The notes under the pieces were generated by a model that was given only the letters and a program-made list of their open reading frames with translations, ran no database searches and had not been told where the DNA came from. The position numbers and the translations under genes were made by a program. Shown here in pieces: positions 1 to 64,000 of a stretch of 64,000 bases of DNA. Source of the DNA: Methanoregula sp. (GTDB lineage: Archaea > Halobacteriota > Methanomicrobia > Methanomicrobiales > Methanospirillaceae); assembly GCF_028679125.1 (NCBI RefSeq), contig NZ_JAJRCG010000003.1, positions 1 to 64,000 of the forward strand, given 5' to 3'. The number at the start of each line of letters is the position of its first letter. Within the stretch, counting starts at the first letter, position 1.

Positions 1-192
1 GCTCGGAGCTCATTCTTTATTCGGCGGGCAATTTGCCGGTGTTTGACCATATTCGGCGCCCGCTGCCTATTTAGATCTTACTGTTTTCCTCAGCCCGAGC
101 TAAACATTAGTGAAGTACTGAGGCTGCGGCGGGGTCTGCCCATTCCCCGATAAATAATTGTACCCTCGAGGAAATCGTAAGACTGGATCAGA

Positions 193-405
193 GTGTCCGG
201 GTATTTGTTTATTCTGGTCACGTGGGCGGAACTTGTTAAAAAACTAAAAATGTTTGGTTTTGACGGTCCGTTCCATGGCGGAAAACACCCCTGCATGATC
301 CAAAATGATCTCGTTCTTACTATACCAAATCCCCATCGAGCTATGATAAGAGTGGATCTCCAGATAAGAATTCTCCGCCAGGCTGGCATCTCATGGGAAG
401 AGTAG
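193..405 (+). CDS. HicA-like toxin-family protein, orphan, possibly decayed
   Basis: About 70 residues resembling the small HicA mRNA-interferase fold: WAELVKKLKMFGFDG, then GGKHPCMI with the single catalytic-type His, LVLTIPNPH, and a C-terminal ILRQAGIS segment. An in-frame TAA lies 12 bases upstream and only a GTG at 193 offers a start, so the N-terminus is slightly short. The last codon is TAG where family members often have Trp (EEW), so the stop may be a point mutation. I see no HicB partner on either side within the window. It is a HicA relative, but activity is doubtful. Confidence 0.5.
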   Translation: MSGYLFILVTWAELVKKLKMFGFDGPFHGGKHPCMIQNDLVLTIPNPHRAMIRVDLQIRILRQAGISWEE

Positions 406-803
406 GTTCGTAGTGAGTGAGTCAGTGCCTCGATTTTGGGTGATGGGTTTCTCAGTTTCAGGGTTCCCGATTTGCAGTGACGGCAGATTTATTGCCGTCT
501 CTAATACCCCGGGCTGACAATGCACACCGCACCTGCGCAATGGATCCACAACTGATTTCATTAAACCCTCCCGTCCTGCCAGGTCTAAAAGATTCCCGGA
601 ATCTGGGTGTTTCCGCAGATAGCAGGACGTTATAATCAAGGAAGGATATCAGAAGATCCTTGCAGGTCCAGCAGATTAAAAAATTCATTCCGATCGTTCG
701 TACAAAGAAAATTCCGGAAACGGGGTGGTAAAGGAGATACACCCCAATTTCCAGAGAAAACAATAGATTCATCTGCGATCAACGGGAAATTCGTCATGAG
801 AAT
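406..803. other. Intergenic region without a convincing gene
   Basis: About 400 bases between the HicA-like gene and the TPR gene. Open frames here lack family resemblance and a credible ribosome binding site. It should contain the promoter of the TPR gene, but I cannot point to a clear TATA box. Confidence 0.5.
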
Positions 804-1787
804 ATGCAATCAAAAATGCTGATTCCGGTTCTTCTCGTGCTTCTTCTGCTGATCCCGGCAGTCCAGGCTGAGGATGCACTCGAATGGACTACCCGGGGAC
901 TGGCCGCTCTTGAGGCCGAGAACTATCCGACTGCGCTTACCTATTTCAATAATGCTATTGAGCTTGACTCGAATTATGCATCTGCCCTCTCCGGCAAGGC
1001 AGTTGCCCTTAATGCCATGGGGAATTCAACCCAGGCACTTGACGCGGCCAACAAGGCCCTGGCAATCCGCTCGCAGGATGCAAAAGCGCTCAATGCAAAA
1101 GCACTGGCGCTCTTCCGGCTCAAGCGATACAATGAATCGGTAACTGCCTATGACAAATTGTTCGTTGTCCAGACCTATACGCCGGATGCTTACTGCAACC
1201 AGGGATATGCCTACGAGATGCTCAACAAGCCCGATAATGCGATCGTCTCGTACACGAAATGCACAACGATTGATCCCCAGAATGCGCTGACCTGGAACAG
1301 CCTGGGTCTCATCTACCTGGACAAGGAAAATTATCAACAGGCGCTCACTATGTTCGATCAGGCTACCGGCATCACGATCAAGAATGCTTCGGTCTGGAAC
1401 AACAAGGGAAAGGCCTATATCGGGCTTGGAAAACCCTCCGATGCGCTCCAGTGCTTCAACAAAGCACTCGGTATCGATCCGAACTTTGCCGATGCAAAGA
1501 CGAACAAGGAGAGCATGAGTGGTCAGTTACAGTCATACAATATCAGTATAACACCAACCGTGACTGTAACGATCAACCGGCTTGGGACATATTATACAAC
1601 TGCAACACCGGTCGCCACCGTGACCGTTACCTCAACTCCTGAAGAGACCGTTCCGCTCTCGCATACTACGACACTACCGGTCGCAACAAAAACAACCTAT
1701 GCCCCGCTCTCGCCACTCACTGCGATTGGCGCGCTCGTTGCCCTTACTGCCCTGGCAGCGGTTGTACGAAAAAGCCGGAAACAATAA
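804..1787 (+). CDS. Secreted TPR-repeat protein with C-terminal membrane anchor
   Basis: A 327-residue protein with a signal peptide (residues 1-22, cleavage likely after VQA) followed by about six tetratricopeptide repeats (roughly 25-235), each with the usual A-x-x-Y/F-x-x-A-I/L pattern ending in DP or similar. A Thr/Pro-rich linker (245-300) leads to one hydrophobic helix (about 303-320) and a basic tail RKSRKQ. That layout is typical of archaeal surface proteins anchored to the membrane or S-layer. The TPR part should bind protein partners outside the cell; the partner is unknown. It stands alone, with a T-rich stretch after the stop. Confidence 0.8.
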   Translation: MQSKMLIPVLLVLLLLIPAVQAEDALEWTTRGLAALEAENYPTALTYFNNAIELDSNYASALSGKAVALNAMGNSTQALDAANKALAIRSQDAKALNAKALALFRLKRYNESVTAYDKLFVVQTYTPDAYCNQGYAYEMLNKPDNAIVSYTKCTTIDPQNALTWNSLGLIYLDKENYQQALTMFDQATGITIKNASVWNNKGKAYIGLGKPSDALQCFNKALGIDPNFADAKTNKESMSGQLQSYNISITPTVTVTINRLGTYYTTATPVATVTVTSTPEETVPLSHTTTLPVATKTTYAPLSPLTAIGALVALTALAAVVRKSRKQ

Positions 1788-1894
1788 TCACTCTTTTTTA
1801 CCGGCTCGTCATTGGATATGGTCGATTCCCCGTGAGGGGAACGTCCGGGTTTTCCGGGCAAGGGTTAAAAAATAGCGGATATTGCAGGTTATGA

Positions 1895-3082
1895 TTAGGA
1901 CACCTGACGCTTGTTCCCGGCATAGTGCTGCATGATCCCGCTGTAGATCGCCGTTGCCTTCTCCAGCGAATCAACAGAGGTCCGCTCGTTTACGGCATGC
2001 AGGCAGGACATCTCTCCCGGGCCGTACTCGATCACGGAGAAGCCCTGCATTCGTAAATGCCGGGCATCGCTTGCTGCCCACTGGACGATCGGGGCTACCG
2101 TGCCGCCATAGACCCGCTCCACTTCCCGGCAGGTGATGCTGACCAGCGGTGAGGCAGGATCCGTGATGGACGGGGTGAAGGATTCATGCGTTGTCATGGT
2201 TGCATGAGGGGCATGGGCTGCAATGCCCGCCAGGAGATCGGAAATGGAGCATCCCCACGGGATCCGCATCTCGAGTTCGAGATCGCAGTGCTGGGCAACG
2301 ACATTGGACTTCTCTCCCCCGGAAATCACGCCGGGATTGAAGGTCATCCTCTTCAGGATATTGCCCGCCCCGCTCATCCCGAACTCCTTTTCGAGCACCC
2401 CCGAAGAAGAATCGATGATCTCGCGGAGGGTTTCGTCCACGGGATACTCCGTGTTGTGGAGCTCGTTCATGTACGAAAGGAAGGGCATTGTCTCCATGAT
2501 GGCGCTCACCCCCACCGCAGGGTACAGCGAACCATGGGCCGGGACGCCTTCAAATGCAAGGCTCACCCGGCAGAGCCCTTTCTGTCCGATGTTGGGATGG
2601 CGGACGGGCGTGGGTTCGGCAATAATACAGTCACACGGGGGGAGTGCATTATGGGAGAGGAGATAACGGATTCCGTTAATTCCCCCGGTCTCCTCATCGC
2701 AGACAAATGCAAGCGTTGCGGGAATCCCGCAGTCCCGGTCGGCACGATCCTGGCATGCGGCAAGGATTGCTGCGCACCCGCCTTTCATGTCCGTTGCGCC
2801 TCTCCCCCAGACATATCCGTCTTCGATCGCGCCGGAAAACGGCGGCCTGCTCCAGCCATCAGCAAGCGCAGGCACAACATCCACATGGCCGCAGAACATC
2901 AGCGGGGCGTTCTTCTGCAGGGCCACAAGGTTATCCATTCCCTGTCCGTTTCCTGAGATCGATGATCTGATACCGATACCGTCAAGGAAATCCCGGATAT
3001 ATGCGATAACGTCTTCTGTCCTGTTGGGGGGATTCTCGCTCTTGATCTTTACCAGATCGGAACAGATGCGGCTGACATGCAT
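1895..3082 (-). CDS. M20-family metallopeptidase/deacylase (ArgE/DapE type)
   Basis: A 395-residue di-zinc amidohydrolase of the M20 family, which includes succinyl-diaminopimelate desuccinylase, acetylornithine deacetylase and carboxypeptidases. Visible motifs: the FCGHVDVVPA zinc/activating segment, GRGATDMKGG with the bridging Asp, CDEETGG with the catalytic Glu pair, AEPTP, and a late CLHAVNE with the final zinc His. The central dimerisation (lid) domain is present. Nearby dapA/dapB make diaminopimelate metabolism tempting, but they are 6 kb away and on the other strand, so the exact substrate is not decided. Confidence 0.8.
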   Translation of the reverse strand: MHVSRICSDLVKIKSENPPNRTEDVIAYIRDFLDGIGIRSSISGNGQGMDNLVALQKNAPLMFCGHVDVVPALADGWSRPPFSGAIEDGYVWGRGATDMKGGCAAILAACQDRADRDCGIPATLAFVCDEETGGINGIRYLLSHNALPPCDCIIAEPTPVRHPNIGQKGLCRVSLAFEGVPAHGSLYPAVGVSAIMETMPFLSYMNELHNTEYPVDETLREIIDSSSGVLEKEFGMSGAGNILKRMTFNPGVISGGEKSNVVAQHCDLELEMRIPWGCSISDLLAGIAAHAPHATMTTHESFTPSITDPASPLVSITCREVERVYGGTVAPIVQWAASDARHLRMQGFSVIEYGPGEMSCLHAVNERTSVDSLEKATAIYSGIMQHYAGNKRQVS

Positions 3083-3100
3083 GGTGTGAACCTGGTTGTA

Positions 3101-3604
3101 TTAGTGCTCTTTGCAGTAGGAGGCAAAGAGCGTGCCAAGTGAGGCCTCCTCGTACAGGCTTTTCAAGAATTCCGGTTCAAAGAACTCGTCAATGATCGCG
3201 GAGAAGAAGTTCGCGGGGACCGGGCTCTTGCTGTCCGGGTCAACGACAATCCGGAAACTCCGGTAACTGGCCGGGTCTTCCGTATCGTAAATCATCTGCC
3301 AGAGAGAAGGCAGTGCATTGAACTTCTCCTGCTTGTTCTCCCGGAGCCAGTTGATGAAGGCAGGGAATTTTGCACGGTCGCCTTTCTTCTCCTCATCGAT
3401 CCTCCAGCGCATGTACTCGGCGCCGATAATATTCTTGGGCGACCCGAAATTATAGGAATAGATTCCGACCGTATAGTCGATATGGGCGAGGGAATCGATG
3501 AGATAGAAGTAGAGAACTTTGTTAAACCCTCCCGTGTCCTGGAGCATCAGCGACTTCCCGTACAGGTAGTCAAGGACGGTGAGGTATTCATTATCATCCT
3601 GCAT
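3101..3604 (-). CDS. Conserved hypothetical protein, 167 aa
   Basis: I do not recognise the family. The start is placed at ATG 3604 (MQDDNEYLTVLDYLYG) rather than further upstream because the longer frame would run into moaA and its extra N-terminus looks random. A TATA-like AATATATT lies about 30 bases upstream on the minus strand. The protein is soluble, charged and rich in Phe/Tyr, with no cysteine cluster or membrane segment. It lies just downstream of moaA and 18 bases upstream of the M20 peptidase start, so it may be co-transcribed with the peptidase. Confidence 0.65.
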   Translation of the reverse strand: MQDDNEYLTVLDYLYGKSLMLQDTGGFNKVLYFYLIDSLAHIDYTVGIYSYNFGSPKNIIGAEYMRWRIDEEKKGDRAKFPAFINWLRENKQEKFNALPSLWQMIYDTEDPASYRSFRIVVDPDSKSPVPANFFSAIIDEFFEPEFLKSLYEEASLGTLFASYCKEH

Positions 3605-3704
3605 ATCCACTGGTTCGTTCAGGCACGGTAAATATATTCGCGTCTGGGACAGTAATGGGAGAATTACGAGATTATGGAAAAAACAGTGAATAGTGTATGA
3701 CCGA

Positions 3705-4583
3705 TCACCGGTAATAGGGCACGCGTTCGGCAACCGCTTTCCGGAACAGGTCTTCGAGTTCTGTTCCCTGCTTTCCCCGGATATCGATATGGTTGTCGGT
3801 CCGCATGAGGCAGGGCTTGAGTTTGCCGTCCGAGGTTACCCGGAGCCGGTTGCAGAATGCGCAGAACTCCGTGTTGTGGACCGGGCGGACCACTTCCACT
3901 TCCGCCCCGTCAAGACAGTATTTTTTCCGGTGGTGCATTCTCCTTGTCAGGATCTGTTTTGATTTTGACGCCAGGATCCCCTCAAGCCGGGTGAGATCAT
4001 TGTGGTGCTCGCAGCTGTTGAAGTCCATCAGCTCGATCAACTGGAGAATAAGATTCCGGTTGCCCCGGATATATGCGAGGAAATCATCGATCTCGTGATC
4101 ATTGATCCCTTCAAGAACAACCATATTGATCTTGATGGGGGTGAGTCCGGCTTCAAGCGCGGCATCGATCCCTTCAAAGACATCGCCCAGCTGGTCAATA
4201 CCGGCAATCTTCTTGTACGTCTCATGGTTCAGGCTGTCGAGACTGACGTTTACCCGTCTCATGCCGGCGTCCTTGAGATCCTGTGCAATACTCCCAAGGA
4301 GTGTCCCGTTCGTTGTCAGCGAGGACTCCATACCGTGGGGAACCGACCGGACGATGTCCAGGAGATCCCTGCGAAGCAGTGGCTCTCCGCCGGTGAATTT
4401 GACGCTCCGGATTCCAAAGCCTGCAGAGACCCTGAGGATCTCGGCAATCTCCGGTGCAGAGAGCGGGTCATGGGGTGCTTTCTCACCTTCGCGGTGGCAG
4501 TAGATGCAGGAGAGGTTACACTCCTTGGTAATGCTGATGCGGATATTGGTAACCGGCCGGTCGAATGCGTCTTTGAGAACCAT
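3705..4583 (-). CDS. moaA: GTP 3',8-cyclase (molybdopterin biosynthesis)
   Basis: A 292-residue radical-SAM enzyme for the first step of molybdopterin/tungstopterin cofactor synthesis, turning GTP into 3',8-cyclo-7,8-dihydro-GTP. The N-terminal cluster motif is C22-x3-C26-x2-C29 (ECNLSCIYC), followed by KFTGGEPLLR. The C-terminal second cluster is visible as EFCAFCNRLRVTSDGKLKPC. It is shorter than bacterial MoaA (about 330) but typical for archaea. The cofactor would serve formylmethanofuran dehydrogenase and formate dehydrogenase in a methanogen. It begins 9 bases after the rlmE stop, so the two are probably one transcript. Confidence 0.93.
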   Translation of the reverse strand: MVLKDAFDRPVTNIRISITKECNLSCIYCHREGEKAPHDPLSAPEIAEILRVSAGFGIRSVKFTGGEPLLRRDLLDIVRSVPHGMESSLTTNGTLLGSIAQDLKDAGMRRVNVSLDSLNHETYKKIAGIDQLGDVFEGIDAALEAGLTPIKINMVVLEGINDHEIDDFLAYIRGNRNLILQLIELMDFNSCEHHNDLTRLEGILASKSKQILTRRMHHRKKYCLDGAEVEVVRPVHNTEFCAFCNRLRVTSDGKLKPCLMRTDNHIDIRGKQGTELEDLFRKAVAERVPYYR

Positions 4584-4592
4584 GGGAATTGA

Positions 4593-5174
4593 TCATCCTT
4601 TGAAATTCTTTGCAACAACGTAGAGTTCCGTGCTGCCTTTACGGGTGGATTTCGTAAGGCAGGTCTTGACAGAGTAAAAGTGTTCCCTGGTTGCGGCATA
4701 GAGTTCGGGGAAATCGGTTCCCTGGAATGATTTTACCGCAAAATTGCCGCCCTGTTTTAAGACTTTGCAGGCAAAGGCGAGCGCCTGTTCGTTCAGCTCG
4801 ATGACCCGGGCCTGGTCGTAGCTTTTGTGCCCGGACAACTTGGGGGCTGCATCGCAGAGGACGACATTGACAACCGGCATCATGGACCGGACCTGCTGCA
4901 GAACTTCAGGATCATTGAGATCGCCTTCAATTGTCTCTATTCCATCGAGATGGGCAATCTGGTTGAGGTCGATCCCGACAACCCGTGCATCGGTGAGTGT
5001 CCGCTCAACCTGAAGCCAGCTGCCGGGTGCTGCCCCGAGATCAACAATGTTGTCATCGCGCCGGATGATCTCAAATTTTTTCTGGATCTCCATGAGTTTG
5101 AAGGCGGCCCGGGATCGGTATCCCTCAAGCTTTGCCCGCATGTACGTCTTGTCATATCCCCATTGTGAACCCAT
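4593..5174 (-). CDS. rlmE: 23S rRNA (uridine-2'-O-)-methyltransferase, FtsJ/RrmJ family
   Basis: A 193-residue SAM-dependent 2'-O-methyltransferase acting on 23S rRNA. The K-D-K-E catalytic tetrad can be placed: Lys in YRSRAAFKL near the N-terminus, Asp in LCDAAPKLSG, Lys in FAVKSFQG and Glu in STELYVVAK. The SAM-binding motif is VDLGAAPGSW. The start MGSQWGYDKTYMRAK is the usual archaeal N-terminus. Length is normal. It is the first gene of a minus-strand unit with moaA and diverges from pcn. Confidence 0.93.
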   Translation of the reverse strand: MGSQWGYDKTYMRAKLEGYRSRAAFKLMEIQKKFEIIRRDDNIVDLGAAPGSWLQVERTLTDARVVGIDLNQIAHLDGIETIEGDLNDPEVLQQVRSMMPVVNVVLCDAAPKLSGHKSYDQARVIELNEQALAFACKVLKQGGNFAVKSFQGTDFPELYAATREHFYSVKTCLTKSTRKGSTELYVVAKNFKG

Positions 5175-5279
5175 GGTGTAGATTGTTCCCCCTCAAAACC
5201 AGTAATCCTGAGTAAAACCCAAAACACTATTATTAACGTATGCCGATATAGTAGATTAGAGTTTGTTAAGGGGTACCCG

Positions 5280-6023
5280 ATGTTAAAAGCAACTATTGAT
5301 GCAGACATGTTCAGGGAAACGATCGAAGCTATCTCGGCTCTCATCCCTGAGTGCCGCCTGCATACGGACGAGAGCGGATTCTCCACGCGGGCTGTTGACA
5401 CGGCAAACGTGGCAATGATCTCCCTCACGCTCAGGAAGGAAGCGTTCGATTCGTATAAGGCAACGGACAGCCAGCTGGGCATTGACCTCATGAAAATGAA
5501 GAATATTTTCGGCATGGCCACCAAAGGCGACCTGATCAGCATTGAGATGGCCGATAATGCCCAGAAGATGTCGGTCTCGGTCCATGGCTACCACTACTCG
5601 ATCACCCTCCTTGACACGAACACGATCCGGAAGGATCCCAATCCCCCCACCATCAGCCTCCCGGGAAAGATCGTGATCAAGGGAGAGGATCTCAACAACG
5701 CAATGAAGGCTGCAGCGGTAATCTCTGACAAGATTGCTCTTGGGATCAACCCCAAGGACCAGACGTTCTACCTGGTTGCCGAAGGCGACACCGATCATAT
5801 CCGCCGCGAGTTCACCAAGGACGAGCTCGTCTCGCTCACCCCGGCAGAAGCCCGCTCGCTCTTCTCGCTTGACTACCTGAAGGATATGGGCAAGGTCATG
5901 AGCAAGGCAGCCGAAGTCGAGATCTTCCTTGGCATCGATCACCCGGTCCGGTTCGCATTCGATATCGCGGGTGGCAACGGGCACGTCGAGTACCTCCTCG
6001 CACCCCGTATCGAGGCTGATTGA
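5280..6023 (+). CDS. pcn: DNA polymerase sliding clamp (PCNA)
   Basis: A 247-residue archaeal PCNA. It forms the trimeric ring that tethers DNA polymerase, ligase and Fen1 to DNA. Both clamp domains are complete, with the interdomain connector in the middle and the C-terminal EYLLAPRIEAD strand that usually contacts PIP-box partners. A ribosome binding site AAGGGG sits just before the ATG and an AT-rich promoter about 40 bases upstream. The stop overlaps the start of priL (TGATG), so the clamp and primase subunit are co-translated. Confidence 0.96.
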   Translation: MLKATIDADMFRETIEAISALIPECRLHTDESGFSTRAVDTANVAMISLTLRKEAFDSYKATDSQLGIDLMKMKNIFGMATKGDLISIEMADNAQKMSVSVHGYHYSITLLDTNTIRKDPNPPTISLPGKIVIKGEDLNNAMKAAAVISDKIALGINPKDQTFYLVAEGDTDHIRREFTKDELVSLTPAEARSLFSLDYLKDMGKVMSKAAEVEIFLGIDHPVRFAFDIAGGNGHVEYLLAPRIEAD

Positions 6024-7117
6024 TGGATTATTCTCCGTCGATTAAGGAACTTTCCCATTTTCCCTTTTTAAAAAAAGCCCAGGATCATGCCCGGGGCCGT
6101 TTTAGTTCACTTGATTCCCTGCTTTCTGATGCGCGGGGCCAGGCCCTTGTTGACCGCGCCCTTGACCGGCTGCAGGATGCAATAACGCCGAAGAAGACAT
6201 TTACTCCGGACGTGACCGGGACTCCTGAAGAAGAGATCGCTGCGTATGCCATGGCCCGGATAATTGTCTCGTGCGTCAACGATCGCCAGCTCATTGACCG
6301 GCTGACCCGGTACGAGGCGGAACGGGCATATTATTTCCTTGTCCGCGAAGAAGACTGGAATTCAAATTACCAGCAGGAAGATGGTGAATATTCCCGGCTC
6401 TGCGTTGCGCTGGCTGCCGAACTCGGCATCCGGATCACGCAGGACCGGATGCCGCTGGTCGATTATGTTGAACTCGTGGCACCCCTGCACGAGGACCGGT
6501 TCCACCTGGTGAACCGCAGGATTGAAAAAGGATTTGTCGCGATCCGGAAGGATGAGCGGTATGAACTGGTGCGGGAGCGTGTCCGGCTTCTCCTCCGGCG
6601 CGATCTCCCGCACAAAGTACCTGCCGCGCTCTGCGAACAACTCTCGCCCCGGGTTGCCGCGCTGAAGAAGGCATACCAGGAACAGATGCTCCAGCAGTTC
6701 GGCTCAATCGAAGAGAGTGCGTTCCCGCCCTGCATGCAGGCATTGATCACGGCACTCACGGCCGGCACCAACCTGACCCATGCAGGCCGGTTCTCCCTGA
6801 CCTCATTCCTTCATACGATCGGTATGGATCTGAACGGGATTGCCGCGCTCTATGCCCGGTCGCCGGATTTCAATCCTGACATGACGATGTACCAGGTTGA
6901 GCATATCACCGGGAGGGGCGGATCCGGCACCGAATACACGGCACCTGCCTGTGCTGCCATGCGGACAACCGGGCTGTGCGTGCACCGGGATCTGCTCTGT
7001 GAAAAGGTCAGCCACCCGCTCAGTTACTATAAGGTGAAAAAGCGGGATGCATCAAAGAAGGGCCCAAAAAAAGCGGAAAATAACCCTGATGGGACTCCCC
7101 CGGCATCGCCCGCGTGA
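6023..7117 (+). CDS. priL: DNA primase large subunit
   Basis: The regulatory, iron-sulfur subunit of the archaeal/eukaryal-type primase, about 364 residues. The C-terminal domain carries four conserved cysteines (FPPC, APAC, TGLC and DLLC) expected to bind a 4Fe-4S cluster, followed by the usual HPLSYY segment. ATG 6023 overlaps the pcn stop; a TTG at 6020 is the only alternative start. A Lys-rich tail (KKGPKKAENN) closes the protein. No small subunit (priS) is in the window. Confidence 0.93.
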   Translation: MDYSPSIKELSHFPFLKKAQDHARGRFSSLDSLLSDARGQALVDRALDRLQDAITPKKTFTPDVTGTPEEEIAAYAMARIIVSCVNDRQLIDRLTRYEAERAYYFLVREEDWNSNYQQEDGEYSRLCVALAAELGIRITQDRMPLVDYVELVAPLHEDRFHLVNRRIEKGFVAIRKDERYELVRERVRLLLRRDLPHKVPAALCEQLSPRVAALKKAYQEQMLQQFGSIEESAFPPCMQALITALTAGTNLTHAGRFSLTSFLHTIGMDLNGIAALYARSPDFNPDMTMYQVEHITGRGGSGTEYTAPACAAMRTTGLCVHRDLLCEKVSHPLSYYKVKKRDASKKGPKKAENNPDGTPPASPA

Positions 7118-7122
7118 TGTTA

Positions 7123-7299
7123 TTATACGATTTTATCGTTCACGAGATATCCTGCACCGGACAGGAAGATCGTAAAGCCGATAATTGCCGCAATATAGGC
7201 AATCGCTGCCGGCAATGCCATCGGGAGAACCGCAAGGAGTACGATAAGGATGATGAAGGCGATGAGGCCGATGACCACATCAAGGAGTCGCGCGTCCAT
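7123..7299 (-). CDS. Small membrane protein, 58 aa
   Basis: A short frame opposite the end of priL. It starts with MDARLLDVVIGLIAF and ends with GYLVNDKIV. Two hydrophobic helices (about residues 7-27 and 30-52) separated by a Pro-containing turn make it a small integral membrane protein. No family or function recognised. The matching plus-strand frame has a composition typical of an antisense shadow, which supports this strand. Confidence 0.6.
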   Translation of the reverse strand: MDARLLDVVIGLIAFIILIVLLAVLPMALPAAIAYIAAIIGFTIFLSGAGYLVNDKIV

Positions 7300-7397
7300 T
7301 CATACTCTTTTCGACACCGGAGAATATAGGCTTATCCAACATTCAGGTCTTCGGTGGTATAAAAACGCGTATATCCTGACAAGGTAAATCCACCGGT

Positions 7398-7949
7398 ATG
7401 GATCGGGCTGCGGCAATCTCTGTCATAACAACGTACATCCATGACGAACATCTTGTCCGGCACTGCCTTGCCACCGGTGCCATCATGAAGCATGCAGCCC
7501 GGCATCTTCACGAGAATGAGGCACGCTGGGAGCGGATCGGGATCCTGCATGATATCGATTTCGAGCAGATCGGCGGGGACATGCAGCGGCATGGCGTCAC
7601 CGGTGCAGAAATCCTTCTCCGGCACGGTACCAGCGCGGACGAGACGGAGATCATCCGGCGGCATAACCACCTGCTCCACAAGGGAACGTATACAGAACCG
7701 GTTGAGGTGGTGCTCCAGGCTGCCGACAGTCTCTCGGGGCTCATCATCGCCTGCGGGCTGGTGAAAGGCGGGAACCTTTCCGATGTTTCCGTAAAGACAA
7801 TAACAAAGAAAGCAAAAGAGAAATCATTTGCTGCCGGCTGCGACCGGGACCGGATTGCGCTGGTTGATCCGGTTATCGGCAGCCCGGAATTTTATGGCAT
7901 CGGGCTTGCGGGGCTCATGGAGATCCGGGAGGAACTGGGGCTGAAATAA
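7398..7949 (+). CDS. HD-domain phosphohydrolase-like protein
   Basis: A 183-residue HD-superfamily protein. The diagnostic pair is in GILHDIDFEQIG, with further candidate metal ligands in the N-terminal HDEHLVRHC helix and in RRHNHLLHK; a late Asp lies in AADSLSG. Such small HD proteins hydrolyse phosphate esters or nucleotides with divalent metals; the substrate cannot be told. A TATA box (TATAAAA, about 7359) lies 35-40 bases before the ATG, so the leader should be short. Confidence 0.8.
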   Translation: MDRAAAISVITTYIHDEHLVRHCLATGAIMKHAARHLHENEARWERIGILHDIDFEQIGGDMQRHGVTGAEILLRHGTSADETEIIRRHNHLLHKGTYTEPVEVVLQAADSLSGLIIACGLVKGGNLSDVSVKTITKKAKEKSFAAGCDRDRIALVDPVIGSPEFYGIGLAGLMEIREELGLK

Positions 7950-8013
7950 CCGGAGATTACGCAGGTTTCACTTCTTTTTTCAAAATGCAAAGACTGAATC
8001 CAACCAGAATCCC

Positions 8014-8610
8014 ATGGAATCTTTCAACAGAGCGGTTAATAATCCCCCGCCCTCAAAGAATACTCTCATGGATCCGGTCTCTGAACGCGGTGCGGTCCTT
8101 GCGCACGTAAAAGACGCGGTTACTCTGCTGGAACAGTCAATGAACGCGAACCTTGTTCCTCCGGAGGGAGCGCAGATCGGTTATGCAATCCGGGGTGCCC
8201 GGGACGCCGGCGGAATTGCAGCGGTTGAAGGAAGAATCTCCGTTCGTGGCGGAAACGTACAGGCTTCCGGCCCCTGTTCATTCGGGGCTGATGAGGAGAT
8301 CTCCCGTATCCTTCTCACGGTGATGAAATTCGATCCCCGCAGGAGAAGTGCCGCACTGCTCCGTTTCTCCGACCGCGCTCTGAAAGTGCTCGACGAAAAT
8401 CTCTTCCTTGAATGCGTGCCGTATGATGGTGGCGTGGCCCCGCAGGGCATCAGCTCGATGGACTGGGGGATCGCGTCCTGCTGCAAAAAGGGGGTCCCCG
8501 ACGTGATATACCCCCGCGGAAGCGGAATTACGGATGCTTGGCTCCTCCTCTTAGGCGAAAAGCCGGCCGACGTTGCAAACAATATTATTATCTGCTCAAA
8601 CCGCATTTAA
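8014..8610 (+). CDS. ThiN-domain protein (thiamine-phosphate synthase-like)
   Basis: A 198-residue stand-alone ThiN domain. Family features are the F-D-x3-R-S-A-A-L-L-R-F core, then SSMDWGIASCCKKGVPDVIYPRG and a C-terminal ADVANNIIICSNRI. ThiN domains replace ThiE in many archaea, joining HMP-PP and thiazole phosphate; they also occur in HTH-fused thiamine sensors. With no ThiD or HTH part, this copy could be catalytic or a sensor. The start may be ATG 8014 or ATG 8068 (MDPVSERG); neither has a strong ribosome binding site. Confidence 0.72.
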   Translation: MESFNRAVNNPPPSKNTLMDPVSERGAVLAHVKDAVTLLEQSMNANLVPPEGAQIGYAIRGARDAGGIAAVEGRISVRGGNVQASGPCSFGADEEISRILLTVMKFDPRRRSAALLRFSDRALKVLDENLFLECVPYDGGVAPQGISSMDWGIASCCKKGVPDVIYPRGSGITDAWLLLLGEKPADVANNIIICSNRI

Positions 8611-8636
8611 AATATAGAATCCTTGAGGAATCGTCC

Positions 8637-8828
8637 ATGGGAATCAAGCCGTCATATATCAAGACAATCGGAACAGAACTCCTGACCAAGCAGCGCGACA
8701 ACTTCTCGCCCAGCTTTGATGAGAACAAGGTGCAGCTCGGCAGCTCAGCAGTTATCGGCAGCAAACGCGTCCGGAATCGTATCGCCGGATACATTACAAG
8801 AAAAATAAATACCAAAAGACACTCATAA
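8637..8828 (+). CDS. rps17e: 30S ribosomal protein S17e
   Basis: A 63-residue archaeal/eukaryal S17e of the small ribosomal subunit. The sequence MGIKPSYIKTIG, the central NKVQ segment and the basic end RNRIAGYITRKIN are characteristic. The TATA-like TTTAAAATATAG (about 8606) and a TGAGGA ribosome binding site support ATG 8637. dapA begins 8 bases after its stop, so a ribosomal gene and lysine biosynthesis appear to share a transcript. Confidence 0.95.
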   Translation: MGIKPSYIKTIGTELLTKQRDNFSPSFDENKVQLGSSAVIGSKRVRNRIAGYITRKINTKRHS

Positions 8829-8836
8829 ACCTCTTT

Positions 8837-9832
8837 ATGTTTGAAGGTGTCCTTCCAGCAATCATTACCCCTTTTAAAAGAAACCCTGCTATGGGCCTGG
8901 ACTTACCGGGTCTTGAACGCAACATCGGGTTCCTTCTTTCCCGCGGTATTCACGGGATTGTGCCCTGCGGTTCGACTGGCGAGTCTGCGACTCTCACGTT
9001 CGAAGAACACGAGAAAGTCATTGAGGTCACAGTCGATAAGATTAATGGCAGGATCCCTGTCCTTGCAGGTACGGGATCCAACAACACTGCCGAGGCAGTG
9101 CGCCTGACTAAGGCGGCGAAGGACATCGGTGCGGACGGCGTGCTCGCCATCAGTCCGTACTACAACAAGCCGAACCGGTCCGGTCTTATCAAGCACTACA
9201 CGAAACTGGCGGATCTCGATATTCCGGTGATCATGTACAATGTCCCCGGTCGTACCGGCCAGAACCTTGAGCCCGATCTTATCGCGGAACTTGCCCAGCA
9301 CCCCAATATTGTCGGTGTCAAGGAGGCAAGCGGCAATATCGGCCAGATCTCCCGCATCATTGAGGAGACCCAGGACGAGGATTTCATGGTCATCTCCGGT
9401 GACGATGGCATCACCCTCCCCATCCTTGCACTGGGAGGGGCCGGTGTCATCTCCGTGGCGGCAAATGTTGATCCGGCTCGTATGGTAGCAATGTACGACG
9501 CGGTAAAAGCCGGGGATTACCAGAAAGCGCTGGTGCTCCACTACGCTATGTCGCCTCTCTTCCGCTCCATGTTCATCGACACCAACCCGATCCCGGTCAA
9601 AAAAGCGGTGGAACTCATCGGCTTTGCCGGTGGGCCGGTCCGTCTCCCGCTCGATGAACTTGATGCAAAGAAAACCGAGCAGCTGAAAAAAGTCCTTGCA
9701 ACGATTCCCTCAAAAGGACTTCTCAAAGCAAAACCCGCTGCAAAGCCTGCAAAAAAACCGGCAGCGGTAAAAAAGGTTGTAAAGAAGGCAGCGTCCCCCA
9801 AGAAGACCGCCATCCGCAGCTCCCGCAGGTGA
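8837..9832 (+). CDS. dapA: 4-Hydroxy-tetrahydrodipicolinate synthase with Lys/Ala-rich tail
   Basis: Condenses pyruvate with aspartate semialdehyde, the committed step of lysine/diaminopimelate synthesis. The TIM barrel shows GSTGES (45-50), the active-site Tyr134 in IMYNVPGRTG and the Schiff-base Lys162 in GVKEASGN. The family is normally about 290 residues; this one has 331. The extra 40 residues (from about 292) are almost entirely Lys, Ala and Pro in a KPAAKPAKK-like pattern, resembling a histone-H1-like or nucleic-acid-binding tail. dapB follows 7 bases later. Confidence 0.95.
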   Translation: MFEGVLPAIITPFKRNPAMGLDLPGLERNIGFLLSRGIHGIVPCGSTGESATLTFEEHEKVIEVTVDKINGRIPVLAGTGSNNTAEAVRLTKAAKDIGADGVLAISPYYNKPNRSGLIKHYTKLADLDIPVIMYNVPGRTGQNLEPDLIAELAQHPNIVGVKEASGNIGQISRIIEETQDEDFMVISGDDGITLPILALGGAGVISVAANVDPARMVAMYDAVKAGDYQKALVLHYAMSPLFRSMFIDTNPIPVKKAVELIGFAGGPVRLPLDELDAKKTEQLKKVLATIPSKGLLKAKPAAKPAKKPAAVKKVVKKAASPKKTAIRSSRR

Positions 9833-9839
9833 CCCGATC

Positions 9840-10607
9840 ATGATCAAAGTAGTTATCTGTGGAGCCTCCGGCAGAATGGGACAGACCCTCGGGAGGATGG
9901 TGCACGACGCTCCCGACATGGAACTTGTCGGCGGGATCAATCTCAAGCCCAGCTCTTTTTTTGGAGCAGAGATCGTTGAGGCGAAAGATGCCGATGCCCT
10001 GTTAAAGAAGACAAAGGCAGACGTTGTTATCGATTTCACGGTTGCCAGTGCGGTTGTCGGGAACGTTCAGACCGCCGCGAGGAATAACTGTGCCCTCATT
10101 GTCGGCACCACCGGTATCTCTCCGGAACAGAGAGGAGAGATGGAGAAGGCGATCAACGGTCATGTCCCGGCGGTCATATCCACCAACTTCTCGATCGGTG
10201 TGAGCATCTTCCAGCAGCTTGTACGGGAATCGGCACGGCTCCTGAAAGACTATGATATCGAAGTGATCGAAGCCCACCACCGGAACAAGAAGGATGCGCC
10301 AAGCGGCACGGCAAAGACCATCATCCAGATTATCGAAGAGGAGGCCGGTGCCCGTGAGAAGCAGTACGGGCGCGAGGGTATGACTGAGCGGAAGAACGAG
10401 ATCGGCGTCCATGTAATCCGGGGTGGCGATATCGTGGGAGACCACAAGGTAATGTACTCGAAGAATTTCGAGACGATCGAACTCTCTCACCGTGCATACG
10501 ACCGCTCGGTCTTTGCAAGCGGCGCCATTGTTGCAGCCCGCTGGGTTGCCGGGAAAAAGCCCGGCATCTATGGCATGAACGATGTGCTCGGGCTGAAGAA
10601 GAACTGA
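9840..10607 (+). CDS. dapB: 4-Hydroxy-tetrahydrodipicolinate reductase
   Basis: A 255-residue NAD(P)H-dependent reductase that follows DapA in lysine biosynthesis. The Rossmann motif GASGRMG is at residues 8-14, and the catalytic/substrate-binding segment EAHHRNKKDAPSGTA is intact. It lies 7 bases downstream of dapA, consistent with one transcript (rps17e-dapA-dapB). Later enzymes of the pathway are not in the window apart from asd. Confidence 0.95.
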   Translation: MIKVVICGASGRMGQTLGRMVHDAPDMELVGGINLKPSSFFGAEIVEAKDADALLKKTKADVVIDFTVASAVVGNVQTAARNNCALIVGTTGISPEQRGEMEKAINGHVPAVISTNFSIGVSIFQQLVRESARLLKDYDIEVIEAHHRNKKDAPSGTAKTIIQIIEEEAGAREKQYGREGMTERKNEIGVHVIRGGDIVGDHKVMYSKNFETIELSHRAYDRSVFASGAIVAARWVAGKKPGIYGMNDVLGLKKN

Positions 10608-10716
10608 TCCCGTCGCAGCCGTCGTTCCCGGAGTCTTTTTACACACCCTTGGGAACAGATCATAATAGAAACCCTTTTTTTGTCTTCACTGAAACATATA
10701 GAACGGAGTGAACGAC

Positions 10717-10890
10717 TTGGTAGCAATCGTTGACAGTGATAAGTGTACCGGATGCGAAACCTGCGTAAGCGAATGTCCCGCATCAGCCATTGCAATGGAG
10801 AATGACAAGGCAAAGGTTGACAAGGATATGTGTGTGGACTGCCAGACCTGTGTTGATGTCTGCCCGTCCGAAGCAATACAGATGGAATAA
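10717..10890 (+). CDS. 2x[4Fe-4S] ferredoxin
   Basis: A 57-residue low-potential ferredoxin with two CxxCxxCxxxCP motifs: CTGCETCVSECP and CVDCQTCVDVCP. I place the start at TTG 10717 (MVAIVDSDKC) because the GGAGTGA at 10705-10711 is then a well-spaced ribosome binding site; a GTG at 10708 inside that site is the alternative. Ferredoxins of this type carry electrons among hydrogenase, formylmethanofuran dehydrogenase and biosynthetic enzymes in methanogens. Its own hairpin terminator follows. Confidence 0.9.
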   Translation: MVAIVDSDKCTGCETCVSECPASAIAMENDKAKVDKDMCVDCQTCVDVCPSEAIQME

Positions 10891-10917
10891 ACCGGTATTT
10901 CCCGGTTCTGTTTTTTT
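10890..10917 (+). terminator. Hairpin and T-run after the ferredoxin gene
   Basis: AACCGG (10890-10895) pairs with CCGGTT (10902-10907) across a six-base loop and is followed by CTG and seven T residues (10911-10917). Position right after the stop codon fits transcription termination. Confidence 0.65.
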
Positions 10918-11151
10918 GAAAAATTTCTGTACGGATATCAGTCCCGATAATTATTCACAGACGTTTGCCAGGATGCTTGCAGGATCAGGTAATCCGGCAT
11001 CACCTCTGCTCATCGCATCTCCATCACGATGCATCGTATCGCTTAAAAACAATTATAAAAAAACAATGTTTTTATCATCCAAAGTGAAATGGGATTTTAC
11101 AACCCGCCATCATTCTGAAACGGGGAAATAAGAACATACAGGACTGTCACC

Positions 11152-12174
11152 ATGATCAATGTTGGAGTGCTCGGTGCTACGGGTGCGGTTGGTCAGCGAT
11201 TTGTTGAACTTCTAGCGGATCATCCCTGGTTCAAACTTACAACGCTTGCCGCTTCCGATCGCAGTGCGGGAAAGCCCTATGGAAGTATTGTCAAATGGCG
11301 TCTTGATACGCCATTTCCGGAGGATATCGGCAAGATCAAGGTTGTTCCGACATCGCCAAAAGCGATGAAGAATGTCGACCTTGTCTTCTCCGCCCTCCCG
11401 GCCGAGATCGCGACCGCGACTGAAACTGAATTTGCCAAAGCCGGTATCGGGGTCTGCAGCAACGCCAGCTCCCACCGCATGGAGCCGACTGTACCCCTGG
11501 TTGTCCCTGAAGTCAACCCGGAACACCTCGGGCTTATCGATGTGCAGCGGGATACCGGCTGTGAAGGATTCATTGTCACCAACCCGAACTGCTCCACTAT
11601 CATGATGGTGACTGCCCTTGCCCCGCTCCGGAAGTTCAAATTCACCGATATCAGGGTGGCGACCATGCAGGCAATCTCCGGTGCCGGATTTGAAGGGGTT
11701 GCTGCAATGGCCATCTATGACAATGTGATCCCGTATATCGGCAAGGAAGAAGAGAAGATGGAATCGGAGACGCTCAAGATCATGGGCACGCTGAAAGGTA
11801 AAAAAGTGCAGAACGCACCCTTCAGGGTCAGTGCCAGCTGCCACCGCGTACCGGTTATTGACGGGCATACCATGGCGGTCTGGGCGGATATCAAGGAACC
11901 GCTCGAGACGATCCGGAAGGCATACCGCGATTACAAACCCCCGATCAAGGGTCTTCCGACCCAGCCGGCCGAATCGGTCCACTTCTTTGAAGATGACCAG
12001 CCGGACCGGCCCCAGCCTCGGCTCGATCGCATGCGGGGAAGGGGTATGACGGTCTCGGTCGGTCGTCTCCGCGAGGGAGTCCGGTTCGTTGCCATGGGTC
12101 ACAACACGATCCGGGGCGCTGCCGGCGCCAGTGTACTGAATGCCGAATTGATCGTCAAAAAGAAGTATCTCTGA
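11152..12174 (+). CDS. asd: Aspartate-semialdehyde dehydrogenase
   Basis: A 340-residue NADP-dependent dehydrogenase giving aspartate semialdehyde for lysine, threonine and methionine. The nucleotide motif is GATGAVGQ (8-15), the catalytic Cys147 lies in TNPNCST, and a substrate-binding segment [12 protein letters not shown] is present. It is of the archaeal/fungal type. It feeds DapA, encoded 2.3 kb upstream, but has its own AT-rich promoter at 11040-11080. Confidence 0.95.
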
Positions 12175-12194
12175 TAACGCTAAGAGTGTGTCCT

Positions 12195-12476
12195 ATGCAG
12201 CAACCCAGAGAGAACACCGTTTTCGTAGGAAACAAGCCCGTCATGAACTACGTGCTTGCTGTAGTAACCCAGTTCAACAATGGTGCACCGGAAGTAGCAA
12301 TCAAGGCCCGGGGAAAGGCGATCTCCCGTGCCGTGGACACAGCGGAGATTGCCCTCAACCGCTTCCTTGATGGTGTAACAAAGAAAGATATCGTTATCTC
12401 CACGGAAATTATCGATACCGATACCGGCAAGACAAATGTCTCTTCAATTGAGATCGTCCTTGCCAGCAATAAATAA
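12195..12476 (+). CDS. albA: DNA/RNA-binding protein Alba
   Basis: A 93-residue Alba chromatin protein. The conserved N-terminal [15 protein letters not shown], the loop [18 protein letters not shown] with basic residues for nucleic-acid contact, and the final [11 protein letters not shown] strand are present. It dimerises, coats DNA and also binds RNA. ATG 12195 is chosen over an upstream GTG because family members start just before [10 protein letters not shown]. It follows asd by 20 bases and may be co-transcribed. Confidence 0.95.
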
Positions 12477-12578
12477 TTTTTTCACCCGGGCTGCATGGCA
12501 TGATTTATGGGGATTTGTCGTCGGCCGGCTCATGTTCACCCAAAACGATTTAAGGGGACTTCACGAAGTTATTATGCT

Positions 12579-13076
12579 ATGCGAGCCCGCGCTGTCGCCG
12601 TGATGTTGCTGTTATTTGTAATTCTCGTGGCTCCTGTTTTAGCAGCAGACGATGAACGATACGGGTACCTCACCATATCCGATGTGAATGTCCAGCTCGA
12701 TAACGGTACTGCCCTGATCCAGGTGAATTACAGCGTTGACGAAGGAACACGTTTTATCTTCTTCCTTTTTGGGAAACAGGATCTCAAGAGCAAGTTGCTG
12801 AAGATCCTCAATTATGATGATGCAAAGATGAAGCAGATTGACCTGTCCAGTGCAGAATTCACCGTTGAAGAAGCGGCTGTTTCCTATGGGGACGGAATTT
12901 ACTGGTATCCTGCCCACCACTTCAATGTAGTCATCCCCAACCTTACCGTCAAATCTCCGCAGGTGACCCGGAATTTCCGGATGGTCAAGGAGTTCCCCGC
13001 CGGTATCGGGTATTTTGCTATGAACGGGTCATCGTCCGTTCCTGCAATCCCTCAGGCAACACCGACCCATCAATAA
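12579..13076 (+). CDS. Secreted hypothetical protein, 165 aa
   Basis: A signal peptide (residues 1-23, MRARAVAVMLLLFVILVAPVLAAD, cut after VLA) is followed by a beta-rich soluble domain with alternating hydrophobic pattern (GYLTISDVNVQLDNGTALIQVNY). There is no transmembrane anchor and no cysteine in the mature part. The C-terminus is Pro/Ser/Thr-rich. ATG 12579 is selected because it begins the signal peptide. I do not recognise the family; its partner or ligand is unknown. Confidence 0.72.
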   Translation: MRARAVAVMLLLFVILVAPVLAADDERYGYLTISDVNVQLDNGTALIQVNYSVDEGTRFIFFLFGKQDLKSKLLKILNYDDAKMKQIDLSSAEFTVEEAAVSYGDGIYWYPAHHFNVVIPNLTVKSPQVTRNFRMVKEFPAGIGYFAMNGSSSVPAIPQATPTHQ

Positions 13077-13303
13077 TTCTGGCCGTTCTTTTTTAACCGG
13101 TGCTCCAATGGGTTTTATTTAGATTATTGGCAGCTCTTTTTCCGGATGATGTAGTGGATTTAAAGACGAGATGCAATTATCTGTGTTCCTGATCGTTACC
13201 CCGGATTATTCTGGGGGAAAATCCCCGGAGGATTCCCGCATTCTTTCGAACCGGATACGATCATGGATTCATGGAAGAAAAATACCTGAAAAGAAAAACG
13301 GGA

Positions 13304-14440
13304 TCAGATGACCTCAATAATCTCTTGCTTCCGCTCTTCCGCCATCTTCTTGTTCACGTAATACTGGGTAATTACCCCGGCAATCGCAGAGATGATTCCG
13401 GCGATCGTTGACCAGAGAATATATTTTGTAACGGTATCTGAAGAGAGAGGGAAGTCCTGAACCCCCTGGTATGATATGAGGTAGATACTTGCCGCATAGA
13501 GGATAAGCCCGATCGCGGTGACAAAGAACGGGAAGACGATGACCTTTCCAAGGTTCTCCCGCTCGTTCTGGTATACATCGATGATGACGCCGACCGACAG
13601 GACCCAGCCCGCAAAGATAAGCCACTCAAAGGAACCATAGATGAAGGTCATTAAGTAGGTGACAATCCCCAGACTGCCACCGTCCGTTGAATAATATTTC
13701 AGGATATTATTGACTCCCCATGTGCACCCGATGATGACCAGGAGGATCGTGGTCGTGTACGTGACAAACGAGAACCGTCCCCGTGACAGGGATGCCCGTA
13801 AGGCATCTGTTATACCGTGGACAAGCTCATCAAAGCCAAATCCCTTGTAGAGCAGGAAACAGCCAATAACCCCCACCACGACAATGGTTGCAAGGCCCGG
13901 TGCACCGATCAGGAATGCAATGGCATACAACAGCATGGCAAGGCCTATCGGTATGAAGACCATGCGTGAGATCTTTGGATCGTCGAATAATTTCTTGAGA
14001 ATATAGTACGTACCCTCAAGGTTGGGCATCTGGTTGACAATGACCCGGCGGATGCTGGTGACCGGTATATTGGACTGGATGATCGGGATGACATACTCGT
14101 CCTCCGCCCCGTCGGTCACCAGGATACAGTTCGTTGCCTTTGTCTCTTCAATAACGTCTTTGAGGGTGGCGGCAATCTTCCGGTCCCCTTCTATCATGTG
14201 CAGGTGGTTTCCGGCAACCACGGCAATGGCCGTATCTTCGCCTTTTGCAGTCAGTTCATCAAAGATCTTGACTGCTGAAAATATTGCGTTGACATCTGAG
14301 TCCTCAGGATCAGCAAGTGCCAGTGTATTTGCCGCATTCAGACATGCCGCACGGCCGATGCACGGGCTCTCAACCTTGGCTTTCCAGCCGATGTCATCGT
14401 CACGGTCGACACTCAGGACCAGTGTCCGCCCCTGTGTCAT
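13304..14440 (-). CDS. DUF373 family membrane protein
   Basis: A 378-residue archaeal protein. The N-terminal soluble half (1-150) starts LVLSVDRDDDIG and contains alternating strand/helix segments with CILVTDGAEDE, the DUF373 signature. The C-terminal half has about six membrane helices (roughly 160-350) and ends in a charged tail. Function is unknown. It is common in euryarchaeal methanogens. The gene starts 67 bases after the end of the following COG1340 gene, and both are on the minus strand. Confidence 0.85.
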   Translation of the reverse strand: MTQGRTLVLSVDRDDDIGWKAKVESPCIGRAACLNAANTLALADPEDSDVNAIFSAVKIFDELTAKGEDTAIAVVAGNHLHMIEGDRKIAATLKDVIEETKATNCILVTDGAEDEYVIPIIQSNIPVTSIRRVIVNQMPNLEGTYYILKKLFDDPKISRMVFIPIGLAMLLYAIAFLIGAPGLATIVVVGVIGCFLLYKGFGFDELVHGITDALRASLSRGRFSFVTYTTTILLVIIGCTWGVNNILKYYSTDGGSLGIVTYLMTFIYGSFEWLIFAGWVLSVGVIIDVYQNERENLGKVIVFPFFVTAIGLILYAASIYLISYQGVQDFPLSSDTVTKYILWSTIAGIISAIAGVITQYYVNKKMAEERKQEIIEVI

Positions 14441-14506
14441 TACATCTATAAAAACGCCGTAAATCTATTAAATCATTGCTGACGTGAAAAAAAGGATGAT
14501 TCTGGA

Positions 14507-15367
14507 TCAGAGGAGTTTTGAGCGCTGGAGAAGCAGAAGATCGTCGGTGGTTAGTTTTTCGCCAGCCCGGAAATTCTTGAACAGGGTCTCGGCTTCTTTC
14601 CTGACCGCTTTCTGCTCTTTTGTGACTTTGACCTTCTTGGTCTTCTTGCGCAGGCCGGAGATCACCTTGTCGTAATCGCGGAGCTCTTTCTGGCAGGTGA
14701 TGAAGAACTTGTGCTCGGCATCGGCTGCTTCCTGTGCCTCGACAAAACTCTTGTGGGCTGCATCAGCTGCCTCCCGGGACTTGTCGGCCTTGCGGTAGGA
14801 CTCGACCATGAGATCGTGGTGTTTCTGGGCCAGCTCGGCAACCTCGGTCACCTTTGCATGGAGATCCGATGCGGCTTTCCTAAAATCGCGGGCTTCACTG
14901 ATCTTGGTCCGCATCTCCTTGTTCTGCTCGAGCTCGGATTCCTGTTCCCGCACCTGGCCTTTCATCTGCTTGATCTTCTCGATCAGCTCACGTTCCTTAT
15001 CGGTGGTGAAGACCTCGGTCTGCTGGCGGTACTCCATGTACTCGATCTGCTTCTGGAGTTCCTTGACCCCGCGGTTCTTCTGGGTGCCGTGCTCTTTCTT
15101 GAACGATTCAATGTCTTCAAAAAGGACATTGGCCTTGTCGTTCATCTCGTTGCGTTGGGCCTTGATGTCAAGGACTTCCTGGTTGTATTTGTCCCGGAGA
15201 TCTTTGTTCTTCTGCGCCTCTTCGACAAACTCGCGGGTCTGGTTGTTTAAGGTATTGCGCTCGCGGGCGAACTTGCTCGCATTTGCGTTGAGCTCGTTGC
15301 GGTGGTTTTTGTGTTCTTCAGACTCGGCAAGGGTTTTTTTTCTCTTTTCCATCAGGTCATTCAACAT
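14507..15367 (-). CDS. Archaeal coiled-coil protein (COG1340 type)
   Basis: A 286-residue, almost wholly helical protein made of charged heptad repeats (E/K/R/Q-rich) from residue 5 to about 235, ending in a basic stretch RKKTKKVKVTKEQ and a short C-terminal FRAGEKLTTDDLLLLQ motif. This layout matches the conserved uncharacterised archaeal coiled-coil family often placed near cell-division or translation genes. No enzymatic motif. It lies between DUF373 and ftsZ on the same strand; the 490-base gap and a hairpin after ftsZ argue for a separate transcript. Confidence 0.8.
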   Translation of the reverse strand: MLNDLMEKRKKTLAESEEHKNHRNELNANASKFARERNTLNNQTREFVEEAQKNKDLRDKYNQEVLDIKAQRNEMNDKANVLFEDIESFKKEHGTQKNRGVKELQKQIEYMEYRQQTEVFTTDKERELIEKIKQMKGQVREQESELEQNKEMRTKISEARDFRKAASDLHAKVTEVAELAQKHHDLMVESYRKADKSREAADAAHKSFVEAQEAADAEHKFFITCQKELRDYDKVISGLRKKTKKVKVTKEQKAVRKEAETLFKNFRAGEKLTTDDLLLLQRSKLL

Positions 15368-15860
15368 GCGTTACCAACTCCTCATCAGATTCTCCGTTCA
15401 CTGGAGGCGCACACTCTTGCGTATGAGGTTTCAGTGATCAGATTCGCCGTTGGATTACGGCTTCCTGATACACCCTTACTGCAACACTGCATACAGGATG
15501 CAGGATGAAAAACACCAGAAAAGATACTTAGCGCAGAATTCAGATAAGACTCCGGACTGAAGCCTTTGTTCAACACTCTGTTCATGATGTTCAACTCCCG
15601 ATACCGGTGCACGATCATCCCAGGATCATGCCCCCATCCTCCCAGCGAAGGATAATTCGAATGTACTATATTTTAAAGGAGTGGGGGACTATTAAGCGTT
15701 TCGCCGGGTGCAGGCAGGAACCGGGTTCCGGCATGGTGTTTCGGGAGTGCAGAAAAAACGAACAAAAGGATATTGGTCGTTGGTTGGACCAACGATTCCT
15801 GAAACACGTTCAGGGATTCTGGCTTTGGAATTGTCGGGATTGATCTCTGGTGCGTGGTGT
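15368..15860. other. Intergenic region between ftsZ and the coiled-coil gene
   Basis: About 490 bases without a credible gene. It contains the hairpin at 15777-15795 just after ftsZ and should hold the promoter of the coiled-coil protein. Open frames here mirror ftsZ on the wrong strand or lack start signals. Confidence 0.5.
15777..15795 (-). terminator. Perfect hairpin after ftsZ, likely terminator
   Basis: TCGTTGGT and its exact complement ACCAACGA are separated by three bases. Read on the minus strand, the stem lies about 65 bases after the ftsZ stop and is followed by T-rich sequence (TTTTGTTCGTTTTTTC). A role as an operator cannot be excluded. Confidence 0.5.
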
Positions 15861-17033
15861 TTAACCGACCCATTCAAGGACGCCGCCGCCACTTGGCTGG
15901 TCCCTGCCGCCACTGGTTCTCCGCTGGACGGGCATCTCGACTGCCTTGGGGCTGGAGCGCTTGTTGTCGATGTCCTGGACCATGGTCTTGTAGGACTGGC
16001 GGGTGCCGAGGATCTGTGCGCTCTTGACGCCGGTCATGATAGCGAGGACACGGATCTTGCCTTCCATGTCGCTCCTGACGCGGGCGCCCCAGATGACATC
16101 TGCGTGGGGGTCGAGTTCGTACGTGAGCGAGGTTGCGACTTCTTCTGCATCCTGAAGGGTCAGGTCCGTGCCACCGGTGATGTGGATCAGGCTGCCGGTT
16201 GCGCCGCGGTAGTCGATGTCGAGCATCGGGTTGGACAGGCATTCGCGGACAACGCTCTCTGCCTTGTTCTGCTGCTTGCTCTCACCTACGAGCATGACTG
16301 CAACGCCGCCCTTGGACATGATGGCGCGGACATCTGCGTAGTCGATGTTGATGAGCGAGGGTTCGGTGATGGTCTCGGAGATACCCTTGACGGTCTCACC
16401 AATGAGCTGGTCCATGACAGAGAATGCCTGGCCGAGCGGGAGGTTCGGGACGAAGTTCTTCAGCCGGTTGTTGTCGAGGACAATAACGGAGTCTGCTGCT
16501 GCTGCGAGTGCCTCAAGACCCTCTTCTGCACGGATCAGGCGTGCCTTTTCGACCTGGAACGGGTAGCTGACCATTCCGACAACGATTGCGCCCTGTTCCT
16601 TGGCGATCTGTGCTACAACAGGTGCGGAACCGGTACCGGTACCTCCTCCCATACCTGCTGTGATGAAGACGAGATCTGCTGACTCAAGAACCGCTTCGAG
16701 CGTCGGGCGTGCCATCTCGGCTGCGCGTTTACCGACATCCGGGTAACCGCCGGCGCCAAGGCCTTTTGTCAGGGATTTCCCGATGAGGATGCGCTTGTCG
16801 GCCTGGATCATGTCCAGGTGCTGTTTGTCGGTGTTGATCGCGATGGTCTCTGCACCGGAAACGCCCATGTGGTGGATACGGTTCACGGTGTTGTTACCTG
16901 CTCCACCGCAGCCGATGATAACGATCCTTGGCTGTCCTACGAAGTCATCTTCCATTGCGCCTGAGCTGCCGGACTGTTTTACTTCCTTTTCAAGTTCGGC
17001 GTTTTTTAGTGCGTCGTTAATAATACTTTGCAT
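15861..17033 (-). CDS. ftsZ: Cell division protein FtsZ
   Basis: A 390-residue tubulin-family GTPase that forms the cytokinetic ring. The tubulin signature GGGTGTG is at 129-135, the N-terminal [15 protein letters not shown] loop and the T7-loop region ending [11 protein letters not shown] are intact. The C-terminus beyond 350 is a basic, Gly/Ser-rich linker ending VLEWVG, like archaeal FtsZ tails that bind SepF. The short RHH gene ends 12 bases upstream, giving a cdrS-ftsZ operon. Confidence 0.96.
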
Positions 17034-17045
17034 ATTACTACCCTC

Positions 17046-17225
17046 TCAAACCTTGAATGAAACCTGGTCACTTTCCTTCAGGACACGGTTTGCACGTTTT
17101 TCAACAAGTTCACGGACCGCTGCCCGAACAGCTTCCGATACGTTCGGGTATTCCCCGGAATCGACCATCTGCTGGAGCAGATTGATCTGCTGTTCAGGTA
17201 ACCGGAGCGTGATTCGTTGCATCAT
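17046..17225 (-). CDS. cdrS: Ribbon-helix-helix regulator, CdrS-like
   Basis: A 59-residue frame reading [17 protein letters not shown]..., with the classic RHH strand (QRITLRLPE), two helices containing [18 protein letters not shown], and a short charged tail ending VSFKV. In haloarchaea a short RHH factor, CdrS, is co-transcribed with ftsZ2 and controls cell division genes; the same arrangement is seen here, so CdrS is the best match. Starts at 17225 or 17222 are equivalent. Palindromic sites directly upstream suggest autoregulation. Confidence 0.82.
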
Positions 17226-17239
17226 CGTATCTCACATTT

Positions 17240-17300
17240 CTGACATATGTCTGGCTTCTGTCGTCCATATGTCAGACAAAGAGAACTCTTGTGTCTGACT
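17240..17300. promoter_or_regulatory. Palindromic sites upstream of cdrS-ftsZ
   Basis: The perfect 10-bp palindrome GACATATGTC (17242-17251) is followed by a related site CCATATGTCAGAC (17265-17277) and by TGTCTGACTT near 17293. All share the half-site ATGTC(T/A)G or GTCTGA. They lie between the RHH gene and the divergent cobD-like gene, where an operator for the RHH dimer is expected. Confidence 0.5.
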
Positions 17301-17421
17301 TAACCAGATGAATCTAACTAACACGCTTATGTATTTAAATTTTATTCTTTGGTGCCTGCGATGGCTTCACAATGCATTTATGACAGATAATCCAAGTATT
17401 TTAGAAAAAGAGCGGATTTCT

Positions 17422-18429
17422 ATGGCTGTTGACTTTCCGGAGCGGGTTGTGCATGGGGGAACCGGCAAGCGCCAGCAGGAAAAAACCCGGAAAACCGTGC
17501 TGGATTTCAGCGCGAGCGTGAATCCCTACCCCCCGCAATTCACCTGGGCGCTGGATCCGGAGTGCCTGGAGTACTACCCGGATGACTCCTACGCTGCCCT
17601 CAAAGAGCAGATTGCCGGAGTCTTTCATCGCCGTCCGGAAGAGATCTGCGTGGGAAACGGATCGATCGAACTGATCCGGGTATTCTGTTCCGTCCTGTTC
17701 CGCGACAGAGCACGAAGAAAAACTTTTTTTTGTGAATCGCCGACCTTTGGCGAATATGATCTGTCCGCCCGCATTGCCGGTGCAGTCCCTACCGATAAAA
17801 CGCGTGATGCGGGTCTCACCTTTCTCTGCAACCCCAATAACCCGACCGGACGGTTATTGCCTCAGGCGGATGTTCTCACCTGCCTCGATACCGTGCATGA
17901 ACATGGAAGTTTCCTCTTTTGCGATGAAGCCTTCATCGAACTCTCTGATCCGCAGGAAAGCGTTATTGATATCCGCGATCCTGATCTCTTTGTCCTGCGA
18001 TCGCTCACCAAGTGTTTTGCGGTGCCGGGTATCCGGTTCGGGTACGGTTTTGGCAAACCGGATCTCATTGAAAAGATTGAAACCGTCCGCCCCCCCTGGA
18101 GCGTGAATGCCTATGCCGAGGCCTATGCCATGGAAGCGCTCCGGCACATGGATGACCTTGCCGCTTCCCGTTCTGCTATTGAAAAGGAACGGACCCTGTT
18201 GATAGCGGAATTGCAGGATCTTGGACTGCATTGCGCACCCACTCAAGTAAATTATGTGCTGGTGGAGTGCGGCAGGACTATTGCATCACTCTGCGAAGCA
18301 CTGGCAGCCCGGGGAATCCTGGTCCGTGACTGCACGTCTTTTGGCCTGCCGACATGCATCCGCATTGCCGTGAGGACCCGTGAAGAGAACCGGAAACTTA
18401 TCGGGGCTTTGTCCGCATGCGTGCACTGA
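17422..18429 (+). CDS. cobD: Threonine-phosphate decarboxylase / HisC-like aminotransferase
   Basis: A PLP-dependent class I/II aminotransferase-fold protein of about 335 residues. Motifs: DFSASVNPYPP at the N-terminus (CobD/HisC type), CNPNNPTGR, FCDEAFIEL with the PLP-ring Asp, and SLTKCFAVPGIRFGYG with the Schiff-base Lys. Overlap with cobY (cobalamin nucleotide loop) favours CobD, which makes (R)-1-amino-2-propanol phosphate for cobamide. ATG 17422 is chosen; ATG 17380 is possible given a TATA box at about 17334. HisC remains the alternative. Confidence 0.78.
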   Translation: MAVDFPERVVHGGTGKRQQEKTRKTVLDFSASVNPYPPQFTWALDPECLEYYPDDSYAALKEQIAGVFHRRPEEICVGNGSIELIRVFCSVLFRDRARRKTFFCESPTFGEYDLSARIAGAVPTDKTRDAGLTFLCNPNNPTGRLLPQADVLTCLDTVHEHGSFLFCDEAFIELSDPQESVIDIRDPDLFVLRSLTKCFAVPGIRFGYGFGKPDLIEKIETVRPPWSVNAYAEAYAMEALRHMDDLAASRSAIEKERTLLIAELQDLGLHCAPTQVNYVLVECGRTIASLCEALAARGILVRDCTSFGLPTCIRIAVRTREENRKLIGALSACVH

Positions 18430-19031
18430 TCATGGCCGGGGGAGCAGGAAGCCGGCTTAACAGCGGAGAAAAACCGCTCATCCTGATCCACGGGCAACCC
18501 ATGATCGCGTATGTGATCCGGGCTTTCGAAAAGGCCGGCTGTGAACCCGTGGTTGCCGCATCCCCAAAGACGCCAATGACCGTGAACTGGTGCCATGCTC
18601 ATGGTGTCGCGGTATGCCGGGCGGAAGGGAAGGGATTTGTGGATGACATGGTTCACGCTGTGCAGTTCCTGGAAGAAGAAGATCCCCTGTTCGTTTCGGT
18701 CTCAGATATTCCCTGCGTCACATCCGATATTGTCAGATCCGTTATGGAATCCTACCATTCCGCGGGAACTGATGCCCTGTCAACCTGGATCCCGGCAAAT
18801 CTGGTGAAATCCTGCCGCGGCGGTATGCCCTATCGCGAGTGTATCAACGGCATTGAATCCTGCCCTGCCGGTATCAACATCCTCCGTGCCGATCGTATTG
18901 ACAAGGTCCAGGACGAATACGCCCTCCTCTTGGATGATCCCTGCCTTGCCCTGAACGTCAATACACCGGCCGACCGTGCAGCAGCGGAAACGTTCATGCG
19001 GCAGCGGGAGACCGGAATTTCCGGGACATAA
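18417..19031 (+). CDS. cobY: Adenosylcobinamide-phosphate guanylyltransferase (archaeal)
   Basis: A 204-residue nucleotidyltransferase with the N-terminal MAGGAGSRL nucleotide loop, EKPLILIHGQPMI, and VSDIPCVTSD with the metal-binding Asp. CobY is the archaeal, non-homologous replacement of bacterial CobU in cobalamin nucleotide loop assembly, attaching GMP to adenosylcobinamide phosphate. Cobamides are essential for the Mtr methyltransferase of methanogenesis. The start overlaps the end of the cobD-like gene by 13 bases. Confidence 0.88.
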   Translation: MRALIMAGGAGSRLNSGEKPLILIHGQPMIAYVIRAFEKAGCEPVVAASPKTPMTVNWCHAHGVAVCRAEGKGFVDDMVHAVQFLEEEDPLFVSVSDIPCVTSDIVRSVMESYHSAGTDALSTWIPANLVKSCRGGMPYRECINGIESCPAGINILRADRIDKVQDEYALLLDDPCLALNVNTPADRAAAETFMRQRETGISGT

Positions 19032-19145
19032 TATTCCGGGATGGGTGAATTCATCCCAATTCGTGGCAATCCCCACAAAAGACGGATAAATCAGCCCTGT
19101 TTTTCAGGAATGCATATTAAGGATCTCGCCCTAAATAGCTACATT

Positions 19146-20384
19146 ATGGTCGAGGCGCAGGAGATCGAGCTGCGGGGTCATATCATCGACTCCGGCAATA
19201 TGGCACAGCTCATGGACCGGGTCATGGACATGGGGGGAAACTTCGAGACCCTTGTCTTTGAGATTGGCAAGAAAAAGACCGACCCGAGTTATGCACACCT
19301 GCGTATCACTGCCTCCAGCAAGGAGAAACTGCACTCGATCCTGTCGGATCTCCACCGGCTCGGCGCCCGGCCGGTTGAAGTGAAGGATGTGTTCCTTGTC
19401 CCGGCAGAAGCCGACAAGGTTGTTCCCAAGGGATTCTATACCACCTCCCACCACCCCACGCAGGTGAAGTTTGAAGGGGAATGGATCTCTGTTGGCGCCA
19501 TTGAGATGGACTTCCTCATTGTCGTTGACACAAAAAAGAGATCTGCAACCGCAATGCCCCTCGGGAAGATCAGGAAAGGCGACCTTGTTGTGGTTGGCGA
19601 GCAGGGCGTCAGCGTCAGTTACCCCGAACGCCCCCGCGAGCAGAGCACGTTTGAGTTCATGCACGGCACGGTCTCATCAGAACGCCCCAGCCAGACCCTG
19701 ATCGCCAAGATCGCAAAAGAGATCCTCGAAGTGCGGAAAAATGGCGGGAAGATTGCCGTTGTCGGGGGCCCTGCCATCATTCATACCGGTGCAGCAAAGG
19801 CACTGGCCTCCATGATCCACAATGGCTACGTGGATGTGCTCTTTGCCGGCAATGCGCTTGCAACGCACGATATCGAGTACAACCTGTACGGCACGTCCCT
19901 GGGGATGGATATCTCCACGGGCAACCCGGTAACGGGCGGGCACAAGCACCACCTGTATGCGATCAGCGAGATCATGCGGGCGGGATCGATCCGGAACGCG
20001 GTCGACCAGGGGGTAATCAAGGGCGGGATCATGTATGAATGTGTGAAGAAAGATGTCCCCTTTGTCCTTGCTGGATCGATCCGTGACGATGGCCCGCTTC
20101 CCGATGTGATCTCGGATACCATGGAAGCCCAGGACACGATGAGGAAACATATCCCCGGGTGCAGCATGGTACTGATGATAGCAACCCTCCTCCACTCGAT
20201 TGCGGTCGGCAACTGCCTTCCGTCAAGCGTAAAGACGGTCTGTGTCGATATCAATCCGGCACACCTGACAAAACTGATGGACCGGGGGACCACGCAGGCA
20301 ATCGGCATTGTCTCCGATGCCGGGACATTCCTCCCGCTGCTTGCGCACCAGCTGGAGATCCAGAGCGGTCACCAGAAGAAGTAA
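19146..20384 (+). CDS. Archaeal ornithine cyclodeaminase-type protein (LOR/SDH-domain, TIGR00300)
   Basis: About 412 residues. The N-terminal LOR/SDH-type domain runs from EIELRGHIIDSG to about residue 100; the C-terminal half binds NAD, with KIAVVGGPAIIHTGAAKAL and LFAGNALATHDIE. This family includes archaeal enzymes turning ornithine into proline and ammonia, unrelated to the mu-crystallin type. I choose ATG 19146 (MVEAQEIELRG); an upstream ATG at 19110 would add 12 residues without similarity. A hairpin follows the stop. Substrate assignment rests on family knowledge. Confidence 0.8.
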   Translation: MVEAQEIELRGHIIDSGNMAQLMDRVMDMGGNFETLVFEIGKKKTDPSYAHLRITASSKEKLHSILSDLHRLGARPVEVKDVFLVPAEADKVVPKGFYTTSHHPTQVKFEGEWISVGAIEMDFLIVVDTKKRSATAMPLGKIRKGDLVVVGEQGVSVSYPERPREQSTFEFMHGTVSSERPSQTLIAKIAKEILEVRKNGGKIAVVGGPAIIHTGAAKALASMIHNGYVDVLFAGNALATHDIEYNLYGTSLGMDISTGNPVTGGHKHHLYAISEIMRAGSIRNAVDQGVIKGGIMYECVKKDVPFVLAGSIRDDGPLPDVISDTMEAQDTMRKHIPGCSMVLMIATLLHSIAVGNCLPSSVKTVCVDINPAHLTKLMDRGTTQAIGIVSDAGTFLPLLAHQLEIQSGHQKK

Positions 20385-20398
20385 ATTTTTTTCTGTCG

Positions 20399-20418
20399 GT
20401 CCAAGGCGGAATTGGACC
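20399..20418. terminator. Hairpin between convergent genes
   Basis: GGTCCAA (20399-20405) pairs with TTGGACC (20412-20418) over a six-base loop. A T-run precedes it (20386-20392). It sits 15 bases after one stop and 62 bases from the end of the opposite-strand gene, so it could serve both. Confidence 0.5.
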
Positions 20419-20480
20419 CGTCTTAATTAAAATTGTTTGTTTTTGTTGCATGTACGTGAATACATTGACCGAGAGGCTGC

Positions 20481-20975
20481 TTACGCCAATACACGGTCAA
20501 GCGTACCAGATTTCTTCAAACAGGAAATATATTCCGCAACCAGGTAACAATTGGTTAAATCATCGTCATCCAGACCCCGGAATGCGAATAACTCATCCCA
20601 TAGCAGGCTGCTTCCCTCGACCATAAAAAAGGCTGTTTCAAGTTCAAAACCGACAATGATTTTGTTTCCTTTGAAAATATCATCCTGTTTTTCATACAGG
20701 GTTTTTCCTGCACCGGTATCCTCTATACAAAAACCCTTTACTACCGGTGTTTTTCCCGCAGGCAGTTTTTTGGCATGGCATTCGTTCAGGGTGAGATTGT
20801 CGACAATAACCTGTCTGATTGCATCATCTGTGAGTTCTGTCAAGGGATATTTTTGTTTAACGAAGGCGATAAGTTCCGAACCCGTTTTTTTATTGGGACG
20901 CATCCGTGGCCGGTATTGATCAAACGTAATTTTCCATGCCCTGACCATTTCAGGGGTAACTTCCTGCATCAACAT
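20481..20975 (-). CDS. Hypothetical protein, 164 aa
   Basis: A soluble, acidic protein beginning MLMQEVTPEMVRAWKITFDQYRPRMRPNKK and ending KKSGTLDRVLA. It has a helical N-terminal half and a C-terminal half with an alternating hydrophobic FELETAFFMVEGSSLLWDELF segment. ATG 20975 is preceded by GTGATC as a ribosome binding site; a GTG nine bases upstream is an alternative. I do not recognise the family. It lies at the chromosome side of the accessory region that begins near 21.0 kb. Confidence 0.6.
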   Translation of the reverse strand: MLMQEVTPEMVRAWKITFDQYRPRMRPNKKTGSELIAFVKQKYPLTELTDDAIRQVIVDNLTLNECHAKKLPAGKTPVVKGFCIEDTGAGKTLYEKQDDIFKGNKIIVGFELETAFFMVEGSSLLWDELFAFRGLDDDDLTNCYLVAEYISCLKKSGTLDRVLA

Positions 20976-21026
20976 ACCGATCACACTTTTTTAGTGAATT
21001 ATTATTCGCAGTCTTTCTTGAAATCT

Positions 21027-21155
21027 TTCACGATCCCGGATTTCGCAGGTTATATTTGGCGACCGCGTGATGTTGAAATGGCCGTTTTCATTGCGTGGAA
21101 GAATCGTCTTGAATTAAATCTGCTTAAGAATAGAACATCGCACCATCAGTTTTAA
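21027..21155 (+). pseudogene. 3' remnant of a gene related to the 23551-24264 protein
   Basis: The 42-residue end of an open frame contains WRPRDVEMAVF followed by a charged tail and stop at 21153-21155. The same motif, WRARDVEMAVWE, ends the protein at 23551-24264. No plausible start or upstream homologous part is visible, so this is the last portion of a lost gene copy. Its stop codon lies inside the direct repeat that also ends with the tRNA-Glu 3' sequence, tying it to integration events. Confidence 0.55.
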
Positions 21156-21171
21156 AGTGCTGCTATGGGGG
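21138..21171. repeat. att-like repeat A (tRNA-Glu 3'-end copy)
   Basis: Contains GCTGCTATGGGG (21159-21170), identical to 12 bases at the 3' end of the tRNA-Glu gene (27407-27418, minus-strand gene). The preceding 20 bases nearly match copy B at 21734-21765. Likely an attachment-site scar marking the chromosomal edge of the island. Confidence 0.6.
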
Positions 21172-21289
21172 TTTCCGGCATGAACATCGTGTTGGAACAT
21201 TTTCCCAGGTTTTTTTCCAATTTCATCAGGCTTTTATACCATTCAACCCCACCGAAGATTAACGATTAATTATCAGGAAGGTTTTTCTC

Positions 21290-21565
21290 GTGTCACACTT
21301 CACAAAATCGCCACTCACCCGACTCGTATTGTTTATTGCCTGCCTGTCGATTGCCGGAACATTTGTAGCCGGATTACACTGGTACGCAGTAGATCTCCCG
21401 CAACAGAAAAATGTGCAGATTCCGGAGAATGATGTATATCATACGGGAGATCCCTGCATTGATAATTGCCGTGATTTGTATCACCAGTGCAGAATAGATA
21501 CTGGTGGCAATTCGCCCCTATGCACGTGGAAGGTATTCACACCATGCCAGCAAAAGTGTGGATAA
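21290..21565 (+). CDS. Small secreted or anchored Cys-rich protein, 91 aa
   Basis: Start GTG 21290 with a GGAAGG ribosome binding site nine bases upstream. Residues 12-31 form one hydrophobic helix (signal anchor or uncleaved signal), then a short soluble domain with six cysteines spaced CIDNC-x6-QC-x10-LC-x7-PCQQKC. Those should form disulfides or bind metal outside the cell. The gene lies between att-like repeats A and C, so it may belong to a first, shorter insertion. No family recognised. Confidence 0.6.
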   Translation: MSHFTKSPLTRLVLFIACLSIAGTFVAGLHWYAVDLPQQKNVQIPENDVYHTGDPCIDNCRDLYHQCRIDTGGNSPLCTWKVFTPCQQKCG

Positions 21566-21678
21566 ACGCGAAATGCATGACAAGGTACGGGTATATGATG
21601 ATCGCTATCCGCAAACAGCAAAATACCCGATACTATTTTTCTAGTAATTGTCCGGAAGTTTCAGACCGCGGCTAAAGA

Positions 21679-21690
21679 GTGCTGCTATAG
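21679..21690. repeat. att-like repeat C (degenerate)
   Basis: GTGCTGCTAT followed by AG, a shorter copy of the tRNA-Glu 3'-end sequence found at 21157 and 21754. Its flanks are not conserved, so it could be an older scar or chance. Confidence 0.35.
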
Positions 21691-21733
21691 AAAATGTCTG
21701 TGGCTCGCGCTCTTCTGAAAAACATTTAGAGAA

Positions 21734-21765
21734 TCGAACCATCAGTGTTAAAAGTGCTGCTATGG
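21734..21765. repeat. att-like repeat B (tRNA-Glu 3'-end copy)
   Basis: Thirty-two bases nearly identical to repeat A (two substitutions and one inserted A), ending in GCTGCTATGG as in tRNA-Glu. On the minus strand both copies read as tRNA 3' end followed by the same downstream sequence, as expected if elements integrated more than once at this tRNA. Confidence 0.6.
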
Positions 21766-22311
21766 AGCTACCTTTTGGCTGGTTAGAATCCGCTTCATTC
21801 CAGCTTTTTTTCATGAAATCAACCCCAAATTGGGATGAGATCTCAATATGCGCGATATCATGATAAGACTTTTGAATTCCGGTGTGATCCGGATTGTGAA
21901 TCTGATGAATTGTTGATGGTAAAACACCGTATCTCGTCATATCTTGTGGAATGGACTGAGTATGGTTTGAACTCGTCACATTTTCTAACCTAATTATCCT
22001 TGAGCAATGCTCATAAATGCAGAATTTTCTCTATGTATAAACTAAAATGATAAATTTTGGATCACTTTTCGAATAATATATGTCGTCGTGAGATATACGG
22101 AGATATATGGGGGTTAAGAGATTACATTATTAACAGAACATTGTGTGTTTAGAATCCATATTTCCTATGAATTATTTGAGGGTGAAGTTCCTCATTAGTT
22201 GATAGGGACAGATCCATCGAAAGTAACACTCATGGGTTTGTTTGAGTTGGAATAGAAATATATGAATTCAATCAATCTAGGATATGGAGTAATATGAGTT
22301 AGGCGGGGTTT

Positions 22312-22815
22312 ATGGCACTAGATCTAGAAAAACATCTTTTAACAACCGTGAATAAAAGCTTATCGAAGGAAATTAAGTCAGAATATACTCGGAAAATAAA
22401 ATCGTATTGGAAGTTACGTGAAGATCATTCTGATGATTATTCATGGATTTCTGATAACGATTTAATTCTCAATCTCATTCTACTTAGTGTCTATTATAGG
22501 CGAGTCATTCATCCCATGGATGAAACGGAAAAATTCTATAAATTAATCAATGATTCAGCGTTATATCCAGAGTTCCAAGAAAAAAATCAAATTTTTTTTG
22601 ATTTCCTACCAAGGAAAATAAAAATTGGAGTGACGGAAATCAATCACGGTTCAAATATAAATGATATTGACATTGATATCTCTGAACTTCATGAGATCGT
22701 AGAGGATTTTTATTCATTGTTAAGAATTTTTGATATCCCGCCGAATCTGTTATTTTACAAATCAATGGATGATTTCCTTCATAATCTCAAACCGATGTTG
22801 GGGGTACAAAGATGA
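22312..22815 (+). CDS. Island hypothetical protein, 167 aa
   Basis: A mostly helical, charged protein, rich in Lys, Asp, Ile and Asn and encoded with AT-rich codons unlike the rest of the window. It begins MALDLEKHLLTTVNKSL and has a conserved-looking helix ISDNDLILNLILLSVYYRRVI. No catalytic motif or membrane segment. Its stop overlaps the next start (ATGA at 22812), so it is translationally coupled to the nuclease-like protein and is probably its partner, for example a specificity, immunity or regulatory subunit. That is inference from position. Confidence 0.65.
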   Translation: MALDLEKHLLTTVNKSLSKEIKSEYTRKIKSYWKLREDHSDDYSWISDNDLILNLILLSVYYRRVIHPMDETEKFYKLINDSALYPEFQEKNQIFFDFLPRKIKIGVTEINHGSNINDIDIDISELHEIVEDFYSLLRIFDIPPNLLFYKSMDDFLHNLKPMLGVQR

Positions 22816-23513
22816 ATGAAACTGAATACCTCCAGAAGAAAGCACAATTTCAGAATGAGATGTATACATTCATCGACCGTAATCATACAAGGATATCAAA
22901 CAATTCTAAAAGACTCTGTCACTTTTTTGAATTGGCATGTTATTCTAGAGTTCTTCAATATTATCGTCAGCAGAATTTTTCTATCTCTATCCGGTCACCC
23001 CCCCCAACTAACATTTTTCGATTTAAGGCTACAACATCTGGTATCCCAAATAAGTATAGTTTTTTCAGGATTTCTCGTCCTTCAAATTTAAACGACAATA
23101 AAAGAATTGAGTATGATATTCGTTCAAACATGCGAGTAAGATCGTTCTATGATGATGGGGATTATATTCCTGATATTGTAATTGCAAAAGCGTCAGATAA
23201 TCTAGATATTCAGAAAATTGACAACGAAGACCTAATAAGTTTCTGTGAAGTAAAATACCTCCGCCCGCATCCTGAAATGCTTGCTAATTTTATTGGATTC
23301 GTTATTGAGCTTACTCCAGATCTATCAGTCGAGCCTATGGACCCGCAATGGATTCATCCAGCACCTTCACTGATTGTCTCTGGAGACAGCAGTCCTAATG
23401 TTGATTCAATTCGGGAGAGTATGACGAATCGTTATCCAGTAAATTTTGCTTTAAATTATGAAAATAATTCAGATGGATTGATACCTTCTAAAAAAATTCC
23501 AGATAGGGTGTGA
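22812..23513 (+). CDS. PD-(D/E)xK-nuclease-like island protein
   Basis: A 233-residue protein whose middle shows YIPDIVIAK, about 25 residues of loop, then ISFCEVKYLRPHPEML. The PD...(D/E)xK arrangement, with EVK as the second half, is the hallmark of restriction-endonuclease-fold enzymes. An upstream helix with Glu (FFELACYSRVL) could supply the extra acid. It is translationally coupled to 22312-22815. The remaining sequence is unrecognised, so a defence nuclease is the best guess, with a non-nuclease member of the fold as the alternative. Confidence 0.6.
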   Translation: MNETEYLQKKAQFQNEMYTFIDRNHTRISNNSKRLCHFFELACYSRVLQYYRQQNFSISIRSPPPTNIFRFKATTSGIPNKYSFFRISRPSNLNDNKRIEYDIRSNMRVRSFYDDGDYIPDIVIAKASDNLDIQKIDNEDLISFCEVKYLRPHPEMLANFIGFVIELTPDLSVEPMDPQWIHPAPSLIVSGDSSPNVDSIRESMTNRYPVNFALNYENNSDGLIPSKKIPDRV

Positions 23514-23550
23514 TATTCCGATTCAAAAGTTTTTTCTCTCTTATTATCGT

Positions 23551-24264
23551 TCAATCCAATCGATCCAAAGGATAGCAACATTTTTGAGATTCCCATACTG
23601 CCATTTCAACATCACGTGCTCTCCATTTGGTCTTTGTTATGTTAGTTAAAATTACCCGATAAGAATTGCAGAATTTCACCCATTCAAGATATGCATTCCA
23701 ATTCCTAATACTACTCTGTTCGGTAGTAGACTGGATCCACCCATCACTCCGTTGAGAGAATAGTGGAGCATTTTCTAATCCAAACCTTTCCTTATTATCT
23801 CTCCACCAAAACGCGATGATCTTATCAATCATCGGATATTCATCAGATTGACAAAATGACAGATATGTGATCGGTGTTGCAAAACCATTTGGTAAATTAC
23901 ATGCTTTTCGGAATTTTACGAAGGCACTATGTGTGGGATTTCGGATTATTTCTATGAGTGATTCGATAAAAATTTGTTTATGTTCGGGATTCGAAAGGTA
24001 TTCAATAATTTCAGTTGTTTTCGAGTTCTTATTCAGACTTCGGAAATTTTTCCAAAAGTAGACTTCACCGCAGACCAAATATTCATCCATGGGAAAACCC
24101 TCATTGAGGGATTTACGAAATTTATTCTCGAAGTCACGTATGTTTTGAGGGGTAATTCTATCAATAAAATGTGATGGATATTTTTTACGACTTTCAAATT
24201 TATTGAGATCAACGCTCCAATTATACTGTTTCTGACAATTTATCCAGCGATTTGCGGAGTTCAC
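23551..24264 (-). CDS. Island protein with C-terminal WRxRDVEMAVW motif
   Basis: About 237 residues, AT-rich, starting at GTG 24264 where GGGGGGTG gives a ribosome binding site (a TTG 15 bases upstream is possible). It is helical and rich in aromatic residues and ends TKTKWRARDVEMAVWESQ. I do not recognise the family. It is the last gene of a minus-strand series (RM remnant, ApeA-like, GIY-YIG-like, this gene; 56 bases after the previous stop). A broken relative of its C-terminus lies at 21027-21155. Confidence 0.6.
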   Translation of the reverse strand: MNSANRWINCQKQYNWSVDLNKFESRKKYPSHFIDRITPQNIRDFENKFRKSLNEGFPMDEYLVCGEVYFWKNFRSLNKNSKTTEIIEYLSNPEHKQIFIESLIEIIRNPTHSAFVKFRKACNLPNGFATPITYLSFCQSDEYPMIDKIIAFWWRDNKERFGLENAPLFSQRSDGWIQSTTEQSSIRNWNAYLEWVKFCNSYRVILTNITKTKWRARDVEMAVWESQKCCYPLDRLD

Positions 24265-24320
24265 GATTGCACCCCCCAATTTATTTCGAATTATTATTTA
24301 ATCATTTTATTTATGTATCA

Positions 24321-24809
24321 TTACTTATTTAATACCCGCTCACCATTCTTTAGAAATAAAACAGTGAATAATTCTTCGAGTAACCGACGAATATGTGCAT
24401 CCATTAATGAAGACTGGATAATTTCATGATTATTGAGTTTGAATGGCGAGAACGAGAGGTATTCCAATAGAATCTTACTTCCCCCTTGGATTTCACTATG
24501 CATCACTTTATGCAATCGTTGGTTTGTTTTTTGAGTAGGGTCTGGCTTGAGGTACTGATAGATCCTTTTTGGAACAAGTCCTTCTGTTTCACCTAAATAA
24601 TAGAGAACTGATCCATCACTCCTTCTGATCACCCAACGGTACAATGCAGGGAACCCATATTTCAATTTCATGTAATCTGTGATTTCATTAGGAAAAGAAT
24701 AGGGTATGTTTTCAGATGAATTCACGGGGCTCCATTGATAGGAAATCGAAGATATTGTCAAAGGGGAAATTCGTTGGATAAACGTCGGACTATTAATGGT
24801 GCTTTTCAT
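24321..24809 (-). CDS. GIY-YIG-nuclease-like protein
   Basis: A 162-residue protein with a region resembling a GIY-YIG core: ALYRWVIRR at the GIY position, LYYLGETEGLVPKRIYQYL at the YIG position with a following Arg helix, and a late Glu in RLLEELFTVLF as candidate metal ligand. ATG 24809 is preceded by GAGG; a TTG at 24839 that overlaps the upstream apeA stop is the alternative. It directly follows the ApeA-like gene and likely acts with it. The fold assignment is from motif spacing only. Confidence 0.5.
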   Translation of the reverse strand: MKSTINSPTFIQRISPLTISSISYQWSPVNSSENIPYSFPNEITDYMKLKYGFPALYRWVIRRSDGSVLYYLGETEGLVPKRIYQYLKPDPTQKTNQRLHKVMHSEIQGGSKILLEYLSFSPFKLNNHEIIQSSLMDAHIRRLLEELFTVLFLKNGERVLNK

Positions 24810-24835
24810 CTCAACCTCTTCAACATACTTTCCGT

Positions 24836-26272
24836 TCAATCCGAGTTCTCGTTAATGGATGGCAATCTAAAACCTTGACTAATTCTCGGAATGATATCAT
24901 TAATATCCTCTTGCCCGAATCCAATTTCATCCAGAATTATTGTAATCATCAATAGCCGCATTCGAAGCGACAAATAATACAATTCTACATTTGTTGCATA
25001 TCTCACATCGCTTCTAGGATCTAAATGAGTGAGATGGTTGCGATTATCTGCAATTGTCTTTGCAAAATGTAACTCAAACCCTATGATAATCGGTGAGACT
25101 GAAGAATAATTGTTTAATAATTGATCAATACGTTTCTCCAATGAGGGTTTATTTCCACTTTTTAATAAACTAATTATGGATTTTCTTTGTGAATTTCCGA
25201 GAATCGAATGTTCTTTTATTACTTTTTTTACAGTATCAACCCTTTGCTGATACGCATCAGGATTTATGAGATAATCATGGTAGCGTGGTGATTTACGATG
25301 ATAACTTTCAAGGCATTGGGCAAGAGTAAGATAAATATTATTCAAGTACATTTTTGAATTAAACATTGTGGCAAAATATAATTCAAAAATCGCCTTATTT
25401 TCATTTGACTTTTCAAACCAACCCATCATTATTTTGTTCATTTTTTTAGGCGGATTGTTGAAAGTAAACACAATTTGAAAAGGATGAATTGAATCTGTAT
25501 CCGAAGGATCGATAAGATCATTCCAATGAGTTATTATTCTAATTGAATCATAGATCGGCGAATCTGTCGCATTATTTTTTATGATGTTTGATGAAGAATC
25601 TCCTGATAATTCAGTGGGATATGTAGGCTTTGAAAGACAAAACGTTAGTAATTGTTGGAGCTTAAAAATGATGTCTAAAAAGGCTTGATATTCTTGCTCC
25701 TTTTTCTTCGATTCTATTGATATAAATGTGAGTTCATTTACTTCAATCTTTGAAGAGGCTCCATATGATCCAATTAATCTGTTAGTGGGATGTATCTTGA
25801 TGTTAAAACCGTTAAACGTGAGAAGATGAACTGGTTTCGGATTTGATATTCGGATCGTTTGCTTTAGTGTTTTTTTATTTGTGGTAGTTTGAACACTAGA
25901 ATTTTTTATGAGATGATCAAGATGTTTAAAATATACTCTAACCCGTTTAAATTTCAATTTCTGAACCGATTTGGCATGTAATCCAATAAATGTTGTATCT
26001 ACAGCATAGACTTGTGTTTCAAATCCTGTTGCACCAACTTGAGTACTCTGAACCTGACAATTGTGAAGAGTAACTTTTGTTCCTAATGTGGATTGTCCAA
26101 GGATTACTTCAAAATTTGATCCAAAATCATGTTCAGCTGTTGGATAATGGAATGTCCCTACTAATTCTAAAATACCCCTCCCACTAGGTGAAACTGTCAG
26201 TGTCCCAATAATTTTTTTTCTTGCTTTGGTGGGGATCCACCATCTCCCTTTAATCACAATATCCTCTTTCAT
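24836..26272 (-). CDS. apeA: ApeA-like antiphage HEPN protein
   Basis: A 478-residue protein. The N-terminal part begins with IKGRWWIPTKARKKIIGTLTVSP and continues GILELVGTFHYP...VILGQSTLG, matching the ApeA N-terminal domain pattern. The C-terminal 150 residues are helical and contain AKTIADNRNHLTHLDP, whose RNxxxH is the HEPN ribonuclease motif. ApeA proteins abort infection, thought to act through HEPN RNA cleavage. ATG 26272 overlaps the stop of an upstream restriction-modification remnant (ATGA), showing former translational coupling. Confidence 0.78.
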   Translation of the reverse strand: MKEDIVIKGRWWIPTKARKKIIGTLTVSPSGRGILELVGTFHYPTAEHDFGSNFEVILGQSTLGTKVTLHNCQVQSTQVGATGFETQVYAVDTTFIGLHAKSVQKLKFKRVRVYFKHLDHLIKNSSVQTTTNKKTLKQTIRISNPKPVHLLTFNGFNIKIHPTNRLIGSYGASSKIEVNELTFISIESKKKEQEYQAFLDIIFKLQQLLTFCLSKPTYPTELSGDSSSNIIKNNATDSPIYDSIRIITHWNDLIDPSDTDSIHPFQIVFTFNNPPKKMNKIMMGWFEKSNENKAIFELYFATMFNSKMYLNNIYLTLAQCLESYHRKSPRYHDYLINPDAYQQRVDTVKKVIKEHSILGNSQRKSIISLLKSGNKPSLEKRIDQLLNNYSSVSPIIIGFELHFAKTIADNRNHLTHLDPRSDVRYATNVELYYLSLRMRLLMITIILDEIGFGQEDINDIIPRISQGFRLPSINENSD

Positions 26273-26475
26273 GTTAATCGATCCCACGCGTCCTGCATCA
26301 GCCTTATTATCCGGCACTCCTTGAATTTCTTCACTTCAGTCTCCATTAGAATACTGAATGTCTCACCTGGGAACTCCGGTTCACACGCCTTCCCGCAGGA
26401 TCCAGAATCCCACAGATCATCGCGTGACAACCCAGACAGTCGGGCATACAACGTATCCAATTCTGCCCGTTTCTT
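26269..26475 (-). pseudogene. C-terminal remnant of a restriction-modification protein
   Basis: Reading KKRAELDTLYARLSGLSRDDL, then a degraded middle, then FPGETFSIL, KFKECRIIRL and QDAWDRL. This order, with the invariant pieces RAELD-x-LYA, FPGETF, R-x3-L and AWDRL, is the C-terminal end of large Eco57I/PglX-type methylase-nuclease proteins. An in-frame stop precedes it and nothing homologous lies further upstream, so only the end survives. Its stop overlaps the ApeA-like start, so the ancestral operon was methylase then ApeA. Confidence 0.6.
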
Positions 26476-26641
26476 TCATGCATTTTGAAAATACTGCCCA
26501 TGGCATTATCCTGCACAACATCTGATATGAGTATTGTTGAGACAAAAGACGTTAAAATTATTGAATTGACCCCCTACGGGAAAAACGACCGATTAAAATA
26601 ACCCAATGTTTTGTGGAAAATCTACTGAATGAAGAGATGAT

Positions 26642-27118
26642 TTATTTTCCATTTCCTCCCTCAATGTCATTCTTTGCAAGTTTCTTCTTTCGGAATGCCC
26701 CGAACTTGGAAATGTGACAATACTTCCCATCACAGCCCGTGAGCTCAAGTTTCCTCTGTTCAGTGGTGGTGTGGTTGGGTTCGGGCTTGGAATCGGGTGG
26801 TGTGTCCGCTGTTTTCACAGGGCTTGCATCCGGTTCAAAGACTTCTATAACCACTTTCCCGTCCCTTTTTACCCTGCGCACGGTCAGTGTCATGTCATCC
26901 TGCTGAATGGAATCGCCGGATACAACCGGTGCCGCCGCATCTGCCACAGAGGGATTGGGCTGCGGGGTCTTTGACGACGCTTCGGGAACCGGCTCTTTTA
27001 CGGAAGCGACCGGCCCCGACACTATTCTACACACTAACATTTCAGGATCAATTTCTCGGTGCAACGGTACAGGTCGGGTATCGTATTTGCCCGGAACGGG
27101 CCAAGGAAATTTCTCCAT
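26642..27118 (-). CDS. Hypothetical protein, 158 aa, low-complexity
   Basis: A Pro/Ala/Ser/Lys-rich frame with a possible small ordered part (DDMTLTVRRVKRDGKVVIEVFEP) and a C-terminal CDGKYCHISKFGAFRKKK. GC content is higher than the neighbouring island genes. It overlaps the end of the integrase remnant in another frame, which casts doubt on its N-terminus. It could be a real protein starting further in, or an accidental frame. Confidence 0.35.
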   Translation of the reverse strand: MEKFPWPVPGKYDTRPVPLHREIDPEMLVCRIVSGPVASVKEPVPEASSKTPQPNPSVADAAAPVVSGDSIQQDDMTLTVRRVKRDGKVVIEVFEPDASPVKTADTPPDSKPEPNHTTTEQRKLELTGCDGKYCHISKFGAFRKKKLAKNDIEGGNGK

Positions 27119-27336
27119 GTACCAAGCGTAAAAATGATTTTGTTGGCCCGTGCGACCCCTATTCCTTTCGTGGCCTTGATCTCCGCGATGAAATCCCGGA
27201 TCAACTGGGCATCGTCAGCAGTCAGTTTTCCCCGGTTGGTGGCATTGGTGATGGAGTGATCGGCATACACAGTTTTCGGATTATGAAACGGACGCATATG
27301 CCGGGTCGGTGCCTGCTGTTTTCGTGCCGGTGTCAC
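27034..27336 (-). pseudogene. Truncated tyrosine-recombinase (integrase) N-terminus
   Basis: About 100 residues containing LTADDAQLIRDFIAEIKATKGIGVARANKIIFTL...WRNFLGPF...NTIPDLY, which is the SAM-like core-binding domain of archaeal tyrosine integrases. The frame then stops; no catalytic R...HxxR...Y domain follows. It begins 70 bases from the tRNA-Glu 3' end and reads away from it, the usual position of an integrase next to its attachment site. It is therefore a dead integrase fragment of the island. Confidence 0.65.
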
Positions 27337-27406
27337 GTCACATGGGTTCCCGGTCTTACGGAAAAACGTATCCTGAGCTTTAGGGGTTCTAACCTGAGAA
27401 AAGGAT

Positions 27407-27478
27407 GCTGCTATGGGGATTCGAACCCCAGTCGTCGGCGTGAAAGGCCGACATGATTGGCCACTACACTATAGCAGC
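27407..27478 (-). tRNA. tRNA-Glu (UUC)
   Basis: A 72-base cloverleaf on the minus strand: acceptor GCTGCTA pairs perfectly with TAGCAGC, the anticodon arm is TCGGC-CTTTCAC-GCCGA (anticodon TTC) and the T arm is GGGG-TTCGAAT-CCCC. CCA is not encoded. Its 3' end serves as an integration site: copies occur at 21.16, 21.68 and 21.76 kb. Confidence 0.95.
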
Positions 27479-28299
27479 GTGTGCCTATAATCTTACACGG
27501 CACGTCATAAATAGATTATGGAGGCTGCAAGGCTGGCAGTCCCTCCGGAGCTCATGATTACGGGGTGAATGATTGCGGGGAACTCGCGGAAGAACCCCCG
27601 CGTCATTTTCCAGAATGGAGGGGGGGTATCCGGCATACCCCCCCACCCTGTTGCGTTTCAAACCGATCATACCCCCCTGCCATGGGGGTGGGGGGGTATC
27701 CGCGAGACCCCTCCCCCCCATTGGCCGGATCATACCCCCCCTTACCAGATTCGGGTAGCCTTCTTGCCCTGCATTCCGTCGGGAGAGCAGCACAACCATT
27801 GCCTCTTTTGTTGTGCAATACCTGTGCAATACCATTTTTGAGAAGGGGGGTATCCGGCATACCCCCCCTCCAATATTTTTTCAAATCAATCATACCCCCC
27901 CACCCTGCCGGCACCTGGCCGGATCATACCCCCCCACCCATGCAGGAAATTCCGGCAACCGGATCAGTACCCGGTAACCCCTTGTGCTGAATTCAACGTC
28001 AGTGATCGCGTGCTGCTCTCCCACGGGTCATAAAAAAGACCCGGTATATTCCACGTGGGAGGGGGGTATACCGCATACCCCCCCACCCGCATAAAGGGAA
28101 TGTATGCGTCCATCCGCGATGGAATTGCCATATTCACACCAGAAAATTCTGTATGAAGATAGTAAAATTGTGACTGCCTCGAAACGTGCACCATCATTTC
28201 AGCATTCACACTACGTTCAGTGCAATGCACCATGGCTCTCCTGTTCAGCGATGAGGAGATCAAACAGGAGCCATAGTTTCTAAAAAAGGGACGAAAAAA
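27479..28299. other. Non-coding region upstream of tRNA-Glu with G6/C6 hairpins
   Basis: About 800 bases between tRNA-Glu and the end of ilvE. It holds the repeat cluster described separately. All open frames across it are Pro/Gly-rich artefacts of C- and G-runs. A T-rich stretch on the minus strand right after ilvE (28263-28300) may end ilvE transcription. Confidence 0.6.
27619..28090. repeat. Cluster of GGGGGGTAT...ATACCCCCC palindromes
   Basis: Three clear hairpins with arms GGGGGGTAT and ATACCCCCC and a five-base loop start near 27622, 27845 and 28061, plus a degraded one near 27690. Between them ATCATACCCCCC half-units recur near 27666, 27729, 27888 and 27923. Hairpins 1 and 3 share the same follow-on order with diverged spacers, so a larger unit was duplicated. 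Each unit can form a stem-loop; the G-runs may also form quadruplexes. Confidence 0.7.
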
Positions 28300-29172
28300 T
28301 TATTTTTTATTGATCGGGTATCCTTCCGTCTTCGTTACAACCTTGAATGCCGCTGCCAGCTGCCGGAAGACCGGCCCGGGCTTCCCGGATCCAACCGTCC
28401 GCCCGTCAACCCAGGTGATCGGGGCCATCTCGGCCGCGGTGCCGGAGCAGATCAGTTCATCGGCAGTGTACAGGTCGAAGTACCCGAGGTTCTGCTCGCG
28501 AACGGTGATGCCCAGCGATTTTGCAATCTCGAGCACGACAAGGCGGGTGACACCCCGGAGGTTGTTGAGCGTTGGCGGCGTGATGATCTCGCCGTTCTTG
28601 ATGATGTAGAGGTTGTCTCCGGAACCTTCCGAGAGGTACCCGTTGGTATCGAAGAAGATCGCCTCGTCACCACCCTTGTAGTTCGCCTCGATCTTGGCAA
28701 GGATGTTGTTGAGATAGTTTAGGCTCTTGATATTCGGGGGAAGGCATTCAGCCGGGTTGCGGCGGACCGAGACCGTGATGGCCTTGAGACCTTTCTCGTA
28801 CAGGTCGCCGTACATTGCACCCCACGACACGGCAATGACAAGCGCGGATGCCTTCTTGCATTTCCGCGGGTCAAGCCCGAGATCCCCAACGCCCCGGGTG
28901 ATGATCGGGCGGATATAGGCGTCATTCAGCTTGTTCCGGCGCAGCACCTCGCAGATCGCCTCGGCCATCTCCTCTTTTGTGATGGACGGCTGGATATCGA
29001 TCGTTTTCGCCGAATCATAGAGCCGGTCGAGATGTTCCTGTAACCGGAAGATCTTCCCGTTGTAGGCACGGATGCCCTCGAACACCCCGTCACCATAGAG
29101 GAACCCGTGGTCGAAGACTGAAATCTTTGCCTGATCCTCCGTCAGGTATTTCCCATCCAGATAAATTATCAT
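28300..29172 (-). CDS. ilvE: Branched-chain amino-acid aminotransferase
   Basis: A 290-residue fold-type IV PLP enzyme for the last step of leucine, isoleucine and valine synthesis. Motifs: [17 protein letters not shown] near the N-terminus, the PLP Lys149 in [29 protein letters not shown], and the phosphate-binding LRGVTR. Length and start are normal. It stands alone on the minus strand and diverges from the PAS gene at 29306. Confidence 0.94.
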
Positions 29173-29305
29173 AAAAGGTGTATGGGGTGCCAGAGGTTTT
29201 GTAGTTTTTTCTTTTGTTGAGGGGCGGGGGTACTAAAATTGATATACCTGCCGGGGATTATTACACATACGATGAGCAGCACGGGTGCAGGAACAGGGTA
29301 CTGAT

Positions 29306-29974
29306 ATGCCGGAGAAGAAGGGGTTGATTGAAGGAGGTGCAGTCGGGGAAGCCGGTCCGGTTGATCTCTTCAGAACGGTATTTGAGCGGATACAGACAGC
29401 GATCCTGGTCATCGATCCCGCCGCCCACCGTATCGTTGATGTCAATCCCCTGATGGAATCCCTCACCGGCTTTGGCCGGGACCAGCTCCTCGGCAGCACC
29501 TGCCACGGTTTTGTCTGTCCAGCCAGGTTTGGCGAATGTCCGGTCACCGATCTTCACCGGGACACCCTGAATGCAGAGCGCGAGATCATCAATGCGAACG
29601 GCAAAAGGGTTCCTGTCTTAAAGACCGTGGCAAAGGCAGAGATTGGCGGCAGGGAGTACCTGGTCGAGAGCTTCACCGATATCACGGACCGTAAAAGAGC
29701 CGAAGAACGCCAGCTGGCTCTTATCGCGTTCCTGTCTGAATCTATCCTGCGTGCGAGAAAACCCCTTGAGATCATGCAGCAGGATTTCGAGCAGCTTGCC
29801 GCCCAGGCCAAAAGCGGGGACTACGATGCCGAGGAGATCCGGATGCAGCTCCAGGTGCATGCCAATAACCTTCGCCAGATCCTGACGAATATTGAAGACC
29901 TCCAGAAGAAAGCACTGGAGGGACGATCTGACGAGATCCCCCCGGAGTTCAGGGAATTTTTTAAAAGGACGTGA
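29306..29974 (+). CDS. PAS-domain sensor protein
   Basis: About 222 residues with one PAS domain (roughly 20-135): FERIQTAILVIDPAAHRIVDVNPLMESLTGF, then LLGSTCHGFVCPARFGECPVTDL and the PAC end VESFTDITDRKRAEE. The CHxFxC...C insertion is frequent in Methanoregula PAS domains and may bind heme, metal or sense redox. The C-terminal third is helical (linker or coiled coil), with no kinase domain. The next gene starts 6 bases later and probably acts with it. Confidence 0.78.
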   Translation: MPEKKGLIEGGAVGEAGPVDLFRTVFERIQTAILVIDPAAHRIVDVNPLMESLTGFGRDQLLGSTCHGFVCPARFGECPVTDLHRDTLNAEREIINANGKRVPVLKTVAKAEIGGREYLVESFTDITDRKRAEERQLALIAFLSESILRARKPLEIMQQDFEQLAAQAKSGDYDAEEIRMQLQVHANNLRQILTNIEDLQKKALEGRSDEIPPEFREFFKRT

Positions 29975-29980
29975 GCCGGG

Positions 29981-30556
29981 ATGGATGCACAGACAGCAAC
30001 GGAAGATGCGGCAGAGAGTCTGCTCTGCCTTCTGCTTGCCCGGCCGGAGAATGTCCCGGAGATGAACCTGCTGGTCATGAAGAAGATCCTGAAGAGCGGG
30101 TGCACGCCGCTGGTTGTCACAGTCAACAAACCCTGCAAGGTTCTTGCAAAAATGTATGAAAAGGAAGGGATCAGCCCCGATTCGTATTATGTGATCGATG
30201 CCGTGACCCAGTACTCCGGGGGGGTCTGCATCCCCGGATCCCGGGTAAAATACGTGACCAACCCTTCCAACCTCACGGACCTCGGCATCGCCATCACGGA
30301 ACTTTTAAAAAAGATGCCTGCGGGAAAGAAGTGCATTATGTTCGACTCCGTGAGCATGCTGCTCATCCATATCCCGTCCGTGACCGCGTCGAAGTTCCTG
30401 CATTTTGTGGTCACCAAACTCAAGCTCACGGATGTCTCCGGGGTCTTTCTCTGCGCCGAGAAAGGGCTTGATCCTGTGATATTGTCACAGATGAGTTCAT
30501 TCGTCGATCATATCACGGACTTTGAAAAGATCGGGGCAGATACCTGCATCCTGTGA
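29981..30556 (+). CDS. KaiC/RecA-fold-like protein lacking Walker A (DUF7504-like)
   Basis: A 191-residue protein with the strand-helix order of RecA/KaiC-type domains: LLCLLLARPENVPEMNLLVMKKIL, VVTVNKPCKVLAKMYEKEGI, YYVIDAV, KCIMFDSVSMLLIHIP (Walker-B-like) and GVFLCAEKG. No P-loop GxxxxGK is present, so ATP hydrolysis is unlikely. In methanogens such proteins are encoded beside PAS sensors and histidine kinases, which suggests an output or scaffold role. It follows the PAS gene by 6 bases. Confidence 0.6.
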   Translation: MDAQTATEDAAESLLCLLLARPENVPEMNLLVMKKILKSGCTPLVVTVNKPCKVLAKMYEKEGISPDSYYVIDAVTQYSGGVCIPGSRVKYVTNPSNLTDLGIAITELLKKMPAGKKCIMFDSVSMLLIHIPSVTASKFLHFVVTKLKLTDVSGVFLCAEKGLDPVILSQMSSFVDHITDFEKIGADTCIL

Positions 30557-30578
30557 TGCGGATGCAGAGGTTCCGGGG

Positions 30579-31955
30579 TTACACCCGGTTCCGGCAGAGA
30601 TCCGTAAAATGCCGGAACATCCCGGTGCTCGCTACCGGGTGCAGGTGCGTGTAACTCCCAAGTGTATTTCCCACAACAGCACCGTCGCGGTTATCCCGGA
30701 TCCCCACGCCGCGGGAGAGCGTATAGGCAAACCGGGTCTCCTCCGGAAGAACAACTTCCGAGTAATGGAACTCGTGCCCGCGGAACCTTGCGCTACCAAC
30801 CGGGGAATCCGGGCTGCTGGTGCCTTCCACATAACTGACGACCCGCCTGGCCGGCATCCGCGTCTCCCCGCCAAACACCCCGCACATATCAGACGAGTGC
30901 TCTTCATCGCTCCCCTGCCACCCTTTTTTCAGGGTCATGCGTCCGGTCAGGTACATCAGTCCCCCGCACTCCGCATAGATGGGTGTCCCGTTCCGTGAGA
31001 CTTCAAGGACTGCTTCCCGCATGCGATCATTGGCTTCGAGTTCGCGGGTGAAGAGTTCCGGGTATCCTCCGCCGATAATGTAGCCATCCGCTTCCGGGAG
31101 CCGGTCGTGGACGGGACTAAAGGGGATTGTCTTCGCCCCGCAGGTCTTCAGGATATCGAAGAGATCGGCATAATAGAAATTGAACGCCTCGTCCATTGCT
31201 ACACCAATCTTCAGGTCGGGAACCGGGATGTCATCGAAAACGGTCGGGGTTGTTGTCGAAAATGAGACGTCCTTCATCAGCGCTTTGAACCGGTCGAGAT
31301 CCACGTACTGCCCGATGAGGGTTGTGATAGTCCCGATGCGGGCATCGAAATCCCCGTTGCCGGATCCTTCACGGTACGGGACAAGACCCAGGTGGCGCAT
31401 GGCCAGCTGCATCTCCTCCATCCGGGGAATGGCCCCGATAACCGGGATACCGCAGTAGTGCTCGATTGCGGCAACCGCCTTGGCCTTGTGCGAACCGCCC
31501 TTGATATTGTTGAGGATGACACCGACAATGTGGACGGACGGGTCGAATGCCTGGAACCCTTTGACCATCGCAGCCGCACTCCGGGTGATGCTCTGTGCCG
31601 AGATCACGAGTACGACCGGGAGATCGAGCTGCTTGGCGATCGCCGCAGTACTTCCGGTGTCAGTCAGGGCTTCAGCTCCTTCATAGAGCCCCCGCACACC
31701 TTCGACAAGGGCAATGTCTGCCCCGTTGCACCCGAAATGGAAGATGTCCTGGATCTGCCCGTTGTCAAGTGCGAAACTGTCAAGGTTCCGGCAGGGTCGG
31801 CGGGAGACCGCAGCAAGATAGGACGGATCGATGTAGTCCATCCCGACCTTGAAGGTCTGGACGCGCTGCTCTCTGGCGAGCAGGGCAGAAAGTGCGAGCG
31901 TGATGCTGGTCTTGCCGCTGCCTGATCGATCGCCGGTGATAAGGATTGCCTTCAT
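30579..31955 (-). CDS. cfbB: Ni-sirohydrochlorin a,c-diamide synthase
   Basis: A 458-residue CbiA/CobB-type glutamine amidotransferase. The N-terminal dethiobiotin-synthetase-like domain has the P-loop GDRSGSGKTS. The C-terminal glutaminase domain shows IGGGYPELF, catalytic Cys in YAECGGLMYL and HEFHYSEV. Its place after cfbD (ATGA overlap) and in one unit with cfbE and cfbA assigns it to F430 rather than cobyrinate synthesis, though CbiA activity is possible. ATG 31955 removes an unrelated N-terminal extension. Confidence 0.88.
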   Translation of the reverse strand: MKAILITGDRSGSGKTSITLALSALLAREQRVQTFKVGMDYIDPSYLAAVSRRPCRNLDSFALDNGQIQDIFHFGCNGADIALVEGVRGLYEGAEALTDTGSTAAIAKQLDLPVVLVISAQSITRSAAAMVKGFQAFDPSVHIVGVILNNIKGGSHKAKAVAAIEHYCGIPVIGAIPRMEEMQLAMRHLGLVPYREGSGNGDFDARIGTITTLIGQYVDLDRFKALMKDVSFSTTTPTVFDDIPVPDLKIGVAMDEAFNFYYADLFDILKTCGAKTIPFSPVHDRLPEADGYIIGGGYPELFTRELEANDRMREAVLEVSRNGTPIYAECGGLMYLTGRMTLKKGWQGSDEEHSSDMCGVFGGETRMPARRVVSYVEGTSSPDSPVGSARFRGHEFHYSEVVLPEETRFAYTLSRGVGIRDNRDGAVVGNTLGSYTHLHPVASTGMFRHFTDLCRNRV

Positions 31956-33016
31956 GCAATGCTCCGGAGCACGGCCCCGAACTCGCTCTCGACAATCTCC
32001 CGGACCCCGAGGGTCTTGGGGTGCAGGTCGATCTCGACCATCACGTGCCTGTGCCCGATCTCGCGGAGCGGTGCAACCTGTCGCGGGCCGTTCGTTACGG
32101 AGAAGCACTCGACACCCTGCGTATATTCCGGGGCGATGGCATGGGGAACGCCCGCGATGAGCGCAAACGCGGGAGCAATCTCCTGTATCCGCTTCCCGAG
32201 CGCATCCCCGTTTGCACCGTATTCGTCGAGCGCACCGAGCAGTTCAATTGGCACTCCCCGGGCCTTCATCTCTGCGGCGATCCGCCCGGCATCGCCCCGG
32301 GTCTTGGGCAGTCCCCGCTGTTCGAGGTTGGCGATGTACGTGATATCCGCATCAGGGCAGGCTTCCCTGAGTGCGATCAGTTCATCGGCAAACATGTACG
32401 CGGTCTCTTTCTTGGCATTCAGGATCGCGACTCCTTTTGCCCCGGATCGGGCGAGCCGGATGAGTTCCTGCGCAGCCACGTGCTTGAGATCGCCCCGGGA
32501 TGCTTCGATGTACGGATGCGACGCGGCGCCCCGGAGCCGCTCGACCTCGTTGGCCTTCTGCATCATGAACCGCTGCCGGGTCAGTTCCTCTTCCGTGATC
32601 CAACCGGCCTCTGCCGCGGCTTCAAGCGTTGAGATAACACCGGCAATATTCTCAATATAGCCGGCATGGATGTCCACCGCGATCGTTGGGGTTGTTATGC
32701 CCGAGCCCTCGATTGCAGCCTGGAGATCTTCGCCAATGATCATGGCAACGCAGGTGCCGACTACCGCCATACGTTTGGGATGGAACGTCTCCTCAGCATA
32801 CTTCAGCACATCCTCCAGCGGCTTCTGGCCCCCGAAGATGAACTCGTTGTCGGCAAGCGAGGTGGTGAGGACCCGCATGCCGTCCTCCTCCAGCAGCCGG
32901 GCATGTTTGAACGAACAGCCCGACGGGCCGTGCAGGATGGCCACATCGACATTGAGATCGCGGGCGGTATACAGGGCAGCAACAATGGAACTCGGGCGGG
33001 GGTGCATGTATTTCAT
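31952..33016 (-). CDS. cfbD: Ni-sirohydrochlorin a,c-diamide reductive cyclase, NifD-like subunit
   Basis: A 354-residue nitrogenase-component-1-like protein. With the NifH-like CfbC it performs the six-electron reduction and ring closure giving 15,17(3)-seco-F430-17(3)-acid. Cysteines for the shared iron-sulfur cluster are in HGPSGCSFKH and VVGTCVAMIIG. It overlaps cfbB by four bases and lies 6 bases after cfbE. No cfbC is found in the window, so that partner must be elsewhere. Confidence 0.9.
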   Translation of the reverse strand: MKYMHPRPSSIVAALYTARDLNVDVAILHGPSGCSFKHARLLEEDGMRVLTTSLADNEFIFGGQKPLEDVLKYAEETFHPKRMAVVGTCVAMIIGEDLQAAIEGSGITTPTIAVDIHAGYIENIAGVISTLEAAAEAGWITEEELTRQRFMMQKANEVERLRGAASHPYIEASRGDLKHVAAQELIRLARSGAKGVAILNAKKETAYMFADELIALREACPDADITYIANLEQRGLPKTRGDAGRIAAEMKARGVPIELLGALDEYGANGDALGKRIQEIAPAFALIAGVPHAIAPEYTQGVECFSVTNGPRQVAPLREIGHRHVMVEIDLHPKTLGVREIVESEFGAVLRSIA

Positions 33017-33022
33017 TCTCTC

Positions 33023-34243
33023 TCATCTCCAGGTCTTGACCGCAAGGACAATCGATCCGTGATCAGTTTTCTGCTGTGCAAGGGTATATCCTTCGTCAAG
33101 TGTTCGTGCATGGGCAGTCTTTTGTGGATCAAGCCGTGCATATGCCGGGGTTCCATGTTCGGGGAACCGGCCAACCCAGATCAGGTGCCGGGGGTGGATG
33201 GATTCGATCGCCGCGAGGATCTGGTCGTGCGCGAATCCCTCGCAGACCTTGCCATCTCCCTCCTGCTGGCCGATGACCAGGGTGATATCGTTCAGTCCCG
33301 ACACGTTCCGTGCATACTGTACGGCTTCGAGCGTTGTCAGGAGATTCGTGCCGCTGTTGGCATTGTCCACGACCAGCACGCTCCCCTCGCGACGGGCCGA
33401 CATGCGGCCTTCGAGCGCGGTAAATGATGAAAGCGGCGAGGGGTCTATTCCCAGCAGGACCGCCGCAGATGCCGCGAGCACCAGGGCGTTTCTGTAGGTC
33501 GGCAGCCCCAGGAGCGGGTTGGTGAACCGGAAGGTTTTCCCGTCACTGGTGAGCGTGCATTCTGTTCCATCACATGAGGCAATGTCTTCAATAGGGAAAA
33601 TCCCCTTGCGATCTTCTGCCGGTATTCCTTCTGCGAGCAGCACGCAACGGGAATGTTGCGTGGACGCGATCTTCGCTGCAAGAGCATGCCGTTTTCCTGC
33701 TGCAAAGGTGTAGTCAACATCGGATGTGATGATGGCAAGGGTGCCGGCCCCGGTCACGCCAAGCGATTCCTCGGCAATCAGCCAGCCGTTGATCGCCCGC
33801 GCAAGACTTGCTGCTGCAAGAACGGAGCCGGGGGTGATGCTGGAACGCGATATCCATTCCTTCTCCGGGAACCGGAACGTGCCCGTGGAGGTGTGCAGGA
33901 TGCCGCGTCCCGGCAGGAGTGCCGCGAGGGCATGGGCAGTCGTTGTCTTGCCCCGTGCACCCGTTATTTCGATCATGGGTTGCGGGATATCATTGCCGAG
34001 CAGGTGCCGGACTGCCTCATGGTGGGTTATCACCTTCGTGCCGGAATAGTGCAGGAGCGGGTGACCGGGATCGAGATGGACCGGGGCAACAATCAGGTCA
34101 TAGGTGCGGGAAAGGGCAGTCGGCACATCGACATCGCTGTTCCCCCGGTACACATCAACGGGATCCACTGTTTCGCCGCGGGAGGTATATGCATCCCCGA
34201 TCGGCTTCCCGCCATGAATCGTGTCCAGCACCAGGATATGCAT
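33023..34243 (-). CDS. cfbE: Coenzyme F430 synthetase (Mur-ligase family)
   Basis: A 406-residue Mur-ligase relative that closes the last ring of F430 with ATP. The nucleotide loop is ITGARGKTTTAHALAAL, and a C-terminal Mur-like domain with VLVVDNANSG and LVIGQQEGDGKVCEGF is present. ATG 34243 (MHILVLDTIHGGKPIG) is selected because upstream residues read as an antisense-like Arg/His-rich sequence overlapping cfbA. It starts 8 bases after the cfbA stop. Confidence 0.9.
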   Translation of the reverse strand: MHILVLDTIHGGKPIGDAYTSRGETVDPVDVYRGNSDVDVPTALSRTYDLIVAPVHLDPGHPLLHYSGTKVITHHEAVRHLLGNDIPQPMIEITGARGKTTTAHALAALLPGRGILHTSTGTFRFPEKEWISRSSITPGSVLAAASLARAINGWLIAEESLGVTGAGTLAIITSDVDYTFAAGKRHALAAKIASTQHSRCVLLAEGIPAEDRKGIFPIEDIASCDGTECTLTSDGKTFRFTNPLLGLPTYRNALVLAASAAVLLGIDPSPLSSFTALEGRMSARREGSVLVVDNANSGTNLLTTLEAVQYARNVSGLNDITLVIGQQEGDGKVCEGFAHDQILAAIESIHPRHLIWVGRFPEHGTPAYARLDPQKTAHARTLDEGYTLAQQKTDHGSIVLAVKTWR

Positions 34244-34251
34244 AAAAAAGG

Positions 34252-34653
34252 TCAGAGGGTAGAGAGCGCTTTTGCTGCGTTCTTGACCATGAGATCGGCA
34301 AGCAGGGGATCGCTGCCGATGGGCTCTGCATAGACGAGCGGGATGGATGTGCCATTGAGCACGAACGATCCCTTCTTTACGCCTTCGGGCAGGCCAATCT
34401 CCCCGGGAATGTCTTTCTCGATGTGGACGCCCTTTGCCAGGAACAGGGGGACGACCACGAGCGCATCGATAGGCTCTTTTTTGAATGCCTCCATGGATTC
34501 CTTGATCGATGGCTTGTTCATATTCATGAAACCGCACTTGACGATATAATCGGCATGGTGAGCCTTGATCATGGCAGCGGTCTTCTCAACGAGCTCCTGG
34601 TTGTAGGGCATCGTGCTCCCGTGCCCTACGAGTAACATTCCCTTCTTGCTCAT
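34252..34653 (-). CDS. cfbA: Sirohydrochlorin cobalto/nickelochelatase
   Basis: A 133-residue single-domain CbiX-S-type chelatase that inserts Ni into sirohydrochlorin for F430 or Co for cobalamin. The N-terminal LLVGHGSTMPYNQE holds the metal-binding His; a usual second His lies in FLAKGVHIEKDIP. ATG 34653 (MSKKGMLLVGHGS) is chosen. It is the first gene of the cfbA-cfbE-cfbD-cfbB unit and has about 200 bases of upstream sequence for a promoter. Confidence 0.92.
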   Translation of the reverse strand: MSKKGMLLVGHGSTMPYNQELVEKTAAMIKAHHADYIVKCGFMNMNKPSIKESMEAFKKEPIDALVVVPLFLAKGVHIEKDIPGEIGLPEGVKKGSFVLNGTSIPLVYAEPIGSDPLLADLMVKNAAKALSTL

Positions 34654-34969
34654 GTGAATAACTCCGGTGTAATGAATTCCAGGGGTTTTTCTGGGATATC
34701 CGCCTGGTTTGTTGTTTTTTCGTATGCTGAAAACCCAGCATGAGAAAACACTACGTATGAAAATATACCTGTAATCGTAATAACTTTCGGGTTTTGATTG
34801 CATCACCCCACTTTTGCACGATATCCGGAAGACCCGGGGGATCTTATAGGGGAATCGATGAACCGGGTGTGCCGACCATCTGATGATATCATGCCCGGAC
34901 TCAGCCCCCCCTCAGGACGGCTGGTGATTTTGTTCAGAAATATATGGTATATTGTCGTACCTGTATACA

Positions 34970-35437
34970 ATGAGTGATTTCGAGCGGGAGATCGTCAACT
35001 GCCTGAACCGGTTCTTCAAAACCCGGCATATGCAGGGTTTTGCGTACCGGCCCCGTCAGCAAAAACCCGCGGGCCGGACCATCGGTATTCTCGTGGATTC
35101 GCTCAACCCGAAGTACAATCTTGCCATTGAATGTAAATCGATCATTGATAAGAAACTCTACTTCTCGCAGCATTTTCCCGCTGCAAAAAATAATCTCCAC
35201 CAGGTTGACGCGGTTGCAGAGTTCCTTGCTGCAACCGGCCGGGCAGGGTATCTTGCACTGGAATTTCGTCAGGAGCCGGGAACTACCAGCGAAGCCTTCC
35301 TGCTCCCATGGACCGTGGTAGTCTCGCACTTCCGGGAGAACAAGGGTATATCCATCGGTGATGCCCGGGACGGTATTACGCTCCCGCGCTCGAAAGCGGG
35401 GTACGTGCTGGAAGATATCGGCCCGTCTCTCAAGTAA
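34970..35437 (+). CDS. Small PD-(D/E)xK-fold protein
   Basis: About 155 residues. The core RTIGILVDSLNPKYNLAIECKSI has the Asp and E-x-K pair of restriction-endonuclease/Hjc-like folds, preceded by a helix FEREIVNCLNRFF and followed by an RAGYLALEFR strand. A TATA box (AAATATATGG, about 34938) lies 30 bases before ATG 34970, so the message is probably leaderless. It may be a DNA-repair or junction nuclease; the substrate is unknown. It diverges from cfbA. Confidence 0.6.
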   Translation: MSDFEREIVNCLNRFFKTRHMQGFAYRPRQQKPAGRTIGILVDSLNPKYNLAIECKSIIDKKLYFSQHFPAAKNNLHQVDAVAEFLAATGRAGYLALEFRQEPGTTSEAFLLPWTVVVSHFRENKGISIGDARDGITLPRSKAGYVLEDIGPSLK

Positions 35438-35487
35438 ATCACGTCCCTGGTGGTTTCACGCGTCAAAAACCGCTGGTTTTCGTTGGC

Positions 35488-36684
35488 ATGAACCGGATCA
35501 AACCCAAAGGAATTTGTCCCGGCATTGTCAACGAATATGAACTCATGATGGATGCATTCGATCGCTTTGGTCTGCTTATCAACGATCGCGTTGTCCGGAC
35601 ACCCGTGGCAATTGCGTCCATGGCCGGCATTGTTGATGCAGCGTACGTGCTTGAACGGGCTGACCATGTCGGTCTTGCGTTTATCGGGGGCTATTCCATT
35701 GACGCGCCTGCCCTGGAAGCAGCCCGTTCCCTTGCAGCAGGAGGAGACCGCAGGGAGTTCATCTATGATGATCCGGTTCCTGCACTTAAGGAGCAGATTG
35801 ATGCAATGGAAAAGAGCGATGTCATCCTGGGCATCAACCTGCGGGGCAGCGCACCGGAATCGTTCACTGCCATTGCACAGGCATTCGGCGACAGCGTAGT
35901 CTACGAGATCGATGCGCACTGCCGCCAGCCGGCAATGGTGGATGCGGGTTGCGGGGAATATTACCTTAAACATACCGAAAAACTCGTTGCTATCGTGCGG
36001 GCACTGAAAAAAGAGGGGGTCACTGTCTCGGTCAAGTTCCGCGCCGGTGTGGCAGGGGATGACAGGGAACTGGCAGTGAATCTCTGGAAAGCCGGAGCAG
36101 ATATTCTCCATATCGATCTCATGGACTTCGGTACGGCCAAACTCCGCCAGATCCGCAACAGCTGTCCGCTGATGCTGATAGCCAATAATACGATCAATAC
36201 GTTCGAGCGTATGAAAGACATGCTCTCCCACGGGGCCGACATGGTCTCGCTCGCCCGGCAGTCCGATATCCGGACGCTTGCAGGTCTTGATGCTGCGATC
36301 ACGCGGTCTGCCGATGAAGACGGCTGGTACAATGCCCCAAAGCAGCTCTGCCGCGGGGGCGATATCCGCTCCCTCGCGTTCTGCTGCATGCCCGTGAAGG
36401 AATGCCCGCTCATCCCGACACTTTCCCGGATCAACCTGGCACACGAGGATTATATCACTATGAAACTGGACGCTGTCAAGGGAACTCCCCTTGATGACGG
36501 GAAACAGACCTGTTTTGGCAGCCTTGCCTGGTGCTGCAAGATCTCGTCGCCCTGCATGTTCCGGGATATGACCCTCCAGCAGGCCCGGCTCTCAAAGAAA
36601 GAGTATATGCGCCTGAAACACGATCTCTCTGATACGATAATGGGTTGTATATTCCATGACGTGCCTTCGGACAAGCGCAGTTGA
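35488..36684 (+). CDS. Methanogenesis marker protein 9
   Basis: A 398-residue protein. Residues 1-270 form a dihydrouridine-synthase/FMN-type TIM barrel (VRTPVAIASMAGIVDAAY, AFIGGYSID, VKFRAGVAGDDRELA, IDLMDFGTAKL). The last 100 residues hold the marker-9 cysteine pattern: CRGG, FCCMPVKECPLI, CFGSLAWCCKISSPCMFRD, which should bind an iron-sulfur cluster. The family is restricted to methanogens and their relatives; its reaction is not established. The next gene overlaps its 3' end by 29 bases. Confidence 0.85.
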   Translation: MNRIKPKGICPGIVNEYELMMDAFDRFGLLINDRVVRTPVAIASMAGIVDAAYVLERADHVGLAFIGGYSIDAPALEAARSLAAGGDRREFIYDDPVPALKEQIDAMEKSDVILGINLRGSAPESFTAIAQAFGDSVVYEIDAHCRQPAMVDAGCGEYYLKHTEKLVAIVRALKKEGVTVSVKFRAGVAGDDRELAVNLWKAGADILHIDLMDFGTAKLRQIRNSCPLMLIANNTINTFERMKDMLSHGADMVSLARQSDIRTLAGLDAAITRSADEDGWYNAPKQLCRGGDIRSLAFCCMPVKECPLIPTLSRINLAHEDYITMKLDAVKGTPLDDGKQTCFGSLAWCCKISSPCMFRDMTLQQARLSKKEYMRLKHDLSDTIMGCIFHDVPSDKRS

Positions 36685-37477
36685 ACGTGCGCAACTGGCC
36701 ATGATGCTCGAGGTATCGGCGTATCCCAAACCGGGAAACGTTGACCGCTGTCATGATTATCCCGAGACCCGGCTGGAGCATTTTCTTGCGTCCACGATCT
36801 TTGCCCGGCCCGCACTCGAAGAAGCGGAAAAAGGCCAGGGCCGTATCGGCGAGATCATCAAGCATGCGGTTCGCGACACCAACTGCCATTCCGGGGGAAA
36901 CACGCATTTCGGGGCGTTTATCCTCCTCATCCCTCTCGTGTATGGCAAGGATATCGCCGGCGCGATGGCGGCCATTGCAAAAACGGAATCCTCGGATGCA
37001 ATCGCTTTTTACAAGGCCTTTGCCATGACCTCCGTGAAGATGAATGCAGATGACGAACTCGATGTCAACGATCCCCATACCCTCACGCTCATCCGGGAGA
37101 GGGATATGTCATTGCTGGATGTGATGCAGCATTCCGCGGCAAACGATATGGTTGCCCGGGAATGGGTGACCGGGTTCCCGCTCTCCCGCCGCGGAGCGGA
37201 TCTCCTGAAAGAAAACGGTCCGGGCAGGCAGTCCATTGTCCGGACATTCCTAACGCTCCTGGCCACGGAACCGGACACGCTTATCATCAAGAAGCACGGG
37301 ATCGATGTTGCCCGTGAGACCATGATGGCGGCCCGCGATGTCTTAGAGGGAAAGCGAACCGCTGAAGACCTTGATGAAGAATGCATCCGGCGGGATATCA
37401 ATCCCGGTTCTATTGCAGATATCACGATTGCATCGATCTATCTTGCCCTTGGGGAAGGCTGGTCATGGGACTTTTAA
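36656..37477 (+). CDS. CitG-like triphosphoribosyl-dephospho-CoA synthase family protein
   Basis: A 273-residue helical protein with the family's N-terminal LEVSAYPKPGNVDRCHD, then HSGGNTHFGAFILLIPL (nucleotide/phosphate-binding) and late IKKHGIDVARE. Bacterial CitG makes the prosthetic-group precursor of citrate lyase from ATP and dephospho-CoA; methanogens lack that lyase, so the archaeal substrate differs or is unknown. It overlaps the marker-9 gene at its start and the DUF447 gene at its end, arguing for a joint role. Confidence 0.78.
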   Translation: MTCLRTSAVERAQLAMMLEVSAYPKPGNVDRCHDYPETRLEHFLASTIFARPALEEAEKGQGRIGEIIKHAVRDTNCHSGGNTHFGAFILLIPLVYGKDIAGAMAAIAKTESSDAIAFYKAFAMTSVKMNADDELDVNDPHTLTLIRERDMSLLDVMQHSAANDMVAREWVTGFPLSRRGADLLKENGPGRQSIVRTFLTLLATEPDTLIIKKHGIDVARETMMAARDVLEGKRTAEDLDEECIRRDINPGSIADITIASIYLALGEGWSWDF

Positions 37478-38025
37478 AAGGCGGTATCAATGAAATAATT
37501 GCAACCACCGCCTTCAATGCTGCCCCCATGGGCATTCACCTCCGGGATAAGAAAGCCACCATGGTTCTTTTCTCGGGAAGCCATACGGTGGAGAACATCC
37601 GGCGGGACGGCTGGCTGGTTGCAAATTTCATCCATGATCCGGTCCTGTATGTCCGGACTGCGTTTGAAGATCTCCCCCGGGAGATGTTTGTCGGGGAACC
37701 GGTCGGGGATACCCTGGTGCAGCGCCTGGCCGCTGCCGATGCATGGGCAGCCTTCACAACAACCATCGAGCGCACCACTCCTGAAGTGACGGTTGTTTCC
37801 CTGTCCCTCCAGAAGGAGATCATTGAAGAGGCAGTCATCTATCCTGTCAACCGGGGATTTGGCAGTATTATCGATGCAACGGTCCATGCGACACGTTACC
37901 AGAAGAACCGCGATCCGAAACTTAAGGAACTTATCGAATACCATACGGGAATAATCCGGAAGTGCGGGGGTAACCGGGAGCTGGAAGCAATGGATCTCCT
38001 CATGGGTTATATCGGGCAATCCTGA
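37465..38025 (+). CDS. DUF447 family protein (flavin-reductase-like fold)
   Basis: A 186-residue protein beginning MGLLKGGINEIIATTAFNAAPMGIHL, with HTVENIRRDGWLVANFIHDPVLYVRTAFED, the typical DUF447 core. Members have an FMN-binding split-barrel fold in structural studies. ATG 37465 overlaps the CitG-like gene's end by 13 bases. The run marker-9, CitG-like, DUF447 suggests a methanogen-specific cofactor or nucleotide pathway. Confidence 0.82.
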   Translation: MGLLKGGINEIIATTAFNAAPMGIHLRDKKATMVLFSGSHTVENIRRDGWLVANFIHDPVLYVRTAFEDLPREMFVGEPVGDTLVQRLAAADAWAAFTTTIERTTPEVTVVSLSLQKEIIEEAVIYPVNRGFGSIIDATVHATRYQKNRDPKLKELIEYHTGIIRKCGGNRELEAMDLLMGYIGQS

Positions 38026-38179
38026 TTACGGTTATTCCGGACAGGGACGGTTTTTCACCCTGTGGGGATTCCCCGGTGTACCTCCGGCATACCCGGCCGG
38101 GGCACCCAATAATACTTAAATAACATGGATCCCCACTTCTGATTGCTGATTCCGGCTCCGGCTGATTTTTGGGACTATT

Positions 38180-39517
38180 ATGACAATGCGACCATTTTCC
38201 CGAAAAAAACAGATGCTTTTTGATGTCTGTATTCTCGTAAGTATCCTTGCGGCGGTTCTTGTCACGTATTTCAGTATCAGCCGGGATATCTATGATGTAT
38301 TCCCGTATTTCTATCTCATCCCCATCATCCTGATCGCCTTCTCCCGCCCGAAGCTGAGCATATACGGGACGGTCATTATAGGATGGCTGTACCTTGCACT
38401 GGTCTACCTTCTCGGGGTACCGGATCTCAAACTGTATGCCCTTGCCACGGTCTGGTTCTATATTTTCGTCTCGCTCGGGGTTCTCATCTCCACGTATTCG
38501 CAGGTATACCGGAAGGAAGGAGACAAAAACTGCGGTGTCTATTACAACTCCCAGGCGGGTATCTTCAGTTATGATCGGGATACTCTCAAAATCCGCGATG
38601 CAAACCGGAAATTTGCGCATATGATCCGGTACGAATGTGATGAACTGATGAAAAAGTCCCTGCCGGATCTCATTCCCGATACTGATGAACGCAAAAAGTT
38701 CATCGACAAGATACGCGACCTGAAGCGGGTCGGGGATATTGAGGTCAGGTTCCGGGCATGGGATGGCAGCATGCGCTGGGCACTCGTATCGGCTGCCGAG
38801 ACCGGTGAGCCCGGTGTCATATGTACGGTTGTTGACATCACGGACAGCAAGTTAGCCCAGGAAGCTCTTACGCAGGCCAATAAGAAACTGAACCTGCTCA
38901 ACAATATCACCCGCCACGATATCCTCAACCAGTTGACTGCCCTGCTCGGGTATATCGAGATCGCAAAACAGGATAACAGCGATCCGGCAATGACAAAATA
39001 CATTGAAAAAGAGGAATCGGCTGCAAACGCTATCCGGAGCCAGATCCTCTTCACCCGGGACTACCAGAACATTGGTGTCCACTCGCCCCAGTGGCATAAT
39101 ATTGCCGAGACCGTTACCCTTGCCACCGCCAGTATTGATCTCCGTTCGATCGTTATCCGCGCCAATATCCCTCCGGTTGAGATCTATGCCGATCCGCTTC
39201 TTGAGAAAGTATTCTATAATCTGATCGAGAACTCCATCCGCCATGGGCAACATGTAACGGAGATTTCAGTGCGGACCGTGGAACGGGCGGATAATCTCGA
39301 TATCATCATTGAAGACAACGGGGTGGGAGTCCCGGATGCCGAAAAGGAACATATCTTCCGGAGGGAATATTTTAAGAATACCGGTTTTGGTCTCTTCCTC
39401 TCACGGGAGATCCTGGCGATCACGAATCTCACTCTCTCGGAAGCAGGAACTCCCGGGAAAGGTGCCCGTTTTATCATCCGTGTGCCCCGGGAACATTTCC
39501 GTTCGATCGCGGACTAA
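38180..39517 (+). CDS. Membrane sensor histidine kinase with PAS domain
   Basis: A 445-residue kinase. Four hydrophobic helices occupy about residues 12-105. A PAS domain follows (roughly 118-225, YYNSQAGIFSYDRDTLKIRDANRKF...VVDITDSKLAQE). The dimerisation helix has the phospho-His in NNITRHDILNQLTAL, and the ATPase part shows NLIENSIRHG (N box), IIEDNGVGVP (G1) and GFGLFLSREIL (G2). The RHDILNQL form of the H box is typical of methanogen kinases. A promoter-like AATACTTAAATAA lies 60-70 bases upstream. No partner regulator is adjacent. Confidence 0.85.
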   Translation: MTMRPFSRKKQMLFDVCILVSILAAVLVTYFSISRDIYDVFPYFYLIPIILIAFSRPKLSIYGTVIIGWLYLALVYLLGVPDLKLYALATVWFYIFVSLGVLISTYSQVYRKEGDKNCGVYYNSQAGIFSYDRDTLKIRDANRKFAHMIRYECDELMKKSLPDLIPDTDERKKFIDKIRDLKRVGDIEVRFRAWDGSMRWALVSAAETGEPGVICTVVDITDSKLAQEALTQANKKLNLLNNITRHDILNQLTALLGYIEIAKQDNSDPAMTKYIEKEESAANAIRSQILFTRDYQNIGVHSPQWHNIAETVTLATASIDLRSIVIRANIPPVEIYADPLLEKVFYNLIENSIRHGQHVTEISVRTVERADNLDIIIEDNGVGVPDAEKEHIFRREYFKNTGFGLFLSREILAITNLTLSEAGTPGKGARFIIRVPREHFRSIAD

Positions 39518-39917
39518 GGAATAAGGGCTTCGTGAAATCCTGATTGCGATTCAGGAGAGCATTTAAAAAAAAGGGTGATTGTGTAAAACATCCACTAAAC
39601 GTGCGATAAACCTGAAACAAAATTTTCATTACCGCTCTTGGGGGCTCCGGCAAGCCTCCGCCCCCGCCGCTCGGGCATCCCCCGGTTGCGATAGTGCCGT
39701 ATTACCTGTACCTGTGTGTGCCCCAAAGTAAGGTAATGCCGAGGCATCGCTAATAGCGCCCCGTCCCCCTCGGGGGACTGGCGGCGCAAGAGGGGGGCTG
39801 TATTTTTGTGTTCTCAGGAGCGCAAATCTAAAAAACCTGAATTGGCTCAATACTAACCATGGGTTAGTGGTGGACTTTACGTAATCACCTAAAAAAGAGA
39901 TTTCCGATTAGCAGGTA
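39518..39917. other. Intergenic region after hypE and the kinase
   Basis: About 400 bases without a gene. It contains palindromic element copy 1 (39633-39706) and a short hairpin ACTAACC/GGTTAGT (39852-39868) after hypE on the minus strand. Confidence 0.55.
39633..39706 (+). repeat. Palindromic element, copy 1
   Basis: About 74 bases matching copy 2 (41562-41637) in inverted orientation. Shared blocks are CGCTCTTGGGGGCTCCG, GCCCCCGCCGC and GGGCATCCCCC, then GTT, CGAT and GTATT. GGGGGC pairs with GCCCCC to form a stem. Confidence 0.65.
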
Positions 39918-40913
39918 TCAACAGACGCGGGGTACCGGGTCGCCCATCGGGGGTTCGATGAACCGTTCGCCGCCAATCGCGGTCTCCATGATCACGTGGG
40001 CCCCCTGTGAGACGGTACCGACAATAGTGGCTTCTTTTCCGTACTTGTGGGACCGGAGGGCGGCCAGGATCTCTTCTGCATCGGAAGCAGGCACTCCCAT
40101 GACGACCTTTCCCTCGTTTGCCACTTCAAGGGGATCGATGCCGAGCATGGCCGCTGCGCTCTTTACGCTCTTCCTGACGGGAATCTGCTCCTCGCGGATA
40201 CGCACGCAGACGTTCGCTTTCCGTGCCATCTCGTTGATAGCGCTGGCAAATCCGCCCCTGGTCGGGTCTTTCATCGCATGGATGGTACCTGCATCAAGGA
40301 CTCTCTCCATCATCTTTGCGAGCGGGGAGACATCGGAGAGGATCTGTTCGCCGAGATCGAATCCTTCACGGTGTGCCATGATCGCAAGACCGTGATCGCC
40401 AAGCGTTCCCGAGACAATGATAACGTCCCCGGGAACAAGCCCGTTGTCCCGGACAATCTTCTTTGCCACGCCGATACCGGCCGTATTGATGGCGATCCCG
40501 TCGAGTGCACCACGTTCCACGACTTTGGTATCGCCGGTCACAATACTTGCGCCCGCTTCACCCAGTGCCTCGTCCATGGAAGCGACAATCCGTTCGAGAT
40601 TGCCAATCTCGAATCCTTCTTCAATGATCATGCCGCAGGAGAGGGCAATGGGCCGGCCACCCATCATGGCAATGTCATTGACCGTTCCGCAGACCGAGAT
40701 CCGTCCGATATCCCCGCCCGGGAAAAAGATCGGCCGGACAACATGGGAATCGGTAGTGAATACCAGGTTCTCGCCACCGAACGGGATAACGGCCCCGTCA
40801 TCCAGTGCCTCAAGCCCGATACCCCCGGCATTGTTGTGCTTGAACTTCGTTAACGTCTGGAGCAGTTCGCCCATCACTTCGCCGCCGGCCCCATGCATCA
40901 TGTTGACTTTCAT
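39918..40913 (-). CDS. hypE: Hydrogenase maturation factor HypE (carbamoyl dehydratase)
   Basis: A 331-residue PurM-like ATPase that dehydrates the carbamoyl group on its own C-terminal cysteine to thiocyanate, giving the CN ligands of the NiFe centre. The essential C-terminus PRVC is present. Other motifs: MMHGAGGEVM, DGAVI, FTTDSHVV, VNDIAMMGGRP and KDPTRGGFA. Translationally coupled to hypA (ATGA overlap). It matures NiFe hydrogenases needed for H2-driven methanogenesis. Confidence 0.94.
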   Translation of the reverse strand: MKVNMMHGAGGEVMGELLQTLTKFKHNNAGGIGLEALDDGAVIPFGGENLVFTTDSHVVRPIFFPGGDIGRISVCGTVNDIAMMGGRPIALSCGMIIEEGFEIGNLERIVASMDEALGEAGASIVTGDTKVVERGALDGIAINTAGIGVAKKIVRDNGLVPGDVIIVSGTLGDHGLAIMAHREGFDLGEQILSDVSPLAKMMERVLDAGTIHAMKDPTRGGFASAINEMARKANVCVRIREEQIPVRKSVKSAAAMLGIDPLEVANEGKVVMGVPASDAEEILAALRSHKYGKEATIVGTVSQGAHVIMETAIGGERFIEPPMGDPVPRVC

Positions 40914-41254
40914 GATTCGTCACCTACCTCGATCTCTACATTCGTGACAACGATCTCCCGGCCTTTTACCAGCTCCGGGAGAGCGCCGCATCGCGGGCAG
41001 ACATAGATCTCGCTGCCCGTGTACCCGCAGGGACACCGGGTCTCCGGTGTCACTTCATGGCAATCCAGTACCGCCTGCCGGAACAGGGGGTCATCCTCCT
41101 TGATGGTGTCAAACAGGAAGATCACCTGTTCCGGGTTCACCATCGCCATCTTCCCGACATCGACACTGATCTTCTTGACTTTTGTTGCCTTGTGTTCGTG
41201 TGCTGCCGTACGTGCCGTAGCGTACAGGTCATATGCAATGGAATACTCGTGCAT
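40910..41254 (-). CDS. hypA: Hydrogenase nickel incorporation protein HypA
   Basis: A 114-residue nickel chaperone. The nickel-binding N-terminus MHEYSIAYDL has His2 as usual, and the zinc site is CPCGYTGSEIYVCPRCG. It overlaps hypC upstream and hypE downstream by four bases each, so the three proteins are made in concert. No hypB is in this unit. Confidence 0.93.
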   Translation of the reverse strand: MHEYSIAYDLYATARTAAHEHKATKVKKISVDVGKMAMVNPEQVIFLFDTIKEDDPLFRQAVLDCHEVTPETRCPCGYTGSEIYVCPRCGALPELVKGREIVVTNVEIEVGDES

Positions 41255-41478
41255 CAGTTCTCCAGCTGCGCGTAGACCTGCCTGAAGATCTCACGGGTCT
41301 CTAGCCCTTCTTCGCGGGAGAGCCGCTGGATGGCAAACCCGACGTGGACAAGCACGAACTCACCGACTTTTACGTCAACGAGATCGAGCCTCACTTCCTG
41401 CTTGAGCTCGCCATAATCCACAAGACCGATATTTCCCTCTTTGATTTCAAGGACTTCTGCGGGAACTGCAACACACAT
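41254..41478 (-). CDS. hypC: Hydrogenase maturation chaperone HypC
   Basis: A 74-residue chaperone starting MCVAVPAEVLEI; the N-terminal Cys2 carries the Fe(CN)2CO moiety together with HypD. A V-G-E-F-V-L-V-H-V-G-F-A-I motif matches the family. ATG 41478 is required for the exposed Cys2, so upstream in-frame ATGs are not used. It is the first gene of hypC-hypA-hypE. Confidence 0.94.
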   Translation of the reverse strand: MCVAVPAEVLEIKEGNIGLVDYGELKQEVRLDLVDVKVGEFVLVHVGFAIQRLSREEGLETREIFRQVYAQLEN

Positions 41479-41561
41479 CGATGATCCTCTTGAGATATCT
41501 GTCAACTCATATGGGTCTTTCAACCACATAAAAACAATGATTCGATACCGTCGGTTATTGC

Positions 41562-41637
41562 GGCAATACAGAGACATCGTAACGTGGGGGATGCCCACGC
41601 GGCGGGGGCAAAGCCGAAGGCGGAGCCCCCAAGAGCG
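41562..41637 (-). repeat. Palindromic element, copy 2
   Basis: Inverted copy of the element at 39633-39706; the two flank the hyp genes. On the minus strand GGGGGC...GCCCCC and the adjacent GTGGGC/GCCCAC each form a hairpin. Internal loop differences suggest the stem is kept while the loop drifts. Confidence 0.65.
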
Positions 41638-41652
41638 TCATAGTATAAAATC

Positions 41653-41671
41653 AAATGATTTCTACAGAGCA
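41653..41671 (+). repeat. Solo MITE terminal repeat
   Basis: AAATGATTTCTACAGAGCA is an exact 19-base match (inverted) to the left end of the MITE-like element at 44142-44160, followed by an A-run as at that element's right end. No second end is found nearby, so it is probably a remnant. Confidence 0.55.
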
Positions 41672-41720
41672 AAAAAATCTGAATGATTTGGAATGACCAT
41701 CATTCTTATGACCCTGTCTT

Positions 41721-41987
41721 TCAATAATCAAAATTATTCTTTTTCCCAATGGTGATAATCTCGATGAGGAGCAGGTTGTGATAGATGAAAAACGTCGCCC
41801 GGTATTCCCCGATCCGTATCCGGTACCGTGGTGCCACCTTCGGGCTGTCTCTGACTTTTACCACATCGTGCCTTTGATCCGGATGTTCGGCAAACTTTTC
41901 TAACGCCAGCTCAATGTGTGTCCGGTGCTCTTGAGGGATCTTTATCAGGTCTTTCTCTGCCTTTCGTGACAACTTGATCTGATACAC
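41721..41987 (-). CDS. RelE/ParE-family toxin
   Basis: An 88-residue basic protein: MYQIKLSRKAEKDLIKIPQEHRTHI, RHDVVKVRDSP, YRIRIGEYRATFFIYHNLLLIEIITIGKKNNF. These are the RelE mRNA-interferase fold features, including the YRIRIGxYR strand. It starts 4 bases after the stop of the antitoxin gene (41992), forming a standard antitoxin-toxin pair. The A-run after the stop is AT-rich and may end transcription. Confidence 0.86.
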   Translation of the reverse strand: MYQIKLSRKAEKDLIKIPQEHRTHIELALEKFAEHPDQRHDVVKVRDSPKVAPRYRIRIGEYRATFFIYHNLLLIEIITIGKKNNFDY

Positions 41988-41991
41988 GGAA

Positions 41992-42252
41992 TCACAAATT
42001 CCCGGACTCGATCACTTTGTCATCGCCAAGTTCTTTCATAACCTCGCGAAGCGATCGGGCCCGGCCTGCCTTGAGATCCGCTATCCCTTCTTCCATGGCT
42101 TCAATCTCTTCTTGAGTCATGGGCTCATCATCATATGCGGCTTCGGCCAGACGGCGGACAACGTCATCATAGGTTTCTCGCGGATTAAGTTTCAGATCGT
42201 CCAGGAGCGCCTTGGTATCTGTTCTCATCCTCACGGAGGTAACTTGGGGCAT
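41992..42252 (-). CDS. Antitoxin of the RelE-type module
   Basis: An 86-residue acidic protein whose N-terminus MPQVTSVRMRTDTKALLDDLKLNPRETYDDVVRRL is a ribbon-helix-helix DNA-binding domain; the rest (EEIEAMEEGIADLKAGRARSLREVMKEL) should wrap the toxin. It precedes the toxin gene and presumably represses the operon together with it. A near-perfect palindrome lies directly upstream. Confidence 0.82.
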   Translation of the reverse strand: MPQVTSVRMRTDTKALLDDLKLNPRETYDDVVRRLAEAAYDDEPMTQEEIEAMEEGIADLKAGRARSLREVMKELGDDKVIESGNL

Positions 42253-42638
42253 ATGCTGATGTATATACGTGTATACGACAATATACTTTTGGAATATCTC
42301 ATCTCTCCCGTTGTGCTTCTGCTCTCTCGTTTGATGTCCATCAGGAGATTGATCATAAAATCCGGATTACCGGCTATGGCTTTTTTTCCATCTCTCCTGA
42401 TAATTCCACGCCTCTTCGGTTAACCGGATCCTACACATGCGGTACTGTTGCACCCCCGGGTTCTCCATCGCAAACCAGAGGCATTATTTGGGGATGTTCT
42501 GTCTGGATATCTCTGGCTTTTTCTTGATCCCCCGGGATAACAGGTATTTTCAATCACCGGGAGTCCCGCGGTTATGGAAATGTGCTGAGTCTATGGAGCT
42601 GATTAACATGGAAAAAGAGATATGAACATTTTTACTGA
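42253..42638. other. Intergenic region upstream of the toxin-antitoxin module
   Basis: About 385 bases. Apart from the module's palindromic promoter at its left edge, I see no gene and no repeat. Confidence 0.5.
42261..42276. promoter_or_regulatory. Palindromic operator of the toxin-antitoxin operon
   Basis: GTATATACGTGTATAC is a 16-base inverted repeat with one mismatched pair, starting 9 bases upstream of the antitoxin ATG and lying among TATA-like sequence. This is the position expected for an autorepression site. Confidence 0.5.
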
Positions 42639-42723
42639 CGCCGGGGAAGAGATTTGAACTCTTGAGGTGCAGGGCACCAGTAGCTTTCAAGGCTACCGCC
42701 TTCCCGGACTAGACTACCCCGGC
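42639..42723 (-). tRNA. tRNA-Ser (UGA)
   Basis: An 85-base class II tRNA on the minus strand. Acceptor GCCGGGG pairs with CCCCGGC plus discriminator G; the anticodon arm is GTAGC-CTTGAAA-GCTAC (anticodon TGA); the long variable arm GGTGC-CCT-GCACC is typical of serine; the T arm is AAGAG-TTCAAAT-CTCTT. CCA is not encoded. Confidence 0.95.
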
Positions 42724-42846
42724 AGTGCTCCATATGTTGGCTCTGGGATATAAAAAAGGCTTCTTATCCGTAGAGTGAATCAGGTCCGCAAGATAGGTAT
42801 GATCCGGATGTCGCGGAAGGATACCGGCATGAAGAAGGAACGGGTG

Positions 42847-43938
42847 TCAGGCGCTCTTTTTGCTGAACATGAGCAGGGCAATACCCACGGCAATACATCC
42901 TATTACCGGCATGACCGGGGATTCTTCCGTGGGGGTGGCCGGTGCAGTTGCTGCAAATGCGGCCGGGATGGTCTTGCTCACCGCAACGGATTTGACATTC
43001 TCTCCATAGAGGAAGACATCGCCCGAGACCGCATACTTGTAGGGATATACTTTGACATATACGGTCTTTCCCCTGCCCTGGAATTCTGCCTTCTCGGCAC
43101 TGGAACTGCCCTTATCATTCTGCATGTGCAGGGTTCCCGTTTCATCGACATATTCGAGTACCCAGTCAATGGATTTCGTGGTGTACAGGGTTACCGGCCC
43201 GGTACCGGTCTCAACGACAAAATAGGCCGGGTTGTCTCGTGATGATGAAGTATGGGCGGAGATTACCTTCGGGGCTGTTGTTGTCGTGGCGACGGTTGTT
43301 GTCACAAATGATGCCCCGCCCTGGCCAAGGGCATTGATGGTGCGTGAACCAAGGTACCCATTCACGTCAGTGAAACTCACTTCATAGGTTCCTGGCGCCG
43401 GAATAACGATATCTGCAGCAAAGTGTGCGGCATTATCGGTATTGATATACTGTGGGCCGAAGATGACAAGACCCGTTGGATCGATTACTTCAATCTGGAC
43501 CCCGGAATTTTCAGCGCCATTGATCTTCCCGGCAACATAGATCTTTCCGGTGAAACTCTGGTTTATCGGAGAAGTGAGTTCAATCTCTTCAGTACGGTCA
43601 TACAGGGTGACAAGCTGCATGGTCACGGACTCGCCATTGGAGGGAGACGGGACTTCTACCTTGTAGGTGCCCGGGTCCAGCCCGGTAGTATCAAAAACCG
43701 CCTTGAATGTCTTGTCGGACTGGATGTAGGCAATCTTGCGGGTTATCTCCCGGGTTGTTGTTAACTGGAAGTAGAGCACGACATCGATCGGCGTTCCCAC
43801 TCCAAATGTGGTGGTGCCGGTGACCACAAGGGGTTTTCCAACGGCAAGCGAATCCGGTGCATCAATGTTCACCTGGTATGCCAATACCGGATTTGTGAGA
43901 AAGAGAAGTCCTATCAGCAGCAGGACGAACTTGGACAT
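42847..43938 (-). CDS. Surface (S-layer-type) protein with C-terminal anchor
   Basis: A 363-residue exported protein: signal peptide 1-20 (cut after VLA), beta-sandwich-like modules with YQVNIDAPDSLAVGKPLVVTG and GTYKVEVPSPSNGES, a TPINQ-type repeat, a Thr-rich stretch, and a C-terminal hydrophobic helix (about 340-357) before KKSA. This is the usual plan of methanogen surface proteins carrying MEMAR/DUF3821-like domains. It probably sits in the cell envelope; binding function unknown. Confidence 0.75.
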   Translation of the reverse strand: MSKFVLLLIGLLFLTNPVLAYQVNIDAPDSLAVGKPLVVTGTTTFGVGTPIDVVLYFQLTTTREITRKIAYIQSDKTFKAVFDTTGLDPGTYKVEVPSPSNGESVTMQLVTLYDRTEEIELTSPINQSFTGKIYVAGKINGAENSGVQIEVIDPTGLVIFGPQYINTDNAAHFAADIVIPAPGTYEVSFTDVNGYLGSRTINALGQGGASFVTTTVATTTTAPKVISAHTSSSRDNPAYFVVETGTGPVTLYTTKSIDWVLEYVDETGTLHMQNDKGSSSAEKAEFQGRGKTVYVKVYPYKYAVSGDVFLYGENVKSVAVSKTIPAAFAATAPATPTEESPVMPVIGCIAVGIALLMFSKKSA

Positions 43939-44531
43939 CTATTATCCCCATGACGCCGATGCGATTGTATTATTTTTTCCTGTGAATATGATATCTGATG
44001 GATCTATCATTTTAGTAATGAATTGTTGATTTTGGCAGATATAATAGTATTATCAAAAATGCCTCAGGATCAACTCAAAAAACTGGTAGAAAATAAGAAG
44101 TGTCTACCGGATTGATGTCTTCGTAACCTGTTGAAAAAATGTGCTCTGTAGAAATCATTTCGAAATGCTAACGCTCCCGGGCTTACGTTGCATATATTGG
44201 CGGGGGTCGGGCGGTGTACTTCCAGTGCGAACAAACCGATGTAATTCAGGTAAGTACTATCGGGAATTTTCCCCCGGATCTGTTGGTCACGGACGACAAA
44301 GTATCAAAGTACACCGCCAGACCCCCCCAAGGCCCTCCCATTTCCGTGCCGGATTCGTGCAGGTTTATAGGATGAATGAAGGGATTGTCCAGGCACCATG
44401 GGGGAGGGGGGGGGTCGCATGGTGTACAAACAGGGGGAGTGAGGATTGTTATTTCAAAAAAGGTTTTCTACAGAGCAAAAAAATGAAAGCCCTGTCGGGG
44501 TCATAAACCTCCCGCTCATATCCCCCCGTAT
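43939..44531. other. Intergenic region carrying the MITE-like element
   Basis: About 590 bases between the surface protein and lon. Most of it is the MITE-like element at 44142-44477. No gene is supported; open frames cross G- and C-runs. Confidence 0.6.
44142..44477. mobile_element. MITE-like element, 336 bp
   Basis: Thirteen-base terminal inverted repeats, TGCTCTGTAGAAA (44142-44154) and TTTCTACAGAGCA (44465-44477), are flanked directly by the 8-base duplication AAAAAATG (44134-44141 and 44478-44485). The interior has an inverted G/C-rich pair (GGGGTCGGGCGGTGTACTT-like at about 44203 and its partial complement near 44305) and no transposase frame. A solo end occurs at 41653. Probably mobilised by a transposase encoded elsewhere. 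Confidence 0.7.
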
Positions 44532-46934
44532 TCAGGCATTCTGCACCGGGACAAAACTATTCCCGGTATGCATGACAACAGAGCGGGGCATCTCTATCCC
44601 GAGTGCCTCTTTCAGGACTTCCTCAACGGTCTCCACCGGCATGAACACCAGTTCATCCCTGACATCCTGGGGCACGTCCTGCAGGTCCCGCTCGTTCTCT
44701 TTAGGCAGGATGATCATTCTGATTCCCGCCCGGTGAGCGGCAAGGATCTTCTCCTTGATCCCGCCAACCGGCAGTACGCCGCCACTGAGGGTGATCTCGC
44801 CGGTCATCGCAAGGTCCGAAGCAACGGTCTTCCCGGTGATCAGGGAGGCAAGGGCGGTGAACAGAGTCACGCCTGCTGAAGGCCCGTCCTTGGGAGTTGC
44901 GCCGGAAGGTACATGAACGTGGATGTCGCTTGTCATGAAGTTGAACCCGTTCTCCATGGTTGCAAGCCGGGACCGGATGAGAGAGAGTGAGATCGTTGCA
45001 GACTCCTTCATCACGTCCCCAAGCTGGCCGGTCAGCGTGAGTTTCCCGGTCCCGGGCATGAATGTCCCCTCGATAAAGAGGATCTCTCCCCCGACCGGGG
45101 TCCATGCAAGACCGGTAACAACGCCGGGAACCGGTTCCTTCCGTACCACTTCCTGTCGGATCAATTCCTTTCCGAGCACGTCCTGAAGATTTTTCGTTGA
45201 CACGACAAACGGAAGTTCGGCAGTTCCCGAGACGATCTTCTCGGATACGTGGCGTGCAGTCTTGGCAAGTTGTTTCTTGAGCCACCGGACACCGGCTTCG
45301 CGGGTGTACTTCTCGATGAGCACCTTCAGTGCCTCGTCCTCAAACCGGAGTTTGTCAGAATCGAGCCCGTGCTCTTTGAGGATCTCGGGTATGAGGTGAT
45401 CTTTCGCTATCGCGAACTTCTCGTTCTTCGTGTAGCCCGAGATCTCGATCAGTTCCAGCCGGTCGAGCAGCGGGGCCGGGATGGTTGCAAGGGAGTTCGC
45501 GGTGGCGATGAAGAGCACATCGGAGAGGTCATAAGGGACCTCAAGGTAGTGGTCCGAGAACGTGTTGTTCTGTTCCGGGTCGAGCACCTCAAGGAGGGCG
45601 CTTGCCGGGTCCCCGGCATACGAAGTGGCCAGCTTGTCGATCTCGTCGAGGATGAAGACCGGGTTCTTGGTGCCGGCTTTCTGCATGCCCTGGATGATAC
45701 GCCCGGGAAGGGCGCCGACATAGGTTCTCCGGTGCCCCCGGATCTCGGCCTCGTCATGGACACCGCCAAGGCTGATCCTGACATACTTACGGCCGAGCGC
45801 CTCGGCAATACTTTTGCCCAGGCTGGTCTTGCCGGTGCCGGGCGGGCCGGCAAAGAGGAGGATCGAACCCTGTTTCTCCTGCCGGAGTTTCATGACCGCG
45901 AGGTGCTGGATGATCCGCTCCTTGACCTTCTCAAGGCCATTGTGGTTACTCTCAAGCACCCGTCGGGCTTCCGCAATGTCGATGTTCTTCTTCTCTCCGG
46001 TTGTCCACGGGAGGTCGAGCATGAGATCGAGATAGTTCCGGATCACGGAGCTCTCATGGTTCTGGCTGCCTCCGGTCTCGAGCTTTTTTACTTCTGCCAG
46101 TGCCTTCTTCCTGACCTCGTCCGGCATCGCGGACTGCCCGATCCGTTCCCGGTAGCCCATGTCGCCGGGAGTTCCCGAACTCTCGTCAAGCTCTTCCTGG
46201 ATCACCCGGAGCTGCTCGCGCAGTATTGCCTCACGGTTCGATTTGCTCACCTTGTCGGAGACCTTCTTTGCCATCTCGATCCGGATGCTGATGTTCTCCC
46301 GTACTTTGATGAGGAGTGCGAGGAACGTGATGTACCGCTGCCGGACCGAGACGATCTCAAGGAGCGACTGCTTCTCTTCCAGGGTAACCGGCAGGAACGG
46401 CATGACAAAGCCCGCAATCTCGTCAATGGAGATCATCCGGTCGATCGGGCCGGTGAACTGTTCCGAACCATTGAAGCGGCTGCTGATCTCGTGGATGGTG
46501 AGTTTGATGTCCGAGAGAATCCGGCTCTGTAAGTCGGAGTCAAGATCCTGCACATCCGGGACCGGCTCATACGTTGCATAGAACCGGTCGTCTTTTTCGA
46601 ATACCTCGATGGTCTTTGCCCGCCCGGTAACCTGCGCACAGACAAGGTACCCGTTATCAATCGGCTCCACATGGTGGATCCGGAACAGGTTGCCAATCCG
46701 GTACAGCGACTCTGCGGTCAGTTCCGCTGGCCTGGTACCGCTTTTCACCGTGATGCCGATAGCGTGCACTGCATCTTCGTTCTCATTCTCCATCGCGGCA
46801 AGGAGAAGATCTCCCGTGGCCTGGTCAACCGGGAATTTTGTCCGGCTGTCCGGGAACACGACAATCTCAAAGAGGGGTATAACGATCTTTTCTGCGGTAA
46901 TTTCTGTGGTACTCTCAGTTTTTTCGGGTTGCAT
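44532..46934 (-). CDS. lon: ATP-dependent protease LonA (soluble bacterial type)
   Basis: About 800 residues: N-terminal LON substrate domain ([20 protein letters not shown], about 15-205), helical linker, AAA+ module with Walker [14 protein letters not shown] and Walker B FILDEID, and the Ser-Lys protease with PKDGPSAGV (catalytic Ser) and [10 protein letters not shown] (Lys). No membrane helices interrupt the AAA+ domain, unlike the membrane-bound LonB usual in archaea. ATG 46934 has GAGGC five bases upstream; ATG 46949 has no such site. MarR and a palindrome lie directly upstream. Confidence 0.93.
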
Positions 46935-46949
46935 GGTTGCCTCAATCAT

Positions 46950-46972
46950 TTAGTTCGAATTTACCTAACTAA
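46950..46972. promoter_or_regulatory. Putative MarR operator upstream of lon
   Basis: TTAGTT and AACTAA are inverted and contain TTACCTAA between them; the overall form TTAGTT-N6-TACCTAA-YTA is shared with the site upstream of marR (47424). It covers the 15 bases before the lon leader, so binding would block lon. Confidence 0.6.
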
Positions 46973-46989
46973 AGTCCGGGACAAAAAAA

Positions 46990-47409
46990 TTACCTGACTT
47001 TCTCCAGGATCTCCACCAGGAGTTCCTGCTCGTGTTCATCCAGCGAGTTCATCATCCGTTCAATCATCCTGCGCAGGGAGGCCTGTTCGGCCTGTGCGAT
47101 CATTCTCCCTTTTTCAGTCAGGCGGATATAGAGAATCCGGCCGTCATCGGGACATTGTTCGCGGTATACGCACTCCATCCGTGCGCATTTGTTGATCATT
47201 TCCGTGATCGTGGGCTTGGAGTTCTTCGTGATCTCCGCGAGACGGCTGAACGTGACATCCCCCTCCTCATTGATGACTTTGAGGTAGGCGATCTGTTTCA
47301 CCGTCATGTCGGAGAGCCCGCATTCAGAGAAGATCGAGCAGGAGCATTCGTTCCTGATCCTGACCAGGCGGTCCAATGCTTCGAACAGGTGTTCTTCTCG
47401 TTTTGTCAT
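46990..47409 (-). CDS. MarR-family transcriptional regulator
   Basis: A 139-residue winged-helix dimeric repressor. The DNA-binding part is MTVKQIAYLKVINEEGDVTFSRLAEITKNSKPTITEMINKC followed by the wing ECPDDGRILYIRLTEKG. A Cys-rich patch NECSCSIFSECGLSD near the N-terminus could sense oxidants or metals. It is encoded 40 bases upstream of lon on the same strand; similar operators lie upstream of both genes. Confidence 0.85.
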   Translation of the reverse strand: MTKREEHLFEALDRLVRIRNECSCSIFSECGLSDMTVKQIAYLKVINEEGDVTFSRLAEITKNSKPTITEMINKCARMECVYREQCPDDGRILYIRLTEKGRMIAQAEQASLRRMIERMMNSLDEHEQELLVEILEKVR

Positions 47410-47423
47410 GCTCCGATCCTTCG

Positions 47424-47445
47424 TTAGTTAGGTCTTACCTAATTA
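47424..47445. promoter_or_regulatory. Putative MarR operator upstream of marR
   Basis: TTAGGT-CTT-ACCTAA is an inverted repeat with three central bases, extended to TTAGTT-N6-TACCTAA. It begins 15 bases upstream of the marR start. Similarity to the site before lon suggests one regulator controls both. Confidence 0.6.
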
Positions 47446-47642
47446 TAAAGATGATGGTTTAGGTATTTTTGTCCAAAACTCCACAATACTGTCCTGCGTC
47501 CGGGAGATGAGGATTGTCCTGTTCCTGTCGGGAATATCACACCTCCCCCAACCGGTCTGCCGGATTTCCCGGCCGGGGGTTCAGGTCTGCCGTGCAGCGG
47601 CAGAGTAAAAAGGGGCCGTCTATGGCATCTTACGGAACCGGT

Positions 47643-48434
47643 TCATTCGCAGACCGGGACCAGTTTTCCTTTCAGTTTTGTTTCGGGATCCAGCCGGATC
47701 ATTTCCACGACATTATTTGTCATCCCTTTCACTTTCTGGATCACGAGTGGATCGGATTTTAAGAATTCTGTGTCCGTGATCGTGTTGAACTGTGCCCCGT
47801 GTGTACGGTACGCGATGCCGAAGGGAGCCAGGATGTACCCCATCTGCTGGAAGTACAGGTAGATATCCATCGCGGTCTTGGTTGCACCGTCCTCATGCCC
47901 CGAGACCGCAATTCCCACGATTTTTCCTTCAGTAAGCCCCGGCGTTTTCAGCAGGTAGAGGTTCTGGATGCAGTTCAGCCGGTCGAGGAAATCCTTGAGC
48001 CGGGCGGACATGTTGTTCCAGTTAATGGGCGAGGCAACGATGATCGCTTTGGATGCGATCACCATCTCGTGAAATGCGGGCATATCGTCGAGCTGGTCCC
48101 TGCACGGATAGCGGCAGGCATTGTCCCGCATGCTGTAGCAGCACCAGCAGTGATTGATGGTATATTCGTTGAGATTGTACCGCCGGTAACTCACTCCCTT
48201 CTCCCGCAGGACCTCCTCTGCCAGGTCCGCCAGGTAACTGGTGTTGTTGGCCCGGTGGCTGCTGCCATTGATCAGTAGCACGTCAAACGGTTCCCTGTCA
48301 TAACGAAGCCCTTTCTTTTCGGAAACTTCGATGAATTCCCTGACGGAACCGGCACACTGCGGGCATTCTTCAGGAGGGGTCTCTCCCGGTAAGATATAGC
48401 CGCAGATCGTACACTTCCATATTTTACCGGTCAT
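47643..48434 (-). CDS. Rubredoxin-like/flavodoxin-fold NADPH-dependent FMN reductase
   Basis: About 263 residues. Residues 1-45 form a rubredoxin-type domain (WKCTICGY and PEECPQCAG); the rest is an iron-sulfur flavoprotein or FMN-reductase fold with LLINGSSHRANNTSYLADL for flavin phosphate and a cluster-like CWCCYSMRDNACRYPCRD. It probably passes electrons from rubredoxin or ferredoxin to an acceptor such as O2 or a peroxide-detoxifying partner. ATG 48434 begins just before TGKIWKC. It overlaps the upstream Cys-rich gene by 11 bases. Confidence 0.82.
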   Translation of the reverse strand: MTGKIWKCTICGYILPGETPPEECPQCAGSVREFIEVSEKKGLRYDREPFDVLLINGSSHRANNTSYLADLAEEVLREKGVSYRRYNLNEYTINHCWCCYSMRDNACRYPCRDQLDDMPAFHEMVIASKAIIVASPINWNNMSARLKDFLDRLNCIQNLYLLKTPGLTEGKIVGIAVSGHEDGATKTAMDIYLYFQQMGYILAPFGIAYRTHGAQFNTITDTEFLKSDPLVIQKVKGMTNNVVEMIRLDPETKLKGKLVPVCE

Positions 48435-48651
48435 GGGACTGCCCGGCTTCGCTTCCCCGGGTGCAGTAAAAGACATGCCGGAAATTCTCCGCTGCCTGTA
48501 CAGGGCATCCCGGGCAGAGGCATCCCTGTTCCTTCTTGATACATCCGCTCGTTCCCGGTTCTGCCATGCAGAATGCAATCTCCTCTTTGCAGTCAACAAA
48601 ACTCGGGCACATCCTGCACATGCAGAGCGTGATTCCTTTTTTCTTATCCAT
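48424..48651 (-). CDS. Small Cys-rich protein (DUF2769)
   Basis: A 75-residue protein with eleven cysteines: CMCRMCPSFVDC, FCM, GCIKKEQGCLCPGCP, FYC. This matches the DUF2769 family of methanogens, thought to bind metals. The stop lies inside the start of the rubredoxin/flavoprotein gene, so the two are coupled and likely form a redox pair. Confidence 0.78.
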   Translation of the reverse strand: MDKKKGITLCMCRMCPSFVDCKEEIAFCMAEPGTSGCIKKEQGCLCPGCPVQAAENFRHVFYCTRGSEAGQSHDR

Positions 48652-48764
48652 GATATAGTTCTCCCGGCTGCTGATTACGTGTGTAACTACTTAAGGGGAA
48701 TGCGAATTTACAATAATTGAAAACTGGCGTTTCTTTTTTAAACCCACCCCACAATCAGGAACGT

Positions 48765-49151
48765 ATGCCATCACGTTCCCGCCTTGCATTCTGCACTGCA
48801 TGCACTATTCTTGTGCTTCTTGCCTGTATGGTTGCCGGCTGCACATCATACCCGTCTGCGCCGGTAACCGCCACACCCCCCGCGGTTACGGGGGGAGGAA
48901 ATACCATTGCGATCAAAAATTTCGCATTCGAGCCGGGCTCGCTCACCGTGAAGACCGGTACCACCGTTTCGTGGACAAACCAGGATAGTGTTTCCCACAT
49001 CATCGCTTCCGATACCGGTTCACCCGTACCGTTCTCTTCCGACTCGCTCCCGAACGGTGCCTCGTACTCATTCACGTTCACTCAGGCTGGAACGTACTCG
49101 TATCACTGTACAATTCACCCATCAATGAAAGGTACTGTCATCGTGCAGTGA
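48765..49151 (+). CDS. Cupredoxin (plastocyanin/amicyanin-like) lipoprotein
   Basis: A 128-residue exported blue-copper-type protein. A signal peptide ends at a lipobox-like MVAGC (Cys26), then a Ser/Pro/Thr linker and a cupredoxin domain from about 45. The four type-1 copper ligands are placed at His78 (SVSHII), Cys115 and His118 (YHCTIHPSM) and Met121. It should carry single electrons outside the membrane. A 73-residue membrane protein follows after 6 bases. Confidence 0.85.
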   Translation: MPSRSRLAFCTACTILVLLACMVAGCTSYPSAPVTATPPAVTGGGNTIAIKNFAFEPGSLTVKTGTTVSWTNQDSVSHIIASDTGSPVPFSSDSLPNGASYSFTFTQAGTYSYHCTIHPSMKGTVIVQ

Positions 49152-49157
49152 GAGATC

Positions 49158-49379
49158 ATGGTTTCTTCCTTCGCACACATCATGATCTCCGGTCTCCCTA
49201 TTGCTCTCTGGTTCGGCATGATCACGTTCCTTTGTCTTGTAACAGCGGCAACTCTGGGTATTCTCGTGTTGAAGGGACGCTACAACATCCCCTTCAAATG
49301 GCATATGAGGATGGCTGCGGTCACCATTTTTTTTGCAGTAATCCATGTAATACTGGTTATCCTGCAATACTTTTTTTAA
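49158..49379 (+). CDS. Small membrane protein, 73 aa, His-containing helices
   Basis: Two hydrophobic helices (about 7-37 and 50-71). Histidines lie in SSFAHIMIS, KWHMRM and AVIHVIL, which could bind heme as in cytochrome-b-like or DUF4405-like proteins, but this is only a spacing argument. It is 6 bases after the cupredoxin gene and may hand electrons to it. Confidence 0.6.
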   Translation: MVSSFAHIMISGLPIALWFGMITFLCLVTAATLGILVLKGRYNIPFKWHMRMAAVTIFFAVIHVILVILQYFF

Positions 49380-49510
49380 TCAGGATGCAGTCGTCTCATG
49401 ACCTTTTTTAGAATAATACTGTTACCGTAGCCGGTAATCTGTCGGGCTTTTTTAGAAAAAACCTGCTATCTTCGCAACATCCTTATCCTGATTCTGCATT
49501 ATCATCCATT

Positions 49511-49798
49511 ATGGCAGGAGGAACAACCACGAATATCCAGGTTATTCAATGGGGTGTCAACCTTGCGATGGGGATTATGTTTGCGATCTGTTTTATCACC
49601 GGGCTGTTGAAACTCACGCTGCTCTTACGGCTGACCGGGCTGAACATGGTTGTCTTACCCTCTGCACTGATCTCGGATCTGCACGACTGGTCAGGAATCG
49701 CCCTGGGTGTGTTGGTATGCCTGCACCTCTTCCTGAACCGGCATTGGATAATTTCCATGACTTACGATATCCTGCATGGTACTTTACGGAAAATCTGA
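49511..49798 (+). CDS. DUF4405-like membrane protein (possible heme b carrier)
   Basis: A 95-residue protein with three hydrophobic segments and the pattern LHDWSGIALGVLVCLHLFLNRHWI, in which spaced His residues on two helices are typical of DUF4405/cytochrome-b561-like heme binding. It lies between a cupredoxin unit and a sulfite-oxidase-like gene, so a transmembrane electron carrier is plausible. ATG 49511 follows a T-rich leader. Confidence 0.65.
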   Translation: MAGGTTTNIQVIQWGVNLAMGIMFAICFITGLLKLTLLLRLTGLNMVVLPSALISDLHDWSGIALGVLVCLHLFLNRHWIISMTYDILHGTLRKI

Positions 49799-49827
49799 TG
49801 TGATGGGAATCATAAATCCCGGCTGCA

Positions 49828-50523
49828 TCATCTCTCGAATATAGTTCCATTGAGGCTTCCGTTGTTTGAATATCCCCGCTGTTCCCAGTAGCCACGGTAC
49901 GTCGGATCGTCGGTCAACTCGATCTTTTCTATCCACCGGATCCACTTGTATCCCCACTTGTCTTCTGCAACCAGTTCGAACGGATAGCCCCGTTCTGCAG
50001 GGAGCGTGAGGTTATTCATCCGGTATGCCATGAGAATGTTGTTGTTCATCAGATAATCGAGCGGGAATGATGTCGTATATCCATCATGGGCAGTGAAGAT
50101 CACGGTGTTTGCCCGGGGATCAATTCCTGCATCCGCGATCATATCCCGCACCAGAACCCCCTCCCACAGGAGTGTCACATCCCAGCCTTCAACACAGTAA
50201 AGCGTGGTCACCTTGGAATAATGGGGAAATACGGACAGTACTTCATCGTATGTATAAACCCGGGTTTCATTCGTCAGCCCCGTAACGGTAAGCCGGTAGT
50301 CAGCTATATTGATGTATTGCGGGCCCCGGATGGAATTCTCGTGAAAATCATTGATTGAAGAGAGATCTCTGCCCTGGTATGATCTCACTTCGACGTCCGG
50401 AAGCGGAACCGGGCCATCGGAGGTGCTGCTGGTGACATTTCCCGGTAACTTCATGAGAATAAAGATACCAGCAAACAGAACGACAGCAGCCAGAGAAATA
50501 ATCACTATTGTCTGGGATTTCAT
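49828..50523 (-). CDS. Molybdopterin-dependent oxidoreductase (sulfite-oxidase/YedY-like), exported
   Basis: A 231-residue protein. An N-terminal helix (8-24) anchors or exports it. The rest is an oxidoreductase molybdopterin-binding domain (DYRLTVTGLTNETRVYTYDEVLSVFP), with the Mo-ligand Cys110 in TTLYCVEGWDV and DGYTTSFPLDYL and GYPFELVAEDKWGYKWIRWIEKIEL further on. It is convergent with the DUF4405-like gene. Substrate is unknown; methionine-sulfoxide or sulfite-like activity are family possibilities. Confidence 0.82.
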   Translation of the reverse strand: MKSQTIVIISLAAVVLFAGIFILMKLPGNVTSSTSDGPVPLPDVEVRSYQGRDLSSINDFHENSIRGPQYINIADYRLTVTGLTNETRVYTYDEVLSVFPHYSKVTTLYCVEGWDVTLLWEGVLVRDMIADAGIDPRANTVIFTAHDGYTTSFPLDYLMNNNILMAYRMNNLTLPAERGYPFELVAEDKWGYKWIRWIEKIELTDDPTYRGYWEQRGYSNNGSLNGTIFER

Positions 50524-50891
50524 GAACGCATCACCGCAAGCGGGGCGATTATTGTCAATTGTCTGCCCGCTGGTAATTTTTCATCGGCAATGATGATTCA
50601 TAAGCCCATGGATTGTTTTCAAAATATAGAACAATAAAACCCCTCGTCGCTGCATTGGTCTCCGCTTTTTTTGGCCATACCTTATCATGATCCACAGTAA
50701 CCGGGAGTCTGGTCTCTGCCCGGAGCCTTACACGTTCCTGAATCAGGATCGTTTCAAAATCTGTAATATGACGGAATCCTTTTTAAGTTCCCAAAAAAGG
50801 TTTATTAATTATAATTCAGGAATCGCATCATCGGGTACTGCGGTCGCTGCGGTACATGTTTTTTCCCATAGTATAGAGGCGAAGCAGACAG

Positions 50892-53800
50892 ATGAAAAAA
50901 GAGAGCCGTAAAGAGATAAAAACGGATCTCCCGGATCCTAACCACTATCTTGAAAGCCTGCTTGACCATGCCCATGCTCCCATAGTGATCTGGGACCACC
51001 AGTGCAGAATACTCCGGTTCAATCCTGCGTTCGAACGGCTCACGGGCCTGAACGCGCAGGATGTCATCGGACAGACTCCAGAAATCCTGTTCCCGGAAAA
51101 ATACCGCAGCAGAGCAATGGACCTGATACGATCGACAACCGCCGGGGAACGATGGAAGGGTGTGGAAATTCCCATTCTCCAGAAAAACGGGGATGTCCGG
51201 ATCATCCTGTGGAACTCAGCACCGCTCTGTGAAAAAAATAGTACAGCGGGTTTTTCAACCATGGCCCAGGGCCTGGACATCACGGATCGTGTGAGTGCAG
51301 AAGAATATCGCGGACTGCTCCACGCCGAAATGGAGAACCAGGTACGGGACAGGACAATGGAGCTGAAAAGTGCCGTTGAATCCATCGGCACCGAACGGCA
51401 CCGGCTCTTTGATGTCCTCGAGACGCTCCCGGTCTATGTCTGCCTGCTCGACGAGGATTACCATATGCCGTTTGCCAACCGGTGTTTCCGCGAATCGTTT
51501 GGCGAATCGAAAGGGCGCCGGTGTTACGATGCCCTCTTCTCCCGCAGCGAACCCTGCAAGAGCTGTGAGACATACAAAGTCCTGAAGACCGGTGCGCCCC
51601 ATCACTGGTTCTGGAACGGCCCGAATGGCAGGGACTATGATGTCTATGACTTCCCGTTCACCGATGCAGACGGATCATTTATGATCCTTGAGATGGGGAT
51701 CGATATCACAGAACGGAAAAAAGCCGAGGAAGAACGGGCAGCCCTTGCATCCATTGTCGATCATTCTGATGATGCAATCATCGGAAAATCCCTGGATGGT
51801 ATCATCAGGAGCTGGAACAGCGGTGCTGAGAAAATTTATGGTTATTCTGCACAGGAGGCAGTCGGCAGGCATATATCGATGCTTGTGCCTCCCGATGAGA
51901 GTGATGACCTGGAATTTATCCTGGGCCAGATCCGGGACGGCAAGCCGGTCTTCCAGTATGATACGGTCAGGATGCGCAAAGACGGGGTATGGATTCAGGT
52001 CGCGCTTACCATCTCTCCCATCAAAGACCGGAACGGAACCCTGATCGGCGCATCTACGATCGCCAGGAATATCACGGAACGAAAGAAATCTGAAGATGCA
52101 CTGGCAAAGGCAAATGCCTATAACCGGAGCCTGATAGAGGCAAGCCTTGATCCGCTCGTTACCATTGCCCCGGATGGTAAGATTAGTGACGTCAACGAGG
52201 CTACGATCCGGATCACCGGTTTCTCCCGGAATGAACTGATCGGGACTGATTTTTCGAACTACTTCACTGAACCCGCGAAAGCAAAGACCGGTTATGTGAA
52301 TGCGTTCCGGGATGGTTCGGTAACCGATTATGCATTGGAGATCCGTCACCGGAACGGGCAGGTAACCCCGGTCCTCTATAATGCAACGGTGTACCGGAAC
52401 GGTTTCGGGGAGGTTATCGGTGTCTTTGCCTCTGCCCGGGACATCACCGAACGGAAAAAAGCCGAAGATGCCCTCGCGAAGGCGAATGCCTATAACCGTA
52501 GCCTGATAGAAGCGAACCTTGACCCGCTTGTCACGATTGCTCCTGATGGTACGATCAGTGACGTCAACGAAGCCACGATCCGGGTCACCGGCTTCTCCCG
52601 GGAGGAATTGATAGGAACCGACTTCTCGAATTATTTCACCGAACCTGCGAAAGCAGAGGCAGGGTACGGGAAGGCATTCCGTGACGGGGCGGTGACCGAT
52701 TACGAACTGGAGATCCGGCACCGGAACGGGCGGGTGACCCCGGTCCTTTATAACGCGAGCGTGTTCCGGGATGCCCTCGGAAATATCACCGGTGTCTTTG
52801 CCTCTGCCCGGGACATCACCGATCGGAAGAACGCCGAAACAGAACTCCGTAAAGCGCACGATCTCCTTGAGCAGCGGGTGAAGGAGCGGACCGCAGAACT
52901 GGTGCAGTCCAATGCCCAGCTCAAAGAAGAGATCTCCCAGCGCAGGATTGCAGAATCCCTGGTGAAAAAAACCGTTTCCGAACTGCATGCTGCCATTGAA
53001 TCAACAGCGGACGGGATTTATGTCGTTGACCGGGCAGGCAGGATCATCCGGTATAACCAGAATTTTGCATCCATGTGGAAGATTCCAGATGAACTGCTGC
53101 AAAGCGGTGATGATCGCAGGATGTCAGAATACCTGAGCACGCTCGTAAAAAAACCGGTGGCGTTCAGGGAGAACGATGACCATCTTCCCCCCAAGGATCG
53201 TGAGACCTATGACATGCTGGAACTTAAGGATGGCCGGGTTTTTGAGCGGTATACAAAACCCCAGAAGATGGAGTCGGCCATTATCGGACGGGTTCTGAGT
53301 TACCGGGATGTCACCGATCGCCGTCATGCCGAGGACAAACTCCGTGCCTCACTCCAGGAAAAGGAGATCCTGATCCGTGAGATCCACCACCGGGTCAAGA
53401 ACAACCTCCAGATCATCTCGGGACTGCTCGACATGACCCGGATGAGGACGAAGGATACGGCAACAACCGAGATCCTGACCGATATGATGATGAAGATCAA
53501 GACCATGGCACAGATCCACACACGGCTGTACGAGAGCAAACAGGTCGATAAGATCAATATGGGCGACCAGATCCGTGACCAGGTGGCCGATCTCTCCAGC
53601 ATTTACGGGAGATCCGGCCCGGAGATCACCTGCCAGGTGAATGCGGAGGAACTCAATCTGTCGGTCGACCAGGCTATTCCCTGTGCACTCGTCGTCAATG
53701 AAGCCCTGTCCAATTCCTTCAAACATGCATTCAAAGGGCGCAGGCAGGGAACCATTATGGTCTCTGCGCGACTCGACAAAGGAAGGATCAATATCCGCAT

Positions 53801-53969
53801 TCAGGATGACGGCATTGGTATTCCCAAAAATGTGGATGTCGACCGTGCAACCAGCCTGGGCCTGAAACTGATCCGGAACCTGGTGCAGCAGCTGCGGGGA
53901 ACCCTGATAATGGAGAGTACCGCCCCGGGAACTGCGGTGAATATTGACTTCCCGATCGGTACGGAGTGA
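50892..53969 (+). CDS. Multi-PAS hybrid sensor histidine kinase
   Basis: A 1025-residue soluble kinase. About six PAS domains in order: 16-135, 170-280 (with RCYDALFSRSEPCKSCET cysteines), 285-400, 405-525, 530-650, a coiled coil (655-695), 697-815. Domains four and five are close duplicates, sharing YNRSLIEA-LDPLVTIAPDG and DFSNYFTEPAKA. The kinase core is HisKA_2 type, with phospho-His in REIHHRVKNNLQIISGLL, followed by HATPase (NEALSNSFKHAF, IQDDGIGIP). No membrane helices. The response regulator overlaps its stop region. Confidence 0.88.
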   Translation: MKKESRKEIKTDLPDPNHYLESLLDHAHAPIVIWDHQCRILRFNPAFERLTGLNAQDVIGQTPEILFPEKYRSRAMDLIRSTTAGERWKGVEIPILQKNGDVRIILWNSAPLCEKNSTAGFSTMAQGLDITDRVSAEEYRGLLHAEMENQVRDRTMELKSAVESIGTERHRLFDVLETLPVYVCLLDEDYHMPFANRCFRESFGESKGRRCYDALFSRSEPCKSCETYKVLKTGAPHHWFWNGPNGRDYDVYDFPFTDADGSFMILEMGIDITERKKAEEERAALASIVDHSDDAIIGKSLDGIIRSWNSGAEKIYGYSAQEAVGRHISMLVPPDESDDLEFILGQIRDGKPVFQYDTVRMRKDGVWIQVALTISPIKDRNGTLIGASTIARNITERKKSEDALAKANAYNRSLIEASLDPLVTIAPDGKISDVNEATIRITGFSRNELIGTDFSNYFTEPAKAKTGYVNAFRDGSVTDYALEIRHRNGQVTPVLYNATVYRNGFGEVIGVFASARDITERKKAEDALAKANAYNRSLIEANLDPLVTIAPDGTISDVNEATIRVTGFSREELIGTDFSNYFTEPAKAEAGYGKAFRDGAVTDYELEIRHRNGRVTPVLYNASVFRDALGNITGVFASARDITDRKNAETELRKAHDLLEQRVKERTAELVQSNAQLKEEISQRRIAESLVKKTVSELHAAIESTADGIYVVDRAGRIIRYNQNFASMWKIPDELLQSGDDRRMSEYLSTLVKKPVAFRENDDHLPPKDRETYDMLELKDGRVFERYTKPQKMESAIIGRVLSYRDVTDRRHAEDKLRASLQEKEILIREIHHRVKNNLQIISGLLDMTRMRTKDTATTEILTDMMMKIKTMAQIHTRLYESKQVDKINMGDQIRDQVADLSSIYGRSGPEITCQVNAEELNLSVDQAIPCALVVNEALSNSFKHAFKGRRQGTIMVSARLDKGRINIRIQDDGIGIPKNVDVDRATSLGLKLIRNLVQQLRGTLIMESTAPGTAVNIDFPIGTE

Positions 53970-53977
53970 TGAGAACA

Positions 53978-55324
53978 ATGTCGAAAATTCTTGTAGTTGA
54001 TGACGAGGCAATCATTACCATGCAGCTGGAAGAACGGCTGCATGCAATGGGGTATACGGTAGTGGGTATGGCGGCATCCGGGGAGGATGCGATCGAGAAG
54101 GCACGCCGGCTCTCCCCGGACCTGATCCTGATGGATATCGTTATGCCGGGAAAACAAAACGGTATCGAAGCAGCAAAAACCATTGGCGAGGAACTCGCAA
54201 TCCCGGTAGTTTTTGTCACCTCCTATGCAGACGATGCAATCATCGAGAAAGCAAAACAGGTCGGGCCCTATGGGTATATTGTAAAACCCTTCAATGAACT
54301 GGAGATCAAGGCTGCAATAGAGGTTGCCCTGTTCCGGAAAGCAGCTGAACAGGAACTCCGCAAAGCCACCCGGGGAACCCGGGGAAAGAGTGTCCGCCAG
54401 AACGAACGTGATGACGAGGATGAGTCCGGGGCAGAATATATCGATCTCCCGGAGGTCAAGACCGTCCTCTTAAAAGACATTTTTACCGATATCGTCCTTT
54501 TCCTGTACGCCGATCCCACCTTAAAAGAGCCGATATTCAAATTTGCCATCGAAGCGGGCATAAAGAAAGGAGGGCGCAATTTCTTTGCGTATCAACGGTC
54601 CGTGTTGCAGAAATATTTTTTAAAGGAGATCCAGGACAAAGACCTCTTCACGCGACGGATAAAACCGGGGGAGATCTATCTCTTACCGGGTATCCTTGAG
54701 AAATGTACCGCATCATTACCTGAGGACACATCATCCGGCTCACTTCAGGTTCTCCTGGATTTTTCTGAAACCGGAGAATTTTCTGATATCATCACGGTAA
54801 AGGATCTCATCCTCGCAAAGAAGAGCCAGGGCATCCCCGTCTCGGGTATCATTGCCGTCAACATGGCCGATATCGATCACCACCAGATAAAACAGCTCTC
54901 AGATGGTATTGCAAAGATCATCATCTCCACCGGAAAAGAGACAACCCTGTCGTTTGCCCACCGCTCATTCCCTTCCGAATCCGTTGCTGCGGTTCCCCAG
55001 GCTACTATTGACGATGTGGTGAAAAAATCCCTTGAACCGGTAGTGCTCTCGCTTCTCGATAAACCCATATCCGGGTACGATATTGTCCATGAAATCCACA
55101 ACCGGTATAATGTCCTCATCCCCCAGGCACGGATTTATACGTATCTCTATGATCTCGAACAGAAAGGTTACCTTGTCATGAAGGCTTCGGGAAAATCGAA
55201 ACTGTATTCCCCGACCGATGCCGGAAAAAAATATATCCACACCCGCTTGAACGAATTCAAATTTGTCTTCCGGCATATCCTGGGAGATAGTGTCGCTGCC
55301 ATCCCCTCAAACGACAAAAAATAA
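53978..55324 (+). CDS. Response regulator with PadR-like C-terminal domain
   Basis: About 448 residues. The REC domain occupies 1-125: VVDDEAI, the phospho-acceptor Asp in LILMDIVMPG, VTSYADD and the Lys in IVKPF. A middle domain (about 155-345, KTVLLKDIFTDIVLFLYADP...IIAVNMADIDHHQIKQL) resembles KaiC/DUF7504-like sensors. The C-terminus (about 365-440) is a PadR-type winged helix: VVLSLLDKPISGYDIVHEIH...YLYDLEQKGYLVMKASGKSKLYSPT. ATG 53978 has GGAGTGA upstream; earlier starts lie inside the kinase stop. It is the partner of the multi-PAS kinase. Confidence 0.82.
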   Translation: MSKILVVDDEAIITMQLEERLHAMGYTVVGMAASGEDAIEKARRLSPDLILMDIVMPGKQNGIEAAKTIGEELAIPVVFVTSYADDAIIEKAKQVGPYGYIVKPFNELEIKAAIEVALFRKAAEQELRKATRGTRGKSVRQNERDDEDESGAEYIDLPEVKTVLLKDIFTDIVLFLYADPTLKEPIFKFAIEAGIKKGGRNFFAYQRSVLQKYFLKEIQDKDLFTRRIKPGEIYLLPGILEKCTASLPEDTSSGSLQVLLDFSETGEFSDIITVKDLILAKKSQGIPVSGIIAVNMADIDHHQIKQLSDGIAKIIISTGKETTLSFAHRSFPSESVAAVPQATIDDVVKKSLEPVVLSLLDKPISGYDIVHEIHNRYNVLIPQARIYTYLYDLEQKGYLVMKASGKSKLYSPTDAGKKYIHTRLNEFKFVFRHILGDSVAAIPSNDKK

Positions 55325-55877
55325 TGGCCGGGCCTCTATCTTTCCTGCCAACGAATCCCGGAAATGCCCGGCAGATGACGCCATGAGATACTGCATGGAT
55401 CGTAATCCGGGATCATGGCCTGCGGGATGTAACAAAATTTGAAACAATCCCTGCAACATCTGCCAACCTATATTGGCGGAGCAAAAGATGGGTGATGTGT
55501 GAGTATCAGGTACTCACATCCAGAGAAATGCCATACACGCAAGGATAAAGAGCCCTCAATTATCGCTGAAGGCATCATGCGGGCAGGACAAAACCCTCTG
55601 TCACGGAAGCACTGCACACACCGGAAAAACCGTGGAGTAATACTGCCCGGGGGAAATCGCTGACGCCGATACGGGTATCCGATCGTTCCCTGACAGTAAG
55701 CAACCCTGCCAGGGAACGTTCAAGAAAAAAACCGATGACCGCAATCAGTGTCTGAAGGTGATTCCCGATGCAATGGGATCACGCACAACAAAGATGACTG
55801 GCGGCAGGAACAAATTTCAGGAAAAATTCATTGCACCGGGCCGGACGAATGGGACTCCTGGCAAAGGACTTACTACC
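55325..55877. other. Intergenic region before the Hsp20-like gene
   Basis: About 550 bases without a firm gene. It holds CAAAATTTGAAAC (55433-55445), the exact complement of the motif upstream of sod. A longer in-frame start for the Hsp20-like protein at 55758 exists but its 40 extra residues look random. Confidence 0.5.
55433..55445 (-). promoter_or_regulatory. Stress-motif copy upstream of hsp20-like gene
   Basis: The complement reads GTTTCAAATTTTG, a 13/13 match to 61083-61095 upstream of superoxide dismutase and 12/13 to 56200-56212. It is 430 bases from the Hsp20-like start, so its effect there is uncertain. Confidence 0.45.
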
Positions 55878-56153
55878 ATGAAAGAACGTGAACGACTCAA
55901 CGACAGTACTGCATTCGACCCAGAGGTTCGCATGACTGATGAGGGCAGGTATATTCACGTCAGCATCGGTCTTCCCGGAGTAGCGGAAGAACAGATCCGG
56001 ATCGATCTGGAACAAACGACATTTACGGTAACCATAGCCGACAATGGAAATACCTGCAGAAAAGTTATCGATATTCCGCAGGGAGCGCGGGTTTTCAAAA
56101 AGAAGTTCTCTGACGGAGTACTGGAGATCATTCTTGAAAAAACGGTCCCCTGA
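55878..56153 (+). CDS. Hsp20/alpha-crystallin-like small protein
   Basis: About 91 residues. The core GRYIHVSIGLPGVAEEQIRIDLEQTTFTVTI, then RKVIDIPQGARVFKKKFSDGVLEIILEKT, follows an alpha-crystallin domain with its typical L-P-G-V and G-V-L-E-I-x-L signature. It is short, lacking an extended N-terminal arm, so it may be a minimal holdase. ATG 55878 is preceded by AAAGGA. Nearby grpE-dnaK-dnaJ fits a heat-shock role. Confidence 0.7.
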   Translation: MKERERLNDSTAFDPEVRMTDEGRYIHVSIGLPGVAEEQIRIDLEQTTFTVTIADNGNTCRKVIDIPQGARVFKKKFSDGVLEIILEKTVP

Positions 56154-56199
56154 TCCCCGGATTGTAACGATCCGTTTGGTTTCATAACTAACCAGTTCC

Positions 56200-56244
56200 G
56201 TTTCAAAATTTGTTTCAAAAACTGATTTTTACAAAAGAGCCTAT
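56200..56244 (+). promoter_or_regulatory. Stress promoter block upstream of the chaperone unit
   Basis: GTTTCAAAATTTG, then TGATTTTT at +23 and AAAGAGCCTAT at +34. The same three blocks with identical spacing occur at 61083-61127 before sod (36 of 45 bases agree). The last block overlaps a TATA-like stretch about 70 bases before ATG 56314. Confidence 0.6.
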
Positions 56245-56313
56245 TATATCGCTCCATCAATTCCACATCAGGTGAGATCGATTTCTGTTGATAACCATGC
56301 CGGCGGGTTGTTT

Positions 56314-56508
56314 ATGACCGGCGAGATCCTGGACAAGATCTGGAGTAATTTTCGTATGGGGAAAGGTATTGCCCAGAAGGGACTCTTCACCGAAATCCCC
56401 GCGTACGGGACACCGTGTCCGGCATATGGCTGCAACCATTGTGATCATCAGGAATGTATCTATGTTGATTTCCTGCGGCTTTACTGGAATCATCCGAGGT
56501 GTGACTGA
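56314..56508 (+). CDS. Small Cys-containing hypothetical protein, 64 aa
   Basis: Starts MTGEILDKIWSNFRMGKG and ends TPCPAYGCNHCDHQECIYVDFLRLYWNHPRCD. Six cysteines and several His suggest a zinc- or iron-binding site. ATG 56314 lies 70 bases from the shared promoter block, similar to sod. grpE begins about 50 bases later, so it may be part of the chaperone transcript. No family recognised. Confidence 0.5.
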   Translation: MTGEILDKIWSNFRMGKGIAQKGLFTEIPAYGTPCPAYGCNHCDHQECIYVDFLRLYWNHPRCD

Positions 56509-56556
56509 TCATGTCTGCATCCGGAAAAGCACATGTACCGGAAAGGGGGTGATCGT

Positions 56557-57045
56557 GTGGAAGATATTGAGGTCCTGAAAAAAGAACTCGAAGTTCAGAC
56601 CCGCCAGGCCGAAGATCGTCTCAACCAGCTGAAGTATCTCCAGGCAGATTTCGACAATTTCCGCAAGTGGTACGAAAAAGAGAAGGGTGTGATTACCACC
56701 TTAGCGAACGAGCAACTGATCAAAGATCTCCTGGTAATTCTCGATGATTTCGAACGGGCGCTACCCGCGATCGAACAGGAGAAGAACAAGGAGGGGATGC
56801 AGATGGTCTATAATAACCTCCAAAAAATCCTCTCCGGTTACGGGCTTGAACCGATCGAATGCATTGGCAAAAAATTCGACCCGAATTCTCACGAGGCCCT
56901 CTGCATGGAGCGGTGCGGTGAGGAGACAGGTACGGTTCTTGAGGATCTCGGGAAAGGATACCGGTTGAAATCGAAGGTCATCCGGCCATCGAAAGTAAAG
57001 ATTGCAGAACACGTTATGGATGATACAGGTGAGGACAATGGGTAA
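56557..57045 (+). CDS. grpE: Nucleotide exchange factor GrpE
   Basis: About 162 residues. An N-terminal coiled coil ([39 protein letters not shown]) leads to the wing domain ending [19 protein letters not shown]. It releases ADP from DnaK. GTG 56557 is chosen because GGGGGTGATC just before it is a strong ribosome binding site. The end overlaps dnaK by 8 bases. Confidence 0.9.
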
Positions 57046-58930
57046 GGAAAAAATTATCGGGATCGATTTGGGGACATCGAACAGCGAGGCTGCGGTCATG
57101 GTCGGGGGAAAACCAACGATCATCCCGTCCGCGGAAGGAGCAACCGTTGCCGGGAAAATGTTTCCCTCGTACGTAGCGTTTACCTCGGATGGCCAGCTGC
57201 TTGTCGGGGAGCCGGCCCGGCGGCAGTCCGTAACGAATCCTGAGGGGACCGTAACAGCGGCCAAACGGAAGATCGGGACCTCGCACGTGTATAAAATCTA
57301 CAACAAGGAGTACACGCCGCAACAGATCTCGGCATTCCTCCTGCAGAAGATCAAGCGGGACGCGGAAGCGTTTCTTGGCGAAACCGTGACGAAGGCAGTC
57401 ATTACAGTCCCTGCGTATTTCAATGACAACCAGCGGACAGCAACGAAAGATGCCGGAAAGATCGCCGGCCTTGATGTAGTCCGGCTCGTGAACGAACCCA
57501 CGGCGGCTTCGATGGCGTACGGTCTTGATCGCGGCGGGGAATACAAGATCCTGGTCTTCGATCTCGGTGGCGGAACTCTCGATGTGACGATCATGGAATT
57601 CGGCGGCGGTACATTCACCGTCCTCGCCACGTCCGGTGACAGCCAGCTGGGCGGCACGGACATGGATAATGCCATTTACGAATGGATTGCATCGGAATTC
57701 AAAAAGACGGATGGCATTGATCTCCGGAGCGACAAGATGGCGGTCAACCGGGTAAAAGAAGCTGCTGAAAAAGCAAAGATCGAACTCTCGACCGTCATGG
57801 AGACCGAGATCAACCTGCCCTATGTATCCGCCACGCAGGCAGGCCCCAAACACCTGTCCATAAAGATGAGCCGGGCAAAACTCGAACAGCTGATCGAACC
57901 GATCATCAAACGGTGTATCACCCCCTTCGAGACCGCATTAAAGGATGCTAACCTGACCAAGAACGATATCCAGAAAGTGATCCTTGTCGGCGGACCCACC
58001 CGCATGCCGGTGGTCCAGAAGTTCATTGAGGACCATGTCGGCAAAAAGATGGAACGCGGCATCGACCCCATGGAATGCGTTGCCATGGGAGCTGCGATCC
58101 AGGGCGCGATCCTTGGCGGCGAAATTACGGACATGGTGCTGCTCGATGTCACCCCACTTACCCTGGGTCTTGAAACTCTTGGGGGCGTACGGACTGCATT
58201 GATCGACAGGAATACCACCATTCCTACCCGGAAGAGCCAGACATTCTCAACCGCCGCAGACATGCAGACCTCGGTCACTATCCATGTGCTCCAGGGCGAA
58301 CGCCCGATGGCTGCCGACAACGTGAGCCTCGGCCAGTTCAACCTTGTCGGGCTGCCCCCTGCCCCCCGGGGGATCCCGCAGATCGATGTCACCTTTGATA
58401 TCGATGCTTCCGGTATCCTCAATGTATCGGCAAAGGATCTCGGTACCGGCAAAGAGCAGAAGATGACCATCACCGCATCGACAAAGCTTGCCGACAGCGA
58501 TGTGAAGAAGATGGTCAGCGATGCCAAACAGTACGAGGAGCAGGACAAGGCGCGCAAGGAAGAGGTGGAAGCGCGCAATGCCGCCGATTCCCTGGTATAC
58601 TCCGCGGAGAAGACAAAAACCGATCTCGCGGATAAACTGAATCCGGATATGATTGACCGGCTGAACGGGGCGATCACCGGCGTCAAGGCCGCACTGGGAG
58701 GAACGGATACTGCAAAACTCAAATCAGAAACGGAGAAACTCCAGAAGGTTCTTGGAGAAGCCGGATCCGCTGCATACCAGCAGGCAGCCCAGCGCCAGGC
58801 AGAATCGCAGACACAGAAGCAGGCCGGGCCGCAGGCATCTGATTCGGGCGGAGAACCCGGTGGAGACTCAAGTGGACCGGGTGGCGAGAATGTTGTCGAT
58901 GCCGATTTCAAAGTCCACGATGAAAAATAA
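57038..58930 (+). CDS. dnaK: Chaperone DnaK (Hsp70)
   Basis: A 630-residue Hsp70. The ATPase domain starts [15 protein letters not shown], with [17 protein letters not shown] and [11 protein letters not shown]; a substrate-binding domain and a helical lid follow, ending in a Gly/Ser/Gln-rich tail and [15 protein letters not shown] 57038 has GGTGAGGAC upstream. Methanogens with dnaK acquired it from bacteria; the grpE-dnaK-dnaJ order here is bacterial. Confidence 0.96.
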
Positions 58931-58947
58931 TATTTTTCCCCCCACCC

Positions 58948-60009
58948 ATGACAAAGGCCGACTATTATGAAACTCTTGGCGTAAAACGGGATGCATCGCC
59001 GGATGATCTGAAAAAGGCATTCCGGCACCTTGCACGGAAATATCACCCGGATCTCAACAAGGGGAGCAAGGAAGCAGAAGAAAAATTCAAGGAGATCAAC
59101 GAGGCGTACCAGGTCCTGGGCGATCCCACAAAAAAGGCCCAGTACGACCAGGTGGGACACGCTGAGTTCAAACCCGGGGATGCTGCCAGTTACCAGCCTC
59201 CCAGTTATGACGATCTTTTCCGGGATTTCGGGTTGGGCGATATTTTCGATGCCTTTTCCGGCGGATCCCGGAGAGTACGACAGCGGGCGGGAGCCGATCT
59301 CCGGTATGATATCGGGATCTCATTGTCTGACGCGTTCTCCGGCACGAAAAATACCGTGGCAATTCCGCATAATTATGAATGCAGTTCCTGCCATGGAACC
59401 GGAGCTGAACCCGGGTACCTGCGGGACTGTCCCAGCTGCAAGGGGACCGGTGAGATCCGGCAACCCCAGCGGATAGGCAACCGCCAGATGATGAACATTG
59501 CCCAGTGCCCGGACTGCGGCGGGAGCGGGAAGCGGATCGAGAAAGCCTGCAGTACCTGTTTGGGAAAAGGTGCACTAGAGAAAACGCGGAGAATAGAAGT
59601 AACCATCCCCCCGGGCGTTGCCGATGGCCAGTTCCTGAGAATTTCCGGTGAAGGAGAGCCCGGGGAGAACCGGGGTCCACCGGGTGATCTCTATGTTGTC
59701 GTGCATGTAAAACCGCACGAGCGGTTCGTCCGGCAGGGTGCTGACCTGCACACAACCGCTGTTGTCGGGCTTGCAACCGCTCTGCTCGGCGGGGAAATCA
59801 GCGTGCATACCCTGACAGGCAGCGCCGCCCTGAATATTCCCCGTGGCACCCAGAGCCATACCCTCTTCCGGCTCCGGGGACAGGGAATGTCCTGTATCAA
59901 TTCCGACAAACGGGGCGATCTCCTGGTGAAGGTGATCGTGAAGATCCCCGCAAGCCTGACCAAAAAACAGGAAGACCTGATAACCGAGACTTTCGTGGGC
60001 GGAACCTGA
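58948..60009 (+). CDS. dnaJ: Chaperone DnaJ (Hsp40)
   Basis: A 353-residue type I DnaJ. The J domain contains HPD in [12 protein letters not shown], a short Gly-poor linker replaces the long G/F region, and four zinc-binding units are [24 protein letters not shown] and CSTCLGKG. Substrate-binding strands follow. It stimulates DnaK ATPase and delivers clients. It starts 17 bases after dnaK and ends the operon. Confidence 0.94.
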
Positions 60010-61205
60010 TCAAGGCTCCGTACCGGAAAACGCGAGGATTTCCTGGATGAAGAATCGAAATGGATCATCTGCACGGACCGTATTGCCGATTAAAAAGGCG
60101 ATGTGGTTCCGGCAATTCATTATGGCATGAGTCCGGACGTTCCTATTGAGATGCTCATGACACGGACCTCCGAAGTCCAGGCCGGTATGATCCGGTTCAC
60201 CATGGGACCTGGCAGCTCTTCTCCTGGCGGGAGGTGGGATTCAGTGAGTGACGTGTGGAACGAATCGCTGGACACGTTCGAAAACGTACTCGCACTGGCA
60301 ATGTATAAAATTAAACCACGAACCGCAACAGATTGATCCTCCTTTTTTGTTTTGTGAACTGCCGGGATCTCGTGCTCTCGAACTCATGAGGTTGTTGACT
60401 GTGATGAAGTTCCAAAAATTTTCAGCATGCGAGCCAACTCCCCCCAAATCCTCCTTCCCCTCCGAACTGCCGCCACGGGCAGGCAGTTCTTCCTGCGGGG
60501 GGTTCCGTATCCCGGGCTCTCCGTCGGAGAACGCCCCCTCTGGGAGATGAGCGTCTGGCAGGATGATCGATAGTTCAAATCAGGCTTCTTTTACCAAACG
60601 AAGGTCATTTTGGCCTTTTCATTGTGGGGCCACTCTTCACGGGATCCCATGCCCTGGGGGAATTCGCACAAAAACCAGAATTTTGGCTCCGGAAAGCGAT
60701 GCTTATTCGGGTTTTTCACGTCGGACCAGGAAATTTCGCTAATAGAACCCTTTTATTTTGATCGGAGGGTCTTTTGCATGGTACCGTAAGTGCCCGGAGA
60801 AGAAGGGCGATCTTCCGGATCAACTGATCCCTCCCCTCATCAGGACCTCTCCGGGACACAGCGGAGCAGCAGGGTCTTTTCAGGGAGATGATTCGTCCCG
60901 GATCCGTCGCGGGGCGCCCCGCGGAGGGTGGCGGCGTTCATCGCAACCGGGGGTTTGGGGCATGAGTCCCCATCCAGGGTCACTGAATTTTTTTTGCAGG
61001 AATTTTATCTACACATCGTTAGCGATACGTTGTTTAAAATTTCCACAACAGGTTCCCGGTCAGAAAACCCAAGGTACTTTTCGTTTCAAATTTTGCTTCA
61101 TAGTTTGATTTTTGAGAAAGAGCCTATACCTTCGTGTGGTGCAGTTTCCTGCATGCGAGGAACCTGCCGTTACCGGTGGTTCCTCAGTTTCATGAGGAGA
61201 AAACC
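60010..61205. other. Long non-coding region between dnaJ and sod
   Basis: About 1.2 kb. A 69-residue frame (from 60127) and others lack family features. Structured pieces: GAACTGCC/GGCAGTTC inverted around 60460-60490, the 14-base palindrome GCGGGGCGCCCCGC near 60910, and GGGG-catgagt-CCCC near 60958 with a T-run after. An untranslated RNA is possible. The sod promoter block is at 61083-61127. Confidence 0.5.
61083..61127 (+). promoter_or_regulatory. Stress promoter block upstream of sod
   Basis: GTTTCAAATTTTG, TGATTTTT (+23) and AAAGAGCCTAT (+34), collinear with 56200-56244. It ends 79 bases before the superoxide dismutase ATG. Confidence 0.6.
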
Positions 61206-61823
61206 ATGGACGACAACAAATTTTATTCCTTGCCAAAACTGCCGTACGAATACACGGCCCTGGCACCCCAGATCTCTGAAGAACAGCTCAAGCTTCACCA
61301 CCAGAAACATCACCAGGCATATGTCACCGGTGCAAATGCCGTGCTGGAAAAAATCGATAAGGCACGGAAAGAGAACGCCGATATTGACATGAAGGCAACC
61401 TTAAAGGAACTCTCGTTCCACATCGGAGGATTCCGACTTCACAATCTCTTCTGGGAAAATCTCGCCCCTTCAGGAAAAGGCGGCGGCGGGGCTCCGAAAG
61501 GCGAACTGGCCAAAGCGATCACGAGTGAATTTTCAACATTCGACCGTTTCAAAAAGGAGTTCACCCAGGCTGCGGCCAGTGCTGAAGGTTCCGGGTGGGC
61601 AGCCCTGACCTTCTGCCGGAAGACAAAACGGCCTCTCATCATGCAGATAGAAAAACACAATGTGAACGTGATTCCCGGTTTTGGCATCCTGATGGTACTC
61701 GACGTGTGGGAACACGCGTACTATCTTGACTACCGGAATGACCGGGTAAAATTCGTCAATACATTCTGGGATATCGTGAACTGGGATGTTGTTGCACAGC
61801 GGTTCGACACATGGAGGAAATGA
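61206..61823 (+). CDS. sod: Superoxide dismutase (Fe/Mn type)
   Basis: A 205-residue Fe/Mn-family enzyme converting superoxide to O2 and H2O2. N-terminal [15 protein letters not shown]; metal-ligand His in [11 protein letters not shown]; a helix His in [13 protein letters not shown]; Asp and His of the C-terminal site in [16 protein letters not shown] 61206 ([10 protein letters not shown]) follows GAGGAGAAAACC. It leads a unit with encapsulin genes and has no encapsulin targeting tail (ends DTWRK), so it is probably cytosolic. Confidence 0.94.
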
Positions 61824-61861
61824 TCCCCGGCCGGGATAAAGAATTAAATGGAGTGTAAAAA

Positions 61862-62218
61862 ATGCCAGAATTTGTTAACCCGTTCAGCGGGATGGTACCG
61901 GAACGTAAAATGACCATGGAAGAACTGATCCGGGCAGTCCGCCTCGATGTTGCCGCGGAACTTGAAGCGATCCATGGTTACATGGCCCACGCCGATGCAA
62001 CGGACAATCCCCTTGCCAAGGCGGTATTTATCGATATCGCGAATGAAGAACGGGTCCACGTCGGCGAACTCAACCGGCTTCTCTCGATCCTTACCGGTAA
62101 CGAGGATGAATACATGAAGAAGGGAACCCTCGAGGTCGACACCATGGCCGCATCGCTGGCCCAGAAACCCCCGCAGGCCGCGGGCGAGACAACCATCGGA
62201 TCCTTAAAACAATCCTAG
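61862..62218 (+). CDS. Encapsulated ferritin-like cargo protein
   Basis: A 118-residue protein of the encapsulated-ferritin type. Helices carry AAELEAIHGYMAH and DIANEERVHVGELNRLL; candidate ferroxidase ligands are Glu33/Glu35, Glu62/Glu63 and His66, needing dimers to complete the site. The C-terminus is a Pro/Ala linker and TTIGSLKQS, matching the encapsulin cargo-loading peptide (L/I-G-S-L-K). It lies 11 bases upstream of the shell gene. It should oxidise and store iron inside the shell. Confidence 0.88.
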   Translation: MPEFVNPFSGMVPERKMTMEELIRAVRLDVAAELEAIHGYMAHADATDNPLAKAVFIDIANEERVHVGELNRLLSILTGNEDEYMKKGTLEVDTMAASLAQKPPQAAGETTIGSLKQS

Positions 62219-62228
62219 GAGGAAAAAA

Positions 62229-63017
62229 ATGGAAAAATCATACATGGGACGAGAAGACGCTCCCTTAAGCGCTGAAACCTGGAAACAACTCGATGCCGCG
62301 ATGATTGAATCGGCAAAGAGCCAGCTTTCAGGACGCCGGTTAATTGGTATCGAAGGTCCGTTCGGCTTTGGGCTCAAGGTCGTACCGCTCAGCGACTGCG
62401 AGATCGCTGAGGGGATCACGAGCAGCCCGTTTATTCCGGTAAACCTGGTAACGAGCACGTTCTTCCTCAACAAGCGGGATCTTGCCGCAAGCGAGAAAAA
62501 CGGGCTGCTCCTGGATCTGGACCCGGTTGCCGCTGCTGCAATGACCTGCGCCCGTAAAGAGGATGGTATCATCTTCTCCGGAATCCAGGACACTCCCGGT
62601 CTCCTGGGTGCTGAAGGATCGAGTTCCATGCCCCTGTCAAAATGGGATAAGGTCGGCTCTGCAGCAGATCAGCTCATCAATGCCGTGACGCTGCTGGACG
62701 ATGCAGGCTTCCACGGCCCGTACTGCCTGGGGCTTGCCCCAGCCCAGTACAACCTTCTCCTGCGCCGCTATCCCCAGGGCGAGGGTACCGAACTCGATCA
62801 TGTCCGGACCATCATCGGAGGCGATGTCATCAAGGCCCCGGTCCTGAAAAAAGGAGGCGTCATGCTTGCATCCGGCCGCCAGTACTGTTCGCTCGTAGTC
62901 GGCCAGGACATGAGTATCGGGTTTAACGGTCCGGCCGGGGATGCATTTGAATTCAGTATCTCCGAGAGTATTGCGCTTCTCATCCGGGCGCCGGAAGCGA
63001 TCTGCGTCCTTACCTGA
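62229..63017 (+). CDS. enc: Encapsulin shell protein (family 1)
   Basis: A 262-residue HK97-fold nanocompartment protein of the linocin/CFP29 type. N-terminal LSAETWKQLDAAMIESAKSQLSGRRLIGIEGPFGFG, DVIKAPVLKKGGVMLASG and the end SESIALLIRAPEAICVLT are diagnostic; length is as expected for a T=1 shell. It directly follows its ferritin-like cargo, so the pair builds an iron-storing, oxidative-stress-protective compartment. Preceded by AGGAGG. Confidence 0.93.
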   Translation: MEKSYMGREDAPLSAETWKQLDAAMIESAKSQLSGRRLIGIEGPFGFGLKVVPLSDCEIAEGITSSPFIPVNLVTSTFFLNKRDLAASEKNGLLLDLDPVAAAAMTCARKEDGIIFSGIQDTPGLLGAEGSSSMPLSKWDKVGSAADQLINAVTLLDDAGFHGPYCLGLAPAQYNLLLRRYPQGEGTELDHVRTIIGGDVIKAPVLKKGGVMLASGRQYCSLVVGQDMSIGFNGPAGDAFEFSISESIALLIRAPEAICVLT

Positions 63018-63038
63018 ACTGGCAAATGAATGTGAGTG

Positions 63039-63401
63039 ATGAAGAAAACCATGCAGAAAAAAACAGAAGAACTCCTGAAAAAATTTGAGCGGGACCACGA
63101 GGTCTATGTCAGTGCAACAGAAGAACCGACTGCCTGGACCGTATATGCCCGGATTCCCAGGAGTCATGCCCCCGGGACCCACCACCTCCATGTTGGAAGA
63201 AAATATCTGTCGGGGCCAAACGAGCACGGCACGGTCCGGATCCTGCGTGACCCGGTCAGTGGCGATGCATACAGCACAGAATCCTGGGGGCCCATGGCAT
63301 TGATTGATGATTTTGTGGAAAAAGCGCTCGACCACATTCTTGAAGAGAAGAATGCGATGGACCATGGAAAGGAGGCGGCGTGCGGACCCAGCTGTATCTG
63401 A
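63039..63401 (+). CDS. Hypothetical protein, 120 aa
   Basis: A soluble protein, KKTMQKKTEELLKKFERDHEVYVSATEEPTAWTVYARIPRSHAPGTHHLHVG..., ending in Cys-containing ACGPSCI. No family recognised. It starts 21 bases after the encapsulin gene and has no cargo-loading tail, but its position suggests a link to the compartment. ATG 63039 is preferred to a GTG three bases earlier. Confidence 0.62.
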   Translation: MKKTMQKKTEELLKKFERDHEVYVSATEEPTAWTVYARIPRSHAPGTHHLHVGRKYLSGPNEHGTVRILRDPVSGDAYSTESWGPMALIDDFVEKALDHILEEKNAMDHGKEAACGPSCI

Positions 63402-63420
63402 TGGGATCCCATACCTGCGA

Positions 63421-63666
63421 ATGATCATGAAACCGTTACCCCCCTCATCAAAGATCGTACTTAAAATCCTTGGCAAAGAAGGTGCACTGACTCACAAGGA
63501 TATTGTGAAAAAATCCCATTGTTCTCCGCGAACCGTGCGCTTTGCCCTGAGACGACTCAAGGAAAATGAATTGATCATTGAGAAACTGAACATGCGGGAC
63601 ATGCGCCAGATCATTTACCAGGACCGGAGCATTCCGGTCCGGCAGGATATTCTGGCAGAGATCTGA
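63421..63666 (+). CDS. Winged-helix DNA-binding protein, 81 aa
   Basis: MIMKPLPPSSKIVLKILGKEGALTHKDIVKKSHCSPRTVRFALRRLKENELIIEKLNMRDMRQIIYQ: a compact MarR/ArsR-like winged helix with recognition helix SPRTVRFALRRL. It lies 19 bases after the previous gene and may regulate the sod-encapsulin unit. A single Cys (SHC) before the recognition helix could be a redox switch; this is inference. Confidence 0.72.
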   Translation: MIMKPLPPSSKIVLKILGKEGALTHKDIVKKSHCSPRTVRFALRRLKENELIIEKLNMRDMRQIIYQDRSIPVRQDILAEI

Positions 63667-63756
63667 CCGGAACATTCCGGCCGGAAAAAACGCTGATGGA
63701 TACATCGTGCGTTCCGTACCGACAAAGAGAGCCAATAACAATGAACGTGATACCTT

Positions 63757-64000
63757 ATGCCACCCCATTGCGATACACGAGACGGCCCCGTAGTTAAGGC
63801 AGCGGTACAAGCGCTGGATACGGGAAACCTCAATTATCTGTTGATCTGGATTCCCCAGGAATCCGAAAAAGAACTCAAAAGTATCTTTGCAAAAACCTTA
63901 AAGGCAAGAAAAGCCGGGAAGGATGCAAAAGAAGTTGCAGATGACTGGTTCTTCGAGAATGCCATCCGGCTCCACCGTGCCGGGGAAGGTGCGTCCTATA
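63757..64000 (+). CDS. DUF6448 family protein, 3' cut by window end
   Basis: Starts MPPHCDTRDGPVVKAAVQALDTGNLNYLLIWIPQESEKELKSIF and continues through ADDWFFENAIRLHRAGEGASY before the window ends. The HCDT-x-DGPV start and HRAGEGA segment match the DUF6448 family, also seen as a possible encapsulin-associated or metal-binding protein. About 81 residues are visible; the rest is missing. Confidence 0.78.
   Translation, partial: MPPHCDTRDGPVVKAAVQALDTGNLNYLLIWIPQESEKELKSIFAKTLKARKAGKDAKEVADDWFFENAIRLHRAGEGASY

What the first reader, a model, noticed from the sequence alone, without database searches (positions are those of the whole stretch)
61206..64000. Encapsulin nanocompartment with ferritin-like cargo in a methanogen, downstream of SOD
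Seen: encapsulin (62229-63017) directly after a ferritin-like protein with C-terminal TTIGSLKQS, the cargo-loading signature; SOD upstream; an unknown protein, a winged-helix regulator and DUF6448 protein downstream, all on one strand with gaps under 100 bases. Inference: an oxidative-stress/iron module where SOD and iron sequestration are co-regulated; the downstream proteins may be new accessory factors.
Basis: partly seen in the sequence, partly recalled or inferred. Interest (0 to 1): 0.75.

Follow-up and report, generated by a model that had tools for sequence, protein, structure and literature searches.

The report
Methanogen iron nanocompartment in stress operon
A methane-making archaeon carries an ordinary iron-storing protein shell and its cargo in one gene block with superoxide dismutase, an unknown small protein and a DNA-binding protein, behind a DNA element that also precedes its DnaK chaperone genes, which suggests that oxygen, iron and protein-damage defences are controlled together.

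Summary
SOD, an EncB-type cargo (C-terminal TTIGSLKQS) and a family 1 encapsulin are followed by an orphan protein (U1), a small winged-helix protein (WH) and DUF6448 on one strand. The shell/cargo pair is ordinary: cargo directly precedes shell in 50 of 50 encapsulin loci examined. The block SOD-cargo-shell-U1-WH is a Methanoregula feature; scars in two relatives show cargo and shell lost from it. New: a tandem element (TTTCAnnnTTTGTTTCA) lies 39 bp before a TATA-like box upstream of SOD and, at the same spacing, upstream of grpE-dnaK-dnaJ in this window. A matrix trained on SOD promoters gives 24-36 bits for 9 of 21 stress-type grpE promoters (2 more at 14-18) and at most 10.4 for 35 canonical ones. 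I read the locus as the oxygen/iron arm of a stress regulon, with WH as candidate regulator (not shown). U1 was found only in Methanoregulaceae, nearly always with an encapsulin and often beside SOD; its function is unknown. The parts are known kinds; operon, element and regulon link look new, pending expression and binding data.

The parts
56201..56225 (+). Tandem element before the grpE-dnaK-dnaJ operon (TTTCAAAATTTGTTTCAAAAACTGA)
   Evidence: Exact pattern match; 32.2 bits with the matrix trained on SOD promoters
56240..56249 (+). TATA-like box, 39 bp after the start of the element
   Evidence: Read from the sequence; function inferred
56272..56508 (+). Small Cys-rich 78-aa ORF at the head of the chaperone operon
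   Evidence: ORF; no Pfam family; a homologue follows the same element in G171 and G174
56533..57045 (+). GrpE, stress-type paralogue
   Evidence: Pfam GrpE 133.6 bits; tree of paralogues
57038..58930 (+). DnaK (HSP70)
   Evidence: Pfam HSP70 725 bits, scanned from 57041
58948..60009 (+). DnaJ
   Evidence: Pfam DnaJ domains
61084..61108 (+). Tandem element before SOD (TTTCAAATTTTGCTTCATAGTTTGA)
   Evidence: Conserved in 14 of 14 aligned SOD upstream regions of the block, this one included; 3 sites in the window against 0.04 expected
61123..61130 (+). TATA-like box CCTATACC, 39 bp after the start of the element
   Evidence: function inferred
61206..61823 (+). Fe/Mn superoxide dismutase
   Evidence: Pfam Sod_Fe_N and Sod_Fe_C
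61862..62218 (+). EncB-type ferritin-like cargo; by position E33, Y40, E63 and H66 match the described ferroxidase residues
   Evidence: EncB_fam over cut-off; solved relatives 7s8t, 5n5e, 7s5c; E-Y-ExxH in 51 of 51 cargos
62192..62209 (+). Codons of the loading motif TIGSLK
   Evidence: Only match of the back-translated motif in the own assembly; motif in 50 of 51 cargos
62229..63017 (+). Family 1 encapsulin shell protein
   Evidence: encap_f1 and Linocin_M18 over cut-off; solved EncA-type relatives
63051..63401 (+). U1, orphan protein, predicted helix-five strands-helix with a Cys tail
   Evidence: No family over cut-off; found in 25 of 232 genomes of the order; model pLDDT 82
63427..63666 (+). 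WH, small winged-helix protein, candidate regulator
   Evidence: HTH_24 over cut-off; follows U1 in 14 of 50 encapsulin loci
63757..64000 (+). DUF6448 protein, cut by the window end (to 64314)
   Evidence: Pfam DUF6448; beside the block in 4 of 50 encapsulin loci

Best explanation
The locus is a stress operon of Methanoregula that joins superoxide removal to iron sequestration. SOD turns superoxide into H2O2 and O2. The EncB-type cargo, held inside a family 1 encapsulin shell by its TIGSLK tail, oxidises Fe(II), which is stored as mineral in the shell; this removes iron that would react with H2O2. U1 is an accessory of unknown action that travels with SOD and encapsulin. WH, encoded last, probably reads the tandem TTTCAnnnTTTG element before SOD (autoregulation) and before the stress-type grpE-dnaK-dnaJ operon, so that chaperones and the SOD/iron module respond together. 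Shown by sequence: families, gene order and its conservation, loading peptide, ferroxidase residues, shared element, deletion scars. Inferred: loading, iron storage, co-transcription, the signal, and that WH is the binder.
For: Family scores; cargo before shell in 50 of 50 loci and the SOD-cargo-shell-U1-WH order in 11 of 18 Methanoregula encapsulin genomes; loading motif in 50 of 51 cargos and once in the own genome; ferroxidase pattern in 51 of 51. Element in 14 of 14 SOD promoters of the block (found there, so no test by itself). Tests: 3 window sites against 0.04 expected; 9 of 21 stress-type grpE promoters at 24-36 bits and 2 at 14-18, against 0 of 35 canonical grpE promoters above 10.4; 19 of 20 SOD genes outside the block at most 8.0 bits; same 39-bp spacing to a TATA-like box at both window sites. 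Scars of cargo and shell in G174 and of cargo in G161 show loss from an older intact block.
Against: No expression, binding or loading data. 10 of 21 stress-type grpE promoters have no element within about 700 bases, among them genomes with a block-type WH (G158, G160, G183, G192, also G168, G174). One SOD outside the block (second copy of G158) scores 16.9. 5 of 18 Methanoregula encapsulin genomes have the pair apart from SOD, U1 and WH, and in the other genera SOD is not beside it. WH has paralogues in most genomes, so another paralogue could be the binder.
Confidence: 0.62

Rival explanations
1. Ordinary encapsulated ferritin whose neighbours are incidental: the cargo-shell pair works alone as an iron store, and its place in an SOD operon is lineage-specific gene order without functional meaning.
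For: The pair stands without SOD in 39 of 50 encapsulin loci fetched. In other genera its neighbours look like housekeeping genes, such as a helicase-like gene (cluster 3, name by eye). The pair moved elsewhere in one Methanoregula clade.
Against: The order is kept across the Methanoregula clade with short gaps, one conserved promoter element serves the block, and where SOD is missing (G181, G185) the element stands directly before the cargo.
Confidence: 0.25
2. U1 belongs to SOD rather than to the encapsulin: for example an SOD metal-loading or stabilising factor that met the encapsulin only by sharing the operon.
For: U1 is near SOD without an encapsulin in between in G147 (SOD-U1-WH-DUF6448), in G220 and G226 (about 1.1 kb after SOD; G226 shows SOD-rubredoxin-DUF488-U1), and in G174 with only a shell remnant. 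Its tail often ends in a Cys pair.
Against: Across genomes U1 tracks the encapsulin (23 of 24 genomes; 23 of 25 with the wider model) better than SOD; independent pairs in the genus: U1 with encapsulin 5.7 of 6 on average, p 0.03, with SOD p 0.5. Most genomes with SOD have no U1. The Cys tail is missing in several distant copies.
Confidence: 0.4
3. The element is a strong basal promoter or a site for another regulator, not for WH; the chaperone and SOD operons share a promoter class and not a stress regulon.
For: The element stands at a fixed distance from a TATA-like box, and paralogues of WH or other regulators are present in nearly all genomes. Several block-type WH genomes lack it before stress-type grpE.
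Against: It is rare in the own genome (5 sites with at most one mismatch), absent from canonical grpE promoters (0 of 35) and from 19 of 20 other SOD promoters above 8 bits, which does not fit a general promoter part.
Confidence: 0.4

Closest known systems
Family 1 (classical) encapsulin with Flp/EncFtn cargo (Myxococcus xanthus EncA/B/C; Rhodospirillum and Haliangium EncFtn)
   Same: Shell family, separate cargo gene directly before the shell, C-terminal loading peptide, ferroxidase residue pattern (roles from passages of PMC11202242)
   Different: Here the pair lies in an SOD-U1-WH block behind a shared stress element; an EncD-like reductase cargo was not found by the exact loading motif
Archaeal Flp-fusion encapsulins (Pyrococcus furiosus)
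   Same: Ferritin-like cargo in an archaeon; the cargo matches 5n5e and 2e0z
   Different: There the cargo domain is fused to the shell (PMC8346489 passages); here it is a separate protein with a tail
Phr heat-shock regulon of Pyrococcus
   Same: Small set of stress genes under one archaeal regulator and a promoter-proximal site
   Different: Phr sites are palindromic (PMC10746257 passages); this element is a direct repeat
MsvR redox regulator of methanogens
   Same: Winged-helix similarity, 22 bits
   Different: WH is 79 aa and far below the 220-bit cut-off of MsvR

Membership tests
Family 1 encapsulin | Shell protein over the family cut-off | tested here: met
   encap_f1 228.6 bits against 100; Linocin_M18 231.6 against 24.3
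Family 1 encapsulin | Cargo gene beside the shell gene with a loading peptide | tested here: met
   Window, and 50 of 50 loci for adjacency, 50 of 51 cargos for the motif
Family 1 encapsulin | Self-assembly into an icosahedral HK97-fold shell that holds the cargo | not testable with these tools
   No structure of the shell was predicted; assembly and loading need experiments
EncFtn/EncB-type cargo | Member of the EncB cargo subfamily | tested here: met
   NF058679 128.7 bits against 90; the narrower TIGR04535 model is matched below its cut-off (83.2 against 125)
EncFtn/EncB-type cargo | Ferroxidase residues E, Y, E and H | tested here: met
   E-Y-ExxH pattern in 51 of 51 cargos; roles from PMC11202242 passages, the Tyr recalled
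EncFtn/EncB-type cargo | Decamer with ferroxidase activity | not testable with these tools
   Needs protein
Fe/Mn superoxide dismutase | Both Pfam domains over cut-off | tested here: met
   Sod_Fe_N 104.2, Sod_Fe_C 115.7 bits
MsvR regulator | MsvR model over its cut-off | tested here: not met
   22 bits against 220
Phr regulon | Palindromic operator | tested here: not met
   The element is a direct repeat TTTCAnnnTTTG-TTTCA; Phr palindrome from PMC10746257 passages
U1 to any known fold family | Structural match well above background | tested here: inconclusive

The most novel reading that the evidence does not exclude
Methanoregula has a stress regulon defined by a tandem 12-bp TTTCAnnnTYTG element, read by the small winged-helix protein encoded in the SOD-encapsulin operon, which turns on the DnaK chaperone operon and an iron-sequestering nanocompartment together with SOD; U1 is a new shell- or SOD-associated factor specific to these methanogens.
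Probability: 0.35. Interest if true: 0.68.

Novelty: new variant of a known kind. Interest (0 to 1): 0.5.

Why it matters
Wetland methanogens meet oxygen, and how they survive it is an open matter. An operon that ties SOD to an iron nanocompartment, behind an element shared with a DnaK operon, gives a concrete regulon to test; the one search made for a methanogen heat-shock regulator listed two papers, neither on this group by its title and abstract. It also suggests a use for encapsulins in a strict anaerobe and adds a new small protein family (U1) to assay.

Tried and rejected
Second cargo: the back-translated TIGSLK motif was searched in the own assembly and matches the cargo gene alone (exact motif only, assembly 94% complete), so SOD, U1 and WH are not cargos by this motif. 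U1 as a known family: Pfam, NCBIfam and PHROGs gave nothing over cut-off or credible, nor did the PDB sequence search (best E 0.04); fold searches gave middling, mutually unrelated matches (actin capping protein, Csm1, RWD, HPF), not used. U1 outside the family: 392 genomes drawn from the phylum gave one doubtful partial match (G250, E 5e-4, with a stop), rejected. A viral scan with the wide U1 alignment could not run. The third window site (55428, minus strand, one mismatch) overlaps a 15-bit matrix hit and I saw no convincing gene behind it in that orientation; dropped. RNA families: two tRNAs in the window and nothing else over threshold. Retention of WH as evidence that it binds the element was set aside as biased, because G160, G161, G177 and G183 were chosen by their WH. 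Of 28 exact element sites in the genus I place 13 before the block or what is left of it, 5 before stress-type grpE, 1 before an Hsp20 gene (G162), 1 before a homologue of the small Cys-rich ORF (G174) and 1 before a DUF2769 gene (G161); 7 remain unplaced.
Full report
OBSERVATION. The genes are as described. SOD, EncB-type cargo, family 1 encapsulin, U1, WH and DUF6448 follow each other on the + strand with gaps of 38, 10, 33, 25 and 90 bases. The window is the first 64 kb of a 213-kb contig; DUF6448 continues to 64314. The ten U1 relatives with record titles come from Methanoregula, Methanoregulaceae or Methanomicrobiales MAGs; I therefore call the unnamed genus g1 Methanoregula, an inference.

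THE CORE IS ORDINARY. Of 232 genomes of the order, 53 have an encapsulin match and 50 pass the cut-off. I fetched the loci of these 50, and of the three weak genomes G219 and G037 but not G142. In each of the 50 the cargo gene directly precedes the shell. 51 cargos were collected, the 50 plus that of G219; 50 carry the loading motif near the C-terminus, most often as TIGSLK (35), and 51 of 51 carry the E-Y-ExxH pattern. The nearest solved relatives are Myxococcus EncC and EncB and the Pyrococcus cargo domain, and EncA-type shells. The residue roles come from passages of PMC11202242. The exact loading motif occurs once in the own assembly. In G219 the shell gene is broken and the cargo stops before the motif, a remnant of which lies behind the stop. 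Flp cargos in archaea were already reported (PMC8346489, passages).

THE OPERON. SOD stands before the pair in 11 of 50 loci, U1 and WH behind it in 14 of 50, DUF6448 in 4 of 50 (some loci are cut by contig ends). The 11 SOD loci and 13 of the 14 U1-WH loci are Methanoregula; the fourteenth is G136 of a neighbouring genus. Methanoregula has 18 encapsulin genomes among 39; in five of the 18 (G158, G168, G172, G174, G189) the pair is apart from SOD, U1 and WH. On the encapsulin tree Methanoregula and G136 form one clade (support 100/99), as expected for mainly vertical descent. Scars: in G174 a cargo start runs into a shell end between SOD and U1; in G161 a cargo start remains between SOD and WH. 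So cargo and shell were lost from an older SOD-cargo-shell-U1-WH block at least twice. Other states are SOD-U1-WH-DUF6448 without encapsulin in G147 and element-cargo-shell-U1-WH without SOD in G181 and G185.

U1. 23 of the 24 have an encapsulin (Fisher 7e-17 over the order, not corrected for descent; 17/0/1/21 within the genus); the 25th, G228, has a U1 fragment, no encapsulin and 64% completeness. On a tree of RpoB from 33 of the 39 genus genomes, six supported independent pairs differ in encapsulin and U1 goes the same way in 5.7 of 6 on average (median p 0.03, range 0.03-0.06); SOD does not (median p 0.5). Linkage explains part of this. Copies on another contig or at least 40 kb from the encapsulin, in G158, G168, G189, G157, G131, G230, G220 and G226, are not explained by adjacency. 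Against an exclusive tie to the shell, U1 sits near SOD without an encapsulin between them in G147, G220 and G226. The model (pLDDT 82) is helix, five strands, helix, with a low-confidence tail that in most close relatives holds a CGxxC-like pair. Fold searches gave no confident match.

THE ELEMENT. Aligning 14 SOD upstream regions of the block (13 Methanoregula and G147) and the WH upstream region of G183 showed a conserved TTTCAnnnTTTGTTTCA followed by a TATA-like box. In the window it occurs three times with at most one mismatch against 0.04 expected in shuffles; in the own genome five times against 0 in the reversed control; in the order 49 exact sites in 36 of 232 genomes against 2 in the control, 28 of them in 18 Methanoregula genomes (control 1). 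The two strong window sites, before SOD and before grpE-dnaK-dnaJ (33.0 and 32.2 bits; the next best in the window 15.7), both start 39 bp before a CCTAT box.

HELD-OUT TEST. A matrix made from the 14 SOD sites was run on promoters of grpE. All 39 genus genomes have grpE, 58 matches; 57 stretches were examined, one gave no GrpE hit, 56 were scored. They fall into a canonical type (35, one of them an outlier) and a divergent stress type (21, one clade). 24-36 bits were reached by 9 of 21 stress-type promoters and 14-18 by two more; no canonical promoter exceeds 10.4. The largest maximum from shuffled stretches was 18.6, so the two weaker ones are unsafe, and the cut at 14 was chosen after seeing the scores. 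Five of the nine strong sites were already known from the exact pattern search. Fisher for 11/21 against 0/35 is 2e-6, not corrected for descent. Second control: 20 SOD genes outside the block (19 of the genus, one of G157) were fetched: 19 score at most 8.0 and one, a second copy in G158, 16.9; two of them had short upstream stretches. G136 has a 30-bit site 222 bases before its cargo start, the best of its whole locus, and G220 a 26-bit site before SOD.

WH. It is a 79-aa winged-helix protein (HTH_24 over cut-off), well below the MsvR cut-off. Its family has a member in 210 of 232 genomes; six such copies inspected stand apart from the stress genes, most beside another HTH gene. The WH of the block is the nearest candidate for reading the element, but six genomes with such a WH (G158, G160, G168, G174, G183, G192) have no element before stress-type grpE, and nothing here tests binding.

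MECHANISM. Established for the families: SOD makes H2O2 (recalled); [quoted passage not shown] Inferred: joint expression removes both superoxide and the iron that would turn H2O2 into hydroxyl radical, and joint control with DnaK adds protein repair.

LITERATURE. Searches of the held open-access library for encapsulin with methanogen, with SOD and archaea, with Methanosarcina, with heat shock and archaeon, for Methanoregula with SOD, and for DUF6448 listed no paper that by title or abstract describes an SOD-encapsulin operon or an encapsulin in a heat-shock regulon. I saw passages of PMC8346489, PMC11202242, PMC10746257 and PMC12542729, and only listings with starts of abstracts of the rest. 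Subscription papers and supplements were not searched.

VERDICT. Known shell and cargo in a new operon setting, with a shared stress element that makes a regulon testable.

Noticed in passing
L084 (G219), cargo at 6453-6764, minus strand: The encapsulin gene is broken by several frameshifts or stops and the neighbouring cargo ends before its loading motif, whose remnant lies behind the stop: shell and loading tail decay together.
   Followed up: partly
L036 (G191), 7206-7823, minus strand: The SOD gene of an otherwise intact block has an internal stop (TGA), a pseudogene or a sequence error.
   Followed up: no
window 56272-56508: A 78-aa Cys-rich ORF without Pfam family stands between the element and grpE; homologues follow the element in G171 and G174.
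   Followed up: no
L141 (G226) 3-2043: SOD, rubredoxin, DUF488 and U1 in a row, another SOD neighbourhood for U1 in a different genus.
   Followed up: partly
L216 (G161), 1501-2012: A DUF2769 Cys-rich gene follows the same tandem element; a possible further regulon member.
   Followed up: no
Methanoregula genomes, grpE loci L231-L287: Many genomes have two grpE genes, one canonical and one divergent stress-type clade that in several genomes lies within about 10 kb of the SOD-encapsulin block.
   Followed up: partly
L040, L046, L049, L055 (G174, G158, G172, G168): One Methanoregula clade keeps the cargo-shell pair at another site with its own shared neighbours, while G174 retains a cargo/shell remnant at the old site.
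   Followed up: partly
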